64,000 bases of DNA, taken from contig JAJPHM010000013.1 of the NCBI GenBank assembly GCA_021325295.1, forward strand, positions 1 through 64,000, read 5' to 3'. Under the pieces are notes generated by a model that saw only the letters and a program-made list of their open reading frames with translations, made no database searches and had not been told where the DNA came from. This document shows positions 1-64,000 of this stretch, piece after piece. The number at the start of each line of letters is the position of its first letter. The first letter of the stretch is position 1. The DNA is from Nitrososphaeraceae archaeon. Its GTDB lineage: Archaea; Thermoproteota; Nitrososphaeria; Nitrososphaerales; Nitrososphaeraceae. The position numbers and the translations under genes are program-made.

Positions 1-346
1 ATGATGTATTATCGTTGTTTGTCATTACCAAGTTTTGCTATACAAAATATTTATGGCATTGAAGATAAATTGCTGACCTTACACTTTTGAATTTCATTTC
101 TGTATCAGGTAACAAAATGAGAATTCGTATTGGTTATAGGAAGAGACAATACGCGATAGCTGCATCCTGCTGCGCCAGAACAGCAAGAAAAGCCAGACAA
201 ATCGCAGACCAAACCAACCTATGAACAATGGCATTTGAATTCAACTTACTAACACCAGCACAGCCAGCCAATGAAACATTACTGCTATTTTTGGCAGGTG
301 GAACAGTATCAGTATCAGAATTCTCTCTACTGTCTGCAATCCAGCT
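1..346. other. Intergenic/left edge, no firm gene
   Basis: I see no convincing gene here. A 40-codon ORF (ATG at 228, stop ending at 350, plus strand) and a 35-codon ORF (ATG at 117) exist, but neither has a recognisable motif or a clear ribosome site. The first overlaps the stop codon of the convergent egtD by 4 bases. Confidence 0.5.
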
Positions 347-1342
347 TTAATCTTTTCTGAACATAGCAAGATCAAACATGCGGTTCTGGTCGAAAAAGTG
401 CCTCTCAACCTTCAGGCCGCACTGCTTTGCCATCTGGCCAATCTGCCTTACGGTATACTTGTATGAATCTTCTGTATGGATGGTTTCGCCTCTGTCAAAG
501 TCAAATGTCCTCCCTGCCTCTCTTATGTAGACATTCTGTCTGCAGGTTGACATCAGGTGCATCTCTATCCTCTTTTCATTTTTATTGTAAAATGCAAAAT
601 GGCGAAAGTGTCGTGTCTCAAATTCTCCACCAAGTTCTCTGTTTATCCTGTCAAGGATATTCAGATTGAACCTGGCGGTGATGCCGGCAGAGTCATTGTA
701 TGCCGCATTCAATACCTTTTCATTTTTATGCAGATCGAACCCAACAAGCACCAAGTCGCCAGGGCTCAGCTTTTCTGCAATGATGCCAAGAAATGATTCA
801 GCTTCTCCGGGTTCGAAATTTCCAATGCTTGACCCCAAGAAAAGCACAATCATCCTTGCAGAAATTTGCTCCCCTGCAATCAGCTGGCCGGCCTTGGCTA
901 TGCCGCCAATATAATCTGCAGACAGACCAGTTATCTTGATTGCAGGCAGGTGGTCTGATAGAGCCATTAATGCGCGCTGCAATGCTGAATGCGAGATGTC
1001 GATAGGAAAATAGTAGAGTCTTTGCTGTACCTTCACAAATTCCTGCAGCAGAATTATGGTCTTGGCGGAGCTGCCGCTGCCAAGTTCAATTATGGCGCTT
1101 GGGACCGAACCGTACACTCTGGCGATATACGGCGAATAAGTTCTGAGGATGGAGGCTTCTGCCCGCGTAAGGTAATACTCGGGCTGGCGACATATTTCCT
1201 CAAATAGCTCCGACCCTTTGCGGTCGTAAAAATATTTTGGCTGCAGCTGTTTTTGTTCCGCGCTCAGGCCGGCGCTTACATCATGAGCAAATTCCCGAAT
1301 GAACGTCAATCTGTCAAGCTGGTCCAGTACAAAGGCTGTCAT
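347..1342 (-). CDS. egtD: L-histidine N-alpha-methyltransferase (EgtD-like)
   Basis: This 331-residue protein is a SAM-dependent methyltransferase of the EgtD family, which trimethylates histidine to hercynine, the first step of ergothioneine synthesis in the cytosol. Seen: the family N-terminal motif KYFYD (36-40) followed by GSELFEEICRQPEYYLTRAE, the SAM-binding loop ELGSGSSAKT (86-95), and the block LFLGSSIGNF in the middle. Length matches bacterial EgtD (about 320). The ATG at 1342 is the only sensible start. The second pathway gene, egtB, lies about 3 kb away on the same strand, separated by unrelated genes, so the two are not one operon here. Assignment from family motifs is firm; substrate is inferred from the presence of egtB. 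Confidence 0.9.
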   Translation of the reverse strand: MTAFVLDQLDRLTFIREFAHDVSAGLSAEQKQLQPKYFYDRKGSELFEEICRQPEYYLTRAEASILRTYSPYIARVYGSVPSAIIELGSGSSAKTIILLQEFVKVQQRLYYFPIDISHSALQRALMALSDHLPAIKITGLSADYIGGIAKAGQLIAGEQISARMIVLFLGSSIGNFEPGEAESFLGIIAEKLSPGDLVLVGFDLHKNEKVLNAAYNDSAGITARFNLNILDRINRELGGEFETRHFRHFAFYNKNEKRIEMHLMSTCRQNVYIREAGRTFDFDRGETIHTEDSYKYTVRQIGQMAKQCGLKVERHFFDQNRMFDLAMFRKD

Positions 1343-1677
1343 GTCCTATTTTTCACCTGGCAGGGAAAGGAAAATGAGAGTGGACAAGCAGGTAAGCTCC
1401 GTTCTCAATTCTTAATTGATATGATCATTTAAAAGGAGTTGCTCAGCTAACACATTTCTGGTAATTACTGGAACCCCAGCTTTCTGGTGCCTAGCACATG
1501 CATTGCTTTTGCCAAAATGGCAGCTAAATCCGGCCACCCTAGAAGCCTGTCAAGTCAATCGCTCACTTTAGGTAGGTCAAGCACAAAATACTTGCATATT
1601 TGGGTAGGTTTATGGTAGATTGCACCAAACGCCTTATAATATTGCATTTTTCTCTTCTCTTCGAGTAACAGGGGAAA
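1343..1677. other. Divergent intergenic region egtD / response regulator
   Basis: This holds the divergent promoters of egtD and the receiver gene. A TATA-like stretch CCTTATAATATT near 1630-1642 lies about 40 bases before the TTG start of the receiver gene. Nothing else recognisable. Confidence 0.4.
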
Positions 1678-2055
1678 TTGACACTTGCAAAAATGATTGC
1701 AATAGTAGACGATGAACCTGATATTGTCTACATTCTGCAGTCAATAGCAGAAAGAGCAGGCTATGTTGCAAAGGGATTTACAGACCCGGGCGATGCTCTG
1801 GATTATTTTAGAAAAAATTGCGGTAGCTGCGCACTGGTGATAACAGATATCAGAATGCCTTCAACGACCGGCTTTGAGCTGGCAAGGGAGATTAGAAAAG
1901 TAAACCCAACTATTAAAATAATATTCATGACAGCGTTTGAAATTAACAAGTCAGAATTTGAAAAAATGTTTCCATCAACCAGAATTGACCGGATCATCAA
2001 AAAGCCATTTCCTGCTAGCATGTTCTTGCAGACGATTAAAGACACGCTGGCCTGA
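1678..2055 (+). CDS. Stand-alone response-regulator receiver protein
   Basis: A 125-residue CheY-like receiver domain with no output domain. Seen: the acidic pair D11/E13 in IVDDEPD, the phosphoacceptor D57 in VITDIRMP, the switch T85 in FMTAF, and the lysine of IKKPFP near 108-109. All key residues for phosphorylation are present. The start is either TTG at 1678, preceded by a GGGG run, or ATG at 1693, which would remove five residues. No histidine kinase lies nearby, so its partner is unknown. It could shuttle signal to another protein, as single-domain receivers do; the pathway cannot be read from here. Confidence 0.88.
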   Translation: MTLAKMIAIVDDEPDIVYILQSIAERAGYVAKGFTDPGDALDYFRKNCGSCALVITDIRMPSTTGFELAREIRKVNPTIKIIFMTAFEINKSEFEKMFPSTRIDRIIKKPFPASMFLQTIKDTLA

Positions 2056-2289
2056 ATGCTAAAAAAGTTCTTGACGCATGCATGTACACAACAACAATAA
2101 CAAGATGCTAAACCGCTCAACTAACTGAAAACCGGAATTGAAAAATAGATAGTTCAGAACAGACTGGAAGCATATTCCAATGCTGCAAGCGTTTTTCTGA
2201 AGAAATTGTTTGTTTACAGAATAGTTCTGGTGATAGCTTCATTAGCTTTGTACTACCTACATGCTCGGCTAACCTGAGCAACTCGTATG

Positions 2290-2352
2290 ACTATCAAATG
2301 ATAGTAAAGTAAGTTAAACGAGCATCAGGCAAATATCCAAGACTTAAATAAT
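2290..2352 (+). promoter_or_regulatory. Promoter/operator of the AbrB-PIN module
   Basis: A palindrome ACTATCA-AA-TGATAGT (2290-2305) lies about 45 bases before a TATA-like box CTTAAATA (about 2343-2350), which is followed by the AbrB start at 2384. The geometry suits an autoregulated toxin-antitoxin promoter, with the AbrB dimer binding the palindrome. This is inference from position. Confidence 0.45.
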
Positions 2353-2383
2353 ACAATATGTAAAATTTAACTGCTAGTAAAAC

Positions 2384-2596
2384 ATGCGGATCCAAGCAAA
2401 GGTAAGGAGAATAGGAAACTCCCTTGGAATAATAATCCCTGTCGAAGAAGCCAAAAAATACAAAATAGTCGAAGGTGACGTGATAGACATAGAGGTAGAA
2501 AAGAAAGCAAATATCAAAGAAATATTTGGATCGCTTAGCTTTTCCAGAGGAACTCAGCGATTGAAGGATGATGCAAAAACTGGCTGGGAGAAGTGA
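2384..2596 (+). CDS. AbrB/MazE-type antitoxin (VapB-like)
   Basis: A 70-residue swapped-hairpin AbrB protein. Seen: the signature RRIGNSLGIIIPVEEAKKY followed by EGDVIDIEV in residues 7-39, which is the DNA-binding fold of AbrB/SpoVT antitoxins. The basic C-terminal tail would bind the toxin. It is followed by a PIN-domain toxin gene whose GTG start overlaps the antitoxin stop (GTGA), the usual antitoxin-first order with translational coupling. It probably represses its own promoter. Confidence 0.85.
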   Translation: MRIQAKVRRIGNSLGIIIPVEEAKKYKIVEGDVIDIEVEKKANIKEIFGSLSFSRGTQRLKDDAKTGWEK

Positions 2597-2977
2597 CAGC
2601 AGCTGGCCAAGTTTTTTCTTGATACTCATGCCATGATAGAATATGTCAGAGGCAATCGAAATTATCTCAAATATTTTGATGCTGATACAATGATAACATC
2701 CATACTGAATTTAATGGAATTATATTTTTTAATTCTGCGCGAACATGATGAAGAGAAAGCTGACGTCGTGTATACAGTATTCAAACAATATCAAACAGAG
2801 ATAGAAGAACAGGATATCAGGAAAGGGATGAGGCTAAGGCTCAAGGCAAAGCTTGACAAGATAGACCTTTCTTATGCAGACGCAACTGGCTATGCCATGT
2901 CCGAACGTTTAGGAGCAAAATTTCTTACAGGTGATAGTTCTTTTAAAATGATGCCAAATGTGGAATTCGTGAAGTAA
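2593..2977 (+). pseudogene. PIN-domain toxin (VapC-like), 1-nt frameshift near start
   Basis: A PIN-family RNase gene. Seen: first catalytic Asp in FLDTHAMIEY, the middle acidic residue in NLMELY, and the C-terminal DATGYA...AKFLTGDSSF block. As read, the long frame only begins at an internal ATG (2633), which loses the first catalytic Asp. A GTG at 2593, overlapping the antitoxin stop as GTGA, starts a short frame reading MTAAGQVF that meets the PIN frame if one T is dropped from the T6 run at 2612-2617. The interval is 385 nt, one more than 128 codons. So the gene is either frameshifted, read by slippage, or affected by a sequencing error. Confidence 0.8.
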
Positions 2978-3021
2978 AATGAAATTTTGCGTTCAATAAA
3001 GTTGTACAGAGGGAGTTTATG

Positions 3022-3230
3022 CTAGTCCTTTGGACGTCGTCTGGTATATCGCTTATGTCTAATGGATTGACTGTGATGTGGTCTCTTGATGGCACCTGTC
3101 GAGTTATTTATTATTGACCCTTGAGCTGCACTCCATTTTGAATTGTTTGCTTTCTTTATCAATTCTAAATATCTGTCCTGAAATTCAAGCCTCTCTTGAA
3201 AATTCTTCTCCTTGATTCTCTCTAGCTCTG
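3022..3230 (-). pseudogene. Decayed hypothetical ORF
   Basis: On the minus strand an open frame of roughly 65 codons without any start codon runs to a stop at 3024. It is rich in Lys, Arg and Glu (LERIKEKNFQERL near its beginning and RRRPKD at its end). A second open stretch (LLVQFLLKLDKKGLF) precedes it in another frame. This looks like the remains of a gene broken by frameshifts. I do not recognise the family, and the call is weak. Confidence 0.3.
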
Positions 3231-3364
3231 AGGTCTATTTCGAGCAGATTCATACGAGGCACTTGTTGAATAAACCTTTCTTATCAAGCTTTAGCAGGAA
3301 CTGCACCAGTAATTCTTGATCTAGATTATCTCAATAACTTGCACAGATGCCTATACTCTGCATA

Positions 3365-3726
3365 CTATACCGCGAAAGTCTCGGTAATAGTTACAAGCCC
3401 GTTGTCATCAACCATCCTCCTGATCTCAGGGAGAAGCGGTTCCAGCTTTGCCTCTTCATCCACTACCTGAATCATCACAGGGTAATTCATTGAAAGGCCT
3501 TCAATATGAAGAGCAGACCTTCATCTCTTTCCAAACCCGTCAATTCCATTAAATACAGTCGCACCCGAAATTCCTGCATCTTTCAAAAAATCAAGCAGAA
3601 CCCTGTATAGCAGCTTCCTTGCAGCTGGTCGTTCTTTTTTATCGTCACAGCAAGCAGCCAGACCTTTTTCCTCATTTCTTTTTCCACTTCTCTTTTTTCT
3701 TTTCTCTCCTTGCTTTTTCTCTTCAT
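3365..3726 (-). pseudogene. DUF190 protein gene downstream of crcB, broken
   Basis: Minus-strand translation shows a DUF190 (UPF0166) protein, the usual genetic partner of CrcB. Seen: KLLYRVLLDFLKDAG, then GISGATVFNGIDGFGKR, then an in-frame TGA at 3523-3521, then LHIEGLSMNYPVMIQVVDEE and a normal C-terminus with TAG at 3367-3365. The probable ATG at 3726 follows the crcB stop by 12 bases. An N-terminal piece (VWLLAVTIKK) is in another frame; the interval is 362 nt, one base short of 121 codons, and the shift falls at an A6 run. So one deletion plus one nonsense codon. DUF190 proteins are about 110-120 residues, matching the reconstruction. Confidence 0.8.
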
Positions 3727-3738
3727 CTGCCTGTCAGG

Positions 3739-4131
3739 CTAAAGACCTGTAGGAGTCCTGACTATTTCGCCAGTCAGGGCCCTAGCACCGATAACTGCTC
3801 CAATTGACAGCCCGACGTTGGCTGCAATATTGATCGCCATGTTTGCCAGCTGCCTTTCACCCAGCATATTTGCAGTTTCAAGAGCAAAAGAGGACATTGT
3901 AGTCAGCGATCCGCAAAATCCGATTGCCACCAAAAGAGAGTAGCGACTGTCGAGGTTCCATGCGACAGACAGGACAGAGAATACTCCAAGGATAAAGCTG
4001 CCGATTACGTTTATTATCAGTATGTTTACGGAAAGAGTGCCGACCAGAATAGGCCCTGATGCAATCTTGTATCTCAGAAAAGCGCCTGCAATAGCTCCTA
4101 TGGCAAGGAACGCAAACTCGATTGATTTCAA
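3739..4131 (-). CDS. crcB: Fluoride ion channel CrcB/Fluc
   Basis: A 130-residue four-helix membrane protein of the CrcB/Fluc family, which forms dual-topology dimers that export fluoride. Seen: AIGAIAGAFLRY (about 11-22), the pore motif GTLSVNILIINVIGSFILG (about 32-50) and IGFCGSLTTMSSFALE (about 70-85) with the central GSLTT(M)S(S)F Na/Phe-box signature. Length is typical. A fluoride riboswitch lies directly upstream and a broken DUF190 gene downstream. Regulation by fluoride is therefore expected. One gene is present here, so a homodimer is likely. Confidence 0.93.
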   Translation of the reverse strand: MKSIEFAFLAIGAIAGAFLRYKIASGPILVGTLSVNILIINVIGSFILGVFSVLSVAWNLDSRYSLLVAIGFCGSLTTMSSFALETANMLGERQLANMAINIAANVGLSIGAVIGARALTGEIVRTPTGL

Positions 4132-4157
4132 TTTCTATGCCCACCTTTTTTCTATTC

Positions 4158-4255
4158 GGTAGGCATTATCAGCACCGTTGAAAACAGAATGAACGGGCGG
4201 TTCTGGCTTGGCTACTTACATCTGCTGACTGCAAGCCAAGGCTAATGCCATAGCC
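4158..4255 (-). promoter_or_regulatory. Fluoride riboswitch (crcB motif)
   Basis: On the minus strand the crcB leader begins GGCTATGGCATTAGCC (4255-4240), close to the conserved 5' hairpin of the crcB motif, and ends GCTGATAATGCCTACC (4173-4158), close to the conserved 3' part GCTGATGACGCCTACC. The loop GGCATTA is perfectly complementary to TAATGCC in the 3' part, which is the pseudoknot that defines this riboswitch. It ends about 26 bases before the crcB ATG. A TATA-like box (AAGTTTATC near 4280) would place transcription start close to 4255. Confidence 0.85.
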
Positions 4256-4479
4256 GCCATTTTATACCGCGCTAGCTTGATAAACTTATCTGTGCTGCCG
4301 TTTGAACTTCTCTTCTTTTCTCTTCCTCTCCTTTCTTATTTCATTTCTCTGGCAGCTGCAAAGATAGATGGACAGATAGACAGTAGCAGTACGGTTGTAC
4401 TCTATTGTATTGATCCCGACTAACGCTGTGATGGAGGAAATAGATCAGCTGACCTCACCTCGTCTGAATCAGCAGCCAG

Positions 4480-5889
4480 TCAATCCTTTGCACACCTGAA
4501 CCCTGCAAAGACTATTCTTTCATGAGGCTTGAAGTAATTGCGGTAGCTGTTCCTTATCTGGCCTCTTGGGGTGGCGAAGCAGCCGCCTCTCAGTACTTTC
4601 TGGTTTACAGCCCACTTGTCAGTGTATTCCGGGAATCTGGACAGGAAGCCCGGATAGAGGACATACTCAGACGATGTCCACTCCCACACATCGCCTATCA
4701 TCTGGTGGCAGCCATAGTAGCTTTTGCCTTCAGGGTACGACCCGACCTTTGTAGGAGACCATATCCAGGATTCCATGAGATTTGCATGCCTTGCAGTAGG
4801 CTTGCTGTCTCCCCAAGGGTAGGGAGTTTTTTTCTGAAGGTCCTCGTTCCAGCTTGCAGCCTTTTCCCACTCTGCTTCCGTTGGAAGTCTCTTGCCGGCC
4901 CACCTTGCATAAGCGTCAGCCTCGTAAAAGCTGACGTTTACCACCGGCTCGTCGGGGTCTATTTCCCGCAGGCCACGAAAATCCTTCTTTATCCATCTTT
5001 TGCCCTTCTTGTGCCAGTAAAGCGGTGCGTTCCACCCATTCTCCTCTACCAGTTCCCAGCCGTCTGCCAGCCAGTACTTGTATTCTTGGTATCCTCCTGC
5101 TTCAACAAACTTTGCAAAATCTCCATTTGTCACGGGGGCGACATCGATCTTGTATGGCTGGAGGTATACCTTGTGCTCTGGCAGCTCGTTGTCATAGCAG
5201 AACCCGATTTTCTTTCTCTTTCTATCATCCTCACCTGCTTTTGCTCCATTGCCAAAGCCAAGCGTGTAAATGCCTCCGGGGATGCGGGCCATGCCTGCAG
5301 GCTTTTGCAGGGCTGGAGAAAGAGGCCGGGGCTGAGGCTGAGGATGAGGCAGAGGCGGAGACTCCATAACTTCTGGCCTGTAGTTATCTTTAGGGTCGGG
5401 AAAGCGCTGGAAATAATACTGGAAATCATAGACCATGAGCTCTTGGTGCTGCATTTCATGCTGGATGCCAAGAGTAATATCATAATCTACTTCAGGTGAT
5501 ATTGTCAGCCCCCGGGATTTCAAAAAGGAGCTTACTGCTTCGTCAACCAGCTTTCTGTATTCTAGCGTCTGTTGCACAGTGGGTCTTGGAAACCTGCCTC
5601 TCTCTGACTTTGGGAGGATATTGCCATAGCGCTGGTAGTATGAATTAAGGTATGACAGGTTGATGCCATGTCCGTCTTGTTCTTTTATTTTATGGCCGTG
5701 TTTTTCAAGCACTTTATGGAAAAACCATGTTACATGGGCGATGTGCCAGTTTGGAGGGCTGCCAAAAGTATCTGATTGTATGACTGCATCTTCGATATTG
5801 AGAGGTTTGAAAAGCTTTATCGTGGTCTCCCTTGTCTGCTTGAACAGGGATAGCAGCTCTCCAGTGTCGCTGTGAAGCAGTTGTGCCAT
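4480..5889 (-). CDS. egtB: Hercynine oxygenase EgtB (sulfoxide synthase)
   Basis: A 469-residue non-haem iron enzyme joining hercynine to a thiol (cysteine or gamma-glutamylcysteine) in ergothioneine synthesis. Seen: an N-terminal DinB-like domain with NWHIAHVTWFF (H52) and the HX3HXE iron site HEMQHQE (H144, H148, E150), a Pro-rich hinge near 185-195, and a C-terminal FGE-sulfatase domain (IPGGIYTLG, VSFYEADAYARWAGKRLPTEAEWE, GDVWEWTSSEY, VLRGGCF, FAGFRC). It lacks the methyltransferase domain of OvoA, which fits EgtB plus separate EgtD. Which thiol donor is used cannot be read; an EgtA homologue is not in the window. Start ATG at 5889 gives the full DinB domain. Confidence 0.92.
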   Translation of the reverse strand: MAQLLHSDTGELLSLFKQTRETTIKLFKPLNIEDAVIQSDTFGSPPNWHIAHVTWFFHKVLEKHGHKIKEQDGHGINLSYLNSYYQRYGNILPKSERGRFPRPTVQQTLEYRKLVDEAVSSFLKSRGLTISPEVDYDITLGIQHEMQHQELMVYDFQYYFQRFPDPKDNYRPEVMESPPLPHPQPQPRPLSPALQKPAGMARIPGGIYTLGFGNGAKAGEDDRKRKKIGFCYDNELPEHKVYLQPYKIDVAPVTNGDFAKFVEAGGYQEYKYWLADGWELVEENGWNAPLYWHKKGKRWIKKDFRGLREIDPDEPVVNVSFYEADAYARWAGKRLPTEAEWEKAASWNEDLQKKTPYPWGDSKPTARHANLMESWIWSPTKVGSYPEGKSYYGCHQMIGDVWEWTSSEYVLYPGFLSRFPEYTDKWAVNQKVLRGGCFATPRGQIRNSYRNYFKPHERIVFAGFRCAKD

Positions 5890-6250
5890 GTAGCAAAAAG
5901 AGCTACAAGGCTAATAAACTGACCAGCCTTTCACCGCCTCCGCCAGCAGGCTGAAAGGCAGCCAGCAATTGCTATGCAGAATCTGCTGATAGACGGAATC
6001 GCAATTCAGTATGTGGTCAAATGCGCTTATTGATCTACTGCTGATCCATTCCGCGAGAAAGGCCCAACTGCAGTCAACAAAGATATAGCTAGCTAGCAGG
6101 AAAGGTCATGGCCCAGACGGCCGGAAGTAGAAAAAAGGATGGTTAGCAATCGTAAATCACACAAAGCTACACTGGCCAGATGGAGCATCCGCAGACTGAT
6201 GGTATACAAAAACTCACAGTTCAGTCGTCTTCTTGCCCTTGCCGCAATGC
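5890..6250. other. Intergenic, nothing recognisable
   Basis: Between egtB (starting at 5889, minus) and the 3' end of the winged-helix gene at 6251. Short open frames are present but show no family features. It should contain the egtB promoter. Confidence 0.4.
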
Positions 6251-6568
6251 CTATTCTACCTGAATTTGACGCGGCTCCTCACTTGCCAGATCATATGGCT
6301 CAATGTCCGGCTTCAGACTCTCTTCAGAGACCAGTTCCCCAAGCTGCCTGAACAGGCTCTGAAACTTTGCGCCCTTGTCAGTCGATTTGAATGTCTTGGT
6401 TTCTGCGTCATATTGCAGCAGCCCATTGTTCTGAAGTAAAACCAGATACTCCTTTAGCTGGACATAAGATAGAAACGCTCTGTACATTATCTGGCTTCTT
6501 GTTGCCCCTCCAACGCTTGCAACTTGTAGAATTTTTGCAATAATGCTTGCTTTGCTCCTGTGCTTCAC
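6251..6568 (-). CDS. Winged-helix DNA-binding protein
   Basis: A 105-residue archaeal winged-helix protein. Seen: SKASIIAKILQVAS, then ATRSQIMYRAFLSYVQLKEYLVLLQNNGLL as recognition-helix region, then the wing TKTFKSTDKGAKF. This one-domain layout is very common in Thaumarchaeota. The acidic C-terminal tail (EPYDLASEEPRQ) is unusual but short. Target genes are unknown; it is a lone gene between intergenic regions. Confidence 0.8.
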   Translation of the reverse strand: MKHRSKASIIAKILQVASVGGATRSQIMYRAFLSYVQLKEYLVLLQNNGLLQYDAETKTFKSTDKGAKFQSLFRQLGELVSEESLKPDIEPYDLASEEPRQIQVE

Positions 6569-7070
6569 ATCTATTTTTTCAGCTCTGCATTAGTTATAAA
6601 GTGACAGCAATCACATGCAATCAAAAGCAAGTTTGCGCTACGTCATGCGAGATGCCATGAATCTATCTGCATTTTATTTTGCAAGCTACTTGCTGTTATG
6701 ATGCCTTAAAGATCCTGATAAATCCAGGATATATTGCAGCGGCTTCAAAGCTCCTACCGGTTTTGTTTCTGTATCCTGTTAGAATAGGTATTGATTGAAA
6801 AATAAATAATGGCACATCTATTGCATCTTTAGATGCCTTGGTGAAAGCTGATAAGCCAACGAGCACAAGGCACATAATAAAGCAGCCATCTACATGAACC
6901 CCGTTTCTATGAAAATTACAGAGATGTAACTATGCCTATAGTTATAGTAATAGTTACTAAAAGCCATCTCATAAATGGTACAGCTGTCGATGTTAGCCAT
7001 CATTACTGACCTTCCAGTCTACACAATATTAATTCAAATAAAGGCAGATTATAGTTAATACAGGTTTATC
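6569..7070. other. Intergenic, two overlapping small palindromes
   Basis: A 500-bp spacer upstream of the winged-helix gene and downstream of the PEFG-CTERM gene. It holds TAACTAT-GCCT-ATAGTTA (6927-6944) directly followed by TAGTAA-TAG-TTACTA (6945-6959). These could be a hairpin terminator for neither flanking gene or regulator sites; the role is unknown. No gene is seen. Confidence 0.4.
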
Positions 7071-8045
7071 CTAAAGCATCTTTCTCCTTGTCGCTTTACT
7101 AGCTCCTACCACTCCAACAATTCCTATTGTCATTATTATTGCTAAAAGCGACATTCCGAATTCTGGAACTACGTGCGTTCCTGAAATTGTTATCTGCTTG
7201 GTTCCAGCAGGTATATCTACGAGCACTATTCTCGCAGTACTGTTGCTAAAGACTTCTCTTGATAGTGCCTGCTTTGTACCATCAAGGATAACGGTAAATG
7301 GGGCATCGTTCCCTGCACCTGAAGTGTTTCCCGTAGACTTTGCATCTATTATGTCCCTTGGAAGCTGAAATTCCAGTGTGATTTCATTCCTGCTTGGGAA
7401 TGGGTTGGCAAAAGTGATTGAAGAGCCATTTTTGTCTACTGTTGCCTGGCTCCAGTCATTGCTGCCATTATGATTGCCATTATACAGTATCAAGCCGTTA
7501 CTGTTCTTTTCCAATGCGAATCCAACGCATATGCCCGAAGATAATGAAGGCTCAAAAGCTGCATATTCCCTTATTGCTATTGTCTTTGTGTTTGGAGGAA
7601 AGTCAATCGTGATAATATTATTATTGCCGCTGTTGATTGCATCTGAAGATACTGGCGAAATTGTTTGCTTCACTGAGGGAAGGGGAATCTCTTTACCATC
7701 TATATTGACAAAATATGGTCTAGCTTCCTGTTGTTGATAAAGGCAATCAGTTTCCATCAGCTGCCTGGGCAGCATTACAGTTAGTGAACCATTGGAACTG
7801 GAAGCTGCAATGTTAAAGAAAAGACCATTGTAACTTGTATTTCCTTCAATATTGTTCAATGTGGCATTTGTAATTTTGTATGAAATTGGATATATTTGAC
7901 CACCTAAATTGAGATTATATATTCTTGTTGTCGAGTCAGCAGAATATGCTTGAGCATGAGGAAAAATTGAAGGTATTTGAAGCACAAGTAACGATGATAT
8001 TGTAGTGATGAATATTGCATACAGGTACCTCTTTGAAAGATCCAT
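7071..8045 (-). CDS. Secreted surface protein with PEFG-CTERM sorting signal
   Basis: A 324-residue exported protein when started at the ATG at 8045, which gives a good signal peptide (basic MDLSKR, hydrophobic IFITTISSLLVL, cleavage near AQAYS). An ATG further upstream (8183) would overlap the neighbouring gene and bury the signal. The middle is beta-rich with many Asn-X-Ser/Thr sites. The C-terminus is HVVPEFG, a hydrophobic helix, then basic KATRRK: the PEFG-CTERM tripartite signal known from Thaumarchaeota, recognised by an archaeosortase. It is likely anchored on or processed at the cell surface. Binding function unknown. Confidence 0.8.
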   Translation of the reverse strand: MDLSKRYLYAIFITTISSLLVLQIPSIFPHAQAYSADSTTRIYNLNLGGQIYPISYKITNATLNNIEGNTSYNGLFFNIAASSSNGSLTVMLPRQLMETDCLYQQQEARPYFVNIDGKEIPLPSVKQTISPVSSDAINSGNNNIITIDFPPNTKTIAIREYAAFEPSLSSGICVGFALEKNSNGLILYNGNHNGSNDWSQATVDKNGSSITFANPFPSRNEITLEFQLPRDIIDAKSTGNTSGAGNDAPFTVILDGTKQALSREVFSNSTARIVLVDIPAGTKQITISGTHVVPEFGMSLLAIIMTIGIVGVVGASKATRRKML

Positions 8046-8122
8046 GCAAGGCTTGCTCCGACCATCCAATAAAAATCTAATTAAAAAATAGTAAAAAATA
8101 GGGATAGTATATGGATTATAAA

Positions 8123-8773
8123 TCAACATCCATGATATGTTATTGTTGTGTTGGTCGTATTTTCGGTCAAGCAGGCAGTGCATGTGTCTGTATTGTTAAT
8201 TACACCTGTCACAGTATAGGTATAGGTAATTGGATTTTGATTTATGTCATAGTATGTTATGTTTCTAAAGGTTAAGTCATTGAACTGGCTGTATGTGCTG
8301 CATGTTGGATTGTCACCTGCTTCCATCTGCAATGTCGAGTGGTTCATTGCATATCCACCAGTTGCTGGGTTTGTTATGTTGTTTTGTATGATATTTCCTG
8401 TTGAGATATTGTAGTAGATGGCTTTCCAGTAGTTTGTACCGTTGACATACTGTAGAGTGAGTCTTACAAGGTTACCAGTTGGATCATGTCCAAGAAGGAG
8501 GTAGCAGCAGTTAGTGTTTCCATCGGCTCCCCAGTAGAAATACCATCCTGGCGTTAACCCTTGGGGATTTCCTTGTGCAAAGTATGTAAGGCTTACTTCG
8601 TTGTATCCGCCTCCCAAAAGTGATTCATTTGCTACAATGTCGCCTGCTGATGCCCATAGACTTTTTGCACCGGCTGCAATTATTGAAATTCCATTTGGAA
8701 CTATAAAGTCTGTGCTTACTCCATAGGCGTTGCTTGGTGCACTGATTGTGAAACCGAATTGATTGTTTGTCAT
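8123..8773 (-). CDS. Hypothetical beta-rich protein, possibly extracellular
   Basis: 216 residues, rich in Asn, Thr, Tyr and Gly, with many Asn-X-Ser/Thr sites and a Cys-containing tail (DTCTACLTE...YHGC). The composition is that of a secreted beta-sandwich protein, yet no signal peptide is visible at the ATG 8773. It lies upstream of the PEFG-CTERM gene on the same strand with a 77-nt gap, so they may be co-transcribed. An unusually strong ribosome site precedes it (see 8771..8793). I do not recognise a family. Confidence 0.65.
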   Translation of the reverse strand: MTNNQFGFTISAPSNAYGVSTDFIVPNGISIIAAGAKSLWASAGDIVANESLLGGGYNEVSLTYFAQGNPQGLTPGWYFYWGADGNTNCCYLLLGHDPTGNLVRLTLQYVNGTNYWKAIYYNISTGNIIQNNITNPATGGYAMNHSTLQMEAGDNPTCSTYSQFNDLTFRNITYYDINQNPITYTYTVTGVINNTDTCTACLTENTTNTTITYHGC

Positions 8774-8793
8774 TTTTTCATTTTCACCTCCTT
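8771..8793 (-). promoter_or_regulatory. Strong Shine-Dalgarno with three-codon leader ATG-AAA-AAA-TGA
   Basis: Minus strand AAGGAGGTGA (8793-8784) is a near-perfect anti-16S match, rare among the largely leaderless genes here. Five bases after its GGAGG core comes ATG AAA AAA TGA (8781-8770), whose TGA overlaps the ATG at 8773 of the 216-residue gene (ATGA). Ribosomes may start at the mini-ORF and reinitiate, or start directly at 8773. Confidence 0.5.
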
Positions 8794-8919
8794 TTTGTTA
8801 GCAACCCTTTGCGGCCGGTGCTTATAAGAAATGCTAATTTTTTATCAATTTTGTAGATAATATATCAATAAAATTGATATATATTGAATACAAATGTGAA
8901 TTCCTTAAATATCAGATGA

Positions 8920-9201
8920 TCAATCATATAAAGCCAAGAATCGATTTGCAAACTCTCTGCCAACCTCAGTTAACTCTACAACAGGCTTGCCATCTTTGAA
9001 GGTGAACCTGATATACTTCCTAGATTCTAGCCATTCCAAGTGTTTTAGCAGTACGGCATAATGCACATTTGCTGCTTGTGAGAATCTTGTTCTGCCTATA
9101 CTATCGTCTAGCAAAACCCTCAACATTCGCCTAAGTATGGGAGTACTTGGCTCAAACCCGTCATTGTCGTCCTTTGCATCCCCTGAAAAATCAGATAGCA
9201 T
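8920..9201 (-). CDS. Winged-helix transcription regulator
   Basis: A 93-residue winged-helix protein. Seen: LRRMLRVLLDDSIGRTRFSQAANVHYAVLLKHLEWLESRKYI as helices 1-3, then FKDGKPVVELTEVGREFA as wing and helix 4. The acidic N-terminus (GDAKDDNDG) is an extension. Length and order fit the archaeal one-domain wHTH family. It lies alone between AT-rich spacers and is probably a local regulator of unknown target. Confidence 0.78.
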   Translation of the reverse strand: MLSDFSGDAKDDNDGFEPSTPILRRMLRVLLDDSIGRTRFSQAANVHYAVLLKHLEWLESRKYIRFTFKDGKPVVELTEVGREFANRFLALYD

Positions 9202-9320
9202 TACATCACCATGCCTTCAGCATGCTAATAAATATTGCAGGTGAGTTTTGTCTTAAAAGATGTCAAACTCTCTTGTCTACCAATACTTAAATATCAGGCA
9301 TGCTTAATCATGCTCATAGC

Positions 9321-9710
9321 ATGTCCAAAGCTGCCACCAACAAGGCCAATATCGTGACTGTCGACATAGCAAGACCAGTATACCAAAAGATATCAGAGAT
9401 TGCTAAAGAGAATAACCGTCCCATAAAGGATTTTGTCAATGAGCTTTTGCTAATGAATATAGAAAAGGATAACTTTTTGAAGTCATATGCACCATACCTT
9501 TCAAAAGCAGGCTCCCACGAAAATTCACTTTACATAAAAGACCATAATGTCAACCGCACTGCTGAAGTAATACTAAAAGACCATACGCTTTTTTGCATAC
9601 TGGATAACTCGAAAAACTGCATCCACGTTCACTTTGCATTGGCACTGCCAGAGCTTGGCAAGCTCAACATAAAGAAGCCTGCAGCAAAGAAAAATATCTC
9701 TGCGGCTTGA
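9321..9710 (+). CDS. Hypothetical protein with RHH-like N-terminus
   Basis: 129 residues from the ATG at 9321 (an ATG at 9300 would add seven residues). Residues about 12-40 (ANIVTVDIARPVYQKISEIAKEN, then RPIKDFVNELLLMN) have the strand-helix-helix pattern of a ribbon-helix-helix DNA-binding protein. The second half (IKDHNVNRTAEVILKDHTLFCILDNSKNCIHVHFALALPELGKL) is a conserved-looking domain I cannot name. The tail is basic (KKPAAKKN). Possible small regulator at the left end of the accessory island. Confidence 0.65.
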   Translation: MSKAATNKANIVTVDIARPVYQKISEIAKENNRPIKDFVNELLLMNIEKDNFLKSYAPYLSKAGSHENSLYIKDHNVNRTAEVILKDHTLFCILDNSKNCIHVHFALALPELGKLNIKKPAAKKNISAA

Positions 9711-9738
9711 CTATATTGAATGAATTGCATTCACAGCT

Positions 9739-9870
9739 TTGCGGTCAGAAAAAGAAATACGCGCCAAACTGTCGGAGCTGATAAAGCAGGCTGAAGATCA
9801 AGGTCCCCTTGGTTCTTGGGGATATGTAGAAGCGCTCAGGTAGGTTTTATCTGAGCGGGACAAGCTATAG
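9739..9870 (+). pseudogene. Small SEKEIRAKL...GYVEAL protein, amber-interrupted
   Basis: A TTG at 9739 opens a frame reading RSEKEIRAKLSELIKQ and GSWGYVEALR, then TAG at 9841-9843, then VLSERDKL and a second TAG. Short proteins of this pattern, ending YIEALRWVL, are common in archaeal genomes and proviruses; the TAG sits exactly where Trp (TGG) is expected. So this is probably a 43-residue gene cut by one nonsense change. A truncated 34-residue product is possible. Confidence 0.55.
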
Positions 9871-9910
9871 TGCTGCTAGACTCGGAAATCAAGAACTAAT
9901 TAGTAGTCTT

Positions 9911-9933
9911 ACTTTAGATGGCATGTGTGCACA
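9911..9933 (+). repeat. Island boundary motif, copy A
   Basis: ACTTTAG, 8 unconserved bases, TGTGCACA. It lies about 100 bases upstream of the gene at 10036. One of seven near-identical copies between 9.9 and 20.4 kb (see findings). Confidence 0.7.
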
Positions 9934-10035
9934 CACTGGAACCGTTTAATTTGCTTAAATTTAGCTTTAGAGCGCAGATCTACACATCAATAAGCATGGT
10001 AAACGTTCAATAGAAAATAATGCAAAATAATATCA

Positions 10036-10608
10036 GTGAGCAACAAAGCTCCCATTGAAACAAGTAGTGTAAGGATTGTTACTGTGCTTGGAACAGCAGC
10101 AATAGCCTTGTTTGCTTCATTGCTTGCTGCACTTTGGGCAGGAAGTTTAGAAAAGGCTCCTGCAATAACTCCAGCACAACCCTCGCCACTGGAGAAAAGC
10201 CATCAAGCATTTATTGCAAAAAAGACAAAGGAGCTGCCTGAAGTCCAGACATTTCTGCGCTTACATCCTGATGCTACCGAGAGAGAATACTACAATACAG
10301 GCTCGGCAGCACAATACTCGTTCAATTCCACAATACCTAGTGTACGTATCGCCAATGGATTTATCCAATGGATAGAGTTAATCATATATGTAGATAGCAT
10401 TCCTGCGCCGCAGGGAATGACGCAGTATCAGCATCAGAGGCAGATAGGAGATTTTTATTTTGGACCTGTGTTTGCTTGTGGCCCTTATAGCGTTGCTCAT
10501 CCTGATGAATCTTGGTTTCCTGCCTGGATGTGGGAAAAATCAAAGTACTTATGTCCTAGTGAAATGACAGAGCTAAACTCAACGTATGTGCAATTGCTCA
10601 ATCCTTAA
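10036..10608 (+). CDS. Hypothetical single-pass membrane protein
   Basis: 190 residues from a GTG start (10036). Seen: a hydrophobic segment at about 14-36 (IVTVLGTAAIALFASLLAAL) after a short polar N-terminus, then a Pro-rich linker and an external domain of about 150 residues with VQTFLRLHPDATERE, aromatic residues and two cysteines (FACGPY, KYLCPSE) that could form a disulfide outside the cell. No family recognised. It faces the DUF998 gene convergently, with a variant of the boundary motif (10665-10687) in between. Confidence 0.65.
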   Translation: MSNKAPIETSSVRIVTVLGTAAIALFASLLAALWAGSLEKAPAITPAQPSPLEKSHQAFIAKKTKELPEVQTFLRLHPDATEREYYNTGSAAQYSFNSTIPSVRIANGFIQWIELIIYVDSIPAPQGMTQYQHQRQIGDFYFGPVFACGPYSVAHPDESWFPAWMWEKSKYLCPSEMTELNSTYVQLLNP

Positions 10609-10664
10609 GTGGTAATGGGTAGTTGACAAACATAGACTAGAAGCTCGCAAAGGTCTCAAATTTT

Positions 10665-10687
10665 ACTTTATGGAGCAGATATGCGCA
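10665..10687 (+). repeat. Island boundary motif, variant copy
   Basis: ACTTTAT, 8 bases, TATGCGCA (6 of 8 positions of TGTGCACA). The geometry equals that of the strict copies. It lies 2 bases from the stop of the DUF998 gene, between two convergent genes. Confidence 0.5.
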
Positions 10688-10689
10688 AG

Positions 10690-11409
10690 TTAAGAATTAC
10701 GTTGTGTTCTGGCTATCGTTTCTCCTCTACTAGATGTGCTTAAAATATTCAATGCCGTGACTGCATACCAAGCCAAGGCTTCGATTGTAGCAATTCTATT
10801 GAATATGCCTGTGGTATGACTACCTCCTAACTGAGTATTTCCGCTTGCAAACAAAAACAAAGCAATCAATCCATATGCTGCAATGCCTGCTAACACAGAA
10901 TAAATGCGATATGCTCTCAGGTAGCGAACATTTGACAGTGATAATCCAACAACGATAAATGCAATGGGTGGAGGAAGAGCAAAGAGCATAAAGCCAGCAA
11001 TTACGTGTAGAACTCCTCTAATTGTATGCGCTACATTTGGACCTGAAGGGTCTGTTACGAAAACACCACCTAGAATCAAGCCAACTCCACCTAGTGCCAA
11101 AAGTATTGATACTGCAGCTACTCTACCTTTTTTTATGAAGCCTTGCATTGCCTTGTAAAATCCGATAGAGAATACAATGAGGAGTGTACCTGAAACAATG
11201 AAATTGACAACCTGAACAGTTCCATACTTGTATAACTCAAGCTCGCTAATAACTTGGGAAACTGGAGAATAGCCAAGAGAGATGAAGCCGAGAATGATAA
11301 AGACAGATATGAAAATAATTGGTCCGGCAAAGCCAGCGAGTGCAAGTCTTGGATAACGTTTAGGCAATACAATGGCTCGAACAGTACAAGCATATATGGC
11401 AAATGCCAA
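10690..11409 (-). CDS. DUF998 family membrane protein
   Basis: 239 residues with about six transmembrane helices. Seen: LALAGFAGPIIFISVFIILGF, GYSPVSQVISELELY (the conserved Y-PxSxxxSELG-like motif), FIVSGTLLIVFSIGFY, a Gly-rich helix LGGVGLILGGVFVTDPSG and a HTIRGVLHVIAG block: the order typical of DUF998. Function of the family is unknown. Genes like this are widespread in archaea and bacteria and could be recent cargo in this island. Confidence 0.85.
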   Translation of the reverse strand: MAFAIYACTVRAIVLPKRYPRLALAGFAGPIIFISVFIILGFISLGYSPVSQVISELELYKYGTVQVVNFIVSGTLLIVFSIGFYKAMQGFIKKGRVAAVSILLALGGVGLILGGVFVTDPSGPNVAHTIRGVLHVIAGFMLFALPPPIAFIVVGLSLSNVRYLRAYRIYSVLAGIAAYGLIALFLFASGNTQLGGSHTTGIFNRIATIEALAWYAVTALNILSTSSRGETIARTQRNS

Positions 11410-11440
11410 GATTTCGGACAGCTATGGCAGTGAGGTGCTC

Positions 11441-11485
11441 AATTTTAAACCGGCTGTGCATTCATTTTAAAGCATTATGTGCACG
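11441..11485 (+). repeat. Degenerate tandem of the boundary motif
   Basis: ATTTTA-7 nt-TGTGCATT followed by ATTTTA-8 nt-TGTGCACG, with the palindromic halves 23 bases apart. These resemble the strict motif with altered spacing. They lie upstream of the DUF998 gene. Confidence 0.4.
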
Positions 11486-11489
11486 TAGG

Positions 11490-11825
11490 CAGACAAGCAG
11501 AACCCCTAGGGAAAGAGAGGGAGCCGCACGCTAAGGCGTGTGGGGGAGAAAACCGTAGCGATCAGGCAAAGGTTTCCTACCCTTTCGAAGAAACTAGCCG
11601 ACACCATGCTGGCAACATCAATGGCACCATTCTGGGCACCATTGTATAAGACAGCACCATAAGGCGAAGGAACGAAGCTAGCAAGAGGGGTCGAAGAAGG
11701 GAAGCCCGTAGGGTAGTGTCTCGGGGGTGAATTGCTAAGCGTAGTGACTGAAGTGGGGTAGGCTAGTTTCAAGAAAGCTAATTCATTGTATAATACAGGA
11801 GTGAAACGAAGGCTTAAAGCCAATT
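11490..11825 (+). ncRNA. Structured GC-rich segment, possible tnpB 3' end/omega RNA relic
   Basis: A non-coding stretch richer in G than its surroundings. It begins with an open frame ending REREGAAR and TAA, then a perfect 8-bp hairpin (CCGCACGC-TAAG-GCGTGTGG, 11524-11543), a direct repeat GGCACCATT (near 11615-11645) within CAATGG/CCATTG arms, and a G-rich tail (GGTAGTGTCTCGGGGGTGAA, GAAGTGGGGTAGGCTAG). A coding frame on the minus strand looks like a shadow. A stop codon followed by compact stems is what the right end of an IS605-type tnpB element looks like, but no transposase domain remains and the identification is a guess. A degraded group II intron is an alternative. Confidence 0.35.
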
Positions 11826-11831
11826 AACTAG

Positions 11832-11850
11832 TAGTATTATTCTGATACTA
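11832..11850 (+). promoter_or_regulatory. Operator palindrome at the RHH gene start
   Basis: TAGTATTA-TTC-TGATACTA, 8-base arms with one mismatch, the last A being the first base of the RHH start codon. The same arms and the same 3-base spacer occur perfectly at 12227-12247. Probable autorepression site for the RHH protein. Confidence 0.6.
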
Positions 11851-12035
11851 TGGGAGTTAGGAAAGTAAAGATCAAAGAGCGAGCTTTTGTCCTTAGGCTT
11901 CCTGAGGATCATGCTACTGCTTTGGAAGACCTAGTCAATCATGGGTTTGCAAAGTCTACTAATGATTTAATTGTCAAAATAATCGCTTCTTTTCTGGCAG
12001 ATATGAGGAGGAAAGCTGAAAGTGCCCAGCGATGA
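11850..12035 (+). CDS. Small ribbon-helix-helix DNA-binding protein
   Basis: 61 residues. Seen: strand KERAFVLRLP, helix EDHATALEDLVNHGF, helix STNDLIVKIIASFLADMRRKAE: the RHH fold of CopG/MetJ-type repressors. Palindromes with TGATACTA arms lie over its own start and before the next transcription unit, so it very probably represses both. It overlaps the following zinc-ribbon gene by 14 bases. Such genes are typical of plasmids and viruses. Confidence 0.8.
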   Translation: MGVRKVKIKERAFVLRLPEDHATALEDLVNHGFAKSTNDLIVKIIASFLADMRRKAESAQR

Positions 12036-12219
12036 TGAAGGGTCGGCACTTGGAGCATTGATTGGGCTTGGACTAGCTCTATTAGGAGCTGCTGTAGTGG
12101 CGTCAATAATCGATAACGCTTCTAAAAAGAGGAAGTATTACTGTCCGAATTGTAATGCTGAATTGCTGCAAAGGGTTGAATCATGTCCTAGCTGTGGAGT
12201 ACGTCTCAGGTGGGCGTAG
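12022..12219 (+). CDS. Membrane-anchored zinc-ribbon protein
   Basis: 65 residues from GTG at 12022, overlapping the RHH gene by 14 bases. Seen: an N-terminal hydrophobic helix (ALGALIGLGLALLGAAVVASII), then a basic KKRK and a zinc ribbon CPNC...CPSC. The ribbon would lie in the cytosol. Function unknown; co-transcribed with the RHH repressor. Confidence 0.7.
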   Translation: MPSDDEGSALGALIGLGLALLGAAVVASIIDNASKKRKYYCPNCNAELLQRVESCPSCGVRLRWA

Positions 12220-12226
12220 TATGATT

Positions 12227-12258
12227 TTAGTATCAAAATGATACTAATCTTTATATAG
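12227..12258 (+). promoter_or_regulatory. Operator palindrome and TATA box
   Basis: Perfect inverted repeat TTAGTATCA-AAA-TGATACTAA (12227-12247) directly before a TATA box TTTATATA (about 12250-12257). The start codon at 12276 lies close to the expected transcription start, so the message is nearly leaderless. A protein on the palindrome would block or overlap TFB/TBP binding. Confidence 0.7.
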
Positions 12259-12275
12259 AGGACAAGCGAATAGCG

Positions 12276-12479
12276 ATGGTAATGGCACAACAATTAGTGC
12301 TTGAAGAGAGAAAAAGACGTAAAGCTGCAATCGAGTTCTTACAGTGGTTACAATCAGTAGGCGGTATCTTTCTTGCTATAGCTGAATTATTGAAACTCAT
12401 TGGCTGGGCTATTATCAGAATTGCTCAGTTCATTGCTAACCTGATGGGCATAACAGAATGGAGAGGACAATACATTTGA
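12276..12479 (+). CDS. Small membrane protein
   Basis: 67 residues (or 65 from the ATG at 12282). A basic amphipathic N-terminus ([10 protein letters not shown]) precedes a hydrophobic segment [27 protein letters not shown]. It overlaps the next gene by 22 bases. No family recognised; it belongs to the promoter controlled by the palindrome at 12227. The amphipathic helix could sit on the membrane surface. Confidence 0.6.
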
Positions 12480-12835
12480 CACTTTATCATCCAACAGTAA
12501 GAAGAAGTTATAACTGGAACGAAGTAATCAATATGGTATTACAATTACCAAAGCATAATGACATAGTTATTGAAGATTGGATGGTTCCTTTTCCTGCTGA
12601 TGTAGGTTTTACAGAAAGACCTGCCGACGCAGATGGGCAATCAGCTGACTACGGCATAGCACTACAGGATGGCAGAGGTATTCATGTCAAGGTTTACGAA
12701 GGCTTTTACAAAGTGCATTGGGATGAAAGAGACCCTTCTGCTGATCCGATAGGTCATCTGATACACGATGCTACACATTGGGTTATTTTCGGATTGTTAG
12801 CCCTAGCTATTGGCTACTATGTGCTTAGAAAGTAG
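12458..12835 (+). CDS. Hypothetical tail-anchored protein
   Basis: 125 residues. A soluble part of about 100 residues ([54 protein letters not shown] is its centre in outline) ends in a hydrophobic helix [16 protein letters not shown] and RK, so it should be membrane-bound by its C-terminus. Overlaps the previous small membrane gene, implying coupled translation. Unknown family; plasmid- or virus-like context. Confidence 0.6.
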
Positions 12836-12858
12836 AAATGATGCATGGAGATCGGGGT

Positions 12859-12873
12859 CTAAAGTGCTAAAGT
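12859..12873 (-). repeat. Tandem ACTTTAGCACTTTAG half-motif
   Basis: Minus strand reads ACTTTAGCACTTTAG, the same doubled half-site as at 19184-19198. No TGTGCACA half follows at the proper distance. Confidence 0.4.
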
Positions 12874-13015
12874 AGCGAGCAGCTAAAGCAGTACACTTTG
12901 AGTTGCATGCACAAGAATATGAAGCATGATATGCATTACTTTTTGCGGCATCCAATTGAATGACAACAATATAATTTAGAAAACTCTATCTATATCAAAA
13001 GCAAAACTACCTCCT

Positions 13016-13882
13016 ATGTCTGTTTCAAGTGGTAACATTAAGCGGATAATTGAAGCTCATAATGCACTAGCTGCTGGTTATAATGAATTGTTGAAGATTA
13101 TTCCCGAAGGACGTACAAGGATAGCCAAGGGGAATAAGCAATTAGTCCTGTATTTTACAAAGAGCCATATTCGTCGCCAGTATCATAACTTGTACAACTT
13201 CTACCTAGGCGAGGTCATCTCCCAGAATGGAGAGTATGGTAATAATGATATTGAGCATTTACGAGGTTTGACCAAGGATTTAAAATCCTATTATGAAACA
13301 CTGCCTGATCTAAACAGACTATGGACTTCGATCGGTTCGATAATACCTATCGTCGTAGCGGTCTGCGGATTCCTTAGTCTGACGCCACCTGCTGCTTCGC
13401 TTCTCTCTTTAGCAAATGTTCGAAATATTGCGATTCTACTTATTCCTTTCATGCTCTTCGGCCTAGTGGGCCTCATTTTACAACCTGCATTTAATGCAAA
13501 ACGATACCTGTTCTCACATCCACATTTAGCAAAGGAGTACTGGATGGGAGAAAAGCTAAACATTGGTGAAAGCAATGAACCAACATCGAAGCGTAATCTC
13601 TACCAACTTGAAGACAATGTCTATTCTGCTTTGGGAGCGCCAAAGTCAAAACTTCGTGAAATTCCTATTGATGTAATTTTGAAAATTTGGGTAGGATGTA
13701 CGACGATTCTTGGAATGTTGTCACTTATACTTCCACAGATGGTAACTGGAGATATTCATAGTGGTCAAAGGATTATGCAATTGGGATATCTGGCATTGTA
13801 CTTTATTATCATAGGGATACCATTTATTATATCTCCGACAAGGGAGTACAAAAAGCGGTCCGAATCACATTCTTCTCTTTAA
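13016..13882 (+). CDS. Hypothetical four-helix membrane protein
   Basis: 288 residues. Residues 1-100 are soluble and basic with helical character; then paired hydrophobic segments at about 106-160 (IGSIIPIVVAVCGFLSL, IAILLIPFMLFGLVGLIL), a cytosolic loop, and a second pair at about 225-275 (IWVGCTTILGMLSLIL, YLALYFIIIGIPFII). No family recognised. Alone on its strand between the small-gene cluster and the restriction-modification genes. Confidence 0.65.
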   Translation: MSVSSGNIKRIIEAHNALAAGYNELLKIIPEGRTRIAKGNKQLVLYFTKSHIRRQYHNLYNFYLGEVISQNGEYGNNDIEHLRGLTKDLKSYYETLPDLNRLWTSIGSIIPIVVAVCGFLSLTPPAASLLSLANVRNIAILLIPFMLFGLVGLILQPAFNAKRYLFSHPHLAKEYWMGEKLNIGESNEPTSKRNLYQLEDNVYSALGAPKSKLREIPIDVILKIWVGCTTILGMLSLILPQMVTGDIHSGQRIMQLGYLALYFIIIGIPFIISPTREYKKRSESHSSL

Positions 13883-13988
13883 CTGTCAGGCCACAGGGAA
13901 TGCTTGTAACCGAATGTTAATTTGCAAGTAATAAGAGTATTTTCTATTCTTAATATTTATACACTTTATGGCCGTTAATAGAGTAACA

Positions 13989-14708
13989 CTAGCTGCTATT
14001 GGTAGCAATCAGCTTCTTCAAGTCAGTGATGAACTGGTCGAACTTCTTGACCTTATCGCTTTCCTCAATCTCTGCTTCTGTCATGACATAGCTTCCGTCT
14101 GTATCAACCTCTACAATTGCCCTGCCTTTCTTTGCAGGATTCCTAGCCGTCAGAGTTCCATCTTCATCAGGTGTAATGAAAAAGACTTTGATATTTCTCG
14201 TCACTTCGTCACTTTGTAGCTTCATCTTCCAATAGCCTGTCTGCGCTATCCTTTCCCGTAAGGTAACCTTACTTGATAGTACAGCAAGAATGTGAAAGTT
14301 TGTGGGATTGTATATTATCAAATCTACATCTGGCAGATGAGAGCCAAATTCTCCATAATGAATCAAAAGATTCCTTCTTACCTGACTGAGCTCCTTTGAT
14401 AGATTCTCAGACCTTGTCCTTTCGAGCTGGCTTCCTCCAATGACTTTCAATCCCAAGGTTGAAACTTCGTCATTTATCATGTACATTAGCAGCTTCTCGA
14501 GGTTCTTTCCTTTGAATGCACGCCAAGATTGCTCGTGGTCTGGCACTCTTCCCTCTGCTTTAGCTCGCTGGGCTGTGGGACTGTTTTCAAAGCCTTCTTT
14601 ATGGATTGCTTTGGCTGTTCTTAGAAGCTCAGTTACATGCCTGTATGCATCGACTCCGTATTTTTCCTTCATCTTGTCATAGAGCTTGACAAGCTCGTCA
14701 AATTGCAT
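13989..14708 (-). CDS. Type II restriction endonuclease, BsaWI-like
   Basis: 239 residues. Seen: DVDLIIYN followed by FHILAVLSSKVTLRERIAQ, a PD-(D/E)xK-type active site (Asp of PDVDL, then the S-S-K pattern) in the form seen in BsaWI-family enzymes, which also share the SSK-x-S/T-x-R-x-R block. The family cuts at WCCGGW; the specificity here is not known. The gene follows the methyltransferase by 3 bases on the same strand, so the pair is one operon, methyltransferase first. Confidence 0.75.
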   Translation of the reverse strand: MQFDELVKLYDKMKEKYGVDAYRHVTELLRTAKAIHKEGFENSPTAQRAKAEGRVPDHEQSWRAFKGKNLEKLLMYMINDEVSTLGLKVIGGSQLERTRSENLSKELSQVRRNLLIHYGEFGSHLPDVDLIIYNPTNFHILAVLSSKVTLRERIAQTGYWKMKLQSDEVTRNIKVFFITPDEDGTLTARNPAKKGRAIVEVDTDGSYVMTEAEIEESDKVKKFDQFITDLKKLIATNSS

Positions 14709-14711
14709 TTT

Positions 14712-15959
14712 TCAACCCTTTTCCAAATCCACCTTTGGAACATGCTTCATGTTCTCTTCTTGTTTGCCCTTAGTGTCCGCTTTACCTCTTTGATAGTATG
14801 CCCACTTGACACCTTTCTCAGCTTTCTTTGGTTTGCTCGGTACAGCTTTCCTCATAATGAAGAGGTACTTGAAACCACGCAGATAGAAATTAAACCTAAG
14901 AGCCCTGTTGTACCAGATACCTGTATTGGATGCCTGGCTTCTGCGAACCACGCATACAATATCGACAGTATCAAAGTATTTTGAAAGACGTTTGTATACT
15001 TCAAAGCCTACTGGCGTGAACTTTTTCTTTACCCATTGGTCTCCAATAAGCCAACCCAAGACTTTGCCGTCCTTTAACACACGGTGGCATTCCCTTATTA
15101 CTTTCTCAAGCTCGTCATAGAACTCTTCAGACTCGGCAGAGATATGCCCAATATTGGCAGGATGTTCATTGTACCTGATGTTGTCGCCATATGGTGAATC
15201 TATAAAGATCATATCAACGCTGCTGTCATCTAGCGGGATTTTCCTAGCGTCATTTTGGATAATTTCAGGTCTTGTTGGAACTATATCATAAGCTATGCAT
15301 CTTCTTCCTTCTTCTTTGCACACATCGTAGGTAGTGCCAGAGCCTGCCATAGGGTCTACCACAAGGTCGCCAGGCTCTGTATATCTGAACAGAAGGTTGT
15401 AGAGAATGAAGGCAGGCGTTACTCCTGCGTATTTGTTATTGCCTTTAGGCGTTGAGCCGTAGCTTTGCTTCGGATAGTCCCAAAGCGTAGTGGCCTCAAG
15501 CTTGGGTTTTTCATCTTCTTTTCTCTCTTCCTTTTGAAAGCCCGTATCGGGTATTAGGCTGGACCATGACTCATCAGGATTTGCGAAAAGTCTCAGAAGT
15601 ATGCTTTTCTTGGTTGGACCAGCTGGATGGTGCCAGTCAATACCTAATTTTGTTAGAATCTTCTTTGCATTAGGAATTGTCTTCTTCTCACCTTCCAGCT
15701 CAACAGGAACCTGATAAGGGTAATTGCCATTCCACGCTTCCGGGATTATGTTCTTGGCACCATCTGCTTTCGCCCTAAAAACTCCATGCAATACATCCGA
15801 ATCCATATTGTAGAGGAACAGAACGTCCCCCTTCTTTGTCTTCAAAGCATTTTCAGCATAGATCTTGCCAGTGCCAAGCAGCATTCGGTCAAAACATTCT
15901 TTCTCCGATTTGTCAGTACATGCGAAAATGACAGCCTTAGTATCAGACAACTCTTGCAT
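14712..15959 (-). CDS. DNA methyltransferase with N-terminal DCD-like domain
   Basis: 415 residues. Residues 8-95 match the pattern of the DCD (development and cell death) PUA-like fold: VIFACTDKSEKECFDRML, KGDVLFLYNMDSDVLHGVF, then AKNIIPEAWNGNYPYQVPVE. Residues about 195-360 are an amino-methyltransferase: motif I DPMAGSGTT (about 200), motif IV DSPYGD (about 252, DSPY rather than DPPY), so an N6-adenine or N4-cytosine enzyme. The C-terminus is Lys-rich. It precedes the BsaWI-like nuclease gene and should protect its site. DCD domains are mainly known from plants, so the fusion is unusual. Confidence 0.82.
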   Translation of the reverse strand: MQELSDTKAVIFACTDKSEKECFDRMLLGTGKIYAENALKTKKGDVLFLYNMDSDVLHGVFRAKADGAKNIIPEAWNGNYPYQVPVELEGEKKTIPNAKKILTKLGIDWHHPAGPTKKSILLRLFANPDESWSSLIPDTGFQKEERKEDEKPKLEATTLWDYPKQSYGSTPKGNNKYAGVTPAFILYNLLFRYTEPGDLVVDPMAGSGTTYDVCKEEGRRCIAYDIVPTRPEIIQNDARKIPLDDSSVDMIFIDSPYGDNIRYNEHPANIGHISAESEEFYDELEKVIRECHRVLKDGKVLGWLIGDQWVKKKFTPVGFEVYKRLSKYFDTVDIVCVVRRSQASNTGIWYNRALRFNFYLRGFKYLFIMRKAVPSKPKKAEKGVKWAYYQRGKADTKGKQEENMKHVPKVDLEKG

Positions 15960-16026
15960 TGTGTGAACCTTTGTTTATCGCTTCGGATAATTATGAATAA
16001 TAACTTTTGGCATGTTAAAATACTTC

Positions 16027-16049
16027 ACTTTAGGAACATGCTGTGCACA
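16027..16049 (+). repeat. Island boundary motif, copy B
   Basis: ACTTTAG, 8 bases, TGTGCACA. It lies between the divergent methyltransferase and HEPN genes, about 70 bases from each start. Confidence 0.7.
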
Positions 16050-16119
16050 CATTCGCTTACTATAGGCATGAACACACTGCCTTGTAAAGATTTTATGTTC
16101 CTAATTATCACAATCCGCA

Positions 16120-17094
16120 ATGGATTATAGCATTCCAGATGTTTCTGCGGAAATTATTATGGAGATAGCAAAGATCCTTGCTAATGCACCATCAGCGATG
16201 AAGAGAGACGAGATTAATTCATGTTTTTCCAAGCCTTTATCGCAACCTTATTTGACTGGTGCTATATCTGTATGTATTCAGCTTGGACTCGCAGTAGAGA
16301 GGCAGGGACTACTTGTTGGAGCTGACACATTTAGAGACGATGTTAAACGCGCAAGCAGAGATCAGCTTCATGTTATTTTCCAAGCATGCTTGAAAGACTA
16401 CTCACCATTTCTTCTTTACGTAGATTTTGCAAGCAAAGGGTATGCTTCAGCGGAGGCAGCAGCTAGAACAAAAGGTATACTTCGCATAAAGGGCACTGCG
16501 GAAATAGTAGAGCAGTCATTACGTAGGTGGGGGCTTTATGCTCAATTAATAGAATATGACAAGAAATCAGACAAAGTTAACGTGAAAGTAAATGTGGAAA
16601 GATTAACAACTGAATATATTATGAAATTACTGGGTGCTTTCGAGGCAGACCTTAAGGTAAAGGTTTTTCTAATTGATATGCTAGGAGCAGAAGCATTTGC
16701 ATTCATGGATCAGAAGGATATAAAAATAGATGAACTTTCTTCTGCACTTCTTGCCTACGAAGCAGATGCAGATACCGCTGCGGCCAAATGTACTAAAGCT
16801 CTAGAACTGTTCCTTTGGCGCCTTGGTGAAGAAGTAGGTAGTGATGTTGCCAAGACTCATGGGCTAATCGAACTTAGCGATCGTTTGAAAGGTGATAAAA
16901 TCATTTTGAACAATCACAATCATATCTTACATGGAATGGGCGGAATAAGAAATATGACTCATCATGCTCCGGACAAGGAAACAGGGCAACCTTGGGTCAT
17001 CACAAAACAAGCCGGCCTGCTTACATCTTTATTCGTTCCAACTCTGATTAGAAGTTTATACCTTTACTACCGAGAAAAGAAGCAGGAATTTTGA
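16120..17094 (+). CDS. HEPN/Abi-C-like protein, probable ribonuclease of a defence system
   Basis: 324 residues. The C-terminal third (TKALELFLWRLGEEVG..., ending in GMGGIRNMTHHAPD) has the HEPN active-site pattern RN-x3-H (R277, N278, H282) and resembles the Abi_C family of abortive-infection proteins. Residues 1-110 hold a winged-helix-like part (SAMKRDEINSCFS...). A central helical region links them. It lies between the restriction-modification operon and the DUF5343 gene on the opposite strand from the former. RNA cleavage is inferred from the motif only. Confidence 0.65.
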   Translation: MDYSIPDVSAEIIMEIAKILANAPSAMKRDEINSCFSKPLSQPYLTGAISVCIQLGLAVERQGLLVGADTFRDDVKRASRDQLHVIFQACLKDYSPFLLYVDFASKGYASAEAAARTKGILRIKGTAEIVEQSLRRWGLYAQLIEYDKKSDKVNVKVNVERLTTEYIMKLLGAFEADLKVKVFLIDMLGAEAFAFMDQKDIKIDELSSALLAYEADADTAAAKCTKALELFLWRLGEEVGSDVAKTHGLIELSDRLKGDKIILNNHNHILHGMGGIRNMTHHAPDKETGQPWVITKQAGLLTSLFVPTLIRSLYLYYREKKQEF

Positions 17095-17136
17095 ATATGA
17101 TAAAGAAACTATATAATCCTCTGCTTCCATATTACG

Positions 17137-17940
17137 ATGTTGCCAGACCAAGATCAAACTCAAGAGCTAGGTTTAGAATCATTCTCTGCCCAAGATGCCA
17201 TCAAAGAAGTAGGCAAGTCTTCTATTCAAAGTCCGCCCTATGCTTGCAGCCCAGGATGGATCATAAAATTCTTTGAACTCGCTAAGACTATGAAACTTAC
17301 AATCATTGATAGAGCCTTTGTCGGCAATTATATAGTAGCTTCTAAAAATGAATCCAAAGTAACAAATGCATTGAAGTTTCTTCAGCTAATTGATAAAGAT
17401 GGAAATATTACAGCTAAAGTGAGCCTTCTCAAAGCTGAGGGAGAAGTATTCAAACAAAACCTTCGCAAAATTGTCGAGGAAGCATACTCTGACCTAATAA
17501 CCAATCTGCCTATTGAAACTGTTAAAGCCGACGTTATGAACGCGTATTTTACGGATCCAAAAAGGTGTAATTACACGCTTCCACAAGCGAAGGCTGCAAC
17601 TAATTTCTTTGTTTGGATAGCGAAAGAGGCCGGAATGACACTTTCACCTGATCTTTCGAATATTAAAAGTGATCCAAAACCGCGTGATCCAAGTATGGGG
17701 GAGACTAGGTCAAAGAAGGAACATGACAGCAAGGTAGAGAATCTCATCGAACCTGCACCTAAACAAGGCTCACAGACCATTGTTAACAAAGTGGTTTTAC
17801 CATCTCTAGAGAAACCTAGTCTTTCTAATATACAAGCCACTATTACAATGTCACTTGACAAAGATACTCCTATTGACGTCTGGCGAATGGTCTTAAGGCT
17901 ATTGGGTTTGAGTGATCAACAATCTGAACATGTCAACTAA
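17137..17940 (+). CDS. DUF5343-like protein
   Basis: 267 residues. Residues about 33-130 (YACSPGWIIKFFELAKTM, ESKVTNALKFLQLIDKDGNIT, VEEAYSDLI) match the winged-helix-like DUF5343 pattern, in which a two-helix part is followed by LGFL-dG-xT and a Tyr-x-Asp-Leu motif. The C-terminal 100 residues are polar and low in structure with a short ending. It follows the HEPN gene by 43 bases on the same strand, probably co-transcribed. DUF5343 proteins occur in many accessory regions; function unknown. Confidence 0.6.
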   Translation: MLPDQDQTQELGLESFSAQDAIKEVGKSSIQSPPYACSPGWIIKFFELAKTMKLTIIDRAFVGNYIVASKNESKVTNALKFLQLIDKDGNITAKVSLLKAEGEVFKQNLRKIVEEAYSDLITNLPIETVKADVMNAYFTDPKRCNYTLPQAKAATNFFVWIAKEAGMTLSPDLSNIKSDPKPRDPSMGETRSKKEHDSKVENLIEPAPKQGSQTIVNKVVLPSLEKPSLSNIQATITMSLDKDTPIDVWRMVLRLLGLSDQQSEHVN

Positions 17941-18023
17941 TTCTATTACTATTTATCCATTGCTAAGCTAGCAAAGTTTCTTAGTTTTGCTGAGCGCAAT
18001 AATGATGCAATATTAGTGACTTC

Positions 18024-18731
18024 ATGCGAGTTGCCCTCTACGCCAGAGTAAGCAAAGACGAAAACTACCAAGATAACAGATACCAGGAGCTTGAGAACCA
18101 ATTAGTGCCATTACGCGAATGGGCGAAGACAATGAATTGGGAAATAATAGATGAGTATTCAGACAAGGCAAGTGGCGCTGATTCTGGAAGACAGAACTTC
18201 AGGCGTTTGATGTCTGATGCAATGCAACGCAGATTCTCTTGCATCTTAGTCTGGAAGATGGATCGCTTCTCCAGGGAGAATATGTCCAACGTTGTCGCTT
18301 ATGTTCAGAGTCTAAAGTCAAGGGGCGTAGGAATAAAGAGCATGACTGAAAGCTGGCTTGACACTACTACAGAAAATCCGATTTCAGGTGTTGTGCTAGC
18401 GATCATGAGCTGGGCTGCTGCTGAAGAGCGCAGAAAGATAAGTGAAAGGACAAAGGCAGGCATTAACAGGCTCAAGGCAATTGGGCAGTGGACTGGTGGC
18501 AGACCGATAAACCTAAACAATGAACAATCACTCCAAGCTAAGGAACTCTTCACTCAAGGCAAAGACATTGATGAAATTGCCAAAATTCTGCAAGTTGATA
18601 GAAAAGTAGTAAAGCACTGGGCTAAAGAATCACGGAAAAGGCGGGATGCTATAATCAACCCTATAAAGCAGCATAGCAATAAAGCGGGCGTTTTTTCCAA
18701 GCTGATTCTAAAAGTATCTTGGAAAAACTGA
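18024..18731 (+). CDS. Serine recombinase (resolvase/invertase family)
   Basis: 235 residues. Seen: the catalytic block ALYARVSKDE (nucleophile S10), then SGADSGRQNFRRLM, VWKMDRFSREN (the conserved Arg-rich turn), the E-helix SWAAAEERRKISERTKAG, and a C-terminal HTH (ELFTQGKDIDEIAKILQVDRKVVKHW). All parts of a small serine recombinase are intact. The basic extension (KRRDAIINPIKQHSNK) is short. It may move the island or resolve dimers; no recognition site could be assigned. It is the only recombinase seen in the window. Confidence 0.92.
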   Translation: MRVALYARVSKDENYQDNRYQELENQLVPLREWAKTMNWEIIDEYSDKASGADSGRQNFRRLMSDAMQRRFSCILVWKMDRFSRENMSNVVAYVQSLKSRGVGIKSMTESWLDTTTENPISGVVLAIMSWAAAEERRKISERTKAGINRLKAIGQWTGGRPINLNNEQSLQAKELFTQGKDIDEIAKILQVDRKVVKHWAKESRKRRDAIINPIKQHSNKAGVFSKLILKVSWKN

Positions 18732-18749
18732 AATCTTAACTTTGCATTA

Positions 18750-18884
18750 ATGATTGAATTGTTTTTAAAAATCTACGTTCTCCAGTTCCTATCAAGTGAT
18801 ATTATGGGTATTGCAACTGTAACATACATCGTGATCCTTGTAATAGCGGTAATCAAACATTTGACTCAGAATATTTTAGAATAA
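18750..18884 (+). CDS. Possible micro-membrane protein
   Basis: 44 residues, MIELFLKIYVLQ then a transmembrane-like segment GIATVTYIVILVIAVI. It starts 18 bases after the recombinase stop. Supported only by composition and spacing. Confidence 0.3.
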   Translation: MIELFLKIYVLQFLSSDIMGIATVTYIVILVIAVIKHLTQNILE

Positions 18885-18976
18885 TTAACAAGTTCTGGTC
18901 CTAGGAATATGTTGGAATTAATAATTTTCGCGTTCTATCTCATTTCAAAACTATGGTGATAACATAGCAGCATTTA

Positions 18977-19072
18977 ATGTGCCGGAGCCTTGGAAGTCAT
19001 CTTTTGGTTGTAATACTAATTGTGTTCATTATAGTAGCGCTGCTTCCTGTTTTGCCTCATGTTTTGCATTGA
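18977..19072 (+). CDS. Possible micro-membrane protein
   Basis: 31 residues, almost wholly a transmembrane helix (LLVVILIVFIIVALLPVL). Resembles single-helix micro-proteins in general; very weak evidence for expression. Confidence 0.25.
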   Translation: MCRSLGSHLLVVILIVFIIVALLPVLPHVLH

Positions 19073-19183
19073 TTCCAAAACTATCGAATATACTTTAGAG
19101 CCTAAGCGTTCACTTAGTTTAGGTTTCAGCGTTTCAAGCTGCTTGAGATTTATTGCTTCTTTACAAGTTTTAACAATTCAACC

Positions 19184-19214
19184 ACTTTAGCACTTTAGCA
19201 AACCTGCATGCATA
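19184..19214 (+). repeat. Boundary motif variant with doubled left half
   Basis: ACTTTAGCACTTTAG, 8 bases, CATGCATA. The right half keeps 5 of 8 positions of TGTGCACA and is also palindromic. It precedes strict copy C by 8 bases. Confidence 0.45.
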
Positions 19215-19222
19215 CGCAGTCC

Positions 19223-19245
19223 ACTTTATCCTATACCTGTGCACG
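19223..19245 (+). repeat. Island boundary motif, copy C
   Basis: ACTTTAT, 8 bases, TGTGCACG. It overlaps the stop codon of the minus-strand gene that ends at 19231. Confidence 0.7.
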
Positions 19246-19473
19246 CTGGAGCCTCCCAGAAAAGTCAAGAACTGCAGTTGTGACTCCCGCCAATGCTGCT
19301 CCTATTCCAGCATAGACCAACGCCAAGGTTGTAGCTGGTTCATCGCACTGACACGGGCCTGGGCCGCACATGCAACCTACCGGACCAGCGCTTCCAATGC
19401 CAAAGACTACCAAAATAATACCTGCTACCATTGCAGCAACCCAACCAATTCTAACAATGTTTTGGCTTGACAA
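19231..19473 (-). CDS. Small two-helix membrane protein with Cys-rich loop
   Basis: 80 residues from a TTG start at 19473. Two hydrophobic helices (IGWVAAMVAGIILVVFGIG and LALVYAGIGAALAGVTTAVL) flank the loop GCMCGPGPCQCDEP, with four cysteines that could bind a metal or form disulfides. No family recognised. Its stop overlaps a copy of the boundary motif. Confidence 0.6.
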   Translation of the reverse strand: MSSQNIVRIGWVAAMVAGIILVVFGIGSAGPVGCMCGPGPCQCDEPATTLALVYAGIGAALAGVTTAVLDFSGRLQRAQV

Positions 19474-19582
19474 TTGTGGAATAATGGAAGTTTGTTAAAA
19501 AGTGTCTAATAATGTTAAAGTTCTAAATTTGTAAAGTTCAAGCTAACCAAAAGTAAAATACTGCTAAAACCATTCCAAAGAT

Positions 19583-19942
19583 ATGGAGAAGCATATAGCT
19601 CTCCTTTCCATGGCCACAATTGCTATTGCCCTATCTTTTACAATGTTTGTTAACACAGCGTTTGCCCAGACAAACCCAACCCCTACTCCTGCACAACTTC
19701 AAGAATGCCATAGCCTTGGAATACCAGCAGGGCAATGCAGCGATCTTACTATAAAGTCCAAACTCATACCTAGAATCTGCTATGTACCTTGTAATACAGC
19801 ACCTTCAAGTGGTGGATCTCCCGCCTCAAATTTTGATCCTACTGTTTTTGTTCTTGTAGGGCTGGCGATTGCATTTGCTGCTGGAATTGTAGCAGTCAAG
19901 AAGCTAGGCAGGGTAAGAAAGCAAGTCAACCGTTCACTTTAA
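19583..19942 (+). CDS. Secreted membrane-anchored hypothetical protein
   Basis: 119 residues. Signal peptide MEKHIALLSMATIAIALSF...AFAQ, then a short Pro/Thr-rich part with four cysteines (ECHSLGIPAGQC and RICYVPC), and a C-terminal helix FVLVGLAIAFAAGIVAV followed by KK and RVRKQ. It should face the outside with a C-terminal anchor. Its stop codon TAA forms part of a boundary motif (copy D). Confidence 0.65.
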   Translation: MEKHIALLSMATIAIALSFTMFVNTAFAQTNPTPTPAQLQECHSLGIPAGQCSDLTIKSKLIPRICYVPCNTAPSSGGSPASNFDPTVFVLVGLAIAFAAGIVAVKKLGRVRKQVNRSL

Positions 19943-19958
19943 GGAAGGTGTGTGCACG
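19936..19958 (+). repeat. Island boundary motif, copy D
   Basis: ACTTTAA, 8 bases, TGTGCACG. The TAA of ACTTTAA is the stop codon of the gene at 19583. Copy E follows 24 bases later. Confidence 0.7.
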
Positions 19959-19959
19959 C

Positions 19960-19982
19960 ACTTTACAATATAGCTGTGCACG
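19960..19982 (+). repeat. Island boundary motif, copy E
   Basis: ACTTTAC, 8 bases, TGTGCACG. Starts 1 base after copy D ends and 4 bases before the stop of the cysteine-rich minus-strand gene at 19987. Confidence 0.7.
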
Positions 19983-19986
19983 CAGT

Positions 19987-20148
19987 CTATCGCATAATAT
20001 CAGACCTGGTCAGGTATGCAAACGTATCTTCCAAAGCGCAACACGAGCAATCTAATTCAATGCAATCTTTACGTTCTTTGTGCTTGCAGCCAGAACACTT
20101 GCATATTTTTACTGTGTCAGAATAGTTTATTGTGATGTTTATGTGCAT
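19987..20148 (-). CDS. Cysteine-rich mini-protein
   Basis: 53 residues from ATG at 20148. Six cysteines in a pattern KCSGCKHKER...DCIELDCSCCALED suggest a zinc-binding knuckle or treble-clef-like fold. The frame is too short for ordinary ORF cut-offs but the cysteine pairs are unlikely by chance. Flanked on both sides by boundary motifs, so it could be a cargo gene. Confidence 0.5.
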   Translation of the reverse strand: MHINITINYSDTVKICKCSGCKHKERKDCIELDCSCCALEDTFAYLTRSDIMR

Positions 20149-20225
20149 CCATCCAGCTATTTACGGATTATGGTCTAAGTTGTATTGGCATATCACTTCA
20201 CATATTAGACTAAATATTGGATGTG

Positions 20226-20248
20226 TGTGCACAATAAGAAGCTAAAGT
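20226..20248 (-). repeat. Island boundary motif, copy F (inverted)
   Basis: On the minus strand ACTTTAG, 8 bases, TGTGCACA. The only strict copy in minus orientation, about 80 bases upstream of the cysteine-rich gene. Confidence 0.7.
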
Positions 20249-20395
20249 GCTCTATCCTTAAACCAAAACAAAAACTAAACAATAATAGTTATTACATGTA
20301 GAAGTAGCCTACAAGAAAAGTCCTTTGCTTTTTGTCTCTGTGCTTTACGCTAGGAAGCGAAGATTTAAGAAGCATTCGTTAAATTTTAGAAAAAC

Positions 20396-20418
20396 AGTTT
20401 AGAAAAAGGCTGTGCACA
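20396..20418 (+). repeat. Island boundary motif, copy G
   Basis: AGTTTAG (one mismatch), 8 bases, TGTGCACA. Ends 4 bases before the stop of the gene at 20423. Confidence 0.65.
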
Positions 20419-20422
20419 CACA

Positions 20423-20782
20423 TCAACTCTGAATGAGTTTTCTCAATTTGTTTGCAGATTCTTCCTTGTCTTGTACTTCAAAAATTATCCTGTTGTATTT
20501 CTCATCTTTCAAGGTGACAGTAACGCATTTGTCAGGATCGTGCATTTCATAGAATAACCATCCATCCTTCGGACTGTAATACCTTCCATCCTTGACTACT
20601 CCTGGTATGTTAGAGCCAGCGAGCTTTAACTGCTTAAATGCCTGCCAGTCTGCCCTCTCAGTTGAAACATCTATTATATGCTCAACTGGCACTTTTAGCG
20701 AGCTTTTGATAGCAAGAATCCTGTCTATTCCGTGAAGCTGGAACAATACGTTCTTGCCTTCTACCTTGATTTCTCCTACCAT
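20423..20782 (-). CDS. Hypothetical PH-domain-like protein
   Basis: 119 residues. Alternating strands and a final helix (VKVPVEHIIDVSTERADWQ in outline, GSNIPGVVKDGRYYSPKDGWLFYEMHDPDKCVTVTL, then KYNRIIFEVQDKEESANKLRKL) suggest a bacterial pleckstrin-homology-like fold (bPH): strand, strand, then capping helix. Follows a HicB-like gene by 7 bases on the same strand. The function of such proteins is unknown. Confidence 0.55.
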   Translation of the reverse strand: MVGEIKVEGKNVLFQLHGIDRILAIKSSLKVPVEHIIDVSTERADWQAFKQLKLAGSNIPGVVKDGRYYSPKDGWLFYEMHDPDKCVTVTLKDEKYNRIIFEVQDKEESANKLRKLIQS

Positions 20783-20789
20783 TTCTGAA

Positions 20790-20990
20790 TCACATTAACG
20801 CGGCATGCTCATTATGTTTTGCCAAGCTTTCCTCATACGCAACAATCGCCTCCTCTATATTCTTCATAGCTGCACGCTTTGTATTTCCACAAGATATGCA
20901 TCCTGGCAGCTCCGGAACTATCGCTGTGTATTTGCCATCTTCGTCCTTCTTGTAAATTATCTTGTAATTTCTCTTAGAAAGTTTAGGTAT
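20790..20990 (-). CDS. HicB-like antitoxin, non-canonical start
   Basis: The minus-strand frame reads RNYKIIYKKDEDGKYTAIVPELPGCISCGNT and then IEEAIVAYEESL: the HicB antitoxin fold. No ATG, GTG or TTG lies in frame before it; ATA at 20990, at the position where MPKLSKRNYK would begin, is the best guess, so the original ATG may have changed to ATA. The stop of the upstream PIN gene (20995) overlaps this region by a few bases. No HicA toxin is nearby, so this is an orphan or decayed antitoxin. Confidence 0.6.
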   Translation of the reverse strand: MPKLSKRNYKIIYKKDEDGKYTAIVPELPGCISCGNTKRAAMKNIEEAIVAYEESLAKHNEHAALM

Positions 20991-20994
20991 ATCG

Positions 20995-21321
20995 CTACTC
21001 CCAAACGATCTTCAAACCACTTACCTTGCTTATCTCTTCATAATCCCTATCAGCAGTAACAAGTGTTTTTCCGGTGTTCAAGCAAGTAGCTGCAATAATC
21101 AAATCTGCTCCAGGCTTCATACGCCCTCTCGCAGCAAGCTTTTTCTGAATGTCACGAGCAAGTTCCAAGTCAGCTAACTCTGGATACAATACCTTTCCAT
21201 GAAAGTGCCTATACTCAGCTAGCATAGGGTATTCTATGATTGAAATCATCGACACGTCTTCGTCTACTGGCTTGCCTTCGTTAACCCTATCTGCTAATAG
21301 GGAGGTGTCAATTATGTTCAT
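20995..21321 (-). CDS. PIN-domain toxin (VapC-like)
   Basis: 108 residues. Seen: IIDTSLLAD (first Asp), ISIIEYPML (Glu), GADLIIAATCLNTGKTLVTADRDY (third and fourth acidic positions): the full PIN active-site set. The family cleaves RNA, often tRNA. It follows the antitoxin-like gene at 21342-21506 by 20 bases, antitoxin first. Unlike the pair at 2.4 kb, this toxin reads intact. Confidence 0.85.
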   Translation of the reverse strand: MNIIDTSLLADRVNEGKPVDEDVSMISIIEYPMLAEYRHFHGKVLYPELADLELARDIQKKLAARGRMKPGADLIIAATCLNTGKTLVTADRDYEEISKVSGLKIVWE

Positions 21322-21341
21322 AATAAAATCAGACAGCTTGG

Positions 21342-21506
21342 TTATGCCTTTATTCTTGGCTTTTGAGCGCGCAGAACTCTTTCCTTCTCGTCTTCCCTTA
21401 TTCTTTTGAGCGCTGCCTTTTCAAAGTCAGAAACTGGTATCCTGTCCCTTAACTTCTTTATTCCCAGATGCTTTCGCAGCTCCTCAATAGATATTTCCTT
21501 GACCAT
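21342..21506 (-). CDS. VapB-like antitoxin (copy 1 of a tandem family)
   Basis: 54 residues from the ATG at 21506. Pattern IEELRKHLGIKKLRDRIPVSDFEKAAL then basic KRIREDEKERVL and RAQKPRIKA. Placed directly before the PIN toxin at 21321, so it is the cognate antitoxin. Two similar genes lie upstream (21583-21729, 21784-21953). A TATA-like TTTTATATC lies before it. Confidence 0.7.
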   Translation of the reverse strand: MVKEISIEELRKHLGIKKLRDRIPVSDFEKAALKRIREDEKERVLRAQKPRIKA

Positions 21507-21582
21507 AATACCACATGTATATTGTGGGTCCGAGATATAAAAAACCATAGGTTAGTGTGGATACAAAGCCTTCTTTGCTAGC

Positions 21583-21729
21583 CTACTGGCCTTCTCTACC
21601 CCTGCGTTTTTCCATCTTTCGCAAGTTATTTACTGCTTCTATCTCTGCCTTGGTTATAGGTATCTTTCTTTTTAATTTCTTGATTCCAAACTCTTTGCGC
21701 AGTTCATTAACATCCAGTATTCTTGGCAT
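21583..21729 (-). CDS. Antitoxin paralogue, copy 2, no toxin
   Basis: 48 residues from ATG at 21729: LDVNELRKEFGIKKLKRKIPITKAEIEAV and KMEKRRGREG before TAG. Clearly a relative of the 21342 antitoxin. The sequence after the stop, in another frame, encodes LAKKA-like residues as in copy 3, so its C-terminus may be shifted. No PIN gene accompanies it. Confidence 0.6.
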   Translation of the reverse strand: MPRILDVNELRKEFGIKKLKRKIPITKAEIEAVNNLRKMEKRRGREGQ

Positions 21730-21783
21730 CTGACCACACCATTATTCACGTGTTTTAGATATAAAACCAAAGGTTATAGGCAG

Positions 21784-21953
21784 TTAGGAAGCCTTCTTTG
21801 CTCTCTTCTTATTAGCTTCTTCTACCCTCAGCTTCCTTGTTCCCTTAGGTCAAGAATAGCCTTCTTTTCTTCTTCAGAAATCGGTATCTTGTCCTTTAGC
21901 TCTGTAATGCCAAGGAGTTTGCGTATTTCCTCAATAGGCACTTCTTTGCCCAT
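21784..21953 (-). pseudogene. Antitoxin paralogue, copy 3, frameshifted
   Basis: From ATG at 21953: VPIEEIRKLLGITELKDKIPISEEEKKAI, ended early by TGA at 21830-21828. A second frame continues KLRVEEANKKRAKKAS to TAA at 21786-21784. The interval is 170 nt, one short of 57 codons, so one base lost in an otherwise 56-residue gene. It matches copy 1 in length. Confidence 0.6.
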
Positions 21954-22013
21954 AGTATCACTATCATACTCTGTCTTGAAGATATAATAGATTTGTGCAA
22001 TAGGAGAACCACT

Positions 22014-22486
22014 TTAGAATATACTTGTGTTTTGAGGGGCATCACTGTAAGGATAGTTTCTCGGAATCACGAGCTGAAATGTGGATGAATTGCTGCCGCC
22101 GCTGCTATTATTGTTGTTATTGCTAGTATTGTTAGTACTACTGCTGACATTGGCATAAATGCTCTGCATGGATGTGCGTATGTCATCTACTGTTGCATTA
22201 GTCGCTTTGAAGTATACTTTGAAAATTTCATCTGGCTTTTGTGGATCTGTCGACACAAATGGCATCCCAAATCCTGCATCCGTGTAAGCGCCAAATCTGC
22301 CGATAGTATAAGTACTTTCCATCCACTTTCTGTATTGGGAACATTATGACCAGATATTGCAAAAGTATTTGAAGAATAGGCGTTCGCTGTGGGCAGGAAA
22401 AAAGAAGTACCATTGATGAAAACTGCCAATAGTAAATTGGCAATGATAGCAAGACCTGGTGGCAATGTTGAAGAAAAAATGTTCAT
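22014..22486 (-). pseudogene. Secreted protein gene with frameshift
   Basis: From ATG at 22486 a signal peptide (MNIFSSTLPPGLAIIANLLL...TANAYSSN) and ISGHNVPNTESG are in one frame; the continuation STYTIGRFGAYTDAGFGMPF, KPDEIFKVYFKATNATV, an Asn/Ser-rich stretch and FQLVIPRNYPYS is in another. The interval is 473 nt, one short of 158 codons, so one base is missing near 22320-22335. No C-terminal anchor is seen. Confidence 0.6.
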
Positions 22487-23102
22487 AAAGAGCAGCCTGA
22501 ATTGAAAAAATAAAAAGTTTGGGGACCTGTTCTCCATTCTAGCTTGTTGAAGGTACTTCACCTATCTCTGTTTGAACTCTTCTGGAAAATAGGCCGAGTA
22601 GCTGCCAGGTACAGCAGTAGTCACTCAATACAGGTCAGCGTAGGTTCCATCGCATCCATGCCATACTGGTTAGCCTCTGTCACCATCAGTCGCTGGGTAG
22701 TGCCGATCAGGTTGTGTGCTACTCTGCTGCCGCTACTCTTTTATATCGACATTACGTAACATGTTATGGCATAGCATGACATCATACATATACATGCAAC
22801 AAGGATCATGGTAGGGCTACCAGCCAAGCAAAATCAAGGAAAAATGCATCAAACAGGTGTTTTTTGGCAGCAAAAGCGAGTTTTGCTGCACAATTTCACC
22901 CTGCACTAGGTATGCGGCCCGCTTGAATGCAGCCAATTATGCTGCATAAAGAGCTATTTTGCATGTTTAATTACCACAAAACGACGCAAAGGCCGCCAAA
23001 ATGCATCATAAAGTCCGACAAGTGCGCTAAATCGCCGATTAATTGTCTTCAGCAAGCCTGCCGTCTGGGGACAGCTGCCGAGCATTTATCGCAAAAGCTC
23101 CA
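22487..23102. other. Non-coding spacer, TGCA-rich
   Basis: No gene is seen. Between about 22840 and 23010 TGCA recurs at least seven times (for example ATGCATCAAA, GCTGCACAA, ATGCAGCC, GCTGCATAA, TTGCATG, ATGCATCAT) with irregular spacing of 15-45 bases. A similar TGCA-rich spacer lies at 62.7-62.9 kb. No function can be assigned. Confidence 0.4.
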
Positions 23103-23723
23103 TCACATGAACAGCTCCTTTGCCCCCTGGACCATAAACTGTACTGCAATTGCGGCTATAAAGACTGCAAATACTCTGGTAATTATCATCGAACCCCGCC
23201 TTCCAAGAACCCTGTATATCTGGTCAACAAACTTTAGCACGACAAAAGTGATACCTATTACGATCAGGATAGACAGCGCGGTAGTCACAAGGCCAGAAGT
23301 TTGAAACGAAATTATCACAGCCGTGATGGCACCGGGGCCGGCAAGTAAAGGAAAGGCAAGCGGCACTACTCCTGATTCTCCCTGCATCGATACCCCTCCA
23401 AATCTCCATTCTCCGTGAGTTAAAAGCTCGATTGCAACTATAAACAGCAGGACCCCGCCGGCAATCATAAAGCTGAAAATTGTCACGCCAAAAATAACCA
23501 GTATCTGCGATCCTGCAAATGCAAACACAAAAAGCAAAATCGCTGCAGTAACTATAGCTGTCTTTGAGACCTCTGCTCTTTCTGCCTTCTGCATTCTGCT
23601 TGTCAGGGCAATAAAGACAGGAACGCTTCCAACAGGGTCAATCACTACAAAGAGGGCAATTACAGATTTGACAAGGTCTTGGCCCAGATTTGGCGAGACA
23701 GCGAACAGTTCTGGACCTGGCAC
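23103..23723 (-). CDS. marC: MarC family membrane protein
   Basis: 206 residues with six transmembrane helices. Seen: VIALFVVIDPVGSVPVFIALT (family signature of a Pro-containing helix), a repeated half (PLAFPLLAGPGAITAVIISFQ) and the final helix IAAIAVQFMVQG. MarC/UPF0056 proteins are of unknown transport function; the link to antibiotic resistance in bacteria is not upheld. Monocistronic here. Confidence 0.9.
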   Translation of the reverse strand: MPGPELFAVSPNLGQDLVKSVIALFVVIDPVGSVPVFIALTSRMQKAERAEVSKTAIVTAAILLFVFAFAGSQILVIFGVTIFSFMIAGGVLLFIVAIELLTHGEWRFGGVSMQGESGVVPLAFPLLAGPGAITAVIISFQTSGLVTTALSILIVIGITFVVLKFVDQIYRVLGRRGSMIITRVFAVFIAAIAVQFMVQGAKELFM

Positions 23724-23924
23724 CTGAAAACAAAAGACAAATGCAAGCCGAAATAATAATACTTGTGACAGATTCTATCAGCTTGTGATATTATGGTCTG
23801 GCTACAGACTACGCTATCCGGAGATAACCAGATTATCGCAAAGCAGGCAAACAAACAATCTGAAACCTTTGCCTTCAGAATAATCTTCTGTATCTGTAAA
23901 AAGACATGTTGAGCAACCAGGATT

Positions 23925-24236
23925 ATGTCTTCAAGCAGAGAGAATCCAGAGCAAATTCCAACCAGACAAAATGAAGCAGAGACAAGGGCAGTGATAAGCG
24001 AGCAGGGAGGCGTGGAAGGCGAGAGAAAAGATGTGGACGTAAAAGATTACCCCCAAGTAGCCGAGATAGCCCAGGCGCTCAAGGATATCGAGTTCCCTGC
24101 AGACAAGAACACCATAATTGAATACGCAAAGTCCCAGCCGCAGTCATCTGAAATCCTGCCGGTACTGGAAAAATTAGAAGATAAGGAATACATGAACGTC
24201 TCTGATGTCTCAAAAGCTGCGGGGCTAGTAAGGTAA
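23925..24236 (+). CDS. DUF2795 domain protein
   Basis: 103 residues. The C-terminal half (VAEIAQALKDIEFPADKNTIIEYAKSQ and LEKLEDKEYMNVSDVSKAAGLV) is the DUF2795 helical domain in which a conserved G/A-x-x-FPA and YA motifs occur. The N-terminal 45 residues are polar and charged. The family has no known biochemical function. Confidence 0.8.
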   Translation: MSSSRENPEQIPTRQNEAETRAVISEQGGVEGERKDVDVKDYPQVAEIAQALKDIEFPADKNTIIEYAKSQPQSSEILPVLEKLEDKEYMNVSDVSKAAGLVR

Positions 24237-24525
24237 GGAAACTCATTCGTTCATTCACTCACCTGCTCGCTCTCGCATACCTGCACAAGGGAAGCAAGCC
24301 AACAAAATAGGACCACAAATGCCCGCCCGCTGCCACTGCTGAATCGAAACTTTCCCCTGACTTGTTTTCGCCAAGGTAAGGTTAAAGAATGTATTATGGT
24401 CAGCCGCCATCTATGCTCGTATCTAATCTCATATGACCGGGGCAATTTCTATACATTAATTCACCCTAGTAAGCGGTGAAATAAATTAATTAACAGGTTG
24501 ACCAAAGATCAGCCAGCAATAATAA
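24237..24525. other. Intergenic promoter region
   Basis: AT-rich spacer before the DUF373 gene; no gene seen. A stretch AATAAATTAATTAA near 24480-24493 may serve as TATA box for the gene at 24526. Confidence 0.35.
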
Positions 24526-25698
24526 ATGTCGTCGCTCCCTGCAGGCTATAAAAAGGATATTCCTAGGGTCTCTAGGCTATCCAAGGCTGCAGGCCACAGC
24601 AAGATACTTGTGCTGTGCATAGACCGTGACGACGACATCGGCTCAAAGGGTGGTATCGAGACCCCTATAGTCGGCCGTGACTCCTGCATCAATGCCGGCA
24701 CCAGGCTTGCAATAGAGGACCCTGAAGATGCCGATGCAAACGCCATCTTTGGCGCAATCAAGACATATGAGGAACTTGTAAGCAAAGGCTACAACACAGA
24801 GGTTGCAATTGTAGCCGGCAAGGAAAACCGTGGCGTCGAGGCAGACGAGAAGATAAGCTTGGAGATACAGAGTATTCTTGACAAATACCCGGCAGATGCA
24901 GCAGTGCTTGTCTCTGACGGAGAAGACGACGAAAGAGTTCTTCCTGTTATACAATCATGGCTTCCAGTTATATCCGTCCAGCGCATAATAATGAGGCATA
25001 GCAGAAGTGTCGAGTACTCTTATGCTGTCTTGGGAAGGTACATCAGGATGCTTGCATTTGACTCCCAGTACTCAAAGTTCTTCCTTGGTGTGCCTGGAAT
25101 CTTGCTTTTTGCCGGCGGTCTTGCAGTCGCTTTTGGTGTTACCAAATGGCTTATGGCCCTGATACTTGGCATACTTGGCGGGGCTTTTATTATCAGGGCA
25201 TTTGATATCGACAAGGCAGTCGGGTCGCTAGGAAGGCTAACTCCGGTCAGCTTTATCAAAATCTTCTCGATATTTGCCGGGGTTTTGATAATTCTTGCGT
25301 CGCTTGCAAACGGAATATCAAGCATCCCTCAGGGGACGATAAGGCCGGACGCAAGTGCAATAGACATAGCAACAAACAGAATAGTAGTAGGCAGCTTTAT
25401 GCATGGCACAGTTACACTTCTCTGGATAGGAATTGCAACCATTTTGGGAGGATTTTTGCTCAGCAACTGGTTCAAAGGTAGAAGCATACGCATGATGTCA
25501 AACATCCTGAGCCTGGCTGTCCTTGCACTTCTGTATATTCCAGTCCAGCAATTTACCTCTGTGCTGACTGAAGGAACCAATCCATTTACACTGATCTCGT
25601 CACTTCTTGTAGGTCTGGCAGTATCGCTTGTTGCGGCTACTTTTGTATTCCAGTATTTCAGGAACAAAAAGGGCGAGAGCAAGCCACTTGCAGATTGA
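24526..25698 (+). CDS. DUF373 family membrane protein
   Basis: 390 residues. Residues about 25-170 form a Rossmann-like soluble part (ILVLCIDRDDDIG, GRDSCINAGTRLAIEDPEDADANAIFGAI, VAIVAGKENRGVEADEKI, DAAVLVSDGEDDERVLP), then about six transmembrane helices from 185 on. This order is specific to the archaeal DUF373 family. Function unknown. It is followed 24 bases later by a small ORF and then the Nudix gene. Confidence 0.9.
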   Translation: MSSLPAGYKKDIPRVSRLSKAAGHSKILVLCIDRDDDIGSKGGIETPIVGRDSCINAGTRLAIEDPEDADANAIFGAIKTYEELVSKGYNTEVAIVAGKENRGVEADEKISLEIQSILDKYPADAAVLVSDGEDDERVLPVIQSWLPVISVQRIIMRHSRSVEYSYAVLGRYIRMLAFDSQYSKFFLGVPGILLFAGGLAVAFGVTKWLMALILGILGGAFIIRAFDIDKAVGSLGRLTPVSFIKIFSIFAGVLIILASLANGISSIPQGTIRPDASAIDIATNRIVVGSFMHGTVTLLWIGIATILGGFLLSNWFKGRSIRMMSNILSLAVLALLYIPVQQFTSVLTEGTNPFTLISSLLVGLAVSLVAATFVFQYFRNKKGESKPLAD

Positions 25699-25722
25699 GG
25701 CAAACGGTGTTACCTTGCCTAA

Positions 25723-25986
25723 ATGGATGATATCTGGCAGACTGGCAAAATAGGCAAGCAAGCTAAAACAAAGACAAAGCAAAAGGAAAATAAATTGGAT
25801 CTTCCGCCGCCATCAAATATGCCTCAACATGGCGATTTTGACTCTGCCTCTCAGAAATGGTACTGCCGGTACTGGATGGATCTGAATGAATGGTATGACG
25901 TTCATGACTATGCACCTCCATCTCTTCAGAAGGCAGGAAATGAAGAAGGCACTGCCAGCCAAGATGGATCAGAAGATCAAGATTGA
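25723..25986 (+). CDS. Hypothetical Lys/Gln-rich small protein
   Basis: 87 residues. A basic N-terminus (KIGKQAKTKTKQKENK) precedes a conserved-looking aromatic core (SASQKWYCRYWMDLNEWYDVHDY) and an acidic tail. No family recognised; the Trp/Tyr-rich core suggests a real protein. Lies between DUF373 and the Nudix gene on the same strand. Confidence 0.6.
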   Translation: MDDIWQTGKIGKQAKTKTKQKENKLDLPPPSNMPQHGDFDSASQKWYCRYWMDLNEWYDVHDYAPPSLQKAGNEEGTASQDGSEDQD

Positions 25987-26031
25987 CAGGCTAAAAGGAT
26001 AAAAGCTTAGCAAGCTATCCCTAAAGAATCC

Positions 26032-26457
26032 TTGGTAGATGAAAGTTCAGCTGGGGCGATAATCTTTTATCTAGCCGGTGCAGACGAGCCGGAATACCTG
26101 CTGCTGCACTATACTTCAGGCCACTGGGATTTTCCCAAAGGAAACATTGAAAGGGGCGAGGACGAAATGCAGGCAGCCATCAGAGAGATACTGGAAGAAA
26201 CCGGCATAACCGGTGTAGCTTTTTTGGAGGGGTTTAGGAAAAAAATAGAATACAGGTACAAGCGTGGAGGCAAGCTGGTGCAAAAGCAGGTAGTTCTATA
26301 TCTTGGCGAGAGCAACACACAGAAAGTAACGCTGTCTGATGAGCATATTGGCTACGCATGGAAAAGATATGCCGATGCAATGAATCAGCTGACCTACAAG
26401 AATGCAAAGGATGCGCTGACAGACGCCAAGGTATTTTTGAAGCAGAAATTAAATTGA
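26032..26457 (+). CDS. Nudix hydrolase, Ap4A-hydrolase type
   Basis: 141 residues from TTG at 26032. Complete Nudix box: GNIERGEDEMQAAIREILEETGI (residues about 39-61). Preceded by SGHWDFPKGNIE, as in bis(5'-nucleosyl)-tetraphosphatases, which split diadenosine tetraphosphate. Substrate is inferred from overall resemblance. Cytosolic housecleaning enzyme. Confidence 0.85.
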   Translation: MVDESSAGAIIFYLAGADEPEYLLLHYTSGHWDFPKGNIERGEDEMQAAIREILEETGITGVAFLEGFRKKIEYRYKRGGKLVQKQVVLYLGESNTQKVTLSDEHIGYAWKRYADAMNQLTYKNAKDALTDAKVFLKQKLN

Positions 26458-26513
26458 CTTGGCCTGCCATGGCCTTAGTCGGGCACAGTTTAATCTGTCT
26501 AACTTGCCTAGAC

Positions 26514-27284
26514 TTACCCCTGAGCTTGGCTTGCTGATACTATCCTGCCCTGAATTTTCTCTGCAGCCTCAGCCGGCTTGTCTGACTCTATGATGGACCG
26601 TCCCACAATGAAATAATTCACCCCGCTTCTGGCAGCTTGTTCTATCTCGCCTCCCTGTACTCCGATTCCCGGTGAATAAACGGGCATGCTATCCAGCTTT
26701 CGCTTGGAAACATCCTTCAATATCTCAAGCTGTGTGGCGCCTACTATGATACCATCAGCATTGGATTCTGATGCCCTGCTCAGAAATTCCCTGTACAGGG
26801 GGATTCTGCCGCCGTTACTGCCAGCTTCAATGATTTCAAGGCCGTAGCCTTCCTTGGCACCGGGGTGGCTCATATACACAAGGGCAAGTATCCCAGCATC
26901 AATTCCATGAGCATCAGATACTGCTTTCCGTAGAGCGTCTCTCCCGATAAATGGGTTGAGTATTGTGGCATCAAATCCCATCTGTGTCAGGTAGTCTAGC
27001 GCAACTTTGTTTGTATTTTCTATATCATTTAGCTTGATGTCGGCAATACATTGCAACCCGTAAGAATGGGCCAGCTTGTTGATTGAAGATATCTCTGCAA
27101 AGGACAGAGGAAGCAGAAGATGCAGGTTTATTTTTACTGCACATATGTACTGCTGCAAAGAACCAATCATCTTCATGGCAGAACCGCCAATGTCATGTCT
27201 GGGGGTCAAGTCAAGAGCAAGAACCAGGCTGCTGTGCTTGTCCTTTGCAGAATCCCTTATTCTGTCCCTAAACGCCCTGGCCAT
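26514..27284 (-). CDS. pyrF: Orotidine 5'-phosphate decarboxylase
   Basis: 256 residues, TIM-barrel. Seen: LVLALDLTP (N-terminal Asp), CAVKINLHLL (Lys), the catalytic array DIKLNDIENTN (Asp-x-Lys-x-x-Asp), and the phosphate-binding GIGVQGGEIEQAARSGVNYFIVGRSI at the C-terminus. Converts OMP to UMP. Its start overlaps the upstream hypothetical gene by 17 bases, so they are co-transcribed. Confidence 0.93.
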   Translation of the reverse strand: MARAFRDRIRDSAKDKHSSLVLALDLTPRHDIGGSAMKMIGSLQQYICAVKINLHLLLPLSFAEISSINKLAHSYGLQCIADIKLNDIENTNKVALDYLTQMGFDATILNPFIGRDALRKAVSDAHGIDAGILALVYMSHPGAKEGYGLEIIEAGSNGGRIPLYREFLSRASESNADGIIVGATQLEILKDVSKRKLDSMPVYSPGIGVQGGEIEQAARSGVNYFIVGRSIIESDKPAEAAEKIQGRIVSASQAQG

Positions 27285-27960
27285 AGGTCTTCACAAGTGG
27301 ATGGGCAGACGCAAGCTTGACAAGCTTCAGGTAGATATAGCCGTGCTCATCTATTCTTGAAGAAAAGAGGGGCTGCTCTACCTTCTGGCTTGAATATCGC
27401 AAAAACGGATCCTTTGGTTCATGATCTATCGAAACGTAGTAAAAGTAGGCAACAGTATCGTTGTCGTTCATGCTCATGGCAGCGCCTACGATAACTCTGG
27501 AGCCTTCCCTGAACATAAACAGCGGCAGCGGAGGCTCATCATACATTGTCTTGTAGGCAGCCACCTTTGCAAGGCTGGCCAGATCCTTTAGCTGTATCAC
27601 AAAATACCCGGAATTTTTGTCGATCTTGATAGCCTTCCTAGCCATAGCTGGCGGAAACCTAGAGACATTTATGATGGGTGAATATACAAAGGTCGGGTTG
27701 ACCACAGAATCAACAACCGTGACTTCTTCAATGCCGTTGCTGACCCTGTATGCAAGGTACTGACCTTCCTTCAGTTCAGGAGTAGATGCAAAGTAGATTA
27801 CAGACCTTCCTCCAATAAAGTCTGCCTGGACGGCCAGAATGTGTTCGCCGGATAACGCAAGAGAGAACGCAGGAAGAGGAGTCCGCTCAAGGGCACAAAC
27901 CAGCCTGCCAAAATCCTTGATGCTGTCAAGCTGAACATAACATGGAGCCTTCAACCGCAA
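27268..27960 (-). CDS. Conserved hypothetical protein upstream of pyrF
   Basis: 230 residues, no transmembrane segment. Two related parts of strands and helices (LDSIKDFGRLVCALERTPLPAF and LKDLASLAKVAAYKTMYDEPPLP each begin with a similar turn). No recognised family. Overlap with pyrF argues for a common operon but not for a shared pathway. Confidence 0.65.
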   Translation of the reverse strand: MRLKAPCYVQLDSIKDFGRLVCALERTPLPAFSLALSGEHILAVQADFIGGRSVIYFASTPELKEGQYLAYRVSNGIEEVTVVDSVVNPTFVYSPIINVSRFPPAMARKAIKIDKNSGYFVIQLKDLASLAKVAAYKTMYDEPPLPLFMFREGSRVIVGAAMSMNDNDTVAYFYYVSIDHEPKDPFLRYSSQKVEQPLFSSRIDEHGYIYLKLVKLASAHPLVKTYGQGV

Positions 27961-28038
27961 TCTAATCTAATTGCAACTCTTGCAGGTAGACTATTAAAGT
28001 CATCCGATTCAATTAATGGCTAGCAGTTTCCGGCTATC

Positions 28039-28521
28039 GTGGCCTTATGCGGGATCGCTGCCGCAGAAAAAAGCCATGACCTGACTCCGGTGTTGAGTAG
28101 TTCAGTGAAAGAAAATAATAGTAATAATAATGACAACAATAAAAGCGGTGTCAAGCTCTACAAGCTTATCGACCAGGCAACCAAGGCCCTCCAGGCCTCC
28201 GGTGAACTTGATATCTGGCGGGCATATGTCTGTGTAGAATATGCTATTCTTGACCTGAAGCTTCGATATAACATTCAGGAGCAGACATTAAACACAGATA
28301 CAATAATTACGAGTGCAAATCCAGCTGTAAAGCAGACAGGAAGAAAAGGAACTGCCAAGGAGCCCAAGAGCAGAAAAAGACAAGTTGCATCGGAGGACCA
28401 TTTGGACGAAGTCAAGGCAAGGATTCAGAATCTTGACCTTGACCAAGACAGAAAGACACTGCTGCAGGAATTAAGGTCATGCCGAGATATTTTGAAGGCT
28501 CTGGCAAGTCAGCAATGGTAG
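28039..28521 (+). CDS. Hypothetical protein, Asn-rich N-terminus
   Basis: 160 residues from GTG at 28039. An Asn-rich low-complexity part precedes a helical core (VKLYKLIDQATKALQASGELDIWRAYVCVEYAILDLKL) and a basic linker, then a C-terminal helix pair (DEVKARIQNLDLDQDRKTLL, LRSCRDILKAL). No family recognised. Divergent to the 27960 gene. Confidence 0.55.
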   Translation: MALCGIAAAEKSHDLTPVLSSSVKENNSNNNDNNKSGVKLYKLIDQATKALQASGELDIWRAYVCVEYAILDLKLRYNIQEQTLNTDTIITSANPAVKQTGRKGTAKEPKSRKRQVASEDHLDEVKARIQNLDLDQDRKTLLQELRSCRDILKALASQQW

Positions 28522-28627
28522 TATGTTGAGGCCAAGCAGATCAGCAAGTTATCCATGCCTTTCATTTTCTTGCTTAACTGTGCGGAATAAAAGTAAAGAA
28601 TGCAACGTAGCGTAACGTAAAGTTAGG

Positions 28628-29632
28628 TCAGGGTCGCCTGTCGACTATTTCATCCAGATCAGGTCCTGTCCCAATGAGCGTCACTTTCAGCCCTGTCTCC
28701 CCTTCAATTTCTTCAATGAATCGTCTGGCAGTGCTGGGCAGCTTTGCATATTCTCTTATTCCAGCAGATTCAGGGAAGAGTACGTCAAGCTTTGTAACGG
28801 CCAGCTGCGTTGCGCTGTTTATCCTTACAGCTTTTTTCGCAAGCTCCATATCAAAAGGAGACGACCTTCTCTGCCTTCCGGTAACGCTGCCAAATTCAAG
28901 CCAGCCCCTCTTCTTTGCTTCTTCTTCACTTATCTCATTCTGCAATGGCCCTCCTCCAACGCGGGTAACATAGGACTTGAAGACTACAAGAACTTCATCT
29001 ACCCTCTTTGGGCCTATACCCACATCAGCACAAATTCCCGATGCAGTCACGTCCTTTGATGTGACATACGGGTATCCGCCATGGAACAAAGAGAGAAAAG
29101 TCCCCTGTGTCCCTTCGACTATTACATTTTCTCTGCTATCCAGAGCATAGTTTACTGAATTGCTGACATCCTCTATGAATAGAGACAGCTCAGGAATATC
29201 TCTGGCAAGCTTGAGTGTCCTCAATGCCCTGTCTGCATTTGCAGGTCCTGTGCCTGTGCCTGTAGTGCCGACTCGGGATTTCAGATGGCTGTCAGTCGAA
29301 TCCCTGCCAATGTGATTCTGCTCAATAATACCGCATTGTGAATCGACAAAAGTCCTATCATCTGATTTGAATGCCGCAATCTCATCCAAAAGAATCTTGG
29401 GGTTTACCAGTACTCCTGCACCTATCAAAAGCCTCGTCGATGGGTTGAGTGCAGTACTTGGCAGCATGCGGACCTTGTATGTTCTGCCATTGAAAGCAAA
29501 AGTATGTCCTGCATTTGGACCCACTCCTCCCCTGACGGCTATTGAGGGATTGTCTTGCTTGGCAAGATAAGCAATAATCTTTCCCTTTCCCTCGTCTCCA
29601 TAAAACCCACCGACTGTTACAAGGCATGGCAT
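28628..29632 (-). CDS. purA: Adenylosuccinate synthetase (short archaeal form)
   Basis: 334 residues. Seen: VGGFYGDEGKGKI (GTP-binding and catalytic Asp/His), GVGPNAGHTF, VGTTGTGTGPANADR, VIVEGTQGTFLSLFHG, GRQRRSSPFDMELAKKAVRIN and TKLDVLFP. This is the shorter archaeal PurA (about 340 rather than 430 residues). Converts IMP, Asp and GTP to adenylosuccinate. Monocistronic. Confidence 0.95.
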   Translation of the reverse strand: MPCLVTVGGFYGDEGKGKIIAYLAKQDNPSIAVRGGVGPNAGHTFAFNGRTYKVRMLPSTALNPSTRLLIGAGVLVNPKILLDEIAAFKSDDRTFVDSQCGIIEQNHIGRDSTDSHLKSRVGTTGTGTGPANADRALRTLKLARDIPELSLFIEDVSNSVNYALDSRENVIVEGTQGTFLSLFHGGYPYVTSKDVTASGICADVGIGPKRVDEVLVVFKSYVTRVGGGPLQNEISEEEAKKRGWLEFGSVTGRQRRSSPFDMELAKKAVRINSATQLAVTKLDVLFPESAGIREYAKLPSTARRFIEEIEGETGLKVTLIGTGPDLDEIVDRRP

Positions 29633-29890
29633 CTAGGAATCAACAACCCAATCAATCGTCTGTTCTAGTCTATGGTTATTTAATCCTAGTCAGACGACAT
29701 AGGGCTGCAAAAAAGGTAAGAGATGAGATGTGCATCAGTTTTCATAGCGTTGCAAGAAGTGACAACAATAAAGGAAGTTTGGCGCACAAACAACAGCTAG
29801 CTACCTGTCTATTCCCCTATACCATATTATATCACATTGTATCATAGTTCATTGCGAATCCACATACGATACTATAGCCATGAATAAATA

Positions 29891-30382
29891 ATGCCTTCAA
29901 TATTTCCTGATGTGTCAATAAACCCAACTACAGCCGGTAACATTATCCAGATCCTCTCAGGTCTGCCCGACTTTTTGAGAAAGCCTATGCTGCGGCGAAG
30001 ATTAAGTGAGTTTTACACACTTGACCATGCTGACAGATGTGAAACAATAGCCATGGCCCTGCAAGCTGCGCCTTCAATTGAAAGCGGCAAGCTGTCAATT
30101 CTGGTCAGAACGTGGCTTGAGGTTCTGGCAGAAATGGACCGTGAAAAAAGAACTATAATGTTTGGAATATATTGTGAGGAGCTGTTGAAGCGCCCAAACA
30201 TCCTGAATGGGCTTAACATAAAGTCCCTTACGGATACTTTCCTGTCACTTGACCCTGCGCAAAGGGAAAAGATAGTAGATTCGCTGAAAGAAGCAGTCCT
30301 TGCTATTCCAAAAAGACAGAAAATTCTGAAATTGATTCCACAATACTCGCTGAATGCACTTGGCCTTGACCTAGTTGGTTGA
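29891..30382 (+). CDS. Conserved hypothetical helical protein
   Basis: 163 residues, almost entirely alpha-helical by composition: LSGLPDFLRKPMLRRRLSEFYTL, IEFAL-like ETIAMALQAAP, IKSLTDTFLSLDPAQREKIVDSLKEAVL, KILKLIPQYSLNALGL. No enzyme motif. Lies alone between purA (minus) and the zinc-binding gene. I do not recognise the family. Confidence 0.65.
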   Translation: MPSIFPDVSINPTTAGNIIQILSGLPDFLRKPMLRRRLSEFYTLDHADRCETIAMALQAAPSIESGKLSILVRTWLEVLAEMDREKRTIMFGIYCEELLKRPNILNGLNIKSLTDTFLSLDPAQREKIVDSLKEAVLAIPKRQKILKLIPQYSLNALGLDLVG

Positions 30383-30462
30383 CCTACGCATTGAGGAGGA
30401 TATTATGAGAGTAGAACAGAATAGAGCAGAGCGGCAGGCTTGGCTCGGTTAAATGAAATCTG

Positions 30463-30717
30463 TCATGGTCTTTTGTCGGGATTTTTCTGAAGCTCCCCTT
30501 CTCCCTTCTCAAGGCCAAAAAATACTTTCTCATATTTGCGCAGGGCCTTTCTATGCTCGGGAAGTGACATATCAAGCCTCATTTCATTCATGACCATAAC
30601 AGCATAGGTAGTCCACTCCTTCCAGCATTCGGAACATGCAGGATATTTTTCTGCAGCAGGATCTTCAATCATTTTCTCGTCAAAGGTCTTGCCGCACTTC
30701 AAGCAAGTTTTTGTCAC
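30463..30717 (-). CDS. Zinc-ribbon protein with YggX-like iron-trafficking domain
   Basis: 84 residues. N-terminal CLKCGKTFDEK and ACSEC form a zinc ribbon; the following CWKEWTTYAVMVMNEMRLDMSLPEHRKALRKYEKVFFG closely follows the helices of bacterial Fe(2+)-trafficking protein YggX (AWKEWLKHQTMLINE-type pattern and a final FLFG). The link to oxidative damage protection is inferred from this resemblance. Lone gene. Confidence 0.6.
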   Translation of the reverse strand: MTKTCLKCGKTFDEKMIEDPAAEKYPACSECWKEWTTYAVMVMNEMRLDMSLPEHRKALRKYEKVFFGLEKGEGELQKNPDKRP

Positions 30718-30820
30718 CTGTGGGATGCTGCATAATGGTTATTTTATTCTTTTAGTTAGCCCTGCCGCCTGTTGCTGCATACCATAAACGTTATTATACT
30801 TTCTATGCGGATTTTCTTAT

Positions 30821-30985
30821 ATGAAGGTCCGGTGCCCTGACTGCAAGGCAGTAGCCGAACTGTCGGATGATTTTTCATCTGTCAAATGCTCAAACTGTTC
30901 ATTTGATATGACATATGGCGAATACGTAAAATATATTGCCTACAAGGACCCGCGATACCGCGATATATTGAGCGACTACAAATGA
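30821..30985 (+). CDS. Mini zinc-ribbon protein
   Basis: 54 residues from ATG at 30821: VRCPDCKAVAELSDDF then KCSNCSFDMTYGEYVKYIAYKDPRYRDIL. The CxxC...CxxC spacing of 18 fits a rubredoxin-like zinc ribbon. Short, but the pattern and clean frame make it a likely real gene missed by length cut-offs. A TATA-like TTATTATAC lies about 25-30 bases upstream. Confidence 0.6.
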   Translation: MKVRCPDCKAVAELSDDFSSVKCSNCSFDMTYGEYVKYIAYKDPRYRDILSDYK

Positions 30986-31264
30986 AACAAATACTTGTTG
31001 AAGGCAGCTCTGTGTTTCATTGAGGCTGGCAATTTTACACTATTGTATTGTATTATAAGATGCCAAAATGTGGCTGCACAAATGCACCTGCATTGGCATT
31101 AGCCGGCTGCCTGCAGTAATACCCCGCTTTGTGGCGTTTGCTAACAAAGACAAGGAATTGGTAACAGCCCAGAATAGAACCGTCAAGTCTATTAATTTGA
31201 ACCCTAGGATTAATAGTTGGCCAGATTTAACTGTAGATGATTGAATCTCCCGTTTGAGATTGTA

Positions 31265-31900
31265 ATGGACCTTCTGGGCCTGAGCATCTCCGCATTTATA
31301 GGAAGATTTGCCTTTTCCGGTTACAGCAGCATTGGAAGTCCGACTCTGCTGCGCCTGACATTTGCCTTCTGTGCAATAGCAGTCGGATTTGCGATACTAC
31401 TAGGTTCGCTCTTTGCCGGGTCAGAGCAATATTACCGGCTGATGCTTACAGTGGGCCTAGGCTTTCAGGCAATAGGCTACTTTTTTATTGCATTTTCGCA
31501 CAGCCTCAAGTCGTTTGATTTTGTCCGAAGGCCAAAAGGATACCATATGTCATTCTTTTTCGCGCCACTAGTTACTGCCTTTATAATACCCGGTAATTCA
31601 ATAGAACATCTCATAAGGTCAATTTCTTTTATTCTACTAGTATATGTGTCTATTGAAACAATGGCCTCGTATATGCAGACTAGAAAGACCAGCACTCTGC
31701 TGCTGGGTTCAGGGTTGGGGCTATTGGCGACATCTGAGCTGATGGCTTGGTATAATTTCATATTTCCTGGGTCTATCTTTTACTATATCGCAATAAGCAT
31801 CAAAGTTGCAGGGTTTGCAATGATCTTCATACCGTTCTCGAGATTTGGCATGAAAAGTGGATTGGGCAGGGTGAACCCTCAGGTTGGCAGTGGCATATAG
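31265..31900 (+). CDS. Seven-helix membrane protein
   Basis: About 211 residues from ATG at 31265 (TTG at 31241 is an alternative). Seven hydrophobic segments with short polar loops. No retinal-binding Lys is apparent in the last helix, so it is not clearly a rhodopsin. Overlaps the next winged-helix gene by 17 bases, so a membrane sensor paired with a regulator is possible. Confidence 0.65.
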   Translation: MDLLGLSISAFIGRFAFSGYSSIGSPTLLRLTFAFCAIAVGFAILLGSLFAGSEQYYRLMLTVGLGFQAIGYFFIAFSHSLKSFDFVRRPKGYHMSFFFAPLVTAFIIPGNSIEHLIRSISFILLVYVSIETMASYMQTRKTSTLLLGSGLGLLATSELMAWYNFIFPGSIFYYIAISIKVAGFAMIFIPFSRFGMKSGLGRVNPQVGSGI

Positions 31901-32177
31901 AACTCATGTAAGCATCATAGCAGATATACTGCTGACTGCAAAAGAATACAGCTATGAGGGACGCGACAATGGTGCTACAGTAACCAATCTCATCAGAAGA
32001 GCTAATGTTCCCTACCAGAGGCTAAGCTCGATTGTCTCGCAGCTGACAAGATCAGGTCTTTTGCAGACTATTCCAGATAATTCAACAAAATATCGTATTA
32101 GCGATAAGGGAATAGAATTTCTCAATGCCTACACTGACTTTAAGGACTTCGCAGAAAACTTTGGGCTAAAAGTTTAG
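31884..32177 (+). CDS. Winged-helix regulator
   Basis: 97 residues. Seen: IIADILLTAKEYS, GATVTNLIRRANVPYQRLSSIVSQLTRSGLL, then YRISDKGIEFLNAYTDF. This is the typical archaeal wHTH domain. The TTG start at 31884 overlaps the upstream membrane gene. May transmit its signal; inference from overlap. Confidence 0.8.
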   Translation: MAVAYRTHVSIIADILLTAKEYSYEGRDNGATVTNLIRRANVPYQRLSSIVSQLTRSGLLQTIPDNSTKYRISDKGIEFLNAYTDFKDFAENFGLKV

Positions 32178-32217
32178 TCTAGTCGATTTGCGGCAGGTTA
32201 TAGTGCGGTGCAATAGA

Positions 32218-32310
32218 CTACTCGTCATCGCCTTCAAACTCGTCCTCATCTTCTTCGTCTATGTCGTCTTCGTCAGCAAACTCGTCATCCAGATCTTCGT
32301 CTCCTGACAT
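32218..32310 (-). CDS. Highly acidic mini-protein (about 30 residues)
   Basis: From ATG at 32310 the frame reads SGDEDLDDEFADEDD then acid-rich residues to a TAG at 32220. About two-thirds of the residues are Asp or Glu. A TATA-like CTTATAAT lies near 32340, so the message would be nearly leaderless. A seven-residue longer form from an upstream ATG is possible. Function unknown; acid-rich peptides occur as tails on thaumarchaeal proteins. Confidence 0.4.
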   Translation of the reverse strand: MSGDEDLDDEFADEDDIDEEDEDEFEGDDE

Positions 32311-32321
32311 GTCAGGAGACG
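32298..32321. repeat. Perfect 24-bp palindrome
   Basis: Arms CGTCTCCTGACA and TGTCAGGAGACG with no spacer, perfectly self-complementary over 24 bases. The central ACATGT contains the ATG of the acidic mini-protein on the minus strand. Confidence 0.75.
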
Positions 32322-32707
32322 AGGAGAGCATGTTAATTATAAGCATTTTGCCTAGTAAGCAGCCAGACGACATCTGCTGGCCACTTCTGGGGCATGATAA
32401 AAGTCCAATGAGTCATAGGCAGAGTAACGAACGGCTATTTTATGCAGTATCGGCCTGAACTGTTTTAGAAGTGGACATGCCTTCAGAGATTATGCACAGG
32501 CATATGCCCAAGGTGCATCTCATCACCGGTTTTCTATTGCGATCAGCACTCATTATGACCTCACTATGCAAACTATAGGGGTGCAAGCACTTGTTACATA
32601 GTGGCTCATTATACAATGTATTATCTTTTGGTTCGAGGATGTATTAAGCTAGCTGGCTTGTCCGCAGTGGACAAATTAAATTTTTATACTTCAGTAACGC
32701 ATCGGTA
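32322..32707. other. Spacer without gene
   Basis: No ORF of note. A TATA-like TTTTTATACTT (about 32683-32693) precedes the gene at 32708. Confidence 0.4.
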
Positions 32708-32923
32708 ATGATCAAGATGGGCCGAGTCGACAAGGGAGTCAATTGCAGCGTCGATGGGTGCGACAAAATGGCTGAACGTTCAATGAGTGGCAGCAAGGCC
32801 ACAATGGCCACTAGCATGGGTCTTGGAGCTGCAAAGCGGGTATACCTGTGTAAGGACCATTATAAAGAATGGAAGAAGGAAACAAAGCAAGATAGAGAGA
32901 ATGAGCGAGCTAGATGGGGATAG
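32708..32923 (+). CDS. Small Cys/His putative metal-binding protein
   Basis: 71 residues with VNCSVDGCDKMAERS and LCKDHYKEWKKETK, giving CxxxxC...CxxH, a likely zinc-binding C3H set. The middle is Gly/Met/Ser-rich. Similar small proteins are common in Thaumarchaeota; function unknown. Confidence 0.6.
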   Translation: MIKMGRVDKGVNCSVDGCDKMAERSMSGSKATMATSMGLGAAKRVYLCKDHYKEWKKETKQDRENERARWG

Positions 32924-33074
32924 ATAAAAGGCAGGCAGGTATCTAGATAAGGGGAGCTACCGATCCACTTTATGCCTTCTCATCAACCTTGTCACTTATC
33001 AAGCAGTGTCTAGGCCCTTCAAAGCGCAATTGACAAGCCTTTAATTTGGCTAGAGTGGGTATTTGCTGATAATA

Positions 33075-35006
33075 ATGCGTATTCTGCAACTACATTCTGA
33101 TTTTATCGAGTATGAGCCTATCGCCAAGGAAATAAAGCTAGCAGAGGATCTTGATTCAAAATCCAAAGTCCGGCTTGATGATCTTGTTGTCGTTTTTATT
33201 GCTGTAGAGAATGCAGACGATGAGAGCATTGCAAAGGCAGCAGCTGACGAGATTGAAAAGTACCTTGGCACAATAAAAAGCAACAAGGTGTTGCTCTATC
33301 CATATGCGCACCTGAGCTCAAACCTTGCTGCTCCGTCGCAGGCAGTCGCAGTAATAAAGTCGCTTGAGAACCTGCTAGCCTCAGCAGGAAATATCAAAGT
33401 ATTCAGGGCACCGTTTGGATGGACAAAGGCTTTTGACATCAAGGTGAAGGGTCACCCGCTTGCAGAGAACTCGCGGGCATTTTCAAGGCAAGAAGGAAAA
33501 TTGACTGAAGCTGAAAGCAAAGGAGGGAGCAGTACGGCTGAAAAAATCATATCAAATGAACAGGTAGAGAAGGTCTCTTCTGCTCTGAAGGCAGAAGAGA
33601 GACTGCAGTCTTTCTGGTACATCCTCCAACCCGGAGGGCAGATGATTCCAGTCAGCGAATACCTGTTCAGAAAGCAGGATCAGAACCTCCAAATCCTTTC
33701 AAATTATGAAATGGCAAAAAAGAGAGCAGTTGATGAGCAGCCAGCGCACGTCAGATTGATGAAAAAGCTTGCAATAGCTGATTATGAACCCGCTTCAGAT
33801 GTTGGCAATATGCGGTACTACCCAAAGGGCAGGCTTATGAAATCACTCATCGAGCAATACGTCACAAAGCGGGTCATGGAATACGGCGGAATAGAGGTAG
33901 AGACGCCCATAATGTATGACTCAAAGCACCCGTCGATGGAAAGTTACTTTAATCGATTTCCAGCCAGACAGTACAATATTACTGCAGATAACAAACAACT
34001 CTTCCTCAGGTTTGCGGCCTGCTTTGGGCAGTTCTTGATGGCCAAGGACTTCCAGATATCCTACAGAAACCTGCCGCTAAAGCTATATGAACTTACGAGG
34101 TACAGTTTCAGGAGGGAAAAAAGCGGCGAATTGGTTGGACTGAGGCGCCTTAGGGCATTTACTATGCCTGACTGCCATGCTCTCTGCAGAGACTTGGATC
34201 AGGCAAAGCAGGAGTTTAGCAAAAGATTCGAATTATCTATAAGCGTACTTGATGCCCTCGGCCTTACGACAGAGGATGTCGAGATGGCCATAAGGTTCAC
34301 AGAGGAGTTTTACAATGGAAACAAGGATTTTGTACATGGGTTGGTAGACAGATTTGGCAAGCCTGTCTTGGTAGAGATGTGGAAAGAGAGGTTCTTTTAC
34401 TTTATCCTGAAATGGGAGTTCAATTATGTCGACGCTCTTGGTAAGGCGTCTGCTCTGTCGACGGACCAGATAGATGTAGAGAATGGCAAGCGTTACGGAA
34501 TTGAATTCGTGGACGAAGACGGCAGCAAAAAGAACCCCATAATATTGCACAATTCACCAAGCGGAGCTGTAGAACGGGTCATCTATGCTCTGCTGGAAAA
34601 GTCTGCCAAGGTGGCAAAAGCTGGCCAGGTGCCGTCTTTTCCTCTATGGCTTGCACATACCCAGGTGCGCGTGATTCCTGTCAGCAAGCAACACATGGCA
34701 TTTTGCGAAAAGATTGCTGCAGAGCTTGACAGCAACCAGATACGCACAGATATAGACGATAGGGACGAATCTATCGGGAAAAAGATAAGAGAGTCAGAGA
34801 TTGAATGGATCCGTTATACTCTTGTAATCGGAGACAAGGAGCTTAATTCAGAAAAAATCGCCGTCAGAGACAGAAACGAAGGCAGACAGCGAGAAATGTC
34901 GTTGCGTGAGCTTGTACACGAGATACAGGCACAGACAAAGGGCAAGCCTTACCTTCCGCTTAACTTGCCAAGGTATCTTTCAATCAGGCCGCAGATAATG
35001 GTCTAA
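33075..35006 (+). CDS. thrS: Threonyl-tRNA synthetase (archaeal type)
   Basis: 643 residues from the ATG at 33075 (an upstream TTG at 33063 would add four). N-terminal about 140 residues (MRILQLHSDFIEYEP...) are the archaeal editing domain related to D-aminoacyl-tRNA deacylase. The class II core follows with EQYVTKRVMEYGGIEVETPI, YELTRYSFRREKSGELVGLRRLRAFTMPD and the anticodon-binding domain at the end (IPVSKQHMAFCEKIAAELD). All parts appear intact. Confidence 0.94.
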   Translation: MRILQLHSDFIEYEPIAKEIKLAEDLDSKSKVRLDDLVVVFIAVENADDESIAKAAADEIEKYLGTIKSNKVLLYPYAHLSSNLAAPSQAVAVIKSLENLLASAGNIKVFRAPFGWTKAFDIKVKGHPLAENSRAFSRQEGKLTEAESKGGSSTAEKIISNEQVEKVSSALKAEERLQSFWYILQPGGQMIPVSEYLFRKQDQNLQILSNYEMAKKRAVDEQPAHVRLMKKLAIADYEPASDVGNMRYYPKGRLMKSLIEQYVTKRVMEYGGIEVETPIMYDSKHPSMESYFNRFPARQYNITADNKQLFLRFAACFGQFLMAKDFQISYRNLPLKLYELTRYSFRREKSGELVGLRRLRAFTMPDCHALCRDLDQAKQEFSKRFELSISVLDALGLTTEDVEMAIRFTEEFYNGNKDFVHGLVDRFGKPVLVEMWKERFFYFILKWEFNYVDALGKASALSTDQIDVENGKRYGIEFVDEDGSKKNPIILHNSPSGAVERVIYALLEKSAKVAKAGQVPSFPLWLAHTQVRVIPVSKQHMAFCEKIAAELDSNQIRTDIDDRDESIGKKIRESEIEWIRYTLVIGDKELNSEKIAVRDRNEGRQREMSLRELVHEIQAQTKGKPYLPLNLPRYLSIRPQIMV

Positions 35007-35061
35007 GTAAGTTCATAAGGCAAGCGAGGGAATCTGACCGCCAGTTTATTTTTCTGCTTTT

Positions 35062-36243
35062 CTATTTGTTTCCTATCTCTATGAGTTCCTTTTCAAACTC
35101 CGATATCTCTTCAAGCCCATCTTCTCTAACTATAAAGTTTCTTTCATACAGAATGGGACCATACTCTGTGGTCGTAAACCATTCCGGTGCAATCACCATT
35201 CCAGGCTGCAGGGAGATATCCGGTGACGTAAAGGAGCCAAAATAGGGCGGCTCAACCATTTCATATCCTAGATTATGGCCAAGGAAAATCTCCGGGTCAA
35301 GTGGGTTGGATACACCGTGTTTTTTCATCGTAGCCAAGACCTTTCTTGATATGTCCCGAAATGACTCTCCAACTTTGAAGTGGGTTATACCTTCGTCATA
35401 GACTTTTTTCATTGTATCAAATGTTTGCCTCTGTTTTGAATTGGCACTGCCGTATACCATGAGCTGATCATAGTCAGCATGGTATCCATTGTAAACAGCT
35501 CCTCCATCGACCCACTGCACGTCTCCGTCTTTTACTAGCCTGTCTGGGTACTGCTTCTTGAAAAGTGCATAAGAAGGGTGAGTCCACACCAGAGCATTGC
35601 CTGACTCAGTCGATCCGCATTCAAACTGAAAGCGCTCCATCATAGCAGTCAATTCTACTTCATTCATGCCCTTTCTCACCGCAGAAAAGAACTTGGCAAA
35701 GGCCCTATTCTGAATGTCAGCTGCTATTCGAAGAAACTCTATCTCTCTGGGGCTCTTTATCATCCTGAGAAGCTGAAAAACCGAGGTGGCATCAATTATT
35801 CTCGTATCCTTTAGTTTTGTTTGTATAAACTGGTATTGTGGAACAGACAACGATTCATAGTCACCTAAATCAAACCCAATTTTTTGACCGCTGCCGGCAA
35901 GGCCAGCTTTTCTGAGAGCATCAATCAGAGTCGGCGGCCTGTCTGCTGTTGGGTGATGAGTTACAATCCTGCTGATGGTGGTCTCTTTTTCATATGATTC
36001 TATGGCTCCAGCATTTCCAACAGCCATTACCTCCCCTGATCTTGGAATGATTATCCATGGATAGCTTGCGGCATGTATAAACTCGGGGGTCTTTCTGTGT
36101 GATGGTGAGCCAATATACCCGGATGTCCAAAAGATATTTACCGGCGCGAAGGCAACTACTGCATCAAGACCTTGCTTTGCAATTGCCTTTCTTACCCTGT
36201 CATGGCGGCTTTCAAACTCTGATCCTGGAAAAAGAGGTTTCAT
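35062..36243 (-). CDS. M24 Xaa-Pro peptidase family protein
   Basis: 393 residues. N-terminal creatinase-like domain (FAPVNIFWTSGYIGSPSHRK) and C-terminal pita-bread domain with metal ligands: Asp in WVDGGAVY, Asp in HADYDQLMVYG, His in LGHNLGYEMVEPPY, Glu in IAPEWFT and the last Glu in LYERNFIV. So an active two-metal aminopeptidase P/prolidase-like enzyme is likely; exact substrate open. Confidence 0.85.
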   Translation of the reverse strand: MKPLFPGSEFESRHDRVRKAIAKQGLDAVVAFAPVNIFWTSGYIGSPSHRKTPEFIHAASYPWIIIPRSGEVMAVGNAGAIESYEKETTISRIVTHHPTADRPPTLIDALRKAGLAGSGQKIGFDLGDYESLSVPQYQFIQTKLKDTRIIDATSVFQLLRMIKSPREIEFLRIAADIQNRAFAKFFSAVRKGMNEVELTAMMERFQFECGSTESGNALVWTHPSYALFKKQYPDRLVKDGDVQWVDGGAVYNGYHADYDQLMVYGSANSKQRQTFDTMKKVYDEGITHFKVGESFRDISRKVLATMKKHGVSNPLDPEIFLGHNLGYEMVEPPYFGSFTSPDISLQPGMVIAPEWFTTTEYGPILYERNFIVREDGLEEISEFEKELIEIGNK

Positions 36244-36522
36244 ACTAGGTCTCCTTCGCCTTCTGTTCTGCCCAAAATCCCACCAATTGCATGCGCTGAT
36301 GCAGGGACGATAATAATGGTGCTTGCAGACATTTTGACATGGTTATTATGGCATTCTATTAAAAGTAGTGGCAATCTGACCGACAAGAGTGATATCTATT
36401 ATATTCTCTCGGAAAAGAGAGGGCAAGACAGATAGATATTATTATTGGTGAACTGATTAGGCTTGATACTTTACTTATGCCAATAAAGTAGTTCAACGGT
36501 GTCATGACCCAATTTCTGTTTC

Positions 36523-37470
36523 TTACTTTTTGGCTTTGCTGACATATTCTCTGCATAGTATCCTCAAAAGGGTCTCTGTAGCCAGTGTGCCCTCTCTATA
36601 ATCGCCATTTTTCAGCCCGACTTCGACCATATCCATTCCGACAAGTTTAGCAGAGGAGTCTATAGATTTGAGAAGGCTCTGAACCTGAAAAGGGTTTAGC
36701 CCAAATGGCTCAGGTGTCCCAGTGCAAGGCACGTAGGGCAAGTCATATACATCGATGTCAAATGAGATGTAGATATTTCTATTTGCTGTAATTCTGCGCA
36801 AGTGCTCTGAAGCTAAGCTAATATCATCGTGAATCTGCCAGGCATCAAAAGTGGTGACGCTATTCTCCTCTGCTATCCGGTTCTCCTCTTTATCTGTCTG
36901 CCGTATCCCAATCTGGATTATATCTTGACCTTTAATGTATTCCATTATATGGTAAAATGGAGTTGTATGGCACATCTGCATGCCCTCATATTGAGGCTTC
37001 ATGTCCCTGTGAGCGTCAAAATGGATAACAAGCGGCCTTTCATCTGCCAGTGCCTTTAGGTGATAATATGCAAGTGTATGTTCTCCACCAAGAATCACCG
37101 GTATCTTGCTTGCTTGGCGAAGTAAGCTGGTTACTCTGGAGACTGATGAATCAATAAATGCCAATATCGCTCTGGTGTTTTGCTTGTTTTTTTCAAGCTT
37201 CAGATCACCAAGGTCATAAATTTTCACAAAATCATAGATATCGGCCCGCTCATCCAACAGGAACGTTTCAATCTGCTGGGCTGATGTTAACCTGATTGCC
37301 TCTGGTCCTTTGGATGTACCTTTGCCAAAACTTGTAGTAGCATCCAGAGGAATGCCATAAACTACTACCTCAGATTCATCAAGAGATATCTTGACCGGTA
37401 TGTCTGCAAAGCCGTAACCAGCAGCTGTCTTTTCTGGAACAGTAAATAACTTTAGGTCAGATTCCAGCAT
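36523..37470 (-). CDS. speB: Agmatinase/arginase family ureohydrolase
   Basis: 315 residues. Metal ligands seen: GGEHTLAYYH, HFDAHRDMK (DAHxD) and ISFDIDVYDL (DxD), with Pro-Gly-Thr-Pro-Glu-Pro-Phe-Gly following as in agmatinases. Would hydrolyse agmatine to putrescine and urea; other guanidino substrates are possible. Between the peptidase and polB on the same strand, with 77 bases to polB. Confidence 0.85.
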   Translation of the reverse strand: MLESDLKLFTVPEKTAAGYGFADIPVKISLDESEVVVYGIPLDATTSFGKGTSKGPEAIRLTSAQQIETFLLDERADIYDFVKIYDLGDLKLEKNKQNTRAILAFIDSSVSRVTSLLRQASKIPVILGGEHTLAYYHLKALADERPLVIHFDAHRDMKPQYEGMQMCHTTPFYHIMEYIKGQDIIQIGIRQTDKEENRIAEENSVTTFDAWQIHDDISLASEHLRRITANRNIYISFDIDVYDLPYVPCTGTPEPFGLNPFQVQSLLKSIDSSAKLVGMDMVEVGLKNGDYREGTLATETLLRILCREYVSKAKK

Positions 37471-37547
37471 ACGCTGAAAGGGAATATGTGCGTAAATAAA
37501 TAGTAGCGGGTGCCCACTTCACTTCTTTCCGTCTTTTTAGTTCAGTT

Positions 37548-40244
37548 CTATTTCTTGCCCCAAAAAAGCTCATCCAAGCTCTGTTGTCTGGGCTTGCCCA
37601 AAACAGACTTGAAGTCAAAATTAAGGGCAGCGAGCACCTGATCAAATGTTGCCTCCATGGCTTCGAGGTATTTCTCTGTATCAATCTCGTCAGCTTTTGC
37701 CAGTTGAACAGGCTTGACTCCATCCGTTGTCTTGGTCTTTACGTATGAAATAATGTCACCTGCCTTTATGTTCTCTCCCTTTTCGACCAGCAGCATCGCT
37801 GCCTTGATATGTTGAGGCAGACCCTTGTACTCCACTTTGGTCTGTGTACCATCTACCATTTGAGACGTAGCGACCTTTTTCCCATAGTCTTTTGGAGATT
37901 TGCCTACCATCACATTGAAGCTTAGGTCCTCCATCGGAATCTTACGAGATTCCAAGTTCTTGGCGTTTTGTTGAATAATATCCTTTATTTTTTCCTTGGC
38001 AGATTCAAAATCCTTTTCTGAATTAACGCTTCCAAGTATCCCCAAGATCTCGTAGAATGCCCTGCGAATGAATGGAGGCGTATGGGATTTTTTGCCCGTC
38101 AGGCCTTTGACATCTACCGTGCCATCGTCTAGCACACCGATATAGTTTTTCTTGAGATCGCTGAACACTACATAGCGGTATTGCTTATCAATTTCAAGGT
38201 CTACACCGAGGCTGTTTCTTGCCCAGCTGGATAGCTCGTCAACGCCTTTTGCAGAAGGGTTTTTCAAAAAGATGCTATCTGTGTCGCCGTATACAACCTG
38301 GGCGCCTATCTCTTTGCATTTATCAATTGTCTTGTTAATAGTATCTCTTCCCAAGGCGGCGGTAGCATCTGCAACAGGAAGGCAGTAGAGCGGGAATATT
38401 TCGGCACCCATGACACCGTAGCTTGCATTGAGGATTACCTTGATTGCCTGACTGACTACATTGTACAAGTTCCGCTCTTCCGGCGGTATAGTCTTGTCCC
38501 TTGCCAGATACTTGTAATAGTTTACCCTAAGGTCGCGCAGAGAGCCTATCAGCAAGGACGTCAGACCCCTGCGCTGTTTGCAGACCCAGTGGGTAGTCTC
38601 TGGTATTCTCTGCGCAGGATCTGTTCTGCAAGATTCATGTGCACAGTTGATGGTTTCATATGAAAGATTGTGCACTTTGATCAAACTGGGATACAAGCTG
38701 GCAAAATCAACTACCACTACATTGAAGTGTATGCCAAGGGTAGGTTCAACTACAAGGCCTCCTCTGTACTTTTTCTCTTTTATAACAGCAGTGGTAGATG
38801 CAGTCCCTTTTGCTTCAAGCTCGTCGCGGCGTGGAATGAGCTCGTTTCTCTGGCGATGCTCGTAATACAGAATCCCTCTTATCCATTGGTTGACGGCAAA
38901 CCGAGCAATATCGTCAAGAGATAGTCTTCCTATCCTTGCAATTACTACCAGTAGCTTTATCAGAAGGTTATCGTTGAAGCTTGTGAGCCTGTATGTCAGG
39001 TCAGCATCTTTAAGGCAGTACTCTGCAAGTTTTTGCATCGATAGCTCGCTGATATCGCCTTCGAATTCGATCTTGGTATCACCGAGTAGGGCTTCGCAGA
39101 TAGAGTTCAGGGTATAATCGGTATATTTGCGGCTGAATGCATAAATTTGAATAGACCTGTTCTGGAAGGTTCGGAAAAGGTCCAGATGCAAGCCATGCTT
39201 TGTGGAGACAGGTTCTGCCTGTGCTCCGCGCTTGATAAAAGATTCTTTCTTGACAAGTAGAGGGATTTCGTCTTTTGGAATGACTTTTCCCTCAGGATCA
39301 ATTTTTGACTCCTGCGACCTTGCATACAGGTAGGGAAGGTCAAAGTCGTCGCCGTTGAATGTAACGATTATGGGATACGAGCCAATGATCTGGAATGTCT
39401 TTTGCAAAAGTTCCCTTTCTGTCCTGCAAACTTCAGCTTCTGGAACAAGTGGTGTGCCGTCATCATGGGCCTTGTTTTCAAGGACCAAGACCTTTCTGAA
39501 CCCATCGCTTGCGACAAATGCAATCGCCGAGACACGCCTTGTTGGATCACGAGGAGATGGCATCTTGCCCTCTTCTGATTCTACCTCGATATCTATTGAA
39601 ACCCTCCTCAAGTTCGGGATGGGCTGGTTCAGAAGCTTTGCCCAATTTGTAATGTACTGCCTTGGTTCTTTCCCAGATTCGCCGCTTTCCTTAATCTTGT
39701 CCCATAGCAGATTCTTTAGCGCGGCTTCGACCTTGTCGGAGATCGGATACTCGAACCAATTTATCTTGTCATCTTTTCTGATGTAATAGGTGCCGGCAAT
39801 AAGGCCTGTATCGTAGAGGTAATTTTCGTGGTATTTTATGTCAGCTTCCCAACAGGTAACTCTCTCTCTTATGCTGTCTTCTCTTCCACCTATTGAAAGC
39901 GGATCTGGGGCGATTATCTTTTCTACCTGAATTTCTTCGTCAAGCAGGATCTCACGCTTTTTTACTTCCTTTTTGGTATACTTTGGGTCCTTTGCAATTA
40001 TCTCGTCGAGCTGACCTGCAAACTGCATTTTTGTGTAGCAATATGGCTTGTGGTCGGTTCTATCGCGCCACAGATAGATAGTGTTGTCCTGAGGATCATA
40101 AAACTTCAGATAGACCTTTCTCTCCTCGCCAGAGTAGACTGCAGAGAGCAGCAACGCCGGTCGGCCCTCTGGCAGCTCCGGTAGATCATCAAGTCTCTTT
40201 CTCTTGCTACTGCTATCCTTCTCAGCCAAAACCTCTTGGGCCAA
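37548..40244 (-). CDS. polB: Family B DNA polymerase
   Basis: 898 residues. 3'-5' exonuclease: RVSIDIEVES (Exo I, about 218), VTFNGDDFDLPY (Exo II), YCLKDADL (Exo III). Polymerase: DFASLYPSL (motif A, about 510), KVILNASYGVMG (motif B), VYGDTDS (motif C, about 648). All catalytic residues are present. Replicative or repair polymerase of the archaeal PolB type. Divergent to nurA across 110 bases, an obvious replication and repair neighbourhood. Confidence 0.96.
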   Translation of the reverse strand: MAQEVLAEKDSSSKRKRLDDLPELPEGRPALLLSAVYSGEERKVYLKFYDPQDNTIYLWRDRTDHKPYCYTKMQFAGQLDEIIAKDPKYTKKEVKKREILLDEEIQVEKIIAPDPLSIGGREDSIRERVTCWEADIKYHENYLYDTGLIAGTYYIRKDDKINWFEYPISDKVEAALKNLLWDKIKESGESGKEPRQYITNWAKLLNQPIPNLRRVSIDIEVESEEGKMPSPRDPTRRVSAIAFVASDGFRKVLVLENKAHDDGTPLVPEAEVCRTERELLQKTFQIIGSYPIIVTFNGDDFDLPYLYARSQESKIDPEGKVIPKDEIPLLVKKESFIKRGAQAEPVSTKHGLHLDLFRTFQNRSIQIYAFSRKYTDYTLNSICEALLGDTKIEFEGDISELSMQKLAEYCLKDADLTYRLTSFNDNLLIKLLVVIARIGRLSLDDIARFAVNQWIRGILYYEHRQRNELIPRRDELEAKGTASTTAVIKEKKYRGGLVVEPTLGIHFNVVVVDFASLYPSLIKVHNLSYETINCAHESCRTDPAQRIPETTHWVCKQRRGLTSLLIGSLRDLRVNYYKYLARDKTIPPEERNLYNVVSQAIKVILNASYGVMGAEIFPLYCLPVADATAALGRDTINKTIDKCKEIGAQVVYGDTDSIFLKNPSAKGVDELSSWARNSLGVDLEIDKQYRYVVFSDLKKNYIGVLDDGTVDVKGLTGKKSHTPPFIRRAFYEILGILGSVNSEKDFESAKEKIKDIIQQNAKNLESRKIPMEDLSFNVMVGKSPKDYGKKVATSQMVDGTQTKVEYKGLPQHIKAAMLLVEKGENIKAGDIISYVKTKTTDGVKPVQLAKADEIDTEKYLEAMEATFDQVLAALNFDFKSVLGKPRQQSLDELFWGKK

Positions 40245-40356
40245 ATCGTGCTAGGTTCTTTTAGATTCTAAATCATATTAAATGTTGCATCTCTTCTAGA
40301 CAGCAAGTGAGCAGCATCAATTTACTTTTAAATGAGAGCCTGTTAGCAAGCGTTGG

Positions 40357-41208
40357 TTGCTCAAGGAAATTTACTTTGGAGCCATCAGAGAGCACAAAGA
40401 CAAGATTGCGCAGATAAAGGATTCTGATTTTGGCAAGATACTGTCAGAAGCATCGTCTCGATGGATCTGTTATGAACCATCTCCAACAGGTTGCACTACA
40501 GCAGGAGTGGATAGCAGCTGGAACAAGCGTGCATTTCAGGGATTGGACCTATACGTGGTGGATGCAGCTGCAGTAACAGCCAAGAATGAAGTTCTAGCAT
40601 CAGAGTGGGAAACTAACTTTGGCTTGGCAAGAAGCGAGCTACTGGAGCAAAAAGCCATGTTGATGGAGATGACCGTTCTGGAAAAAGCCAGCAGACGGGT
40701 CGATATAGTTTGCGTTGATGGTTCCCTTGTCCCGAGGATAGCCAAAAGTTCTGCTGCCGTCGCATCAGAAACCTTGAAAGTTGCCACAAGATGCTCAAAT
40801 GCAATTTTTGTTTCAAAAACCTCTGACAGCAGAATCCAGTTTGCCAACTTGAATTCAAAAGCTGGCGACATTTACTACTTTAACCACGCTACAAAGTCTC
40901 CGGGGTTCAGCCGGCCAGTAAAGAACCTGCAATCTGGAAATTTTGGAAGTATAGTGGTGGTAGAATTTTATGCCAGAATAAAAGAGCATACGCCAATAAT
41001 CAAAGTTCAGACAATCATCTCGGATGCCAGCGAACAAGAAATCAAAAAACTGCTTGATATGCTCTGCTACCGGAGTGTAGCCGGATATCCATACTGCCTG
41101 AGGTTGGCACATGATACCTGCAAGATAAGCAATGAAGATATAGACAGGCTAGCAAGCATATATGGCCTACAAAATGAGCCGGGGGCAAGGGAAGTTTTAA
41201 ATGAATGA
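40357..41208 (+). CDS. nurA: DNA nuclease NurA
   Basis: 283 residues from TTG at 40357. Seen: TTAGVDSSWNKRAFQGLDLYVVDAA (the acidic residue pair of the RNase H-like active site), IVCVDGSLVP, and late IKEHTPIIKVQ. This matches NurA, the 5'-3' nuclease that works with HerA in end resection. It overlaps herA by 8 bases, so the two are translated together. Confidence 0.85.
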   Translation: MLKEIYFGAIREHKDKIAQIKDSDFGKILSEASSRWICYEPSPTGCTTAGVDSSWNKRAFQGLDLYVVDAAAVTAKNEVLASEWETNFGLARSELLEQKAMLMEMTVLEKASRRVDIVCVDGSLVPRIAKSSAAVASETLKVATRCSNAIFVSKTSDSRIQFANLNSKAGDIYYFNHATKSPGFSRPVKNLQSGNFGSIVVVEFYARIKEHTPIIKVQTIISDASEQEIKKLLDMLCYRSVAGYPYCLRLAHDTCKISNEDIDRLASIYGLQNEPGAREVLNE

Positions 41209-42781
41209 CAAAAAAGATCAACCCAGCAGGCACGAGCTTGGCATAGTAGTTGGCGAAACCAGTCCTTCCAAGGTGACTTTTGAGTCACGCCGGCCGGTGA
41301 GCATAGGCGAATACGTTATTCTGACCTATGAGAAAGGAAATGTCCTTGGACTTGTTGAACGCTCGTTTATCGGCAGCAATGCCCTTGGAGATAATATTTG
41401 CAATTACGAAGAGGCATTTGAAAGCAAGCAGGTGGCTCTGGAAAACCGTCGAGATAAAAGCTACAAGGGCTTTGTGCGTATCCTTGGATATCTTGACGAG
41501 CTGAAAAAATGTAAAGCAATAATACCCGCACTTCCGCCAGAGCCGGGTACAAGCATATATGAAGCGACTGCCGAAGACCTGCAGACAATTTTTTCGCCTC
41601 TTGGCCTTCAGTGGATCAGGATAGGAACTCTGCTAAGAAACACTCAGGTCGATGCCAAGATCAATGTAGACAAAATTGTTTCAAGACATCTTGCAATTTT
41701 GGCAATGACTGGGATGGGCAAAAGCAACCTGGTATCTCTGCTTGCTAAAGAGATTGCAAAGATAAATGGCACCATGATTATCTTTGATTACCATGACGAT
41801 TATTCTACTCTGGAAATAGGAAGCAGTATGAACTTGGTCAACGCCAAGATAAATCCAAGAATGCTCCAAGCAGACAAGTTTGCTGATGTTATCGAAATAA
41901 AGGAAACAGCTACAAACCAGATGCACGTTCTGAGAGAAGCATTTGGTACTGATGTAAAGCAGAGAAAGGGTGAGGAATTCTGGACTGCACTTGCTAATGC
42001 AGTAGATTCCATAGCCGATAGAGAAAAATCCTATCGGGAGGCTGCAGCAAAAGTAAAGGACAAAATAGACGATGCAAAAAGAAAATTCAACAATATACTT
42101 GACCCCGGTCTTGCCGATCCGCTTGCGCTGGTAAAGAATGGCAAAGTAAACATCGTCAACCTAGTAGAGCTGACAGAAAAACAGGCAAACATTACAGTGT
42201 CATATTACTTGGAGGAGCTTTTGGACGATAGAAAGAAAGCCACCAGGCAAAAGAAAGATGGCGGCAGAATGACCGGCTCAAATTCTTCTACAGGCGTGAG
42301 CTCTCCCCGATTTCCAGCACCTGTGCTTGTTGTAATAGAGGAGGCACATGCTTTTATCCCCAAAGATGAAGATACAGACACAAAATATTTTGCTTCAAAG
42401 GTTGCAAGAGAGGGAAGAAAATTTGGCCTAGGGCTTGTGGTAGTATCCCAGAGGCCGAGGGGAATAGACTCTAACATACTCAGCCAGATGGGATCGTTAG
42501 CAGTAATGCGCATAGTCCAGCAGGATGACCAGATGCAAGTGTCTGCGGCAAGCGAGGCGTTGAGTAAGGAGCTAATAGACCAGCTTCCGTCGCTCAATCC
42601 CGGGGAAGCGGTCTTCGCCGGCCAATGGGTCAACCTTCCTGCATTTGTGAGGGCAGATGAGGTCAGAGAGCGCAAGATAGGGGGCGACCAGATGGCAGCA
42701 GAAGAGTGGAAGCAACTTGCAAAGATTAAGGAAATATCCAAGGAATCAACAGAGTCGTACATACCGCCGGGGTATGTATAG
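41201..42781 (+). CDS. herA: Hexameric DNA translocase HerA
   Basis: 526 residues. N-terminal HAS barrel domain (LGIVVGETSPSKVTFESRRPV), Walker A AMTGMGKSNLVSLLAKE (about 166-182), Walker B VVIEEAHAF (about 376) and the arginine-rich SQRPRGIDSNILSQMGS segment. FtsK/HerA-type hexamer that pushes DNA to NurA. Second of four repair genes. Confidence 0.94.
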   Translation: MNDKKDQPSRHELGIVVGETSPSKVTFESRRPVSIGEYVILTYEKGNVLGLVERSFIGSNALGDNICNYEEAFESKQVALENRRDKSYKGFVRILGYLDELKKCKAIIPALPPEPGTSIYEATAEDLQTIFSPLGLQWIRIGTLLRNTQVDAKINVDKIVSRHLAILAMTGMGKSNLVSLLAKEIAKINGTMIIFDYHDDYSTLEIGSSMNLVNAKINPRMLQADKFADVIEIKETATNQMHVLREAFGTDVKQRKGEEFWTALANAVDSIADREKSYREAAAKVKDKIDDAKRKFNNILDPGLADPLALVKNGKVNIVNLVELTEKQANITVSYYLEELLDDRKKATRQKKDGGRMTGSNSSTGVSSPRFPAPVLVVIEEAHAFIPKDEDTDTKYFASKVAREGRKFGLGLVVVSQRPRGIDSNILSQMGSLAVMRIVQQDDQMQVSAASEALSKELIDQLPSLNPGEAVFAGQWVNLPAFVRADEVRERKIGGDQMAAEEWKQLAKIKEISKESTESYIPPGYV

Positions 42782-42876
42782 TATAGAAAAGAAGAACAAG
42801 GTCGCAAAAAGGAATGCAAACACAGGGTAATATTATTATCCTGCATCCAAACCGGTGATTCGTAGCAAGAAACAAG

Positions 42877-44034
42877 ATGCTGATCTCACATCTATCAGAC
42901 CTGCATCTAGGGTATTCGCAGTTTAACCTAGAGGAGCGAGAGGAAGACGTTTACGAAAATTTCAGGGAAGCTCTGGATATATCGGTAAAGGAAGGTGCAC
43001 AACTTGTTATACTGGCAGGGGACATATTTCACACTCCAAGGCCAAATGGAAAAGCTATAGCTACTTTTGCAAATGGCCTGAAGAAGTTAAAGGAAAAGGA
43101 AATTCCGGTTGCATTTGTGCTTGGAGAGCATGATATCAGCAGGATACGCGATGTCCCACTTCCGCTTGTCTTCAGTAACTTGGGGTTGGCCAGAAGGCTC
43201 AGACCTGATGAAGCACTTGTAGTTGGCGATTGCATGGTGATAGGAATTGATAAAGAAAGAAAAAGCAACCTAGATGCACTCATCGAAAAACTCAATGTTG
43301 CAGGACAGACGGCCAGATCTATCTCTTCCTCCTCGCCTGAATGTAAAAAAATACTGGTACTGCACCAAGGTCTGGTAGATTTTAACAAGTTCGCTGGTGA
43401 AATATCTTCATCGGATCTGCCGAACAACTTTGATTATTACGCATTGGGACACTACCATGATCATATTGAAAAAAAATTCAACTACCTACAAGGACCTCTG
43501 GTCTACCCTGGCTCGATCGACCTGACACCAAGTGAAGGAATAAAGGATGTAGACAAGGGCTTTATTCTTGCCGATCTATCAGGCGATGAGCCATCGACCC
43601 AATGGATAAAACTGGCAAGCAGGCGGCCGCAGTTTTCTGTAACGCTAGATTACGCAAATATTGCAAATGAAGTTGCAAAGATTATCGAGAAAGCAAAAAT
43701 GTATGGCAAAAAGCCAGTTATAAGCCTAAAGATAGAGGGCAAGAATATCGATTCAAAGGTTATTGCTAATAGTTTGGTAGCATTAAATGATGATTGCCTT
43801 CACTATACCTGGCGGCCAGTGGAAGAGACCCAGCCGCTGACAGTCTATGATGGCAGACCTGTGGATATTGAACAAGAGCTGTACCGCCTTGCAAATGAAG
43901 CTCTCAAATCAGATGAGCTGGCAAAATTTGTTGTGAGCGATATCCTCCAGCCTGCTGCTGACGGGGATGCAAGCACTGTACTTGATATTGTATGGAAGGC
44001 TTACAAAGGCGCAAGGTTCAAAAATACAGCATAG
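42877..44034 (+). CDS. mre11: Mre11 nuclease
   Basis: 385 residues. Metal-binding phosphoesterase motifs in order: LSDLHLGYS, LAGDIFHT, GEHDI, LHQGLVD and GHYHDHI, with the capping domain after residue 270. Forms the Mre11-Rad50 complex that processes double-strand breaks. Full set of catalytic His/Asp residues. Confidence 0.94.
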   Translation: MLISHLSDLHLGYSQFNLEEREEDVYENFREALDISVKEGAQLVILAGDIFHTPRPNGKAIATFANGLKKLKEKEIPVAFVLGEHDISRIRDVPLPLVFSNLGLARRLRPDEALVVGDCMVIGIDKERKSNLDALIEKLNVAGQTARSISSSSPECKKILVLHQGLVDFNKFAGEISSSDLPNNFDYYALGHYHDHIEKKFNYLQGPLVYPGSIDLTPSEGIKDVDKGFILADLSGDEPSTQWIKLASRRPQFSVTLDYANIANEVAKIIEKAKMYGKKPVISLKIEGKNIDSKVIANSLVALNDDCLHYTWRPVEETQPLTVYDGRPVDIEQELYRLANEALKSDELAKFVVSDILQPAADGDASTVLDIVWKAYKGARFKNTA

Positions 44035-44159
44035 GGGATTTCCTTTCTCTGCGTTATTTTGATGACGCTCATCCATAAATTAGGCTAGATTGTAATCTGT
44101 AGAGTGGTCAGATCACACTTTGCAATCTGCAGGGTGCTTTATGATGGTGTCGCAGTTAT

Positions 44160-46256
44160 ATGATAAAAGATATTGAGCTAAAGGACTTTATTTCACACAA
44201 AGATACTAGGCTTGAGTTTGGCAAGGGAATTACAATTTTTGTAGGCCATAATGGTGCAGGGAAATCGTCAATAATAGATGCCCTTACATTTGCGCTTTAC
44301 GGTAAGCATACTCGAAGATCCAACAAGAATCTGATAAGAAGGGGCACTGGATTTGCTTCAGTCCAGATGAACTTTATGCTAAACTCAAAAGAGTATCAGG
44401 TCAAACGTGCACTGAATACAAGCGGTCCGATCATGTCCCAATTTGAGCTTGTTTCAGATTCAGGCAAAATAGTTAATCGAAAGATTGCCTCAGGCGAAAG
44501 GGGACTTTCACGTGGAGAAAAGACAAGCAGCGAGGTTGCAAAGGTGCTTGGATTAAGTTACGAGAAGCTTTGCGTGGCAGCTGTTGTACAGCAGGGAGAG
44601 CTTGTTAGAATAATCGAATCATCTCCCAAGGAGTTCAAGGAACTCTTGAACAGCCTGATTGGAATCGAGCGACTTGACAGCGCCTACCAGACGATGCATG
44701 AGGTGATTCAGGGATTCCGGGAGAGATTGCGCGACGATACTGCGGGCTACAGTGATGATGATATACGCAGAGTTGAAGAGGAGATAAAGAAAAGTGAGCA
44801 AAAGTTCATAGAGTCAGAATCAGTGCTTGAAAGGCTTGACGGACAGAGGAATGTTCTGGAGGAAAAGTTTGCCGCGCTGAATAAAGAAATTGAAAGAATG
44901 ACTCCGCTGAGCCATATGGCTGGAGAGCTTCAGAGAGCAGAAAACTTGATTGTTCGCCATGTAATAGATGTTCGGGATAGAATGGATCGTGAACTAGTAG
45001 GGCTTGAGAGGTTAATGGCAGAGGCGCACAGATCGCTTGAGATTGTCAAAAACAAGTCGGAAGCTAATATGCGCTTGCAGATGGTCAGGGCAGAGCTTGA
45101 AGACAACCAGTTGCAAATGGTAGAAAATGAAGGATCAATTGGCAAGCTAAAGGGGTTTATCGAATGTGCTGGCCGGCTACAGATAACCGACGGACGCTGT
45201 CCTGTATGCAGCTCCCCTGTAACAAAAGTAAACAAGATGTTTGATATTGTACACATCAGAAAAGAACTTGACCTGAAAGAAGAGCAGAAAAAGAAATTAC
45301 AACACGAAAGACTTGACCTGAAAAAAGAAGAGCAGCTTTTGGTTGAGCAAACTAAGCAAATTGCAGCTGCGGAAAAGTTTCTGCAAAACAGTGGAATAGG
45401 ATCCGATGAAGATCTGCTCAAAGTCAAGCTTGATCTAGAGGGCAAGAAAAAAGACTTGGCAAAGCTTCCATTGCAGATCGTAAAGGTGGGAGAAGACCCA
45501 TCCCAGCTGGTAATAGATGCCACCTCAAAGTCCCTTGCCACAGAAATAGCAGTCTTGAGGGAGAAGGTTAAAGGCTTTAATCATAAGCAGTACACAGATG
45601 CCAAGCTGGAAAGAGATGATATTTCCCGGAAACTTCTTGACCTGAACAGAGACATAGGAATTCATCAGAAAACAAAGGCAGACGCAAAGGACCAGCTCGG
45701 TCAAGCCAAGCAGGTGCTCAAGCAGCTGCAAGAAGCTTCAGAGTTTATTGGTCTTCTTGAAAATGTGCGCTCTGTTGTTTTCAATAGAGACGGTCATGTA
45801 GGGAAAAGCCTCAGATCTTGGGCTCTCAAAGTGGTATCCTCGAAGGCATCGGAGTATATCGCCATGTTCAATATTGGAATTTCAAGGATAGAGCTAGCTG
45901 AAGAGACCAAGGAAGTTCAGGTGAGTTGTTATGGCAGGCATGGCGAAATAGACATGGATTCTTTAAGTGGAGGAGAAAAGGTTGCAGTTGCGCTTGCTCT
46001 GAGGCTAGGAATAGCATACATGATGGGCTCAAGCCGGCTTGACTTTATCATACTGGACGAACCTACTACGCACTTGGATGAAGAGAGAAGAAAGGCGCTT
46101 GTCAAGATTATCTCAGAAGCATTTAGGGAAGGTGCGGGACCACTTTCACAGCTGGTAATAATTACTCATGATTCCGATATTTTTGAAGATTCAGAGGTTG
46201 ATCGAGTTTACCGGTTTGCCATGACGGCTGAAGGTTCAAGGGTTTCAATTGAATAA
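44160..46256 (+). CDS. rad50: Rad50 ATPase
   Basis: 698 residues. Walker A GHNGAGKSSIIDAL (about 28-41), a long coiled coil, the zinc hook CPVC (about 346-349), signature LSGGEK (about 602), Walker B FIILDEPTTHLD (about 626). A shorter coiled coil than in many archaea (about 850-900). Fourth gene of the repair operon, 125 bases after mre11. Confidence 0.94.
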   Translation: MIKDIELKDFISHKDTRLEFGKGITIFVGHNGAGKSSIIDALTFALYGKHTRRSNKNLIRRGTGFASVQMNFMLNSKEYQVKRALNTSGPIMSQFELVSDSGKIVNRKIASGERGLSRGEKTSSEVAKVLGLSYEKLCVAAVVQQGELVRIIESSPKEFKELLNSLIGIERLDSAYQTMHEVIQGFRERLRDDTAGYSDDDIRRVEEEIKKSEQKFIESESVLERLDGQRNVLEEKFAALNKEIERMTPLSHMAGELQRAENLIVRHVIDVRDRMDRELVGLERLMAEAHRSLEIVKNKSEANMRLQMVRAELEDNQLQMVENEGSIGKLKGFIECAGRLQITDGRCPVCSSPVTKVNKMFDIVHIRKELDLKEEQKKKLQHERLDLKKEEQLLVEQTKQIAAAEKFLQNSGIGSDEDLLKVKLDLEGKKKDLAKLPLQIVKVGEDPSQLVIDATSKSLATEIAVLREKVKGFNHKQYTDAKLERDDISRKLLDLNRDIGIHQKTKADAKDQLGQAKQVLKQLQEASEFIGLLENVRSVVFNRDGHVGKSLRSWALKVVSSKASEYIAMFNIGISRIELAEETKEVQVSCYGRHGEIDMDSLSGGEKVAVALALRLGIAYMMGSSRLDFIILDEPTTHLDEERRKALVKIISEAFREGAGPLSQLVIITHDSDIFEDSEVDRVYRFAMTAEGSRVSIE

Positions 46257-46388
46257 ATAAAATAAAAAAGGAAGCAGGAGTAGAAGAGAGCATAAAGTGA
46301 TGCAGCTGTGATGTTCAATCTATCTATAGCAATTGAGGCGGAAAAATGAATTATAAGCCTTGGATTGTCTAATCTATCTATAATATCT

Positions 46389-47174
46389 CTATTGCCTTTC
46401 GCTATATGAAGAGAATATATCCGCCCCAATCAGGGGTTCGATATTGACATATTTTATTTTCAGCTCCATCTGTCTGATTTCTTGTTCAAGCTGTGAAGCA
46501 GGTCCTGTCGTTATGTCCATTTGTAAAATAAATCTAGAATTGAGCTCTTCTTCTATCCTTTCAATAATTGCTAAATCTTCTGTACCTCTGAAAATTATGT
46601 GCAAGTTAACATTGGCCCGGCCGGTCAGATCTCCGTAAAGTACTGCACAAAGGATTTTGTCTTTTTCTTGTTCTAAACGATGCTTGAGCCAGTCTCTGAC
46701 TGCTTCATAGCCTGCAGACCTTCCTTCTGGCTTTGCAGAAAAAGAAGTAAAAGAAGAAAATGGTTCCTGATCTTTTGCTTTCATATTTGTCTTCTTTGTT
46801 ACTGTGGCTTCAGCCTCAAGAATAGGTTTGAGGATCTTTTGCCAGATATCATTGTCATAATTCAATGATATCATGAAGGCTCTTCCCTTAGGCTTCGATT
46901 TAATAATTCCTAGCTGTGCCATCTTCTTTACTACGGCTGATGCCTCGCTTACTGACATTCCTGTACGAAAAGCAAGTTTACGTATACTGTACTGCCTATC
47001 TGGTCCTTGTGAGGACAGTTCTCTAGCTATTGTAATCAAGCCTTTTCTTGCAAAGATTTCTTCTAGCCTGATGGTCAAACAAGTGAATGCATGCTTTAGC
47101 GTATATACGTTTTGCTGTACATACACTTTATAGTACAAATGATGGTTGGTTCTCACATGGTCACTCGTACCCAA
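46389..47174 (-). CDS. Winged-helix protein with nucleotidyltransferase-like C-terminus
   Basis: 261 residues. Residues about 40-105 (ITIARELSSQGPDRQYSIRKLAFRTGMSVSEASAVVKKMAQLGII) are a MarR-like winged helix. The C-terminal third (ILCAVLYGDLTGRANVNLHIIFRGTED) resembles the start of a minimal nucleotidyltransferase fold, but the G-S and D-x-D catalytic residues are not all evident, so it may be a non-catalytic ligand-binding form. The annotated ATG at 47174 may be too far upstream. Confidence 0.55.
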   Translation of the reverse strand: MGTSDHVRTNHHLYYKVYVQQNVYTLKHAFTCLTIRLEEIFARKGLITIARELSSQGPDRQYSIRKLAFRTGMSVSEASAVVKKMAQLGIIKSKPKGRAFMISLNYDNDIWQKILKPILEAEATVTKKTNMKAKDQEPFSSFTSFSAKPEGRSAGYEAVRDWLKHRLEQEKDKILCAVLYGDLTGRANVNLHIIFRGTEDLAIIERIEEELNSRFILQMDITTGPASQLEQEIRQMELKIKYVNIEPLIGADIFSSYSERQ

Positions 47175-47389
47175 ATGTTAACAAACCAAGCTAGCCCTAA
47201 CAAGGCGTGCACCAGAAGGACAGAAACCCAAGAAGAGTAGATCTTTGCTTTATCATCTTTAATTGAAAGACTGTTACCGATACTGCTTACATACCTCCTG
47301 TGGTTAATATTTGATCTGCGAACGTACATGTCAGATGACCCTCAGGGGATGTTTACGTGATTTGCGAAAATGTGCATTATATTGCAAAA

Positions 47390-47404
47390 TAGCGGGCTCG
47401 GAGG
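47390..47404. repeat. Direct repeat attL-like, copy of tRNA-Arg 3' end
   Basis: TAGCGGGCTCGGAGG, identical to 49852-49866, which covers the acceptor stem and part of the T-arm of tRNA-Arg. The two copies lie 2462 bp apart and bound the HTH/HEPN cassette. Confidence 0.8.
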
Positions 47405-47542
47405 TATCCGCAAGGAAATCCTTTTGAACCTTGCTTAAGAGTTCGGATTGCAACTGACTCGCAGTCATTTACGTCAAGTATTAGAAATTACTATTGCGAT
47501 AAATTTAAAGAGATGCCTTAAGTTAGAATAATTTACTAGAAG

Positions 47543-47788
47543 ATGTCCAAAGAAAGTTCCAAAAGCTTGGATACTAGCGGCATAACTAGGCGTCTTGATG
47601 CGATCATTAGACTATTGATGGAAGAGCAGAGGTCACAAGAACAAGATAAGAAAATTACCCAAGTTGAGCAAGTGCTGATGCTACATGATATCGGACTCAC
47701 CGATACTGAAATCGGAAATATAATTGGTTATGCACGTAAGAATGTCGCTGCCATACGTACCAATGCAAAGAGGATGAAAAAGAAATGA
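47543..47788 (+). CDS. Small helix-turn-helix protein 1 of the tRNA-Arg cassette
   Basis: 81 residues. The C-terminal part VEQVLMLHDIGLTDTEIGNIIGYARKNVAAIRTNAKR has the helix-turn-helix pattern of sigma-70 region 4-like proteins. The first part (ITRRLDAIIRLLMEEQ) is a helical stalk. Its stop overlaps the next start by 4 bases (ATGA). First gene of a four-gene operon; probable DNA-binding subunit. Confidence 0.7.
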   Translation: MSKESSKSLDTSGITRRLDAIIRLLMEEQRSQEQDKKITQVEQVLMLHDIGLTDTEIGNIIGYARKNVAAIRTNAKRMKKK

Positions 47789-47985
47789 ATAATACAGAAC
47801 TTAAGGAATTACAAGCAATCAAGAAATTATTAGTCCTCCATCTCTTGGCAAGTGGAATCAAAGCTAGCGAAATTGAAGAAGTATTAGGATTAGGTGAACG
47901 CAATTTCGGCAAATCTTTCGATGCAGGTAAACTGATGTCACGACTAAGAAAAGGTGAGAATGGAGGCAAGAGAAAGAATCAATGA
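47785..47985 (+). CDS. Small helix-turn-helix protein 2
   Basis: 66 residues, ELKELQAIKKLLVLHLLASGIKASEIEEVLGLGERNFGKSF. A clear paralogue of the next gene. Overlaps both neighbours by 4 bases (ATGA). Stalk helix plus HTH as in protein 1. Confidence 0.7.
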   Translation: MNNTELKELQAIKKLLVLHLLASGIKASEIEEVLGLGERNFGKSFDAGKLMSRLRKGENGGKRKNQ

Positions 47986-48176
47986 ACGATAAAGAGTTCA
48001 AGGAGTTGCAGAGTATAAAGAAATTGTTAGTTCTACAATTGCTCAATGCTGGCATCTCCGCAGGAGATATTGCAAAAACCCTTGAAATGGATAAAGGTAA
48101 TTTTAGTAGAATGTTTCCAGCGCGCAAACTAAAAGCTGGAAAGAGTAACACAGGAAAGAAAGATGCTAAATCCTGA
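47982..48176 (+). CDS. Small helix-turn-helix protein 3
   Basis: 64 residues, EFKELQSIKKLLVLQLLNAGISAGDIAKTLEMDKGNFSRMF, then a basic tail. Paralogue of protein 2. Overlaps gene 4 by 14 bases. Confidence 0.7.
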   Translation: MNDKEFKELQSIKKLLVLQLLNAGISAGDIAKTLEMDKGNFSRMFPARKLKAGKSNTGKKDAKS

Positions 48177-48861
48177 AATTTTGAAAATACTTAGGAAAAA
48201 GCTCAAAAGGTCAGAGAATACCATAAGAAAAGATATCTCATTACTAAGAAGGGATTTTGGAGGCCTACCCATAAACACAGTTGCTCAAATCTATGCACAC
48301 AAGCATAAAACTTCAGTAATTTCGAAACTCACTGATGACGAACGCAGCAAACTTCCTAATTTTGAAGTGGAAAAACCTATCAAACTTATCCAGAAATCCA
48401 GAGGAAAGTATAAGGGAAAACAGCTAAAACTACTCGTTACATTCAAGTCCACTGATTCTTTCATTCAAGCTCATATCGATGAGGTTAATCGTTGCTATAC
48501 CTATCATTGCTATACTGCTGCATTTATTCTTTGCAGAAAAATCATTGAAAATATGCTTATCAACATAATTAGAAAGAAGTATCCGCAAAATTCCCAAGCA
48601 AATGTTGAGATCTATTTCGACACTTCAAGGCGAAGAATAAAGGACTTTTCGGAAATAATATCGAATCTGAAGAAGACAAGTGACTTTGGAGTTGACCAAA
48701 AATTATTAGAAAGAGTTCTCAGTCAAGCTGACCAATTTAAAGATGATGCCAACGATAAGACGCATTCATTATTTCATATTGTCAAAAATCCAAAGGAGCT
48801 CGAGGACAAAAACGTTCAAGATATCATTGAAATGCTCATTAGATTAGAAAAGAACATTTGA
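48163..48861 (+). CDS. HTH plus HEPN/DUF4145-like protein
   Basis: 232 residues. Residues 1-60 (ILKILRKKLKRSENTIRKDISLLRRDFGGLPINTVAQIYAHKH) look like another HTH or helical adaptor. Residues 105-232 (DEVNRCYTYHCYTAAFILCRKIIENMLINIIRKKY ... DDANDKTHSLFHIVKN) resemble HEPN/DUF4145 helical bundles, but the usual catalytic Arg before N-x3-H is not present, so RNase activity is uncertain. Final gene of the operon. Paired with small HTH proteins it looks like a defence module. Confidence 0.6.
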   Translation: MLNPEILKILRKKLKRSENTIRKDISLLRRDFGGLPINTVAQIYAHKHKTSVISKLTDDERSKLPNFEVEKPIKLIQKSRGKYKGKQLKLLVTFKSTDSFIQAHIDEVNRCYTYHCYTAAFILCRKIIENMLINIIRKKYPQNSQANVEIYFDTSRRRIKDFSEIISNLKKTSDFGVDQKLLERVLSQADQFKDDANDKTHSLFHIVKNPKELEDKNVQDIIEMLIRLEKNI

Positions 48862-49263
48862 ATTCTGAAAATCCTTATTACTACATGGATGGTTGCTACC
48901 TTATTAGAGGAGCCGAACCAAAGGTTATCTAGATTGTGGCTGAAAATGCTACTTAGATATGGTAATGATACTCGGCTGCTCAAGTTCGTTCTCGCTTGCG
49001 CTTGCATTCCAAAGCAAAACCACAATATTTGGTGAAACCTGCTTGAAAGTAACTATATGGTAGTAGGTTCGAGTTACATCGAGAAAAATAGGGTTCTTAT
49101 AGTAAAGATTCTGGCATACTGTTCCAAATGAGATTTCTGCTTGTTAGGGAAATAGTACTAAAGCTGTGATAATAACTCATTTGCCCGTGCAAGCCAAACA
49201 CTACGCGAGTTTTCCACAGTATTTTTAATATAGTACATGATACCACCGTATTTTAGAATCATT
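48862..49263. other. Spacer inside the cassette, no gene
   Basis: Between the HEPN-like gene and the RelBE-like pair. Only short frames. A TATA-like TTTTTAATATAG near 49223-49234 precedes the antitoxin ATG at 49264. Confidence 0.4.
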
Positions 49264-49491
49264 ATGGCTACTAGGACGCCGGCCCATCGAATGCCTTTCA
49301 AGCGGATAAGCAAGCGTGCAACATCGAAACCTTCCAAACGCAAACCCATCAGACAAGCTTCTAACGAGAGGCTTTCAAATGAAGATAAAGCAGCTCTTGA
49401 AGAAATAATGGCTGGAAAGGCTGAAGTAACTACCTATGATGGCGAGGAATACATCCAAAAGCTCAGAGCCATGATAAATGAATCAGCATAA
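49264..49491 (+). CDS. RelB-like antitoxin
   Basis: 75 residues from ATG at 49264 (an upstream ATG at 49237 exists). The N-terminal part is very basic with no clear fold; the last part (EIMAGKAEVTTYDGEEYIQKLRAMIN) resembles the toxin-wrapping helix of antitoxins. It overlaps the toxin gene by 14 bases. Confidence 0.6.
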   Translation: MATRTPAHRMPFKRISKRATSKPSKRKPIRQASNERLSNEDKAALEEIMAGKAEVTTYDGEEYIQKLRAMINESA

Positions 49492-49771
49492 GCCTGTCTA
49501 CTGGAAAGTTAATGAACCCAAAAAGTTCTCGACCGCAGTAAGTAATCTTCCACGGCAGATTAAGCAAAGGTATTTGGAAAGAATTGACAATATGGTACAT
49601 TCTGAGAACCCCATAGATCGTAGTGACAAGTGGGAAAGAACTAGGTACGGCTTGGTTTGGATGGCTCGTCTGAGTGATTATTATCGCTTTTCATACCTGC
49701 CTGACCACAAAAATAGGGTTATTCATCTGATACGAATAGGTGGACACAAAGAGGTCGGAACAGAGAAATAA
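49478..49771 (+). CDS. RelE/ParE-like toxin
   Basis: 97 residues. Seen: KKFSTAVSNLPRQIKQRYLERIDNM, LVWMARLSDYYRFSYLPD and VIHLIRIGGHKEV, the order of RelE-type toxins (GLWMARLGDYRVSY-like core). Probably an mRNA interferase or gyrase inhibitor; which is unknown. Last gene before the repeat attR at tRNA-Arg. Confidence 0.7.
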   Translation: MNQHKPVYWKVNEPKKFSTAVSNLPRQIKQRYLERIDNMVHSENPIDRSDKWERTRYGLVWMARLSDYYRFSYLPDHKNRVIHLIRIGGHKEVGTEK

Positions 49772-49851
49772 ACAAGATAGATGTGCTAATATCGTCTAAA
49801 CGCGAATTCCTTTTACAAGCAATCTATACTCATCTAACAAAATCTATAATT

Positions 49852-49866
49852 TAGCGGGCTCGGAGG
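49852..49866. repeat. Direct repeat attR-like in tRNA-Arg
   Basis: TAGCGGGCTCGGAGG, the 3' part of the minus-strand tRNA-Arg gene. See 47390-47404. Confidence 0.8.
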
Positions 49867-49958
49867 GATTTGAACCCTCGACCTGACGCTTAGGAGGCGT
49901 CCGCGCTGTCCATTATACGCCTGTCCTTTCATGGAAAGACAGTCTGCGCCACGAGCCC
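49855..49958 (-). tRNA. tRNA-Arg(CCT) with D-loop insertion
   Basis: Minus strand: acceptor GGGCTCG/CGAGCCC, D-stem GCGC/GCGC, anticodon arm GACGC-CTCCTAA-GCGTC (anticodon CCT, Arg AGG), variable AGGTC, T-arm GAGGG-TTCAAAT-CCCTC. Between the two D-stem halves lies about 39 nt instead of about 11-13, containing CTGTC/GACAG plus TTTC/GAAA arms around a 3-nt loop: an intron-like insertion of about 26-28 nt in the D-loop, which would need splicing. CCA is not encoded. Serves as integration site of the neighbouring cassette. Confidence 0.88.
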
Positions 49959-50307
49959 GCAAGGATTCACCTTTTATGCGCCAATTTAAGTATTCATGGT
50001 ATAAACTGCCAGTATAACAAGTCCAGAACAGGGGTATCTTTGTGATTATATGGATGGATACTCTATTAGAACTTTAGAGCTAGTTACTGTACCTCGGACG
50101 AATTGCATCTTGTCTTATCAATGGCGATGGCTGCCAGAATATTTGTGCATTCTGGAAAGAAGCATGCAAGCAAAGAAGAATCCTTAAATCTGTTTATATC
50201 TGATGGTGATTAATTTAATACGACTTTGGGGTTTATCAGGCAACTTTCACCATCATCAAGTATTGCCTTGTATTCCGCAACAATTAATCAGAAAGGGTGT
50301 TTTGGCT

Positions 50308-50577
50308 ATGCTTGAAAAATTTATGGAAAAAATGCTTGAAAATGCTGCAGCTGCTTACGCACCCATGCTCGGAGGGATGGCCGAGAAACGTGCTTGCGAG
50401 CTCCGAGAGATGAGAACCAAAGTCAGAACTAGTCCAGAAGAAGTTGAAGCGTGGTTCGATAAAGAAATAGAAAAAGTTTGCAACATAAAAGTCGAAGACA
50501 TTATCAGAAAGGTTGACGAAAAACCAGACTATCTGGAGCAAAATGGTCTCGAGCCCAAAAGCAGCAAACTCATCTGA
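50308..50577 (+). CDS. Hypothetical helical protein
   Basis: 89 residues from ATG at 50308: LEKFMEKMLENAAAAYAPMLGGMAEKRACELREM, then VRTSPEEVEAWFDKEIEKVCNIKVEDI. Likely two helices; no family recognised. The upstream ATG at 50203 would add 35 atypical residues and is less likely. Confidence 0.5.
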   Translation: MLEKFMEKMLENAAAAYAPMLGGMAEKRACELREMRTKVRTSPEEVEAWFDKEIEKVCNIKVEDIIRKVDEKPDYLEQNGLEPKSSKLI

Positions 50578-50660
50578 GCATTGCCAAGAGAAACGGTCAA
50601 TTCAGAGTAGACAGTATGATCTGAAGCTATGGCCAAGTTCAACCTTTGCTTCTCAAACAG

Positions 50661-50954
50661 TTAGCCGGAAGTAGCATTCTGTCCAGTGCTATTGGTGCCG
50701 GTGACATTTCTCAGAGAAGGAGGAATTGTAGCTTCCTGCGGGCTTATAATTGGCGCGGGAGGCAGACCATACTGTTGTCTTAATGAATTTTGCTGCTGTT
50801 CCAGAACGCTGGTCGCATTTGCCGGACCTACATGACCAAACCATATCCAGAGAAGCACGATTATCGCAAGAGATATGCCCATAGCAAGAATTGCCCATGC
50901 AGCACCGGTAAGGTGGTGATACCCTGACTCCTTGTCATCATGCTTTGCACTCAT
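50661..50954 (-). CDS. Hypothetical single-pass membrane protein
   Basis: 97 residues: a charged N-terminus (AKHDDKESGYHH), one transmembrane helix (AAWAILAMGISLAIIVLLWIW), then an Asn/Gln-rich extracytosolic tail with several N-glycosylation sites (NVTGTNSTGQNATSG). Divergent spacing to the 50577 gene (convergent) and upstream of nothing else. No family recognised. Confidence 0.6.
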   Translation of the reverse strand: MSAKHDDKESGYHHLTGAAWAILAMGISLAIIVLLWIWFGHVGPANATSVLEQQQNSLRQQYGLPPAPIISPQEATIPPSLRNVTGTNSTGQNATSG

Positions 50955-51051
50955 TATTATTCTACTTCCTCCTTCCCATCAACGCTATCCTCCAAGGGAT
51001 ATGAAAAGATTTGCAAATAACCTCATTCTTTCATCAAACCAAGGTCCACCT

Positions 51052-53622
51052 TTACTTTAATTTCGAACCTCTAGGCCTGAAGACTAGCATCTCTGGCCTG
51101 TTCCATGAACTAAAATCCTGGTCCTTCCAGTCTCTGGGAAAGTACACCTTTTTAGTCTCACGGGATTGTTCAAAACCAGCCGCAAGTGCAATAGCTACAA
51201 GCGCATCAAGTTCAGGAGCATCTTTTTTCATGTCTGTCAATAGATGCAGGGCTCCTTCCTTGGCAAGCTTTTTCTGCATTAATACAAACAGGGACTGAAA
51301 TTTCGTCTTTTCTTCATCTGTCGATGGACTGTACTGCATCGGGACAACCATCAAAAAATTATCAATTGATCCGTCCATGATGTTTGGCAACAGCTTTTCA
51401 AAATCTCCCCAAAAGGCGGACGCGTTCTGAGGCGCCAGCTTGGCAAAGTTTGACTTTGCCTTCAGGATCTCACTTTGATCTTTACCAATACCTATAAAGT
51501 ACTCAGACCAGTTGTCTGCTGCAATTCTCTGCAAAAGCTCTCCCCTGCGCATACCTATTTCAAGGTTGACTTTAGAATACAATTTCCTTGCTTTGGTTAT
51601 TGTCTTGTTGATCTGGGTTGCCGGATTTCCTTCATGGAAGAACTGGTACACAACTGCCCACCTTGCCCTGAATACTTCGGGGAATTGCTTTGAATTTATC
51701 AGCTCTTTGAAAAGCTCTGGCACAGATAGCTGAGGGTTGGGTTCTGCAAAATCTGTAAAGAATGCATCAGTTCTGGATACTGCCTCAAGCTTTGGCAGGT
51801 ACAGCTCGTCATACAGGTTGTTAACCCTGTTCCACGCCCTTATCGGGTCAGACCCCATGTAAGTCACAGCCAGATCAGACAGCCATAGAACTTCAGCCAG
51901 CAGCTTGAGCTTGTCAGAGTCGTAGCCAAGTGAAGTCAGCTGGAGCAGAAGGCGTGCAAACCTTTCCTGGGCAATCTTTTGTTTAAAAAAAGGAAAATCA
52001 GTTCTCCATACAAGCGCTTCTACAATAAGGCTCTCAGTGGGGCTCCATTCTTGCTTGACGTATTCTGGATGGGTAGTTGCAAATTCTTCCGGGGGAAGCA
52101 AAACCGACCTAAAATACCGAAAATAGTTTTGAAATTCATCCTTGGTCATGGTAAAATAGGCGTCAAGAATTCTGGTCCTGCGTATCTCATCAACAGTCCG
52201 GATAACATTTGGGCCTTTTTGTACGGGCCTTTTGACTTTTGTAGCGGCTGGATTTTTTGACCCCTTTCCTTCTCCTTCTCCATCTCCTCCCTTTTCCACC
52301 TGACCACTTTCTTCATTCTTGCCGACGACCTTTACTCCTCTGTCATCGGTTGCTGCTTTATCACTACCGGACTGCAAGGCCAGATTCTGATACGGATCAT
52401 AGTCATGCAATAACCCTGCAACCAGTATTATCTCGTAATCCTTGGGACCAAATGTAAAGCTGCGAAATTCTCTTGGAAGCATGTGAAGAGCCATGTAAGA
52501 GACTTCCAACGAATGATGGAAGCTGTGGTATTCGCTTGCCCCTTCACCTATGCCCTGCTTTGTATATTCATTTTTCAGGAATTTCATCAAAAGCTGCAGA
52601 TTTTCTATTCTTTCCTGAGGGAGTCCCCTCTGCAATGCTATTTCAATTATGCTTGAAGCAAGTTCGTCGTCCCGGACGATTGCCAGGTTTGCACTTGTAT
52701 AACCTATGATATCCTCCTTTACTCCCGGGATATGCTTTATAGCTTCTCTGTATATCAGCCTCAGCGGCAGGCTTTTGTTGAGGTAGATCCAAAATGCGGC
52801 TGACTTTAAGTGAAAACGGATCCTCGGACTTTCCCGCTCGATAACTTCGTCAGCAGCTGAAACCATTTTTGCATTGAGGTCAGAGATGGCAGCGCTCAGC
52901 TCGGTGTCATCTATGTTCATCCTCTCCTTCGTATCTACAAATCTTGCCCTTTCTGTATTCATTACAAGCCACTGGGGGATCTTGACTATGTACGTATAGG
53001 GCCCCTGTTTCCTTGTGCCTTCTACAAATATCCTTTCCCTGGATGTGGTAGCAATGTTCCTGCGGCCTGTATGAAGAGGAAGGTCGCGGTCTCTGACCAC
53101 CTTTACAAGCACTTCATTTTTTGCGTTTTGTTGCAGCCTGAGCAGGATATGCCAATACTTTCCCTTGTCCATCCAAATAGGTGTCTGTGTTTCCCTGTCC
53201 CAAAAGTCGGTTGGCCCAATCGGAACAAATCCGTTCTCGTACAGCTTTGTCATGGGGTTGTACGAGCGGTATTCATAATCGCCAATGGACGGATCAAGCT
53301 TGCGCGCTAGGTACCTTGCCTCAAGCACCGTGTTAGCTGATTTTGTAAATTCGCGGTAGGCCATCACGCCCCATATTGTTCCAAGTGCGCTGAACAGGGT
53401 AAATAGCGCACTTGGAAGGTCGATGCTATGGTAGAGCAGGTACTTTGGAATAAGGGGGATTCCAAACCACCCTGTGGATAGCAGGCCGGCAAAGGCAAGG
53501 GTGATGAAAAGCCACCTTGCAAGGTCATTATAGTAGAGGCTGAACGACTTTTCGCCACTCCTGTCTCTCTCCTTGGCCTTGCTCACTATCTGCCCCCTTC
53601 TTTTGCTCCGTCTTTGCTCCAC
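51052..53622 (-). CDS. Membrane protein with HD phosphohydrolase domain
   Basis: 856 residues. Two N-terminal helices (FITLAFAGLLSTGWFGIPLI, LFTLFSALGTIWGVMAY) anchor it; then a domain of about 250 residues; then an HD region with YHSFHHSLEV (about 365) and LLHDYDPY (about 403) as metal-binding His and HD pairs. A long charged linker (GQVEKGGDGEGEGKGSKN) splits the HD domain from a helical C-terminal part. HD proteins hydrolyse nucleotides or cyclic nucleotides; substrate unknown. Unusually large for the family. Confidence 0.75.
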   Translation of the reverse strand: MEQRRSKRRGQIVSKAKERDRSGEKSFSLYYNDLARWLFITLAFAGLLSTGWFGIPLIPKYLLYHSIDLPSALFTLFSALGTIWGVMAYREFTKSANTVLEARYLARKLDPSIGDYEYRSYNPMTKLYENGFVPIGPTDFWDRETQTPIWMDKGKYWHILLRLQQNAKNEVLVKVVRDRDLPLHTGRRNIATTSRERIFVEGTRKQGPYTYIVKIPQWLVMNTERARFVDTKERMNIDDTELSAAISDLNAKMVSAADEVIERESPRIRFHLKSAAFWIYLNKSLPLRLIYREAIKHIPGVKEDIIGYTSANLAIVRDDELASSIIEIALQRGLPQERIENLQLLMKFLKNEYTKQGIGEGASEYHSFHHSLEVSYMALHMLPREFRSFTFGPKDYEIILVAGLLHDYDPYQNLALQSGSDKAATDDRGVKVVGKNEESGQVEKGGDGEGEGKGSKNPAATKVKRPVQKGPNVIRTVDEIRRTRILDAYFTMTKDEFQNYFRYFRSVLLPPEEFATTHPEYVKQEWSPTESLIVEALVWRTDFPFFKQKIAQERFARLLLQLTSLGYDSDKLKLLAEVLWLSDLAVTYMGSDPIRAWNRVNNLYDELYLPKLEAVSRTDAFFTDFAEPNPQLSVPELFKELINSKQFPEVFRARWAVVYQFFHEGNPATQINKTITKARKLYSKVNLEIGMRRGELLQRIAADNWSEYFIGIGKDQSEILKAKSNFAKLAPQNASAFWGDFEKLLPNIMDGSIDNFLMVVPMQYSPSTDEEKTKFQSLFVLMQKKLAKEGALHLLTDMKKDAPELDALVAIALAAGFEQSRETKKVYFPRDWKDQDFSSWNRPEMLVFRPRGSKLK

Positions 53623-53940
53623 AGCACAGCTTGCCTGCTCACTTTTAATTTATCGCCTCGCCAGATGTAAAATTCAGATAATAGCAAACTGTATTGTAAA
53701 GACCTTTGTCAGTACGAGCCAAGCCTGTATTGAATCTGCCTGCCAGTACATCCTATCGACAGCTCGGACCATATAATAATACTGGTTTCAACCAGAATGC
53801 CAAACGTGTTGTGCCGAGGCCGGCAGCATGGGCTGCTTCCAGCTCTTGACTTGGCAACAGTCACACTACTGCAAATCACTGTGTTATTTCTGCAGTTATA
53901 CACCTGACTTACTTGCCCATTATATCGTAGGAACCCTAAC
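53623..53940. other. Intergenic, no gene
   Basis: Between the HD protein (start 53622, minus) and the 3' end of bluB. Nothing recognisable apart from the HD gene's own upstream region. Confidence 0.4.
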
Positions 53941-54732
53941 CTAACCTGACCTTCTGTTTTCCTTTGGTCCTTGATCTCGAATCTCCCTGACGGAATTACA
54001 AAACTCTTTCCAAGAATCCGCTCTGCTCCTTCCCCATTCCTCAAAATATATTACTTCGTCAAGGCTCATTCTTGGAAGCCATCCTGCCTTCTCCAAGTCA
54101 GGCTTTTCTGCAAATTCATGCACATACCCAAGGCACAGGTAGGCCACGGGCCTTATGTGCTCGGGTATATGCAGTATCTTGTTGAGGTCTTCGTTTGCAA
54201 GGATGCTTACCCATCCCACACCTATCCCTTCTGCTCTGGCAGCAAGCCAGAGGTTCTGTATTGCACAGCATACGCTATAAACGCCTGTTTCAGCAATGGC
54301 TGTCCTGCCAAGGACAAATGGGCCGAACCTTGTATGATCGTAGGTAATGCATATGTTGAGAGCTGACTCCATTATTCCCTCAAGCTTTAGGGAAGCATAC
54401 TTTTCCTGTCTTGGCCTATCTCCGTCGAGCATAGAAATAGATCTTTGCCTTTCCTTGAGGAAAGATTCTTTGACTTTTCGCCTGGTTTCTCTGTCTCTTA
54501 TCATGATAAAGTTCCAGGGCTGAGAAAAGCCGACAGAGGGGGCGTGGTGCGCAGCATTTAGGATCTTTGCCAGAACATCGCTAGGTATGTCCCTGCCAGC
54601 TGCGAAATGCGACCTGACATCGCGCCGTGAAAAAATTGCTCTGTACAGGCCGTCCTTTTCGCAGTCAGTAAATAGGGAATTGCCTAGTGCACTTCTGCTC
54701 TCTCTGTCGTTGTTGCCCTCACTGCTGACCAT
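53941..54732 (-). CDS. bluB: 5,6-dimethylbenzimidazole synthase BluB
   Basis: 263 residues. Nitroreductase fold with FMN-binding RAIFSRRDVRSHF, HHAPSVGFSQPWNFIMI, and the BluB signature TAIAETGVYSVCCAIQNLWLAARAEGIGVGWVSI and AYLCLGYVHEF. BluB cannibalises FMN to make the lower ligand of cobalamin; Thaumarchaeota make cobalamin. Other nitroreductases are less likely because of the SVGFSQPWNF motif. Confidence 0.9.
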   Translation of the reverse strand: MVSSEGNNDRESRSALGNSLFTDCEKDGLYRAIFSRRDVRSHFAAGRDIPSDVLAKILNAAHHAPSVGFSQPWNFIMIRDRETRRKVKESFLKERQRSISMLDGDRPRQEKYASLKLEGIMESALNICITYDHTRFGPFVLGRTAIAETGVYSVCCAIQNLWLAARAEGIGVGWVSILANEDLNKILHIPEHIRPVAYLCLGYVHEFAEKPDLEKAGWLPRMSLDEVIYFEEWGRSRADSWKEFCNSVREIRDQGPKENRRSG

Positions 54733-54877
54733 GCTTTACTGTTGCTACATGCCTGTATTTCTTTATTCATTTTCTGTTAGCTATCTGCTCAATTCCTGTC
54801 TGCCGGCTGGTTCTCGCTTCTTATTGCTCTGTAGCAAGTGCATGTTTGACCCGCATTAGGTTCGGATTTGGTCTTAT

Positions 54878-56029
54878 TTAGCTGCCTCTGTATACCGCGG
54901 TCAGGGTCGATGCCCCGGGCCCGGCCGTCACCAAGTGAACCCTGCTTGTTGTACCGTCAGACCAGTGGTCAAAGACATAACCGCCATAGTCTTCTGCTGT
55001 AACTTGGTATGTCTGGCTGCTGTTGACAGTAAACTGCGCCGGTGAATACGCTGACTGTATCTGCTGGCCGTTCTGACCCAGCGCGATATAAAAGCCGGTC
55101 ACCTCTGCGCCTGCTGTATTGACTGTGCTGACTGATACTGTAGATCCAGTGGAGGCCTGGCCTGTGGCTGTTGAAGTGGGTGAAGGAGTAGGGGTTACAG
55201 CTGTTGATGCTGACGCGGCCACAGGTGTACCAGTGTTCGCAGCCGCAGGAACAGGAACAGAAACGGAACCTGTTGCGCCTGAACTGTAAATCCCCACCCA
55301 GTCAGGCAGAACGGTAAATGCTGGAGTGCTGTACTGGTATGCAATTCCAATGCTATGCGCCAATGCCAAGTTTTGATTCGGATCTCCCACTCCACTTCCT
55401 GCATCGCTGCTCAATCCCATGTATCTGTCAGGGGGATACTGTTTGAGCCACGGGATCTGTCCCGCCTGGCTCCACTCATGTTCAAAGGATAGGATGTCGC
55501 AGACTGACATGAGGCTCCTATCAACATAAACCATGCCTGGATTGCATATGACAGTCTTTCCTTGCCCTTTGAGATCAGAATAGAGCTGTGATTGGTAACT
55601 GTCGCTGGACGGGTTAGAGTTATCCACAAAAACTCCATCTGCAATTCCTGCTATCTTGTTGGCTTCAGAGATTGCAGTCGAAATGGGTACACCTTCGTAT
55701 CCTACACTCATGTACCCGATGACCTTGGTTCCTGCGCTATGAAGCTGGTTTATTCCAGCCGTAGTGATCCCGTCGCTATTTATGTCAAGAATTGCCATGG
55801 TTGGATGTACCGATGCAATCTTGGTTAGGGTTGCCTGGTCAGCCGGCCCGTAGTATAGAATCATTGACGGATACGCCGGATCGGCAAATGCTCCGATGGT
55901 TGTGCACCCTGCTAGAATCATTGCAATGGTGCCAGAAATAATTCCCAGCACAGCTTTGCCTGCTTCCCTTTGTTGTCTTGCTGACAAGCTTCTACAGATC
56001 ATTTTCGCCGCTGTGCAGAATTCTGGCAA
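54878..56029 (-). CDS. Secreted spherulin-4-like/GH135-type protein
   Basis: 383 residues. N-terminal hydrophobic part with LAGC (possible lipobox or export helix), then residues about 55-255: MILYYGPADQATLTKIASVHPTMAILDINSDGI, VIGYMSVGYEGVPI, GVFVDNSNPS, ICNPGMVYVDRSLM, DILSFEHEWSQ: the TIM-barrel-like spherulin-4 family, with acidic residues at strand ends. A C-terminal Ser/Thr-rich linker leads to a beta-domain (YQVTAEDYGGYVFDHWSDG). Likely attacks or binds polysaccharide outside the cell. Exact substrate unknown. Confidence 0.75.
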   Translation of the reverse strand: MPEFCTAAKMICRSLSARQQREAGKAVLGIISGTIAMILAGCTTIGAFADPAYPSMILYYGPADQATLTKIASVHPTMAILDINSDGITTAGINQLHSAGTKVIGYMSVGYEGVPISTAISEANKIAGIADGVFVDNSNPSSDSYQSQLYSDLKGQGKTVICNPGMVYVDRSLMSVCDILSFEHEWSQAGQIPWLKQYPPDRYMGLSSDAGSGVGDPNQNLALAHSIGIAYQYSTPAFTVLPDWVGIYSSGATGSVSVPVPAAANTGTPVAASASTAVTPTPSPTSTATGQASTGSTVSVSTVNTAGAEVTGFYIALGQNGQQIQSAYSPAQFTVNSSQTYQVTAEDYGGYVFDHWSDGTTSRVHLVTAGPGASTLTAVYRGS

Positions 56030-56425
56030 GTTTTATAAAAGGTCCGAAAGATTTTGCTGACTTTAACCTTCAGTTGAAGGTAAAGGAGCAGAGCGAGAGA
56101 GACTATTTTTGGCGAAAATGGTCTGTAGAATGCCTGCCGCAGCATGCATCCTTCCCGTGCTCTGCTCCCATATCATATTGCCTGATAATTGCTATAATGG
56201 TTATGCAATCTGGCTCTGGTCAAACAGTAGGTCTGCAGGTTGTGAAAAATAGATTTTGAACATGAGTCTAAAAACTGTCTGTACAATCTCCTCTCCGCAT
56301 TTGATAGCCAAGTCAATTGCAACTGTCGTTTTGGTTGATGTTAGAAAACCAAACCAAACTCTTTTTGCAAAATCCTGCGCAAATATATATTTGGGCATCC
56401 TAGGTATGGAATCAAATCAGGTAAC
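56030..56425 (+). promoter_or_regulatory. Intergenic with tRNA-Val promoter
   Basis: No gene. A TATA box AAATATATATTT (about 56380-56391) lies about 40 bases before the tRNA-Val gene, a fitting position for TFB-dependent tRNA transcription. Confidence 0.5.
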
Positions 56426-56500
56426 GGGCCGGTGGTCTAGCCTGGTTAAGATACCGCCTTGACATGGCGGGGGTCGTTGGTTCGAATCCGACCCGGCCCA
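56426..56500 (+). tRNA. tRNA-Val(GAC)
   Basis: 75 nt: acceptor GGGCCGG/CCGGCCC, D-arm GTCT-loop-AGAT with TGGTTA, anticodon arm CCGCC-TTGACAT-GGCGG (anticodon GAC, Val), variable GGGTC, T-arm GTTGG-TTCGAAT-CCGAC. CCA not encoded; discriminator A. No intron. Repeats related to its 3' end lie on either side of the decarboxylase gene downstream. Confidence 0.96.
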
Positions 56501-56585
56501 CTACGGATTTGTTGCTATTCTTGGCTTCAGATCAGATCAGTTAATGTCCAAATGCTTCCCTTTCTATTGACTCCTAAACCAAATC

Positions 56586-56618
56586 AACTACAAATTTATA
56601 GTTAATCCGACCCGGGAC
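56586..56618 (+). repeat. Decarboxylase cassette direct repeat, copy 1
   Basis: AACTACAAATTTATAG then TTAATCCGACCCGGGAC. Its AATCCGACCCGG (56604-56615) is identical to the T-arm/acceptor part of tRNA-Val at 56485-56496. Copy 2 is at 58441-58472. Confidence 0.65.
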
Positions 56619-56673
56619 ATTTAGGTCGTTTGAGCAACTTTGATGGCCAGCAGACTGATGGTCACTTGGTTCA

Positions 56674-58359
56674 TTACTTTAACCTCCCAGCTAATCCCCT
56701 GGTGAGTCGGTGCAGTGCAGGTGACTTATCAAAAGGGTCTAGCCTAACATCTAGTATTGAAAATTCTTCAACGTAACTTGTGGCAGCTTTTATGGCGTTA
56801 TCAAACTGTTCTTCTGTCTCTACAACACAGCCTCTGCCTCCACCAATCAGCTTTGGGATATTACTATATTGCCATCTTTGGATGTCGTTAAAAGGTCCAT
56901 CAATCATCAACCGCTCGGTAAGGTATCCACAATTGTTAAGAACTATAACTATTGGATTGATATGGAACCTGAGGGCCGTTGATAGCTCTATCCCTGTCAT
57001 TTGAAAAGCTCCATCGCCTACGATTACTATCGGGCGAAGGTCTGGCTTGGCAAGTTTTGTTCCAAGGCTTGCCGGGATAGAGAAGCCCAGTGACGCATAG
57101 TATGCTGGAGATAGAAATTCGTTGTTTCCTGTAAGCAAGAGATCTGTCCCGGCAAACAATGCATCACCAACATCTGTGATAACAAGCATGTTTGGTGTCA
57201 GAAATGAGTTCAGTCGTTCAAACACGTATTTGATGGTAATTTTTTTTGCGCTATTGGAGGGGTAAGCAATCCGGGGACGAAAATGGGGGATACTCTTTCT
57301 TTTGTATTTTCGCGGATGTACTTTTGCATGAGTTAGAGCCTGAATAAAATCCTGTATAAGAATATCACTGTAGTGGTGATAGCTGATAGAGATCCCATCT
57401 GTTGAAACATTTATTGTTTTCTTGGAATCGATTTTTGCAGTAAAAATTCCGAGATCAATATCTGTCATCATGGCACCCAGCATTATAATGCAGTCGCTTG
57501 TTTCAACATATTCTCTGACAGAGCCTTGCCCTATGGCTCCCGCATAAACACCGATGTAAAGTGGATGAAGACTGTCTATGACAGATTTGCTCAGGATAGT
57601 AGTTGCAGCGGGAATGCCAGATTTGTCGATAAATTGAATCAACTGTTTCTTGAGCCCGAATCGCTGGATCTCCACTCCGGCAATTATTACAGGCATAAGG
57701 GCCGAATTTATCATTGATACTGCTTCGTTTACTGCCTCCCTGAGGGCCAAACGATCGCTTTTTTGCGATGATTCTGAAAGGGATTCTGCTGTATAGCTGT
57801 TGTAGTTGTTGTTATGACGATTTGTTATTGGTTTGGAAATTATGTCTCTTGGTAACTCGATATAGGCAGGGCGCTTGTATCGTATCGCAAGGGAGATGGC
57901 ATTATCGATTTCGTTTTTCGCGTCCTCTGGTTTGTCCAGCACAGTAGAAGCAACGGTAATCTCGTCAAAGACTTTCTTTTGAGTATCAAATTCCTTAACT
58001 TTATGATGAAGCAACGGGTTCTTTGTCCGTTCGTTTATCCCTGGTGAACCGCTTATAACTATGACAGGGGACTTTTCTGCATAAGCCTGAGCGGTAGTGT
58101 TTATTACCTTTAATCCTCCAACCCCATAAGTGACACATACGACTCCCAGCCCGTTAAGGCGAGCATATGCATCGGCAGCAAAACCAGCACCTTGCTCATC
58201 GCATGTATTTACAACAATGAGCTTGGATGCAGTCAACATATTATAGAACTTTAGCACATAATCTCCAGGTACTCCAAAGACATGACGTACACCTTTTTCG
58301 TAGATCTGTTGAATAAGGTAATCTCCAATGCTGACTTGGTCCAACTGCGATAGCTGCAA
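56674..58359 (-). CDS. Thiamine-diphosphate 2-oxoacid decarboxylase (PDC/IPDC-like)
   Basis: 561 residues. ThDP-enzyme motifs: Glu55 in CDEQGAGFAADAYARLNG, the His pair LLHHKV (H118/H119) typical of pyruvate/indolepyruvate decarboxylases, and GDGAFQMTGIELSTALRFHI...LNNCGY (about 445-475) for cofactor binding. Thus a non-oxidative decarboxylase rather than acetolactate synthase. Physiological acid unknown. The gene is flanked by 32-bp direct repeats related to the tRNA-Val 3' end, so it may have been acquired. Confidence 0.85.
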   Translation of the reverse strand: MQLSQLDQVSIGDYLIQQIYEKGVRHVFGVPGDYVLKFYNMLTASKLIVVNTCDEQGAGFAADAYARLNGLGVVCVTYGVGGLKVINTTAQAYAEKSPVIVISGSPGINERTKNPLLHHKVKEFDTQKKVFDEITVASTVLDKPEDAKNEIDNAISLAIRYKRPAYIELPRDIISKPITNRHNNNYNSYTAESLSESSQKSDRLALREAVNEAVSMINSALMPVIIAGVEIQRFGLKKQLIQFIDKSGIPAATTILSKSVIDSLHPLYIGVYAGAIGQGSVREYVETSDCIIMLGAMMTDIDLGIFTAKIDSKKTINVSTDGISISYHHYSDILIQDFIQALTHAKVHPRKYKRKSIPHFRPRIAYPSNSAKKITIKYVFERLNSFLTPNMLVITDVGDALFAGTDLLLTGNNEFLSPAYYASLGFSIPASLGTKLAKPDLRPIVIVGDGAFQMTGIELSTALRFHINPIVIVLNNCGYLTERLMIDGPFNDIQRWQYSNIPKLIGGGRGCVVETEEQFDNAIKAATSYVEEFSILDVRLDPFDKSPALHRLTRGLAGRLK

Positions 58360-58440
58360 TACCTTTGTAGATATTTAACTTAGAGGCCATTCAGATGCAT
58401 GAGAGTGCCTGATGTGGCATCTAATCTAGAATCCAAAATT

Positions 58441-58472
58441 AACTGCAAATCTTTAGTTAATCCGACTGGGAC
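58441..58472 (+). repeat. Decarboxylase cassette direct repeat, copy 2
   Basis: AACTGCAAATCTTTAG then TTAATCCGACTGGGAC, about 85 percent like copy 1 at 56586. The pair is 1855 bp apart with only the decarboxylase gene between. Confidence 0.65.
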
Positions 58473-58658
58473 CGTTTTGATAACAAAGTATAGCATATTC
58501 GAGCTCACTACTGTTGAACTATCGAATTTTTTCTTCAATTGCATACCAGTTTCAGTATAATCGCCCGCCAAGACATAGACCGAGCAAACAAGCAAACAAA
58601 CATCTGCATCTACAACTCACTCACTCTATACAACATACAAAAGGCAAAAAGTGTTAAT

Positions 58659-58883
58659 ATGGATATGAGAAGACAGCATATATCTTCAAGCAGCATACGT
58701 TCTGCAGGATATGATAAAGAGACAAAAACTCTGGAGGTTGAATTTGTTTCTGGTGGCGTATATCAATACAAAGGAGTGCCAGAGTATGTCTATACGGAAT
58801 TTCTAGCCTCTCCATCAAGAGGGGTGTATTTTTCAACCGAGATAAGAGATCATTATCCTACCACAAAAGTGTCTGAAGCATAG
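58659..58883 (+). CDS. KTSC domain protein
   Basis: 74 residues from ATG at 58659. Seen: SSSIRSAGYDKETKTLEVEFVSGGVYQYKGVPEYVYTEFLASPSRGVYFSTEIR, the KTSC pattern in which a Tyr-Gly-V-P-x-x-V-Y turn recurs. KTSC domains occur in RNA- and DNA-associated proteins; function unknown. Confidence 0.8.
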   Translation: MDMRRQHISSSSIRSAGYDKETKTLEVEFVSGGVYQYKGVPEYVYTEFLASPSRGVYFSTEIRDHYPTTKVSEA

Positions 58884-59082
58884 GAAGCAACTGCTGTATT
58901 GGGATAAATCCGAATTCAAGCCTGACAAGACTGTCAAAAATACAAGCTTCTTCTCCCAATTGCTAAAAGCAAGATTGGTAGTTGCTCTCATGGGGTTGCT
59001 TGAGAAGCCTGACTTCATCATATTGACAACTATACGACTTTTTTTTTTCACTTCATTCACCTGCTGTCTATATCATCATTAA

Positions 59083-60018
59083 ATGCCTAGAGAAAGGTAT
59101 ATTGCTATGCCAGATATAGGCAAGGGACTTGGACTTGCCTTCATTACCGCTATTGCATGGACTTTTTGGTCAATACTTTCAGACATTGTAGTGTCGATTA
59201 ACAGCCATACTGCCATCTTGTATCTTACCATAATCGAGATCGCTGTGGCCCTAATTAGCACAATGATATCCATAATTTACATCTTTTTGCTGGGCAGGAA
59301 AATAACCTCTGAAGACCGCAGGCTGGTAAAATATCCTGTAATTTCGGGTATTTGCTTTGGCATCGGGACAATCATATACTTTAGCCTGATTGGAAACCAG
59401 AACTATCCCCTCGTCTCGTCATTTCAATTCGGTTACATCGTAGTGCTGGCCCTGCTCATAAACAGGATAAAGCAAGAGCAGCTCAAGCGAAAGTATCTGC
59501 TTGGCAGCATACTGGTCGTTGCAGGATTTGTACTGCAAAGCTCAGCCCTCATCCAGTCAAATACTTCCGGTTCGATTGCTGGGGTTCTGCTGCTTTCAAT
59601 AGCTCTGCTCGTTCTGTATGCTATAGGGTTCTACTCTTCTTTTTACTATGCTTACGGAAAGATGCAGATCCCGGTTGCAGGACCAATAGTTGTTGGAATG
59701 ATACTTGGCACTACAGTGATCTATGGCCTTGCCACCAACGCCTACTCGTCATTTGGTCTTGTCAAATTTAGCGGCGTAGGGCTATCGCTGGTAATAGCTG
59801 TAATGATAGTGCTGGCATACTATAGCGAGCAGTTCAGTTACAGGCTGCTAAGGGACGCGAAGGCAAAATTTCTAAACCTCTCAAATATAATTTCTAACCT
59901 CGAACTTGTCGGAGTGACCCTGTACTCGGTATTTTTTCTATCAATATCCTATCCACTGCTGATCATAGGGCTTGTCGTGACCTTTGCTGGAGTGTTGATC
60001 GTCGCAATCTCCGAGTAG
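59083..60018 (+). CDS. EamA/DMT family transporter
   Basis: 311 residues with ten hydrophobic helices in two EamA repeats (LGLAFITAIAWTFWSILSDIV; FLSISYPLLIIGLVVTFAGVLIVAIS). Drug/metabolite transporter superfamily; substrate unknown. Possibly co-transcribed with nothing. Confidence 0.82.
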   Translation: MPRERYIAMPDIGKGLGLAFITAIAWTFWSILSDIVVSINSHTAILYLTIIEIAVALISTMISIIYIFLLGRKITSEDRRLVKYPVISGICFGIGTIIYFSLIGNQNYPLVSSFQFGYIVVLALLINRIKQEQLKRKYLLGSILVVAGFVLQSSALIQSNTSGSIAGVLLLSIALLVLYAIGFYSSFYYAYGKMQIPVAGPIVVGMILGTTVIYGLATNAYSSFGLVKFSGVGLSLVIAVMIVLAYYSEQFSYRLLRDAKAKFLNLSNIISNLELVGVTLYSVFFLSISYPLLIIGLVVTFAGVLIVAISE

Positions 60019-60401
60019 CATATCAGCGGTGCAATTAATTGTATCTGGAATATGAATATCAATGGATGGCTATTTTTTTTGAATGCTGCCTTTCATATAA
60101 TCAAAAGCCGACGGACAGGCCGCTCATATCGTATCGAATCGAATGGGGTAACTTGCTGGCTAGGTAAAAGCCCATCTTCTATCAATCCATGTCTTGTGCA
60201 GGTTGGTTGGACTACTACACTGCAAGCAAAAAGAAAGAATCGTAAGCAGGCTGGTGCCCAAGCTCAAAGCAGCCAGGTAGACAGGTAAACTGACGATCAG
60301 ATTAGTAGTAGATCAGCTGCAACTGAATCAGACAACTATGTACTCACTCCTTTCTGCTGGCTGTCCATCTTAAATTCTTGGTGTGCATACTATATGTTGG
60401 A
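60019..60401. other. Intergenic, nothing recognisable
   Basis: A 78-codon frame at 60052-60288 shows no family pattern. Promoter for the gene at 60402 is expected. Confidence 0.4.
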
Positions 60402-61886
60402 ATGAATGCAGTAGACAACGCTGCTGGAGCAGGACGGTTTCTTTATGCCGACTACACGCCGTTTGATGAAAACAAGAACTTTTTGGAAATGCTCAAGGAC
60501 CTTGTATCGATATCAGAGCAAATATTGAGGATAAAAAATGAAGCCGGGGCAGTGTCATCGGCCCTGACCGGTGCTGATATACTCTATAATGACTTGAACT
60601 CAAAGTTAAGGCAGTTCAGGGCAAATGTTTTAGATGCGATGGATGCCTACAATGACAAATTTAATGAAATACTGAGAACCGGCGGTCGCGCAGAAGGATC
60701 AGACCTTTTTTACAATTCAAAAACCGCCCTCTCCAAGCAGCTTGATGATACCGAAGCAAGATTCATTTCAGAATATAACAGATACAGAGATTACCTCCAG
60801 TCAAGAATGACGCAGCTGAGCGAAGCCGCAGTGGGTTATCTGCAGCAGTGGCTGCTAAGGGACTATTATGACCTGCCCTATACCCTGACATCAAGAATGC
60901 TAACGACAATAGATGCATCGATTGATGCAGCTTCAAAGAAATACAGAGTCAGCAGGTCAACCACTATATCTCTGGGTGAAAAGGGGCCGACAGGCAGTGC
61001 CGCCCCTGCTTTACTGTCATATTCATTTCATATCGACAGCACAGAACTTGAGTTTTGGAACCATAAAAGAAAAGTCTCCGACCTTGGGCTAAAAGACATG
61101 GTGGTGCCGGTGGGATTTAAGGTGCCAATTTCAGAGAAGCTAAAAAGGCCATTCAAGCTATCAAGAAAAGTTACCGGGAAAGAGCCTGATTTTGTCGATA
61201 TAGATAGTTACTACCTAGTCTCTGTCACGCTGCAGGAAAATTCTACCCTTACAACCATTGTGGCTGCCGACCCTTCAAAGCCTGATTATGACATGATAAG
61301 AATTGCCTACAGCCTTGATGGGCTGTATGTAGACCCTGCCAAGGCGCAGCAAGCCAGCTCTGCTCAAAGCCTGCCCAGAATTGATTACTTTACAAGAGAT
61401 GGTGATGGAAATGCTATCGAAGAATCAAATGTCCTCCAGCACAGGGAAATCCTGGATGCCACAGATACGAGCAAAATCCTGCTATTTGGCAGGGTGCTGG
61501 CTGACAGGATGAGCCTGCTGTCAGACCCGCGGGTCACAACGCCGCGCAGCAAGCTCGTCTCTGTCAAGGTCGACGACAAGCATGCAATAGACCTCAGAGA
61601 AAAGGAAAAGGAGAACCTTCTGACTTTTGACCCTGTGCTTGTTGTTCTTTTTTTGGAGTCGATAGCAGGCGGGTTTTCGCCGATTGTATCTAAATTAAAA
61701 CAGAAAAGCATTGCTGGAGAATTGATATTGCGGCAAGAGCTTGAAGGCGGAAATAGAAGAGAGCATGTTGTAAGAATAGCCGACCTCAGGTCAGCTCTTT
61801 CTTTTGCGCCAGAAGGCAGGACAATAGCCAGCCAGCTTGGGATTGACCTCCAGCCAGAGACAAAAGGAGTCGCTTACCCAAGCTGA
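60402..61886 (+). CDS. Large hypothetical protein with helical N-terminus
   Basis: 494 residues from ATG at 60402 (ORF open from 60378). Residues about 20-190 are helix-rich (LEMLKDLVSISEQILRIKNE, LNSKLRQFRANVLDAMDAYNDKF) and the rest mixed. No transmembrane segment and no known motif. Thaumarchaeal conserved protein of unknown function is the best statement. Confidence 0.6.
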   Translation: MNAVDNAAGAGRFLYADYTPFDENKNFLEMLKDLVSISEQILRIKNEAGAVSSALTGADILYNDLNSKLRQFRANVLDAMDAYNDKFNEILRTGGRAEGSDLFYNSKTALSKQLDDTEARFISEYNRYRDYLQSRMTQLSEAAVGYLQQWLLRDYYDLPYTLTSRMLTTIDASIDAASKKYRVSRSTTISLGEKGPTGSAAPALLSYSFHIDSTELEFWNHKRKVSDLGLKDMVVPVGFKVPISEKLKRPFKLSRKVTGKEPDFVDIDSYYLVSVTLQENSTLTTIVAADPSKPDYDMIRIAYSLDGLYVDPAKAQQASSAQSLPRIDYFTRDGDGNAIEESNVLQHREILDATDTSKILLFGRVLADRMSLLSDPRVTTPRSKLVSVKVDDKHAIDLREKEKENLLTFDPVLVVLFLESIAGGFSPIVSKLKQKSIAGELILRQELEGGNRREHVVRIADLRSALSFAPEGRTIASQLGIDLQPETKGVAYPS

Positions 61887-61996
61887 TGCACCTGATGAAA
61901 ATTAGGCAACAAGAACAGCAATTAACTCGCTGGCCTACCTGTCGGGACTGTCTGATTGACCGACTGGTCGACAGGGCCGGTTAGTTAGTTATTTAA

Positions 61997-62455
61997 TTAA
62001 TGTCTGCTTGACGTCAACCCCAACTTCGAATCTCTGTCTGATTTACAAAAGGCATACAGTGCGTCATAAACATGGAATTGCTTTTGCATATTGTCATAAT
62101 CGTCTTTTGAAATCAGGCTAAAGCCAGCTGCAATGGCGACCAGACCTTCTGACTGTGGAGTCAACGATCTGTTCTGGGTATCCGCGCCCCTGACTATTCT
62201 GGCCAGCTCGACCAGCGCAGGGTCTTTTGCAAGATTATACTTTTTCAAAATCGCATCAAATGAGCATTCCTCGCCATGGTGCCCCAGCTCTGCATTTGGA
62301 ACATCAAACGGTATGGCACCATGCTCTCTGGCTACCTCGATCACTTTGTGAGCAGGTACAAATAGAAACTCGGCGTCTTTGTCAACAAAATTTTTTATCA
62401 GCCAAGGGCAGGCTATCCTGTCTACTTTGGCATGTTCTCTTGTTATCCATTTCAT
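61997..62455 (-). CDS. ChrB C-terminal domain protein
   Basis: 152 residues: WITREHAKVDRIACPWLIKNFVDKDAEFLFVPAHKV, GHHGEECSFDAILKKYNLAKDPALVELARIVRGADT. This is the ChrB_C domain, found in bacterial chromate-resistance regulators and as a stand-alone protein elsewhere. The role in Archaea is not established; no ChrA transporter is adjacent. Confidence 0.85.
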   Translation of the reverse strand: MKWITREHAKVDRIACPWLIKNFVDKDAEFLFVPAHKVIEVAREHGAIPFDVPNAELGHHGEECSFDAILKKYNLAKDPALVELARIVRGADTQNRSLTPQSEGLVAIAAGFSLISKDDYDNMQKQFHVYDALYAFCKSDRDSKLGLTSSRH

Positions 62456-63232
62456 CTAGTCAGTTTCATCCCGTTTCATGGAATATAGCAGGATCGGCAC
62501 ATATATTCAGACATATATGCATACATGCATGCATGCACGCATACATAGCTGTAGCTGCCATCATCTGCACTGCATATCTGACAGATACGCAAAAAAGAAG
62601 AGAAAACGGACATTCAGCTCAAGCATGGTAACTGTGAATTTCGGGTAGTTTTGAGCAGTTTAGCCAGCTGTTTGTGCGACTTTGCTGTTGTTTATCTGGA
62701 TATAGAGTATTGTTGAGCCACTTTCATTGAATTTGGGAGCAAGTTATTCAGCATTCGCGCTTGCCGCTGCAAGGTGGTTGCACATCAATCGAGTTTTTGC
62801 ATGCAAATTTGGGTGTTTTGCGTGCATTTGAGCCAGTTTGTTACCGATAATTCTACATTTTTTCGCTCATCATTATGCAACCGATGCCAGTGAAGAACAT
62901 GCTGCAAGCCAACACGGTAACCTGCTGTACTGGCCTGTGATTTTGCGAAAAGGGCTATCGCAGAGAAGTACGAATAGGTAAATAGACGGATGGATAGAGT
63001 AGCAACCGGCCCATTCTTGACTTTTGTTTTCCATTGACCTTTCGATCTCCTCGCCAGCCTTCATTTCCTTATCAACCGGCTATCTATAAGAGAACTAATT
63101 TGAGGATCGGTTTGTCGATCCTTCCTTCCCTTCTTTCCATCTTGTTCATGGTTTTGTTCTGATGGTAGCAGCCGATCTGGCAATCAGCAATAATAATACG
63201 TGATGGTCTTATAAGAATTCTTCCTTCTTGAT
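62456..63232. other. Long non-coding stretch
   Basis: No convincing ORF. Contains a short ATGC-rich simple repeat (near 62515-62545) and, at 62750-62880, a second TGCA-rich stretch (TTTTTGCATGCAAATT, GCGTGCATTTG, ATTATGCAACC). Confidence 0.4.
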
Positions 63233-64000
63233 CTATTTTGCTGCAGTTCCAGTGACAGTAAATGTATGCAGGCCACTGCCATAATCCAGCTGTATATATG
63301 TCGAGTTGGACGACGTCCTGTCGAGTATGGCCGTATATCCAGTGGGACTTCCATCCATTGTTGCAGAATGCGGCTGTCCTATTATCTTGCCTGCGTCCAT
63401 CACTGTAAAGCCGCGCTTACCAGTCTCCACAGCCTTGAAAGAAATCTGCTTGGCTGGCTCGTTGTACTGGAAATCGGATATTGCAGAGGTTGTTTCAATC
63501 TGCACCGTAGAGGGCTTGCTGCCAACTGTCACCTGCTCGCTTGTGTGATTTGCATAGGCGGCAGGCAGAGTTGTAAAGTCAGACAGGTCTGCGGCGCCGC
63601 TTGCAGAAAAGTTCCCGGCAATTTTTTCAAATTCAGGCGTGTATATGGTAAATGAAGAGTTTGAGCTTGCAGTAAAGACCATAAACACTGTCCTCTGCGC
63701 AGTGACCAGTTGATATGTGTCTGCCAGAGTCCTGTCTCCTGCAAAGTTGCAGCCTGCAATGTAGTGGAGCGCCTTGACCTTGTTTGCAAGGAATACTATC
63801 TCTGACGACTGCGGCGGGGAGCATAGGTTCTGTGCATGGCGGATCTGGGGCAGATTCCTGTTGTCGTCTGTTATTATGCTCATTGAAGCATAGCCTGTCT
63901 TGTTTGTTGAGCCGGGCACAAGCTCTACATGGGAGAAAGCAACGATGTGAGTGTTGTTCAGGTTATTTCTGTCGGCATACTGCAGGCCAGTCCATGACGG
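63233..64000 (-). CDS. Secreted hypothetical protein, 5' end beyond window
   Basis: The frame is open from the window edge to a stop at 63233, giving 255 codons. The visible part is Ser/Thr/Asn-rich with repeats of beta character (IVFLANKVKALHYIAGCNFAGDRTL, TVFMVFTASSNSSF) and ends with LDYGSGLHTFTVTG. Likely an extracellular protein. The C-terminus lacks a PEFG-CTERM signal. No family recognised. Confidence 0.6.
   Translation of the reverse strand, partial: PSWTGLQYADRNNLNNTHIVAFSHVELVPGSTNKTGYASMSIITDDNRNLPQIRHAQNLCSPPQSSEIVFLANKVKALHYIAGCNFAGDRTLADTYQLVTAQRTVFMVFTASSNSSFTIYTPEFEKIAGNFSASGAADLSDFTTLPAAYANHTSEQVTVGSKPSTVQIETTSAISDFQYNEPAKQISFKAVETGKRGFTVMDAGKIIGQPHSATMDGSPTGYTAILDRTSSNSTYIQLDYGSGLHTFTVTGTAAK

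Follow-up and report, generated by a model that had tools for sequence, protein, structure and literature searches.

In the 64,000-nucleotide stretch of DNA analysed here (the window), a nuclease gene and a methyltransferase gene appear to form a two-gene type II restriction-modification system of a Nitrososphaera-related archaeon, in which the DCD domain fused to the methyltransferase most likely serves methylation itself, through a predicted coupling of reading and writing. The full reading, which combines a restriction-modification pair, a DCD domain that aids methylation by reading its product, and survival of the fused enzyme as a solitary gene, comes close to an even chance in our judgement. 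The features concerned are as follows.

13989..14708, minus strand: gene for a BsaWI/CCGG-family type II restriction endonuclease (239 aa; PF18643)
14712..15959, minus strand: DCD-methyltransferase gene (415 aa, ATG start)
15630..15935, minus strand: DCD domain, PUA/EVE-like fold (residues about 9-110; PF10539, AlphaFold, Foldseek)
14787..15518, minus strand: amino-methyltransferase domain (residues 148-391; PF01555, family profile, conserved motifs)

The preliminary description had assigned the N-terminus of the 415-residue reading frame to the DCD family and the remainder to a type II DNA methyltransferase, and both assignments are confirmed by Pfam. Dev_Cell_Death (PF10539) matches residues 9-96 (67.3 bits against a cut-off of 27.8, E 1.4e-18) and N6_N4_Mtase (PF01555) matches from residue 144 on (83.4 bits, E 3e-23), both well above chance. 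The DCD landmarks named in that description are present and conserved across 27 aligned DCD domains, stand-alone proteins included, in which E21, C22, G44, F48, L49, N51, G59, F61, A63, Q83 and V84 are invariant. PF10539 was matched only once in the host genome, all 2.69 Mb of which were searched. The two domains are joined by a linker and helices (residues about 111-147), and the C-terminal tail (residues 386-415) is of low confidence. Scanning GTDB genomes gave 43 relatives, to which whole-genome searches added further ones; about 30 relatives carry the DCD domain (identity 53-69%) and are found in Nitrososphaerota, Bathyarchaeota, Nitrospirota, Elusimicrobiota and Stahlbacteria. The recurrence of the same fusion at about 30 loci shows that it is real and kept in relatives, and rules out an artefact or chimera as its origin. 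Stand-alone DCD proteins of 109-203 aa (L060, L062, L067 and L068) are also encoded within the same phylum, and two of these (L060 and L067) have a conserved charged C-terminal region in common.

A structural model obtained with AlphaFold from 38 family sequences has a pLDDT of about 95 over most of residues 10-110 (model scores: pLDDT 89.8, pTM 0.82). Its best Foldseek matches in the PDB are EVE structures (2p5d, 1wmm, 2hd9 and VcaM4I, 6yex) and many YTH domains, with E values of 1e-4 to 1e-3 and TM-scores mostly of 0.5-0.7. The resemblance to EVE raised in the preliminary description is thus upheld, and structure prediction places the domain in no other fold. The barrel and the order of strands and helices are as in EVE domains (VcaM4I, MJECL36, PH1033) and YTH domains, although sequence identity to these is 10-18%; the one match of the DCD profile among PDB sequences, the EVE protein MJECL36, is weak and non-significant (E 0.15). 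The model is that of a PUA-like, modified-base-reader fold, and the main text of Bell et al. 2020 (PMC7641849) likewise describes DCD as PUA-like on the basis of profile comparison. Modified-base reading by the DCD domain is plausible, as it fits the modelled fold, and modified-base binding is a prediction for other DCD proteins as well in that text (PMC7641849). The EVE relative VcaM4I flips 5mC/5hmC into a pocket formed by P24, W82 and Y130 (PMC7897488). From a rough sequence correspondence T15, E19, F28 and W76 are candidate pocket residues of the DCD domain; F28 is nearly universal among relatives, but is Leu in the window protein. Those EVE and YTH domains that have been characterized in restriction guide nucleases, whereas the DCD domain described here is fused to a methyltransferase.

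In the methyltransferase domain (METHYLTRANSFERASE), motif I (DPMAGSGTT) stands ahead of motif IV (DSPYGDN), both of which are conserved (DPPY in L016), and the match to PF01555 consists of two stretches in permuted (swapped) order. The nearest folds are Trm11-type amino-methyltransferases, and N4-cytosine methyltransferases are among the sequence matches. Residues 148-391 form a permuted N4/N6 amino-methyltransferase. The domain comprises about 244 aa, in which neither a separate target-recognition domain nor space for one can be made out, and DCD-less homologues are whole proteins of as few as 222-227 aa. The product is likely N4-methylcytosine, because the CCGG core predicted for the partner nuclease contains no adenine.

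The nuclease gene starts 3 bp after the methyltransferase stop codon, and its product matches RE_BsaWI (PF18643) with 115.9 bits against a Pfam cut-off of 26.2 (E 1e-33). Alignment with full-length BsaWI (4zsf) is weak (phmmer E 0.18). In BsaWI, which cleaves W/CCGGW, D145, K165 and R169-D170-R171 together with E92 are the active-site and CCGG-recognition residues (PMC4652773), and they are spaced like D127, K147, R151-E152-R153 and E71 of the nuclease described here; the distance from D127 to K147 is 20 residues and the R-E-R triplet occupies K+4 to K+6, as in BsaWI. Residues P126, D127, K147, R151, E152, R153 and Q156 are present in all 25 aligned nucleases, and E71 in 24 of them. In contrast, the second acid of BsaWI, D175, which is required in that enzyme, is replaced by T, A or S in 25/25 nucleases of the family described here, beside the invariant Q156, and the catalytic detail must therefore differ from that of BsaWI. 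Homology and the R-E-R triplet suggest that the nuclease should cut unmethylated CCGG-core sites. Target-site avoidance was considered as evidence for this specificity and gave no signal: neither WCCGGW nor CCGG was depleted over about 460 kb of host sequence (observed/expected 1.00 and 1.23, respectively), and both the host and two genomes with orphan copies contained more CCGG than expected. The CCGG-core site is thus a prediction that base composition does not support.

A number of methyltransferases that lack the DCD domain adjoin nucleases of the same family and show 61-74% identity over the methyltransferase segment that aligns best. Such DCD-less pairs occur in Chloroflexota, Micrarchaeota, Nanoarchaeota, Methanophagales, Pacearchaeota and Patescibacteria. 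Since the same methyltransferase-nuclease pair exists without it, the DCD domain is neither a specificity module nor needed by the pair, and sequence-specific recognition was rejected as its main role. At the DCD-less loci profile searches revealed no DCD protein that could act in trans, and no upstream remnant of the domain was found. The sole EVE protein seen at these loci, in a Chloroflexi locus (L041:5384-6379; PF01878, E 2.6e-8), has a weak YhcG-type PDDEXK match, and the gene beside it encodes a DCD-less methyltransferase that is truncated. Patescibacteria have an additional methyltransferase of larger size (about 423 aa) upstream of the nuclease, and loci L030-L039 (Patescibacteria and Ignavibacteria) comprise three genes, which encode the large methyltransferase, the CCGG-family nuclease and a minimal methyltransferase (about 225 aa) devoid of DCD. 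In the Nitrososphaera genomes G326 and G327 the nuclease is paired only with a larger PF01555 methyltransferase of 423-430 aa (L095:3920-5886 and L096:5136-7117), and a solitary DCD-methyltransferase is encoded elsewhere, apart from the nuclease pair. Plasmid and phage collections yielded only distant methyltransferase matches, and the fusion was not found in them. Two IMG/VR contigs (L215:149-937 and L216:4941-5666) encode DCD-less relatives of the methyltransferase with no nuclease nearby, which possibly protect viral DNA against this restriction family; these viral orphans indicate that the DCD domain is not necessary for every solitary methyltransferase.

The genes surrounding the pair in the window were considered as further parts of the system and dismissed, as no homologues were found near any other DCD-methyltransferase; the unit is thus two genes. 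The surroundings include two genes on the opposite strand at 16120-17940 (one of 324 aa, the other of 267 aa and weakly matching DUF5343), likewise not conserved beside other DCD-methyltransferases, a serine recombinase/resolvase at 18024-18731 (PF00239, E 6e-33) that may mark a mobile segment, and a short reading frame at 20995-21321 that, judged by eye, encodes a putative VapC-type PIN-domain toxin.

The history of the fusion was explored on a methyltransferase tree of 48 rows, from which two truncated or frame-broken rows had been left out. The DCD label required two changes on this tree, and a topology that held all DCD rows on one side of a branch was not rejected (AU p 0.51), so that a single origin of the fusion is compatible with the tree and one fusion event would suffice. 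An intact adjacent nuclease was missing in 18 of the 28 scorable DCD copies, through about seven independent changes, three of which (L003, L013 and L019) consist of disrupted reading frames in metagenome assemblies, possibly through errors of assembly; it was missing in none of the 17 DCD-less cellular copies. With tree lengths of 11.3 for the DCD part and 7.3 for the DCD-less part, the chance that all seven losses would fall in the DCD part if they were evenly spread is about 0.03, which is no more than suggestive. In several lineages, probably, the nuclease decayed and the DCD-methyltransferase survived on its own, as an enzyme that probably serves the host.

In the genus Nitrososphaera (g130), 11 of 18 genomes carry the fusion. 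Whole-genome searches of the three closed genomes of the genus that contain it revealed no such nuclease anywhere. Several of the copies (L097-L100 and L104) lie in a common chromosomal neighbourhood, beside a gene judged by eye to be PhoU-like, and this shared setting speaks for vertical inheritance. Among pairs with unsaturated dS, dN/dS is 0.08-0.16 for the orphan DCD part, similar to the 0.08-0.13 of the methyltransferase part. The orphan DCD domain is under strong purifying selection and must have some role there without the nuclease.

The existence of pairs without the DCD domain, together with its retention where there is no nuclease, argues that it most likely serves methylation, as an add-on that neither specifies the site nor is required by the nuclease. 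In the mechanism that we propose, the nuclease would cut unmethylated CCGG-core sites, while the methyltransferase domain would methylate an exocyclic amino group at the same site, most likely N4 of cytosine. The DCD domain would most likely bind an already marked base, probably one methylated by the enzyme itself, at a half-methylated site; such binding would steer or activate the fused methyltransferase. Coupling of reading and writing at half-methylated sites is only one of the ways in which a fold of this type can be used. It could be argued instead that the DCD domain acts as a generic clamp on nucleic acid, which would increase affinity or processivity and read no modification. The small size of the methyltransferase domain, which lacks a separate recognition domain, and the faster divergence of the DCD part relative to the methyltransferase part are consistent with a clamp, from which a solitary enzyme would profit too. 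The closest folds, however, are dedicated modified-base readers, and the core of invariant residues extends even to stand-alone DCD proteins; we consider the clamp unlikely, while regarding it as a serious contender.

A different proposal, put forward for this architecture from genomic context in the main text of Bell et al. 2020 (PMC7641849), is that the DCD domain recognizes DNA that is otherwise modified and that a second, supplementary methylation then allows this DNA to escape the neighbouring nuclease. The DCD domain is elsewhere linked to modification-dependent restriction, and its fold resembles that of 5mC/5hmC and 6mA readers, in keeping with this proposal. Supplementary methylation, however, leans on a neighbouring nuclease and is thus weakened by the solitary copies; it leaves unexplained the purifying selection on the DCD domain where no such nuclease is encoded, and the same nuclease is also paired with a DCD-less enzyme. 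We regard it as improbable, a little more so than the clamp. The preliminary description had also suggested that the DCD domain controls the pair. Control of the nuclease or of the balance between the two proteins, through protein contact, transcriptional control or a toxicity switch, would accord with the 3-bp intergenic gap, which suggests one co-translated unit. This suggestion lost ground, however, since the pair exists without the DCD domain and the domain persists nuclease-free in most of one genus, and we now consider such control very improbable.

The fusion itself does not come as a surprise. In the main text of their article Bell, Wolf and Koonin (2020) report that DCD-Rossmann methyltransferase fusions are frequent in prokaryotes and are usually followed by a PD-(D/E)XK nuclease, mostly in archaea and hyperthermophilic bacteria (PMC7641849). 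The pair in the window, a DCD-methyltransferase gene followed by a PD-(D/E)XK nuclease gene, is a module of this type, with the same fusion and the same nuclease superfamily. That main text, however, does not name the nuclease family, and makes no mention of DCD-less sister systems, of a single origin or of solitary copies in Nitrososphaera. New here are the identification of the nuclease as a CCGG-family enzyme, the DCD-less sister pairs, the compatibility of the fusion with a single origin and its persistence in the absence of the nuclease.

Persistent orphan m4C methyltransferases have been described in Nitrososphaerota as groups HG10-HG21, of which HG21 is a persistent solitary m4C group in Nitrososphaera whose motif is unknown (PMC10609329). 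Like the DCD-methyltransferase, HG21 is a solitary, apparently vertically kept type II enzyme of this genus, and the two are candidates for being the same family. The description suits at least two further families of the genus equally well, however, and the fusion was not matched in two of its well-covered genomes (G338 and G339), whereas membership of HG21 calls for a solitary copy in every complete Nitrososphaera genome. A bolder version of the product-reading mechanism is that soil ammonia-oxidizing archaea possess a domesticated reader-writer within a single polypeptide, in which the DCD domain would read the m4C made by its own enzyme, which would then complete the other strand, possibly at the HG21 motif; this we view as a distinctly long shot.

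In animals UHRF1 and DNMT1 couple a PUA/SRA-type reader to a DNA methyltransferase in maintenance methylation. The comparison extends only to the way the systems would work, the idea of a reader joined to a methyltransferase being common to both; UHRF1 and DNMT1, in contrast, are separate polypeptides with another type of methyltransferase, and the preference for half-methylated sites is, for the DCD enzyme, a proposal. Related methyltransferases with or without the DCD domain, and with or without the nuclease, provide a natural test of the role of the DCD domain, on which most knowledge comes from plant stress proteins; comparing them distinguishes a function in methylation from one in restriction. 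Were the reader-writer to prove true, archaea would possess a self-maintaining cytosine mark analogous to that upheld by UHRF1-DNMT1; if the DCD domain indeed reads the product mark, these organisms would hold an inherited, self-maintaining methylation system within one protein.
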